Shown: positions 1 to 11,480 of the stretch, in pieces
Layout of the letters: the number at the start of each line of letters is the position of its first letter
Position numbering within the stretch: the first letter of the stretch is position 1
Origin: an uncultured Thermoplasmata archaeon
GTDB taxonomy: Archaea > Thermoplasmatota > Thermoplasmata > Methanomassiliicoccales > Methanomethylophilaceae
Assembly: GCA_946545675.1 (NCBI GenBank)
Contig: CAMNNR010000026.1
Span: forward strand, 1-11,480
DNA length: 11,480 bases
Reading direction: 5' to 3'
Translations under genes and position numbers: made by a program
Notes under the pieces: model-generated
Databases searched by the model: none
What the model was told of the DNA's origin: nothing
The model's input: only the letters and a program-made list of their open reading frames with translations

Positions 1-463
1 CTGCGGTAGGCTCGTTGATGATACGGACGACGTCGAGTCCTGCGATGGCTCCTGCATCCTTGGTTGCCTGCCTCTGGTTGTCGTTGAAGTAGGCAGGGAC
101 GGTGATGACCGCTTTGTCGATGGGCTCTCCGACAAAGGCCTCTGCGTCCTTCTTGATTTTGGAGAGGATGAATGCGGAGATCTGCTGGGGAGTGTACTCT
201 TTTCCGAGTGCGGTTACCTTCTCGTTGGATCCCATCTTCCTCTTGACGTTCTTGATGGTTCCGTCAGGGTTGGTGACTGCCTGCCTCCTTGCGGGCTCTC
301 CGACAAGGAGCTGACCGTCCTTGGTGAATGCGACGTAGGACGGGAAGGATTTCCCTCCTACACTGGTCCCCTCAGCGCTGGGGATGATGGTGGGCCTACC
401 TCCCTCCATAACGGAGGCGGCAGAGTTACTGGTTCCGAGATCGATTCCGATGATTCTAGACAT
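1..463 (-). CDS. dnaK: Molecular chaperone DnaK (Hsp70), N-terminal part; gene continues past the left edge
   Basis: The 154 visible residues are the start of the Hsp70 ATPase domain. DnaK binds exposed hydrophobic peptides in the cytosol in an ATP-driven cycle with DnaJ and GrpE. The phosphate-binding motif IDLGTSNS is at residues 7-14 (Ser where the usual motif has a second Thr), the VPAYFND segment at about 122-128, and the fragment ends at RIINEPTA. Lys74 aligns with the catalytic lysine of E. coli DnaK (Lys70). Between the conserved VTNP and QISA segments there are 27 residues against 51 in E. coli DnaK, so it lacks the roughly 24-residue insert typical of Gram-negative proteins and is of the Gram-positive/archaeal type. 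The start is supported by a GAGGTGA Shine-Dalgarno at 470-476, six bases before the ATG and overlapping the grpE stop codon, which implies translational coupling. The C-terminal two thirds, and any dnaJ, lie outside the window. Confidence 0.97.
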
Positions 464-474
464 ATTCTTTCACC

Positions 475-1056
475 TCAATTCTGTTCTTCTGCAGTTTTCT
501 CATCCTGCACAGGAGCCGCTTCCTGCTCCTTCTTCTTGGTGACGACGACCTTCGCGGTCCTGAGGACGCGTCCGTTCATCATGTACCCCTTCTGGTACAC
601 CTGCGCCACCTGGTTGTCCTCTTCCCCTTCCACGACCATGAGAGCCTCATGCATGTTGGGGTCGAAGCCTTTGTCAACGGGCACTTCGGTCACTCCCTGG
701 TTCTCCAGGATCTTGACCAGATTGCCCCTGATCGCCTTTATTCCCGATACGAAGACACTGTCCTCCTCGGGTGCTGTTTCCAGCGCCTTTCCCAGGTCGT
801 CGGAGATGTTCAGCAGCTCCGAGACCAGATTGCTGGTCGCGAACTTCCTGTACTCGGCGTTGTCCTTCTCAATCCTCTTGCGGTAGTTGTCGAAGTCCGC
901 CTGCACGCGCCTTGCCAGATCGAGGTACTCCTCGGCCTTGGCCTTGGCCTGCGCCAGCTCCTCGTCCTTCTTGGAGACCTTGGGCTTTGCCTGCTCGGCC
1001 TCCTTGGGGTTGGAGGATGCATCCTTCTCGGTTTTTTCTTTAGACTTATCAGTCAT
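475..1056 (-). CDS. grpE: GrpE, nucleotide exchange factor for DnaK
   Basis: GrpE is the cytosolic dimer that releases ADP from DnaK. At 193 residues it has normal family length. Residues 1-30 form a charged, disordered-looking Lys/Glu-rich tail. Residues about 31-95 form the long helix/coiled-coil, including the DFDNYRKRIEKD segment that is conserved in the family. The C-terminal beta domain carries the GrpE signature: FDPNMHEAL at 131-139, then QKGYMMNGRVLRTAKVVV at about 155-172. A further acidic, low-complexity tail covers about 174-193. Its stop codon overlaps the Shine-Dalgarno of dnaK, 11 bases upstream of the dnaK ATG, so the two are one translational unit. Its own start has only a weak ribosome site (AGTGG, about 8 bases upstream). 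It follows the thermosome gene by 64 bases that contain a stem-loop, so it may be read from thermosome transcripts, from a weak local promoter, or both. Confidence 0.97.
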   Translation of the reverse strand: MTDKSKEKTEKDASSNPKEAEQAKPKVSKKDEELAQAKAKAEEYLDLARRVQADFDNYRKRIEKDNAEYRKFATSNLVSELLNISDDLGKALETAPEEDSVFVSGIKAIRGNLVKILENQGVTEVPVDKGFDPNMHEALMVVEGEEDNQVAQVYQKGYMMNGRVLRTAKVVVTKKKEQEAAPVQDEKTAEEQN

Positions 1057-1088
1057 ACTGTACCACTTTTGAGAGTATTAGAGAGGGG

Positions 1089-1108
1089 TTGGGGGCCGAA
1101 GCCCCCAA
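1089..1108 (-). terminator. Stem-loop with C(UUCG)G tetraloop after the thermosome gene
   Basis: A perfect 8-bp stem, TTGGGGGC paired with GCCCCCAA, encloses a four-base loop. Read on the minus strand the loop is TTCG closed by C-G, the exceptionally stable cUUCGg tetraloop. It starts 12 bases after the thermosome stop codon. The next bases on the minus strand are pyrimidine-rich but have no U-run, so it is not a typical intrinsic terminator. It could instead protect or define the 3' end of the thermosome mRNA, or uncouple thermosome from grpE-dnaK levels within one transcript. Confidence 0.6.
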
Positions 1109-1120
1109 GGTTTAGAAGCT

Positions 1121-2734
1121 TCAGTCCGTTCCGGGCGCACCGGCGGGTGCAGGAGTGTTCTTGGATGCGATGACGTCGTCGATCCTGAGGATCATGACAG
1201 CCGCATCGGTTGCGGAGTTGATTGCCTGTTTTCCGATTCTGTAGGGCTCGATGACGTTGTTCTTCAGCATGTCCTCGACCTTTCCGGTGAAGGGGTTGAG
1301 TCCAGCATAGGTCTTTCCGGCCTTGTGCTGCTTCCTCATCTCGATCACGATGTTGATGGGGTCGAGTCCTGCGTTCTCCGCAAGGGTGGTGGGGATGATC
1401 TCGAGAGCGGATGCGAATGCCTCGATGGCGATCTGCTCCCTTCCGCCGACAGATGCTGCGTAGTCTCTGACCTGCATGGCGAGCTCCATTGCGGTGGAAC
1501 CTCCTCCGGTGCAGATGAGACCGTCCTCGATAGAGACTTTGACGACGGACCATGCGTCCACGAGAGACCTCTCGACCTCGTCAGCGACGTGGTTGGTTCC
1601 TCCCCTGACGAGGATGGAAACGGTCTTGGGGTCCTTGCAGCCGGTGACGAAGGTCATCTGCTCGTCGCCGACGAACCTGAGCTCGACGGTGTCTGCTGCT
1701 CCGAGGTCGTCTGCGGTGATCTCAGCAATCTTGGAGATGATGTTGGCGTTGCAGGATTTTCCGAGCCTCTCCATATCGGACTTCTTCACACGGCGGCAGG
1801 CGTAGATGCCTTCCTTGGCGAAGAAGTGCTGTGCGAGGTCGTCGATTCCCTTCTGGCAGAAGACGACGTTGGCTCCGGCCTTCTTGCATGCGTCGACCAT
1901 GGCCTTGAGGGTGTTCTCCTCTTCCTTGATGAACTGGGAGAGCATCTCGGGGTCGGTGATCTGGATCTTTGCGTCCATCTCGGGCTTCTTGACTTCAAAG
2001 GCACCGTCGATGAGAGCGATCTTTGCGTTCTTGACGAGCTTGGGCATGGTGGGGGAGACAGGCTCCTTGTCGATGATGAGACCCTTGACGAGCTCGGACT
2101 CTTCCATGTTGGCTCCGGCCTTCTTGACGGTCTGGATGTTCTTCAGGTTGGCGAAGTACTTTCCTTCGTCGTCCTTCTCGATGATGGTCTTGACTGCGTC
2201 GACGACCATCTTGGCGAAGAAGTCCTTGGATGCGTTGACGGATTTGCTGTTCATGGAGATCTCTGCGATCTGGAGGAGCAGCTTCTCGTCGTCGATGGAG
2301 ACTTTCTTGGAGACCTTCTTGAGGACTTCCTGTGCCTTGTCGTTGGCGAGCCTGTATCCGGCGGCGATGATGGTTGGGTGGACGTTGGAGTCAATCAGGT
2401 CGAGGGCTTTCTTGAGAAGCTCTCCTGCGATGATGACGGAGGTGGTGGTACCGTCTCCGACCTCTGCATCCTGGGCTTTGGCGACCTCGACGAGCATCTT
2501 TGCTGCGGGGTGCTGAACGTCCATTTCTTTCAGGATGGTGACACCGTCGTTGGTGATGACGACATCTCCGATGGAATCGACGAGCATCTTGTCCATTCCG
2601 CGGGGACCGAGGCTGCTCCTTACTGCGTCAGCGATGGTCCTTGCAGCGGTGATGTTGTTGAACTGTGCGTCCTTTCCTTTTTCTCTTTTACTTCCTTCTC
2701 TGAGGATAAGTACAGGTGCGTTACCCATTCCCAT
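1121..2734 (-). CDS. ths: Thermosome subunit (group II chaperonin)
   Basis: This is a subunit of the archaeal double-ring chaperonin, which encloses and folds cytosolic proteins using ATP and a built-in lid. At 537 residues it is full length. The equatorial domain (about 1-145 and 400-525) shows LGPRGMDKM at 42-50, [11 protein letters not shown] at 62-72 and the nucleotide-binding GDGTTT at 93-98. The apical domain lies at about 214-365. Asp393 in LVDA corresponds to the catalytic aspartate, followed by the nucleotide-contacting GGG at 410-412 and the family-typical [14 protein letters not shown] at about 510-523. The tail is Pro/Ala-rich ([10 protein letters not shown]), not the Gly-Gly-Met repeat seen in many thermosomes. 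The start at 2734 is supported by AGGAG at 2743-2747, eight bases upstream. It is preceded by a good TATA box and followed by a stem-loop, then grpE and dnaK. Which paralogue (alpha or beta) it is cannot be told from one gene. Confidence 0.98.
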
Positions 2735-2742
2735 TGTGATTT

Positions 2743-2747
2743 CTCCT
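2743..2747 (-). promoter_or_regulatory. Shine-Dalgarno of the thermosome gene
   Basis: AGGAG on the minus strand lies eight bases before the ATG at 2734 and fixes that start (MGMGNAP) over the internal Met codon two residues later. Confidence 0.75.
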
Positions 2748-2752
2748 ATGGA

Positions 2753-2767
2753 TCCGCCTATAGCGGA
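2753..2767 (-). repeat. Short inverted repeat in the thermosome 5' leader
   Basis: TCCGC and GCGGA flank a five-base centre, giving a 5-bp stem when transcribed. It sits between the predicted transcription start (about 2772) and the Shine-Dalgarno at 2743-2747. It could be a repressor operator near the start site or a leader hairpin. A short repeat like this can arise by chance. Confidence 0.35.
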
Positions 2768-2793
2768 AGATAGTTTGGTAATTGATTGTTCTT

Positions 2794-2815
2794 CTATATA
2801 TAGTTATGTTTGGTT
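2794..2815 (-). promoter_or_regulatory. Thermosome promoter (TATA box with upstream BRE-like bases)
   Basis: On the minus strand AACCAAACATAA is followed by CTATATATAG (2794-2803). This is a strong archaeal TATA box preceded by an A/C-rich segment resembling a TFB recognition element. A start about 26 bases downstream would lie near 2772, leaving a leader of roughly 38 bases that contains the Shine-Dalgarno. Confidence 0.75.
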
Positions 2816-2907
2816 CACAACTGATGGTTATAAACACTATGGATGAATTGTTTTCACATTCTGGCTCATTGGGATAATCATCAATATTTGTAATAATTCT
2901 ACATATT

Positions 2908-2937
2908 CCTTAAAAGGGTAATATTAACCCAATAAGG
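2908..2937. repeat. Nested inverted repeat in the glnN-thermosome gap
   Basis: An outer pair CCTT (2908-2911) and AAGG (2934-2937) encloses an inner pair GGGT (2916-2919) and ACCC (2927-2930) around an AT-rich centre. The arrangement has two-fold symmetry, as expected of a regulator-binding site or a weak bulged hairpin. It lies about 105 bases upstream of the thermosome TATA box and about 60 bases beyond the glnN terminator. No function can be assigned. The rest of the 2735-3024 gap is AT-rich and shows no gene. Confidence 0.35.
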
Positions 2938-2984
2938 TCAAAATTTATGAAAGAATAGTACATCCGATACCGCAGAAGGATTGG

Positions 2985-3014
2985 AAAAAAAGATGCCTGC
3001 GGTCGCCCACAGGC
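2985..3014 (-). terminator. Terminator after glnN
   Basis: On the minus strand GCCTGTGG pairs with CCGCAGGC (8 bp, with one U-G wobble) around GCGA, a stable GNRA tetraloop, at 2995-3014. It is followed two bases later by seven T (2985-2991). This hairpin plus U-tract lies 10 bases after the glnN stop codon and should end the glnN transcript before the thermosome promoter. Confidence 0.8.
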
Positions 3015-3024
3015 GGGTAAAGTT

Positions 3025-5208
<2,184 letters not shown>

Positions 5209-5230
5209 ATGGCTGTCTATGGGAGGTTTG

Positions 5231-5252
5231 TTAATATAATTTTCTAAAACCG
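5231..5252 (-). promoter_or_regulatory. glnN promoter (TATA box), probably leaderless
   Basis: On the minus strand AATTATATTAA occupies 5231-5241 and is preceded by CGGTTTTAGAA. Its centre is about 27 bases from the ATG at 5208, which puts transcription start at or next to the start codon. No Shine-Dalgarno lies between. I found no GGAA-N6-TTCC site of the kind known for the methanogen nitrogen repressor NrpR. Confidence 0.6.
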
Positions 5253-5373
5253 ATTAAAATACCAAACATATCATGAATACTGGATATTTTGTATCACAAT
5301 TTCCATGTTTGTTAGATGAACGTCTATTATTTGCATCCAATATCGACGGGTAACCAACAATTGACGTTAACAG

Positions 5374-5387
5374 ACTTAAGAACTTAA
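5374..5387 (+). repeat. Direct repeat upstream of the SPFH operon
   Basis: ACTTAA occurs at 5374-5379 and again at 5382-5387, and GTTAA at 5366-5370 faces TTAAC at 5384-5388. The cluster lies just upstream of the probable TATA box of the plus-strand operon, where an activator or repressor might bind. The region is AT-rich, so chance is possible. Confidence 0.25.
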
Positions 5388-5395
5388 CATCCCCA

Positions 5396-5409
5396 TCTTT
5401 TAGTATTTG
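5396..5409 (+). promoter_or_regulatory. Probable promoter of the five-gene SPFH operon
   Basis: TCTTTTAGTATTTG is the most TATA-like segment at a suitable distance before the first gene. It would place transcription start near 5427, leaving about 20 bases of leader with the GAGGTGA ribosome site at 5436-5442. The match is moderate. The rest of the 238-base divergent gap (5209-5446) contains the glnN promoter and no gene that I can support. Confidence 0.45.
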
Positions 5410-5446
5410 TTCGCACATTAATCGCGCAGTTAAAAGAGGTGACGAA

Positions 5447-6367
5447 ATGGCACTGTTTTTCAAAGGTGGCGAACAGCTCTATCAGGAAGCATTGGACGCC
5501 ATCGGCAGGAAGGACTACGATGCCGCCCTGAAGAAATTCCAGGATGCGAAAGAGAAGGGGTACGATCCCGACGGCCTGTGCATGGTCTACGTCTCGATAA
5601 TCTATGTAGGGAAGAACCGCAACAACGTCCGTGGCTACCACCACCTGCTCGAGAACCTCCACCACACCAATGCCGGAACCATCAAGTTCGGTCTCACCAG
5701 CTTCGAGACGTCTGACCTGGCGACTGAATGTGAGCTCGCCATAATGGAGATCGAAGCATCGAACATGAGCAAGGACGACTACGTCAACAAAGGGAACCGT
5801 CTGATTGAGGTCGCCGGACAGTACATGTCACGCATCGGTGAGAAGAACCTGAAACTGGATGAGATCTTCAAGGGCAACACCATCGCCACTGGCAACAGGG
5901 AGGCGCTCATCCTCCAGGCAGAAGCCTACTCGATACTCGGAAAGGGATACGTGCGCACCGACCCCAAGATGGCCGCGGAATACATGCAGATGGCATACAA
6001 CTTCCGCAAACAGCTGGGAGACTCCGGCGACGAGGAGATGCAATTATCCCAGAACTTCGCCAGGTCCGCCACCTGCTGGATCTGCGGCAGGCCCGCCAAC
6101 GGACAGGGCATCCATTTCATGGCCATGAGGGCGGACATAGAGCCCGTCTTCCAGAAGATGACCGATAACGATGTCGTGAAACCCATATCCGACGACAGCA
6201 GGAGCGTCTACGTATGCATGCCCTGCTACACCGCCATATCCAACAGGTCCGACGAGGTCTCCAGGGTCTACTACGAGAGGGCATTGGCAGACATGAGGGC
6301 CATGGAGGCCAGACTTCAGGCCGAGATCTCATCGCTGAGGTTCAGCATGAGCATGAACAGGAGATGA
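5447..6367 (+). CDS. Uncharacterised helical-repeat protein with a Cys4 zinc-binding module (first gene of SPFH operon)
   Basis: 306 residues; I do not recognise a named family. Residues about 5-60 look like a TPR-type helical pair (YQEALDAIGRKDYDAALKKF at 12-31), and about 150-190 like another helical pair. Cys210 and Cys213 (CWICGR) and Cys257 and Cys260 (CMPC) form two CxxC knuckles about 43 residues apart, as in a treble-clef or split zinc ribbon. The C-terminal 45 residues are an amphipathic, probably coiled-coil helix. There is no signal peptide or membrane segment, so it should be cytosolic. The start is supported by GAGGTGA four bases before the ATG. The stop is four bases before the next ATG, marking it as the lead gene of a tight operon. 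The combination suggests a protein-protein scaffold or adaptor. Zinc binding is inferred from the cysteine pattern only. Confidence 0.85.
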   Translation: MALFFKGGEQLYQEALDAIGRKDYDAALKKFQDAKEKGYDPDGLCMVYVSIIYVGKNRNNVRGYHHLLENLHHTNAGTIKFGLTSFETSDLATECELAIMEIEASNMSKDDYVNKGNRLIEVAGQYMSRIGEKNLKLDEIFKGNTIATGNREALILQAEAYSILGKGYVRTDPKMAAEYMQMAYNFRKQLGDSGDEEMQLSQNFARSATCWICGRPANGQGIHFMAMRADIEPVFQKMTDNDVVKPISDDSRSVYVCMPCYTAISNRSDEVSRVYYERALADMRAMEARLQAEISSLRFSMSMNRR

Positions 6368-6371
6368 GACC

Positions 6372-7916
6372 ATGGAAGACATGCAGGCCCTGAGATGCAA
6401 ATACTGCGGCGCGCCCCTCGACGAGGCCGCCGTGAAGGGGGACAGCCCCTACGTGACCTGCTCCAGCTGCGGAACGACACAGCAGAAGATCGATGCGCAG
6501 GCATACCTCAACCAGCTCATGGGGCAGGTACGCTCGTGGGTCAACCAGGCCATGCCCGGAGGATTCTCCGCGGCACAGAGCCAGAACGTCGACAGCGTGG
6601 CAAGGCACAACATCTTCATGACCAGTTTCAAGCCCCGTATCGATATGGAGTACACCTCTTACAAGTTCGGGATGAACAGCCTGCTCTCGCAGGTGATGAT
6701 GGTCATGCCCTTCGCGGTCAACACCAGCCTCAAAGCTAACCACACCTCGACGCAGACCTTCGAATTCGGAGCGAAGATGAACGAGATCTCCCCGCTTGCG
6801 GTGAGCGACGAGACCTCCCGTCTCATGACAGAGGTCAGCAAGACCACGGATGCCTATGCACTCCTGATCAACAACTGCGAACTGGTCCGCGAGGACAAAC
6901 CCGGCAGATATGTTCTGATGGCCAACAACTTCACCACGGCGGCGCAGGACTTCTCCAAAGTGAAAGAATACGAACCGGCACAGCTCCGCTTCGAGGGTCT
7001 GGCACTCCTCTGTATGGGCTGCGAGAAACTGCTGAACGGGGACGTGGCCGGATCGTTCGGACACTTCAATGCGGGAAAATCAAAACTCCAGGAAGCCGCG
7101 GCGAAAACCATGGGCAACATCAAGGTGGCCATCATGGGCCAGGCCGTCAACCAGGAGATCAAGCAGGCCGATGCCCTCATCGAGATGGCGAACTACGTCA
7201 ACAGCATGGGCGGTTCCAAGGAGGTCTTCGACGCGGTCAGGAGGATCCTCACGTACTCATACCCCGCCACCGGCAACTGGGCATTCATGCTCAGCAACCA
7301 CGACAGGCTCGGCGAGATCTTCACCTACATGACGGAGGCGATCAAGGCCAAATCCGGCGGAGGCACCATCCCTATCGCAGCCGGCCCCGGGGATCTCCTC
7401 GTCCCATTCTGGCATATCAATCTCAAATACAGTTTCCAGACGGGATCGCTATGGAAGAAGCACAGCGTGGAGGTCAGCGAACCCCTGCTGGTTCCGGCAG
7501 ACTTCGTCATCGATTCGGACAGTCTCAACAACCCCCGCCATGCGGTGACCGATGTCTTCAGCATCAAGGGCTCCAACGGACTGTTCGCAGGTCTCACCGG
7601 CAACGAATCCAGCATCAGCAACTCCCTGGGCCTCGGGAACCTCATAGAATCCGCGGCGAACAACGGGGCGGCGGGAAGGCAGATTGTGGTACCGCTCAGC
7701 ACCAGGAAGGAAGCGGAGAGGCTTGCGGAGAACTATGTCCAGGCGGTCGCCAGGGTGGAAGATAAACTGAAACTCAGCAACCCGGAGGTCATGGGCATGA
7801 TCTACCTGCCGTTCTCGTACTCCGGGAACGTGCTGAAGGCCCCCGCGGGACTGGAACGCCTCGTCCCGGAAAGGGTACGCAGGACAAACACTCAACAACT
7901 CATCATCCTTAGGTGA
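6372..7916 (+). CDS. Uncharacterised large protein with N-terminal zinc ribbon (second gene of SPFH operon)
   Basis: 514 residues. A zinc ribbon occupies the N-terminus, with CKYC at 9-12 and CSSC at 30-33. The rest is mixed: a mostly helical middle (about 145-325) that could form helical repeats, then a probable beta-containing region with DLLVPFWHINLKYSF at 341-355 and PLLVPADFV at 371-379. The VPFW...LVPA pattern reminds me of zinc-ribbon membrane-stress proteins found beside SPFH proteins in bacteria (the YdjG/YdjH setting), but this is recollection, not a demonstrated match. No clear transmembrane helix is seen. The start at 6372 is supported by AGGAG at 6359-6363, eight bases upstream, overlapping the end of the preceding gene. 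The stop codon forms part of the next gene's ribosome site (AGGTGA, 7911-7916), implying coupled translation. Function unknown; it probably works with the SPFH protein. Confidence 0.85.
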   Translation: MEDMQALRCKYCGAPLDEAAVKGDSPYVTCSSCGTTQQKIDAQAYLNQLMGQVRSWVNQAMPGGFSAAQSQNVDSVARHNIFMTSFKPRIDMEYTSYKFGMNSLLSQVMMVMPFAVNTSLKANHTSTQTFEFGAKMNEISPLAVSDETSRLMTEVSKTTDAYALLINNCELVREDKPGRYVLMANNFTTAAQDFSKVKEYEPAQLRFEGLALLCMGCEKLLNGDVAGSFGHFNAGKSKLQEAAAKTMGNIKVAIMGQAVNQEIKQADALIEMANYVNSMGGSKEVFDAVRRILTYSYPATGNWAFMLSNHDRLGEIFTYMTEAIKAKSGGGTIPIAAGPGDLLVPFWHINLKYSFQTGSLWKKHSVEVSEPLLVPADFVIDSDSLNNPRHAVTDVFSIKGSNGLFAGLTGNESSISNSLGLGNLIESAANNGAAGRQIVVPLSTRKEAERLAENYVQAVARVEDKLKLSNPEVMGMIYLPFSYSGNVLKAPAGLERLVPERVRRTNTQQLIILR

Positions 7917-7920
7917 TAAA

Positions 7921-8301
7921 ATGACAGAGAACACTGGAAAAGACTATCGCTCCCATCAGGCGGTGCTGATCTGCATACTGATCATCGCAGTCGCCGTGGC
8001 AATATTGCTGGCCGGATACTTCGGATTCAGCTGGACCGTAGCAGCGGGTGCATTCCTGTTCATCGCAGGACTCGCTGTGACAGGCATCGCACACGTACAC
8101 AGCGACGCCCCTGACAAATTCGGACCCTCGGAGTCCGCATACCGCCTGGTGATCGGGACGGTAATCACGCTCATCGGAGCAATCGTGGTCCTTCTGGGAC
8201 TCGGGGTGGACCTCGTGATTCTCATCGTGGTCCTGCTCATCGGAATCGCATTAATCGGCCTTGGTGCCGTTCACATCGGAAAGAGGACATCAAAATACTG
8301 A
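7921..8301 (+). CDS. Small four-helix integral membrane protein (third gene of SPFH operon)
   Basis: 126 residues with four hydrophobic spans at about 14-32, 38-56, 76-94 and 97-117. A short hydrophilic link (about 57-75, containing HVHSDAPDK) separates two helical hairpins. The last two spans are nearly pure Ile/Leu/Val/Gly/Ala and joined by a tight GVD turn. Both ends are charged, with a basic C-terminus (KRTSK). With an even number of spans the two ends lie on the same side, most likely the cytosol. It has no catalytic motif and I recognise no family. It is the only clear membrane protein of the operon, so it is the natural candidate to anchor the other products at the membrane. The start has AGGTGA four bases upstream, and its stop overlaps the GAGGA ribosome site of the next gene. 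Confidence 0.88.
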   Translation: MTENTGKDYRSHQAVLICILIIAVAVAILLAGYFGFSWTVAAGAFLFIAGLAVTGIAHVHSDAPDKFGPSESAYRLVIGTVITLIGAIVVLLGLGVDLVILIVVLLIGIALIGLGAVHIGKRTSKY

Positions 8302-8310
8302 GGAATAGAC

Positions 8311-8850
8311 ATGGCAAACGAACTTGAGAGAAGCGCGGAAGAATCCATCGCCAAGAACAGGACCCTCGTAGAGAGGATATGCATGTACGTCCCGTTCTAC
8401 AGGGGATACAAACAGAAAGAACTCCGCAGGGACGAGGACCGTGCCATCAGGGAAGTGGTCGCCAAGGTGCTCGAAGCCTGCAAAAACGATCTTGCCAACG
8501 CCGCCAGGGCCACTGTCGGCGACCTTGACGCCATGAGGGACATGGAGAGGATTAGGAGCAAAGTCGACCGCTACTGCACCGACGTGAAGAAAGCGGTGAA
8601 CGGATACAGCGGCGTCCACGCCACGATCAAGATCCTCGAGAGCGAACTGGACAGGGTCATCTCCTGGGACGCTCAGCTCATCGACGATGTGGAACTGCTC
8701 AAACAGCAGACCGAGAACCTTCTCGCCAACATCGACAACAACCTGCCCATCAAGAGCGAGATGAGGACCATCGAGCAGACCGTGGATTCGCTCATCAACA
8801 CCTACCGCGAAAGGGACAACATAATGAAGAACCTCAACGAGGAGGCTTGA
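8311..8850 (+). CDS. Soluble helical/coiled-coil protein of unknown family (fourth gene of SPFH operon)
   Basis: 179 residues, almost entirely helical and strongly charged. Residues 27-48 hold a distinctive segment, VPFYRGYKQKELRRDEDR and onward, between a short N-terminal helix and a long helical body. From memory, a PGYKGYKxKExRR-like segment also marks bacterial hypothetical proteins encoded near SPFH proteins; I cannot confirm this here. Later come DRYCTDVKKAVNGYSGVHA at 86-104 and coiled-coil-like heptads from about 105 to 175. It has no membrane span and only three scattered cysteines, so no metal site is evident. In size and helicity it is comparable to PspA/Vipp1 membrane-remodelling proteins, but I see no PspA motif. 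It begins six bases after a GAGGA ribosome site (8300-8304) and ends two bases before the SPFH start. Confidence 0.85.
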   Translation: MANELERSAEESIAKNRTLVERICMYVPFYRGYKQKELRRDEDRAIREVVAKVLEACKNDLANAARATVGDLDAMRDMERIRSKVDRYCTDVKKAVNGYSGVHATIKILESELDRVISWDAQLIDDVELLKQQTENLLANIDNNLPIKSEMRTIEQTVDSLINTYRERDNIMKNLNEEA

Positions 8851-8852
8851 AA

Positions 8853-9956
8853 ATGGCATTCGGCAGCAAAGAACCCAAGACCAACGTGGTCACCTGGCAG
8901 AACCAGGGACCTGACGACATCATCTACGCATCGCCCTTCGACGACCTCAGGACCCTGACCTCCGTCACCGTCCCGGAGCACGCCGTCGCCCTGTTCGTCA
9001 GGGACGGAAAACTCGAAGGGGCCCTGTCGCCCGGAAGGCACATGATCACCACCAACAACATCCCCTGGCTGACCAAACTCTACCAGCTGGCACTTGGTTA
9101 CAAGGAGACCCCCTTCAAGGTCAACATCGTGTTCATCTCCCAGAAGATGTTCAACGGGAAATGGGGCATCCGCGGAATGATCAAAGCCGCACAGGGATAC
9201 GAGGTCCCCGTGACCCTCATGTCCAACGGAGAGTTCCAGTTCAGGATCTCCGACGTGGCAGTGTTCTACACCCAGATCCTCGGTGGGATGAGCAACTACT
9301 CCACCGGCAACGTGAACGCGCTGATGAAGAGCTTCATCAACGAGCAGATCACCCAGCAGCTTGCCCAGCAGTACTACATGGATGTCCTCCAGAACCTCGA
9401 GAAGGCCTCCACCACCACCAAGATCCTCATCGACCCCTACTTCCAGCAGAGGGGAATCGAACTCCTCTCCCTGAAGATCAACGAGGTCTCCACCACCGAG
9501 GAGGAGAAGGCCAAGATCTTCGAGTACCTCCAGTTCTCCTCCGCCAACGGAGAGTCCTTCAAGAGGTACGAGGTCATGGACAGGATGGCAGACGCCATCG
9601 GCGACTCCCAGGGAGGAGCGGCCATGGGTGCCGGAATGATGCTGTTCCCCCAGATGTACCAGCAGCTCAACCAGCAGCCCGCCCAGAACGCACAGGCACA
9701 GGTCACTAAGGTCATGTGCCCCTACTGCGGAGGTCTCAACACCTACCCCTACAAGTTCTGTGGCGAATGCGGCAAACCGAGCCCCCAGATGCAGCAGCAA
9801 CAGCCTCCTGCACAGCCCGCCCCCACACCTGCTCAGCCTGCACCCTCCGGCGGAGCACCCGGAGCATTCAAGAGGTGCCCTTACTGCGGAGAGGACCTCA
9901 GCATGCTGAAGAAGACCCCGAAATTCTGCCCGTACTGTTCGGAAGAACTTTCCTGA
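8853..9956 (+). CDS. SPFH-domain (stomatin/prohibitin-like, YdjI type) protein with two C-terminal zinc ribbons
   Basis: 367 residues, last gene of the operon. Residues about 10-230 form the YdjI-type SPFH domain. Recognisable segments are TWQNQGPDDIIYASPFDDL (14-32), VPEHAVALFVRDGKLEGALS (40-59), PGRHMITTNNIPWLTKL (60-76) and KWGIRG (103-108). SPFH proteins form large ring- or cage-like assemblies on membranes; YdjI types (COG4260-like) lack an N-terminal membrane span, as here, and are recruited by partners. A helical stretch at about 215-245 and a Gln-rich region lead into zinc ribbon 1 (Cys289, 292, 303, 306), a Gln/Pro/Ala linker (about 311-337) and zinc ribbon 2 (Cys342, 345, 359, 362). 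I chose the ATG at 8853 because GGAGG (8841-8845) lies seven bases upstream; a TTG two codons earlier at 8847 is the alternative. A poxvirus-like 'virion core protein' label sometimes given to this family is misleading. Confidence 0.93.
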   Translation: MAFGSKEPKTNVVTWQNQGPDDIIYASPFDDLRTLTSVTVPEHAVALFVRDGKLEGALSPGRHMITTNNIPWLTKLYQLALGYKETPFKVNIVFISQKMFNGKWGIRGMIKAAQGYEVPVTLMSNGEFQFRISDVAVFYTQILGGMSNYSTGNVNALMKSFINEQITQQLAQQYYMDVLQNLEKASTTTKILIDPYFQQRGIELLSLKINEVSTTEEEKAKIFEYLQFSSANGESFKRYEVMDRMADAIGDSQGGAAMGAGMMLFPQMYQQLNQQPAQNAQAQVTKVMCPYCGGLNTYPYKFCGECGKPSPQMQQQQPPAQPAPTPAQPAPSGGAPGAFKRCPYCGEDLSMLKKTPKFCPYCSEELS

Positions 9957-9965
9957 ACCCCCCTT

Positions 9966-9993
9966 GCCGGCCTTCGGGCCGGCCCATAATTTT
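9966..9993 (+). terminator. C(UUCG)G stem-loop after the SPFH operon
   Basis: GCCGGCC and GGCCGGC form a perfect 7-bp GC stem around TTCG (9966-9983), another cUUCGg tetraloop. It lies nine bases after the SPFH stop and is followed by CCATAATTTT, a short imperfect U-run. It is likely a terminator or 3'-end stabiliser of the operon mRNA. Some read-through is plausible because the next gene has a Shine-Dalgarno and no convincing promoter of its own. Confidence 0.6.
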
Positions 9994-10007
9994 CGAGGCT
10001 CGATTTG

Positions 10008-10829
10008 ATGGAAGTACTCCTTGAGAAAACTATAGAGATAGCCAAGACCGCGGGACGCATGATGCTGTCCGCATCAGGTTTCAGCATAGACACCAAGGGA
10101 ACCAAGGAGAACTACGTCACCACCACCGACCTCGAGATTCAGAAGTACCTCCGCAAGGCCCTCACAGAGGCTCTCCCGGGATCCAAATTCATGGGGGAGG
10201 AGGATGACCTTCCGGGCAATGTGCCAGAATCCTATTCCGAGCAGGATCTGATCTGGATCGTCGACCCCATCGACGGCACCTCGAACTACGCCCACGGGAT
10301 ACCCAACAGCGTGACCGCAATCGGCCTTGTGAGAGCGGGCGAACCGATCATGGGTGTGGTGTACCACCCGTATCTGGACGAGATATTCTTCGCCGAGAAA
10401 GGCAAAGGCGCATTCAGGAACGGGCAGCAAATCCATGTATCGAACCGCCCTGTCGGAAAGGGCCTTTTCTGCACCGCGTGGTCTTGTTACAACAAAGCCC
10501 GTGCCGCCCTCTGCTTCGACGTCTCGCAGCGCATGTACTCGATCTGCGACGACATCAGACGCACCGGGACCGCTGCCTACGAACTCTGCCTGCTCGCCAA
10601 AGGCGCGGCGGACCTCTACTTCGAAGTCAACCTCGCCCCTTGGGATTATACCGCATCCATGTGCATCCTTAGTGAAGCTGGTGGCGTGGCCTGCTCACAA
10701 TACGGAAAGATCCGTACCGACCGCCCATGTCTCGTAATCGCAGCCAACACGGCTGAAAATCTCGAAATCATCAAGAACATTGTGGCCGAAGAGGCCGCCA
10801 AGCATCCTGAAGCAGGAATCACTTTTTAA
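10008..10829 (+). CDS. Inositol monophosphatase family phosphatase (IMPase/FBPase, SuhB-like)
   Basis: 273 residues, normal for the family. These Mg-dependent cytosolic enzymes remove phosphate from inositol 1-phosphate; archaeal members often also hydrolyse fructose 1,6-bisphosphate, serving inositol-lipid synthesis and gluconeogenesis. All metal-site motifs are present: GEE at 63-65, DPIDGTSNYAHG at 86-97 (Asp86, Asp89, Gly-Thr), and PWDYTA at 211-216 with Asp213, followed by SEAGG. RRTGTAAYELCLLAKGAAD at 184-202 is the usual substrate-side helix region. Which substrate it prefers cannot be read from the sequence. I use the ATG at 10008, nine bases after GAGG (9995-9998), rather than the TTG one codon earlier. 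It follows the SPFH operon by 51 bases containing a hairpin and precedes apt by 22 bases, but has no obvious functional tie to either. Confidence 0.95.
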   Translation: MEVLLEKTIEIAKTAGRMMLSASGFSIDTKGTKENYVTTTDLEIQKYLRKALTEALPGSKFMGEEDDLPGNVPESYSEQDLIWIVDPIDGTSNYAHGIPNSVTAIGLVRAGEPIMGVVYHPYLDEIFFAEKGKGAFRNGQQIHVSNRPVGKGLFCTAWSCYNKARAALCFDVSQRMYSICDDIRRTGTAAYELCLLAKGAADLYFEVNLAPWDYTASMCILSEAGGVACSQYGKIRTDRPCLVIAANTAENLEIIKNIVAEEAAKHPEAGITF

Positions 10830-10832
10830 GTT
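10821..10832 (+). promoter_or_regulatory. Putative TATA box for apt, inside the end of the phosphatase gene
   Basis: ACTTTTTAAGTT overlaps the last codons and stop of the preceding gene. Its centre is about 26 bases before the apt ATG at 10852, which has no Shine-Dalgarno, so apt is probably made as a leaderless mRNA from here. Confidence 0.5.
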
Positions 10833-10851
10833 CCACATCAATTCTGCATGC

Positions 10852-11382
10852 ATGGCAAAGACCCTTGAGGATTACGTTACCACCATCCCCGACTTCCCCC
10901 AGCCGGGAGTCATGTTCAGAGACATCACCACCATCATCCAGAACCCTGAAGGATTCAAACTGGCAGTGGATATGCTTATCGAGAAACTGAAAGGCGTGGA
11001 ATTCGACTACGTGGTCGGCAGCGAATCTAGAGGATTCATATTCGGAGCTCCTGTTGCATATGCACTCGGCAAAGGATTCATCCTTGCAAGGAAGAAAGGC
11101 AAACTCCCCAGGGAATGCATCTCCGAGAGCTACGCGCTCGAATACGGCGAAGCCACACTCGAAATGCACAAGGATTCCATCCCCAAAGGTTCCAAGATCG
11201 TGATCATCGACGACCTCGTCGCCACCGGCGGAACCACCGCAGCGATCATCAAACTCATCGAGAGGCTCGGAGGATCCGTAGTGAAAATCGGGTTCGTTAT
11301 CGAGCTGGAAGGGTTCAAAGCCAGGGAGAAGGCCCTGAAAGGCTACGACGTCTACAGCCTCCTTTCCTATCCTGGAAACTGA
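10852..11382 (+). CDS. apt: Adenine phosphoribosyltransferase
   Basis: Converts adenine and PRPP to AMP and pyrophosphate in purine salvage, in the cytosol. The 176-residue product matches the usual family length. It shows the N-terminal IPDFPQPGVMFRDIT segment (12-26), ESRGFIFGAPVAYALG (58-73), RKKGKLP on the flexible loop side (80-86), YGEATLEMH (98-106) and the PRPP-binding motif VIIDDLVATGGT (117-128). This is the classic bacterial/eukaryotic APRT type. I start it at ATG 10852 (MAKTLEDY), where family similarity begins. An in-frame ATG 72 bases upstream would add 24 residues unlike any APRT and would overlap the phosphatase gene. There is no Shine-Dalgarno, but a TATA-like box lies 26 bases upstream, so leaderless expression is likely. 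A clear terminator follows. Confidence 0.97.
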   Translation: MAKTLEDYVTTIPDFPQPGVMFRDITTIIQNPEGFKLAVDMLIEKLKGVEFDYVVGSESRGFIFGAPVAYALGKGFILARKKGKLPRECISESYALEYGEATLEMHKDSIPKGSKIVIIDDLVATGGTTAAIIKLIERLGGSVVKIGFVIELEGFKAREKALKGYDVYSLLSYPGN

Positions 11383-11389
11383 AACCACA

Positions 11390-11412
11390 GGGGGCGTCGC
11401 CCCCACTTTTTT
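11390..11412 (+). terminator. Terminator after apt
   Basis: GGGGGC and GCCCCC (11390-11404) form a 6-bp GC stem around a three-base loop. The stem is followed two bases later by six T (11407-11412). It begins eight bases after the apt stop codon. Confidence 0.75.
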
Positions 11413-11436
11413 GACGTATTGAATTACAGCCGCTGA

Positions 11437-11449
11437 CAAAGTATAAGAA
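11437..11449 (+). promoter_or_regulatory. Putative TATA box at the right edge
   Basis: CAAAGTATAAGAA lies after the apt terminator with its TATA core centred about 28 bases before an ATG at 11472. This matches the spacing of the other apparently leaderless genes here. Confidence 0.45.
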
Positions 11450-11471
11450 AAATAATCGCTTATTACGGGCG

Positions 11472-11480
11472 ATGGCTAGT
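11472..11480 (+). CDS. Possible start of a further gene, cut by the right edge
   Basis: Only three codons (Met-Ala-Ser) are visible. The case rests on position: a terminator ends apt, a TATA-like box follows, and this ATG sits at the leaderless distance from it. No Shine-Dalgarno is present. The product cannot be guessed. Confidence 0.3.

Follow-up and report, generated by a model that had tools for sequence, protein, structure and literature searches.

In an archaeon akin to the methanogens of the gut, five open reading frames follow one another on the plus strand between positions 5447 and 9956 of the window, by which we mean the whole stretch of 11,480 nucleotides analysed here, and they are separated by 4, 4, 9 and 2 bases in the ORF listing. 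These genes (g1 to g5) and the signals on either side of them are as follows.

5209-5446, plus strand: AT-rich intergenic region, the sole gap of promoter size ahead of or within the block
5447-6367, plus strand: g1, 306 aa, with a C-terminal Cys4 zinc-type site; in orthologs, the N-terminal part is weakly TPR-like
6372-7916, plus strand: g2, 514 aa, with an N-terminal zinc ribbon, a helical middle (about residues 40-330) and a C-terminal mixed alpha/beta part
7921-8301, plus strand: g3, 126 aa, integral membrane protein with three to four spans as predicted from hydropathy
8311-8850, plus strand: g4, 179 aa, all-helical; its gene is the constant neighbour on the upstream side of the SPFH gene
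8853-9956, plus strand: g5, 367 aa, with a Band_7_1 SPFH domain (PF13421) and two C-terminal zinc ribbons
9966-9983, plus strand: GC-rich terminator-like hairpin at the operon end, a 7-bp all-GC stem followed by CCATAATTTT

An earlier sequence-only reading of this DNA had described five genes with this spacing, zinc-binding patterns, a membrane protein and a 3' hairpin, all of which were confirmed from the open reading frames and the hairpin scan. Shine-Dalgarno strings of the GAGG or AGGTG type precede the starts, and for g2 to g5 the preceding stop codon overlaps or abuts them, in keeping with the claim that they are often built from that stop. The start of g5 is the ATG at 8853, with an alternative TTG at 8847, and the hairpin was the first-listed site of the terminator search. 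A promoter-type region had been proposed on the left, and g1 is indeed the only gene with a long AT-rich gap ahead of it. A TTTTAGTAT string, a putative archaeal TATA box, lies 49 bases upstream of the g1 start and is similarly placed in 2/15 other loci (L087 and L101); a TATA-pattern scan listed no match. The surrounding genes are of the housekeeping type (GrpE, a chaperonin, glutamine synthetase III and a phosphoribosyltransferase).

The product of g5 matches Band_7_1 far above the cut-off (91 bits against 24; E = 1.1e-25). Its four CxxC pairs make up two ribbons, the Cys4 set of the first being invariant in 21/21 members and that of the second conserved in at least 90%, and hydropathy gives no membrane span. 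By this layout of ribbons without a span, g5 is a candidate YdjI-type SPFH protein, a type that is soluble and depends on a separate membrane anchor, the likeness to YdjI being one of description. Ribbons were also found in g1 and g2, in agreement with the proposed Cys4 patterns in three of the five products and two in the SPFH protein. In g1, two CxxC pairs (CWIC and CMPC) provide C210, C213, C257 and C260, which are invariant in 20/20 orthologs; Pfam TPR_2 is matched in 16/20 of these (best E = 2e-5), and the g1 of the window itself matches no family. The N-terminal ribbon of g2 holds two CxxC pairs, and its Cys4 set is invariant in 49/49 members; a third pair at 214 is not invariant, and hydropathy shows no membrane span in this protein. 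The predicted structure of g2 resembles Bro1 domains, within a background of helical matches. The BRO1 profile is not among the seven Pfam families at E <= 1 for the g2 of the window, nor among the 25 of 40 families listed for the 49 members, and the g2 profile instead matches Gid8 (E = 7e-4). The idea that the C-terminal part of g2 duplicates the ZnC domain of related operons was rejected because only a PFW-type motif of 12-13 columns aligns (E = 0.0045; reversed control 0.56). There is a hint that this motif is shared with ZnC, and its columns in g2 also meet ZnA and ZnB.

Membrane-type hydropathy is seen in g3 alone among the five products, and g3 is therefore a probable candidate for the membrane anchor. 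It had been described as a four-span protein; its membrane nature stands, but the count is three spans in the window and three to four in 17 other loci of the host family. The position between g2 and g4 is held by a protein with three to four spans in 18/18 host-family loci examined. A second copy of the block in genome G076 passes directly from g2 to g4 without g3, which counts against g3 being indispensable. Homology of g3 to the membrane proteins upstream of g4 in Methanocorpusculum and in class-level loci found no support, as reversed controls scored higher, and homology to the Chloroflexota membrane protein upstream of g4 was likewise unsupported, though there the reversed control scored lower.

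The sequence-only reading had also put a nearly all-helical coiled-coil protein in the place of PspA. The helical character of g4 and its place both hold, but its sequence is not that of PspA, and instead of a long coiled coil the predicted structure shows a bundle of helices with a helix at the N-terminus. PspA_IM30 (PF04012) is not among the eight Pfam families at E <= 1 for g4, and no PspA, Vipp1 or ESCRT-III chain, nor any PspA-like fold, occurs among the best 50 Foldseek and the best 50 VIA matches listed for the model; the reading of g4 as PspA was set aside for want of a sequence match, and a PspA- or ESCRT-III-type fold may yet lie beyond the matches listed. No Pfam family was assigned, and the weak matches (ALIX_LYPXL_bnd at E = 0.0025, End3 and others) were set aside as typical of helical proteins. 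The closest relation seems to be to the LIMLP_15305 family (NCBIfam NF047596). Most of the length of the family profile is covered by the matches of the window's g4 (35.7 bits) and of ten other g4 proteins (23-59 bits), with E from 5e-5 to 7e-16, but all scores fall far below the equivalog cut-off of 210, and by sequence we therefore regard g4 as a distant relative of this family. No described function for LIMLP_15305 was found in the literature, where the single passage that names it, in a source available in part, gives the locus tag only.

In 24/36 sampled genomes of the host family, g1, g2, g4 and g5 stand together as one block, and none of g1, g2 and g4 is found in 9/36, indicating that the set is dispensable. 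The five genes had been expected to co-occur in many genomes, which holds for this four-gene block inside the family but not outside it, where only g4-g5 recurs; the full five-gene set was found in one family only. Across the order, g1-g2 are present in 27/81 genomes and adjacent in all of them, and in 24 of the 27 the block also includes g4 and g5. Genomes G001 and G068 carry g1-g2 without g3-g5 alongside. In G062, g1-g2 are followed by a different SPFH gene, and this variant lies near a cytosine methylase gene and a Vsr endonuclease gene.

The widespread unit is the g4-g5 pair rather than the five-gene set. Outside the window, neighbours were identified by codon-scored gene calling and g4 and g5 by six-frame profile searches, and from two protein searches the best 120 of 734 and the best 120 of 180 matches were used. 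A g4 directly upstream of a g5-type SPFH gene occurs in Thermoplasmatota, Methanomicrobiales and several bacterial phyla, and 5/13 bacterial SPFH partners of g4 are without zinc ribbons. The two genes are adjacent in 18/18 host-family loci examined, in 18/18 sister-family loci with g4 (18 of 37 such genomes fetched) and in 18/20 loci outside the order (20 of 42 fetched). In the remaining two of these 20, g4 is weak and the protein encoded after it gives no SPFH match. Among 80 named loci found with g4, some of which repeat genomes sampled earlier, an SPFH gene lies at most 500 bases downstream in 76; two of the exceptions are cut by contig ends, and two are Thorarchaeota with the SPFH gene 3-4 kb away. 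The neighbourhood survey hence does not show an SPFH gene recurring alone while the other four vary at random.

The company of the pair differs between lineages, and outside the host family g1-g2 never accompany it in the loci searched. Other archaea have different zinc-ribbon genes around the pair, which in Methanomicrobiales occupy the corresponding upstream position, and small membrane proteins or span-bearing zinc-ribbon proteins are its neighbours in many other lineages. The alternative neighbours comprise ZnA-ZnB-ZnC, LemA/TPM and NfeD/stomatin. In sister families, ZnA and ZnB each carry a ribbon and one or two spans (12/12 aligned each); LemA and TPM (the YdjH domain) follow the operon in 5/8 loci of group f2, and NfeD-stomatin follows it in 6/7 f6 and 1/2 f5 loci. 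At class level, g5 is followed in 7/10 loci by a gene with two zinc ribbons (Pfam-tested in four) and a ZnA/ZnB-related domain.

Distances in the g4 and g5 trees are strongly correlated (r = 0.912; reached in 0 of 999 permutations) over 107 of the 122 loci with both proteins, after exclusion of 12 of L159-L173 as presumed near-duplicates and of three loci with short fragments. Both trees are unrooted, and in their splits, read without a root, the host-family pair groups with Thorarchaeota and bacteria, apart from the sister families. Two separate alignments covered 30 of 35 g4 members (A1) and 21 of 38 g5 members (A4). Given this grouping, features of the sister operons may not carry over to the host. 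PspA exceeds the cut-off in only 2/81 genomes of the order, 1/194 of the phylum and 2/19 in a third count (control positive in 9/14), and in Thermoplasmatota it is missing regardless of the presence of g4. The g4 proteins form a small uncharacterised family whose genes stand beside a single SPFH subfamily in both archaea and bacteria, for the most part in PspA-less genomes.

SPFH proteins are widespread, and the targets that they hold or act upon are often obscure. By analogy, we lean a little beyond even towards reading the block as a membrane-associated scaffold that works like Bacillus pspA-ydjGHI. The g5 protein would assemble at the membrane as an oligomeric ring or cage, anchored there by g3; elsewhere this task may fall to ZnA/ZnB or another small membrane protein. 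As a dedicated partner, g4 would bind the SPFH assembly and fill the role of the Bacillus PspA. The zinc-ribbon proteins g1 and g2 could serve the assembly as adaptors or sensors through which its clients, either damaged membrane or membrane complexes, are recruited. The cell would use the block for envelope maintenance or stress, making it a candidate archaeal envelope-maintenance system.

The same SPFH-g4 assembly might instead be a chaperone platform that builds or stabilises membrane complexes, for instance energy-converting ones, with the zinc-ribbon proteins as client adaptors and no part in stress or repair. We consider this unlikely but credible: the available text of PMC11237479 puts forward a role as assembly chaperones for Band-7 and TPM domains, the pair is spread across very different lineages and the host locus has housekeeping genes around it, but no membrane-complex gene is constant nearby in the loci inspected, few neighbours of which were profile-tested. 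It is quite unlikely that the block joins two unrelated modules, a g3-g4-g5 scaffold and a separate TPR/zinc-ribbon pair g1-g2 with its own function. The occurrence of g1-g2 without g3-g5 in G001 and G068 suggests that there may be two modules, as does the lack of g1-g2 beside the pair outside the host family; however, the common block in 24 of 27 genomes, the SPFH gene after g1-g2 in G062 and the zinc-ribbon genes at the corresponding position in Methanomicrobiales all argue against it.

An ESCRT-like remodelling system without recognisable ESCRT-III, Vps4 or PspA, in which the g4 bundle would remodel or repair membrane on the SPFH scaffold after recruitment by g2 as a Bro1-like adaptor, seems improbable. 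Bro1-domain orthologs are reported to be unidentifiable even in Asgard archaea (PMC10936438, in the part available). If this reading were true, the grouping of the host-family g4 and g5 with Thorarchaeota would fit an exchange of ESCRT-like parts between archaeal lineages. An anti-phage defence cluster is highly improbable, and we reject it, as one weak and partial defence-profile match among five proteins (g4 to LmuB in PADLOC, E = 4.5e-5) covers just 100 of 1007 positions. The methylase and Vsr genes near the G062 variant would favour defence, but the host locus is of housekeeping type and no nuclease, protease or NTPase domain above cut-off was detected in the five products, as the sequence-only reading had argued in preferring a scaffold or stress role.

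Compared with known systems, the membrane-associated scaffold favoured above is nearest to Bacillus subtilis pspA-ydjGHI, of which the block had been called an archaeal counterpart. In Bacillus, YdjI depends on YdjG/H for its arrival at the membrane, and PspA in turn depends on YdjI for its localisation, according to the portion of PMC8581546 available. The likeness lies in a Band 7 SPFH protein that bears its zinc ribbon at the C-terminus and is encoded in a conserved operon with membrane, zinc-ribbon and helical proteins, and in the TPM and two-zinc-ribbon genes beside related archaeal pairs; the class-level gene after g5 comes near the YdjG layout as given in PMC11237479 (seen in part), with a membrane span in 1/7. 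However, PF04012 is absent from the five block proteins and from the genome of the window (71% complete) in profile searches, and the g4 family replaces PspA. By Pfam, TPM is absent from the five genes and from the one that follows them, and the YdjG-like combination of a ribbon, a further domain and a span is lacking in the window, as g2 has no span. The Ydj proteins are likened by description, with no counterpart of g1, g2 or g3 established. The Meth_adaptin ESCRT loci of PMC10936438 also include an archaeal SPFH protein with coiled coil and zinc ribbon, but the available text places them in Methanobacteriales; Snf7-type ESCRT-III was not found in the 81 genomes of the host's order by a low-sensitivity search, and Pfam reported no Vps4 or adaptin domain in the five products. 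NfeD-stomatin operons likewise pair an SPFH protein with a membrane partner, but their stomatin-like gene is best matched by Band_7 and g5 by Band_7_1, and there is no NfeD partner dedicated to g5. Literature searches, with subscription papers mostly outside their scope, returned no description that we recognised as this five-gene block and nothing on SPFH proteins with Methanomassiliicoccales or Thermoplasmatota. Judged by sequence, the block appears to be a previously undescribed variant of the YdjI-type SPFH system in which a cross-domain partner family replaces PspA, and g4-g5 as a defined pair bears on whether SPFH scaffolds need any PspA-type partner.

The five plus-strand genes of the block encode the following products:

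5447-6367, +, g1, protein with a Cys4 zinc-type site, weakly TPR-like in orthologs
6372-7916, +, g2, zinc-ribbon protein
7921-8301, +, g3, membrane protein
8311-8850, +, g4, helical protein
8853-9956, +, g5, SPFH protein

The coordinates, gaps and general features that the sequence-only reading gave for this operon all proved right on re-check. Genes for glutamine synthetase III, a chaperonin and GrpE lie upstream on the opposite strand; on the other side, an inositol-phosphatase-family gene starts 51 bases past the g5 stop, with a hairpin in between, and is followed by a phosphoribosyltransferase gene. g5 matches the Pfam family Band_7_1 (91 bits, cut-off 24), carries a pair of zinc ribbons and lacks a membrane span; among the five products, only g3 is a membrane protein. 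The Pfam search gave no match for the window's own g1, and TPR_2 was matched by 16 of 20 g1 orthologs (best E 2e-5); the Cys4 set at the g1 C-terminus is invariant in the ortholog alignment (n = 20). In g2, an N-terminal zinc ribbon (cysteines invariant in 49/49 members) is followed by a helical region and then by a mixed part at the C-terminus; g2 homologs among the matches listed include ones labelled Candidatus Methanomethylophilus, Candidatus Methanoplasma and Methanomethylophilaceae, which makes Methanomethylophilaceae of the Methanomassiliicoccales the probable host family. No Pfam family matches g4. The named family closest to it is NF047596 (LIMLP_15305), with E 7.5e-9 but a score of 35.7 bits where the cut-off is 210; PADLOC yielded a single weak match, of g4 to LmuB.

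Among 81 genomes sampled across the order (36 from the host family, 45 from other families), g1 and g2 were always found together: both are present in 27 genomes, all of the host family, and lie side by side in each of these (28 copies). g4 is found in 61 of the 81 and g5 in 67. A single block of g1, g2, g4 and g5 is present in 24 of the 36 host-family genomes. Gene order is constant across the 18 host-family loci examined in detail (the window and L087-L103); the g2 and g4 matches are 393-474 bases apart, and the stretch between them encodes a 3-4-span protein. The downstream flank is variable, with zero to several genes ahead of the phosphoribosyltransferase gene. A 96-aa ORF right behind g5 in one of these loci (G027:C1:917953-918240, in L088) is similar to g5's zinc-ribbon tail (45% identity over residues 258-365). 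The window's genome comprises 1.17 Mb in 153 contigs and is 70.6% complete; nine host-family genomes of 88-99% completeness (G045, G048, G054, G056, G069, G070, G074, G077 and G080) gave no match for g1, g2 or g4.

Several variants were also found in the host family. For instance, G001 and G068 have g1-g2 only, and in G062 g1-g2 is followed by a different SPFH gene (L106 2881-16000; g1-g2-SPFH-225 aa). Upstream of this variant block are four zinc-ribbon genes, of which one encodes a transglutaminase domain as well as InlB-like repeats; downstream are a gene for a C-5 cytosine methylase and one for a Vsr endonuclease. G076 carries two block copies, on contigs C73 and C104 (L053, L060): the C104 copy passes directly from g2 to g4 without g3, and the C73 copy has one internal TGA in g5. 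G056 and G048 possess another SPFH gene (Band_7_1, 447 aa; L085 5956-9672 and L086, respectively) together with a small TM protein; AIM24 and zinc-ribbon genes lie close by on the opposite strand. This arrangement represents a second type of SPFH cluster in the family.

The g4-g5 pair extends to the sister families of the order, with other neighbours. In all 18 loci fetched there (L067-L084; g4 is present in 37 sister-family genomes, of which 18 were sampled), g5 stands directly behind g4, followed by the zinc-ribbon genes ZnA (17 loci), ZnB (16) and ZnC (16); L069 is cut by a contig edge, and L083 lacks all three. ZnA and ZnB are homologous to each other; in both, a ribbon at the N-terminus is combined with 1-2 spans predicted close to the C-terminus (12/12 aligned sequences each), and ZnC has no predicted span. 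LemA and TPM genes come next in 5/8 loci of family f2, and NfeD and stomatin-like genes lie directly downstream of g4-SPFH-ZnA-ZnB-ZnC in 6/7 f6 and 1/2 f5 loci (L067, L072, L073, L075, L077, L080 and L081); in these, two different SPFH systems are neighbours. Profile tests covered two LemA, one TPM, two NfeD and one stomatin-like gene, and similarity clusters served to assign the others.

Within the phylum, g4 is found in 63/194 genomes. Outside the order 42 genomes carry it, and g5 directly follows g4 in 18 of the 20 loci fetched. The other two, L157 and L158, have a weak g4 and behind it a protein that gives no SPFH match and in one case carries a terminal zinc ribbon; genes reading like ABC-transporter parts adjoin both, with a PAP2-family gene in L157. 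In 7/10 class-level loci, the gene after g5 combines two zinc ribbons (profile-tested in 4) with a ZnA/ZnB-related domain, and has a membrane span in only 1/7; PMC11237479 describes YdjG as combining two zinc ribbons with another domain and a TM segment. Upstream of g4-g5 in L139 (8044-13331) are genes for a long TPR protein (1515 aa, profile-tested) and a 4-TM protein, and L141 and L148 have genes of similar size plus a 4-TM protein; these possibly parallel g1 and g3. The g4 of L139 (7333-7986) has a zinc-ribbon-like N-terminal extension with the string CNACGAPL.

When the genome collection was scanned with a g4 alignment, 80 loci out of 95 relatives were retained, mainly from Thermoplasmatota but also from Methanomicrobium, Methanocorpusculum, Thorarchaeota and bacteria (Chloroflexota, Planctomycetota, Armatimonadota, Zipacnadia and other bacterial MAGs). 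In 76/80, an SPFH gene follows g4 on the same strand at a distance of no more than 500 bases; two of the other four (L190, L212) end at a contig edge, and in the two Thorarchaeota loci the SPFH gene is 3-4 kb from g4. In five Chloroflexota loci a 2-TM protein immediately precedes g4 and the SPFH C-terminus has no CxxC pairs, which are present in the other eight bacterial ones. A zinc-ribbon-g4-g5 cassette occurs in Methanomicrobium and Methanocorpusculum, many of animal-gut origin (L202, L203, L205, L208-L210, L213, L215, L216, L218 and L220). Several Methanocorpusculum loci read ZnA-ZnB-ZnC-(4-TM protein)-g4-g5, a layout like that of the window but with different zinc-ribbon genes.

The distances of g4 and g5 are strongly correlated (r = 0.912, 107 loci; reached by 0/999 permutations), which is owed in part to common descent of the genomes. 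Both unrooted trees separate the host family, Thorarchaeota and bacteria from the other sampled Thermoplasmatota and Methanomicrobiales (support 1.0 each). The host family joins Thorarchaeota (support 0.84 for g4, 1.0 for g5), the window's pair grouping with L228 and L231, away from the host's sister families. The host-family pair is therefore not just the sister-family pair placed among other genes: it forms a second branch, which arose by transfer or very fast change. With a mean distance of 4.4-4.6 to the sister families this branch is a long one, so its placement may be a long-branch artefact. Methanomicrobiales form a single clade on the Thermoplasmatota side in both trees, compatible with a possible lateral transfer of the whole cassette.

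The PspA profile PF04012 scored above cut-off in 2/81 genomes of the order, 1/194 of the phylum and 2/19 g4-carrying genomes outside it, the control search being positive in 9/14 well-known genomes. In Thermoplasmatota, PspA is absent with and without g4 alike. Snf7 was found in 0/81 genomes of the order, a weak negative since the control matched only Sulfolobus, and under the cut-off.

It is very likely that g4 and g5 act together. In Bacillus, according to PMC8581546, YdjI is likely soluble, needs YdjG and YdjH to arrive at the membrane, and is itself required to bring PspA there. By analogy, g5 would be a scaffold anchored by g3 or another membrane protein, g4 would take over the position of PspA as its partner, and the zinc-ribbon proteins would serve as adaptors, probably with oligomer formation and a role in stress; we incline slightly towards this Psp-like arrangement. 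The tree and span results shift neither judgement, because they concern descent and anchor identity rather than the pair. In the literature searched, no account was found of g4-family proteins as partners of SPFH proteins or of the archaeal g1-g5 block, while SPFH proteins with a zinc ribbon, and SPFH beside PspA, are already known.
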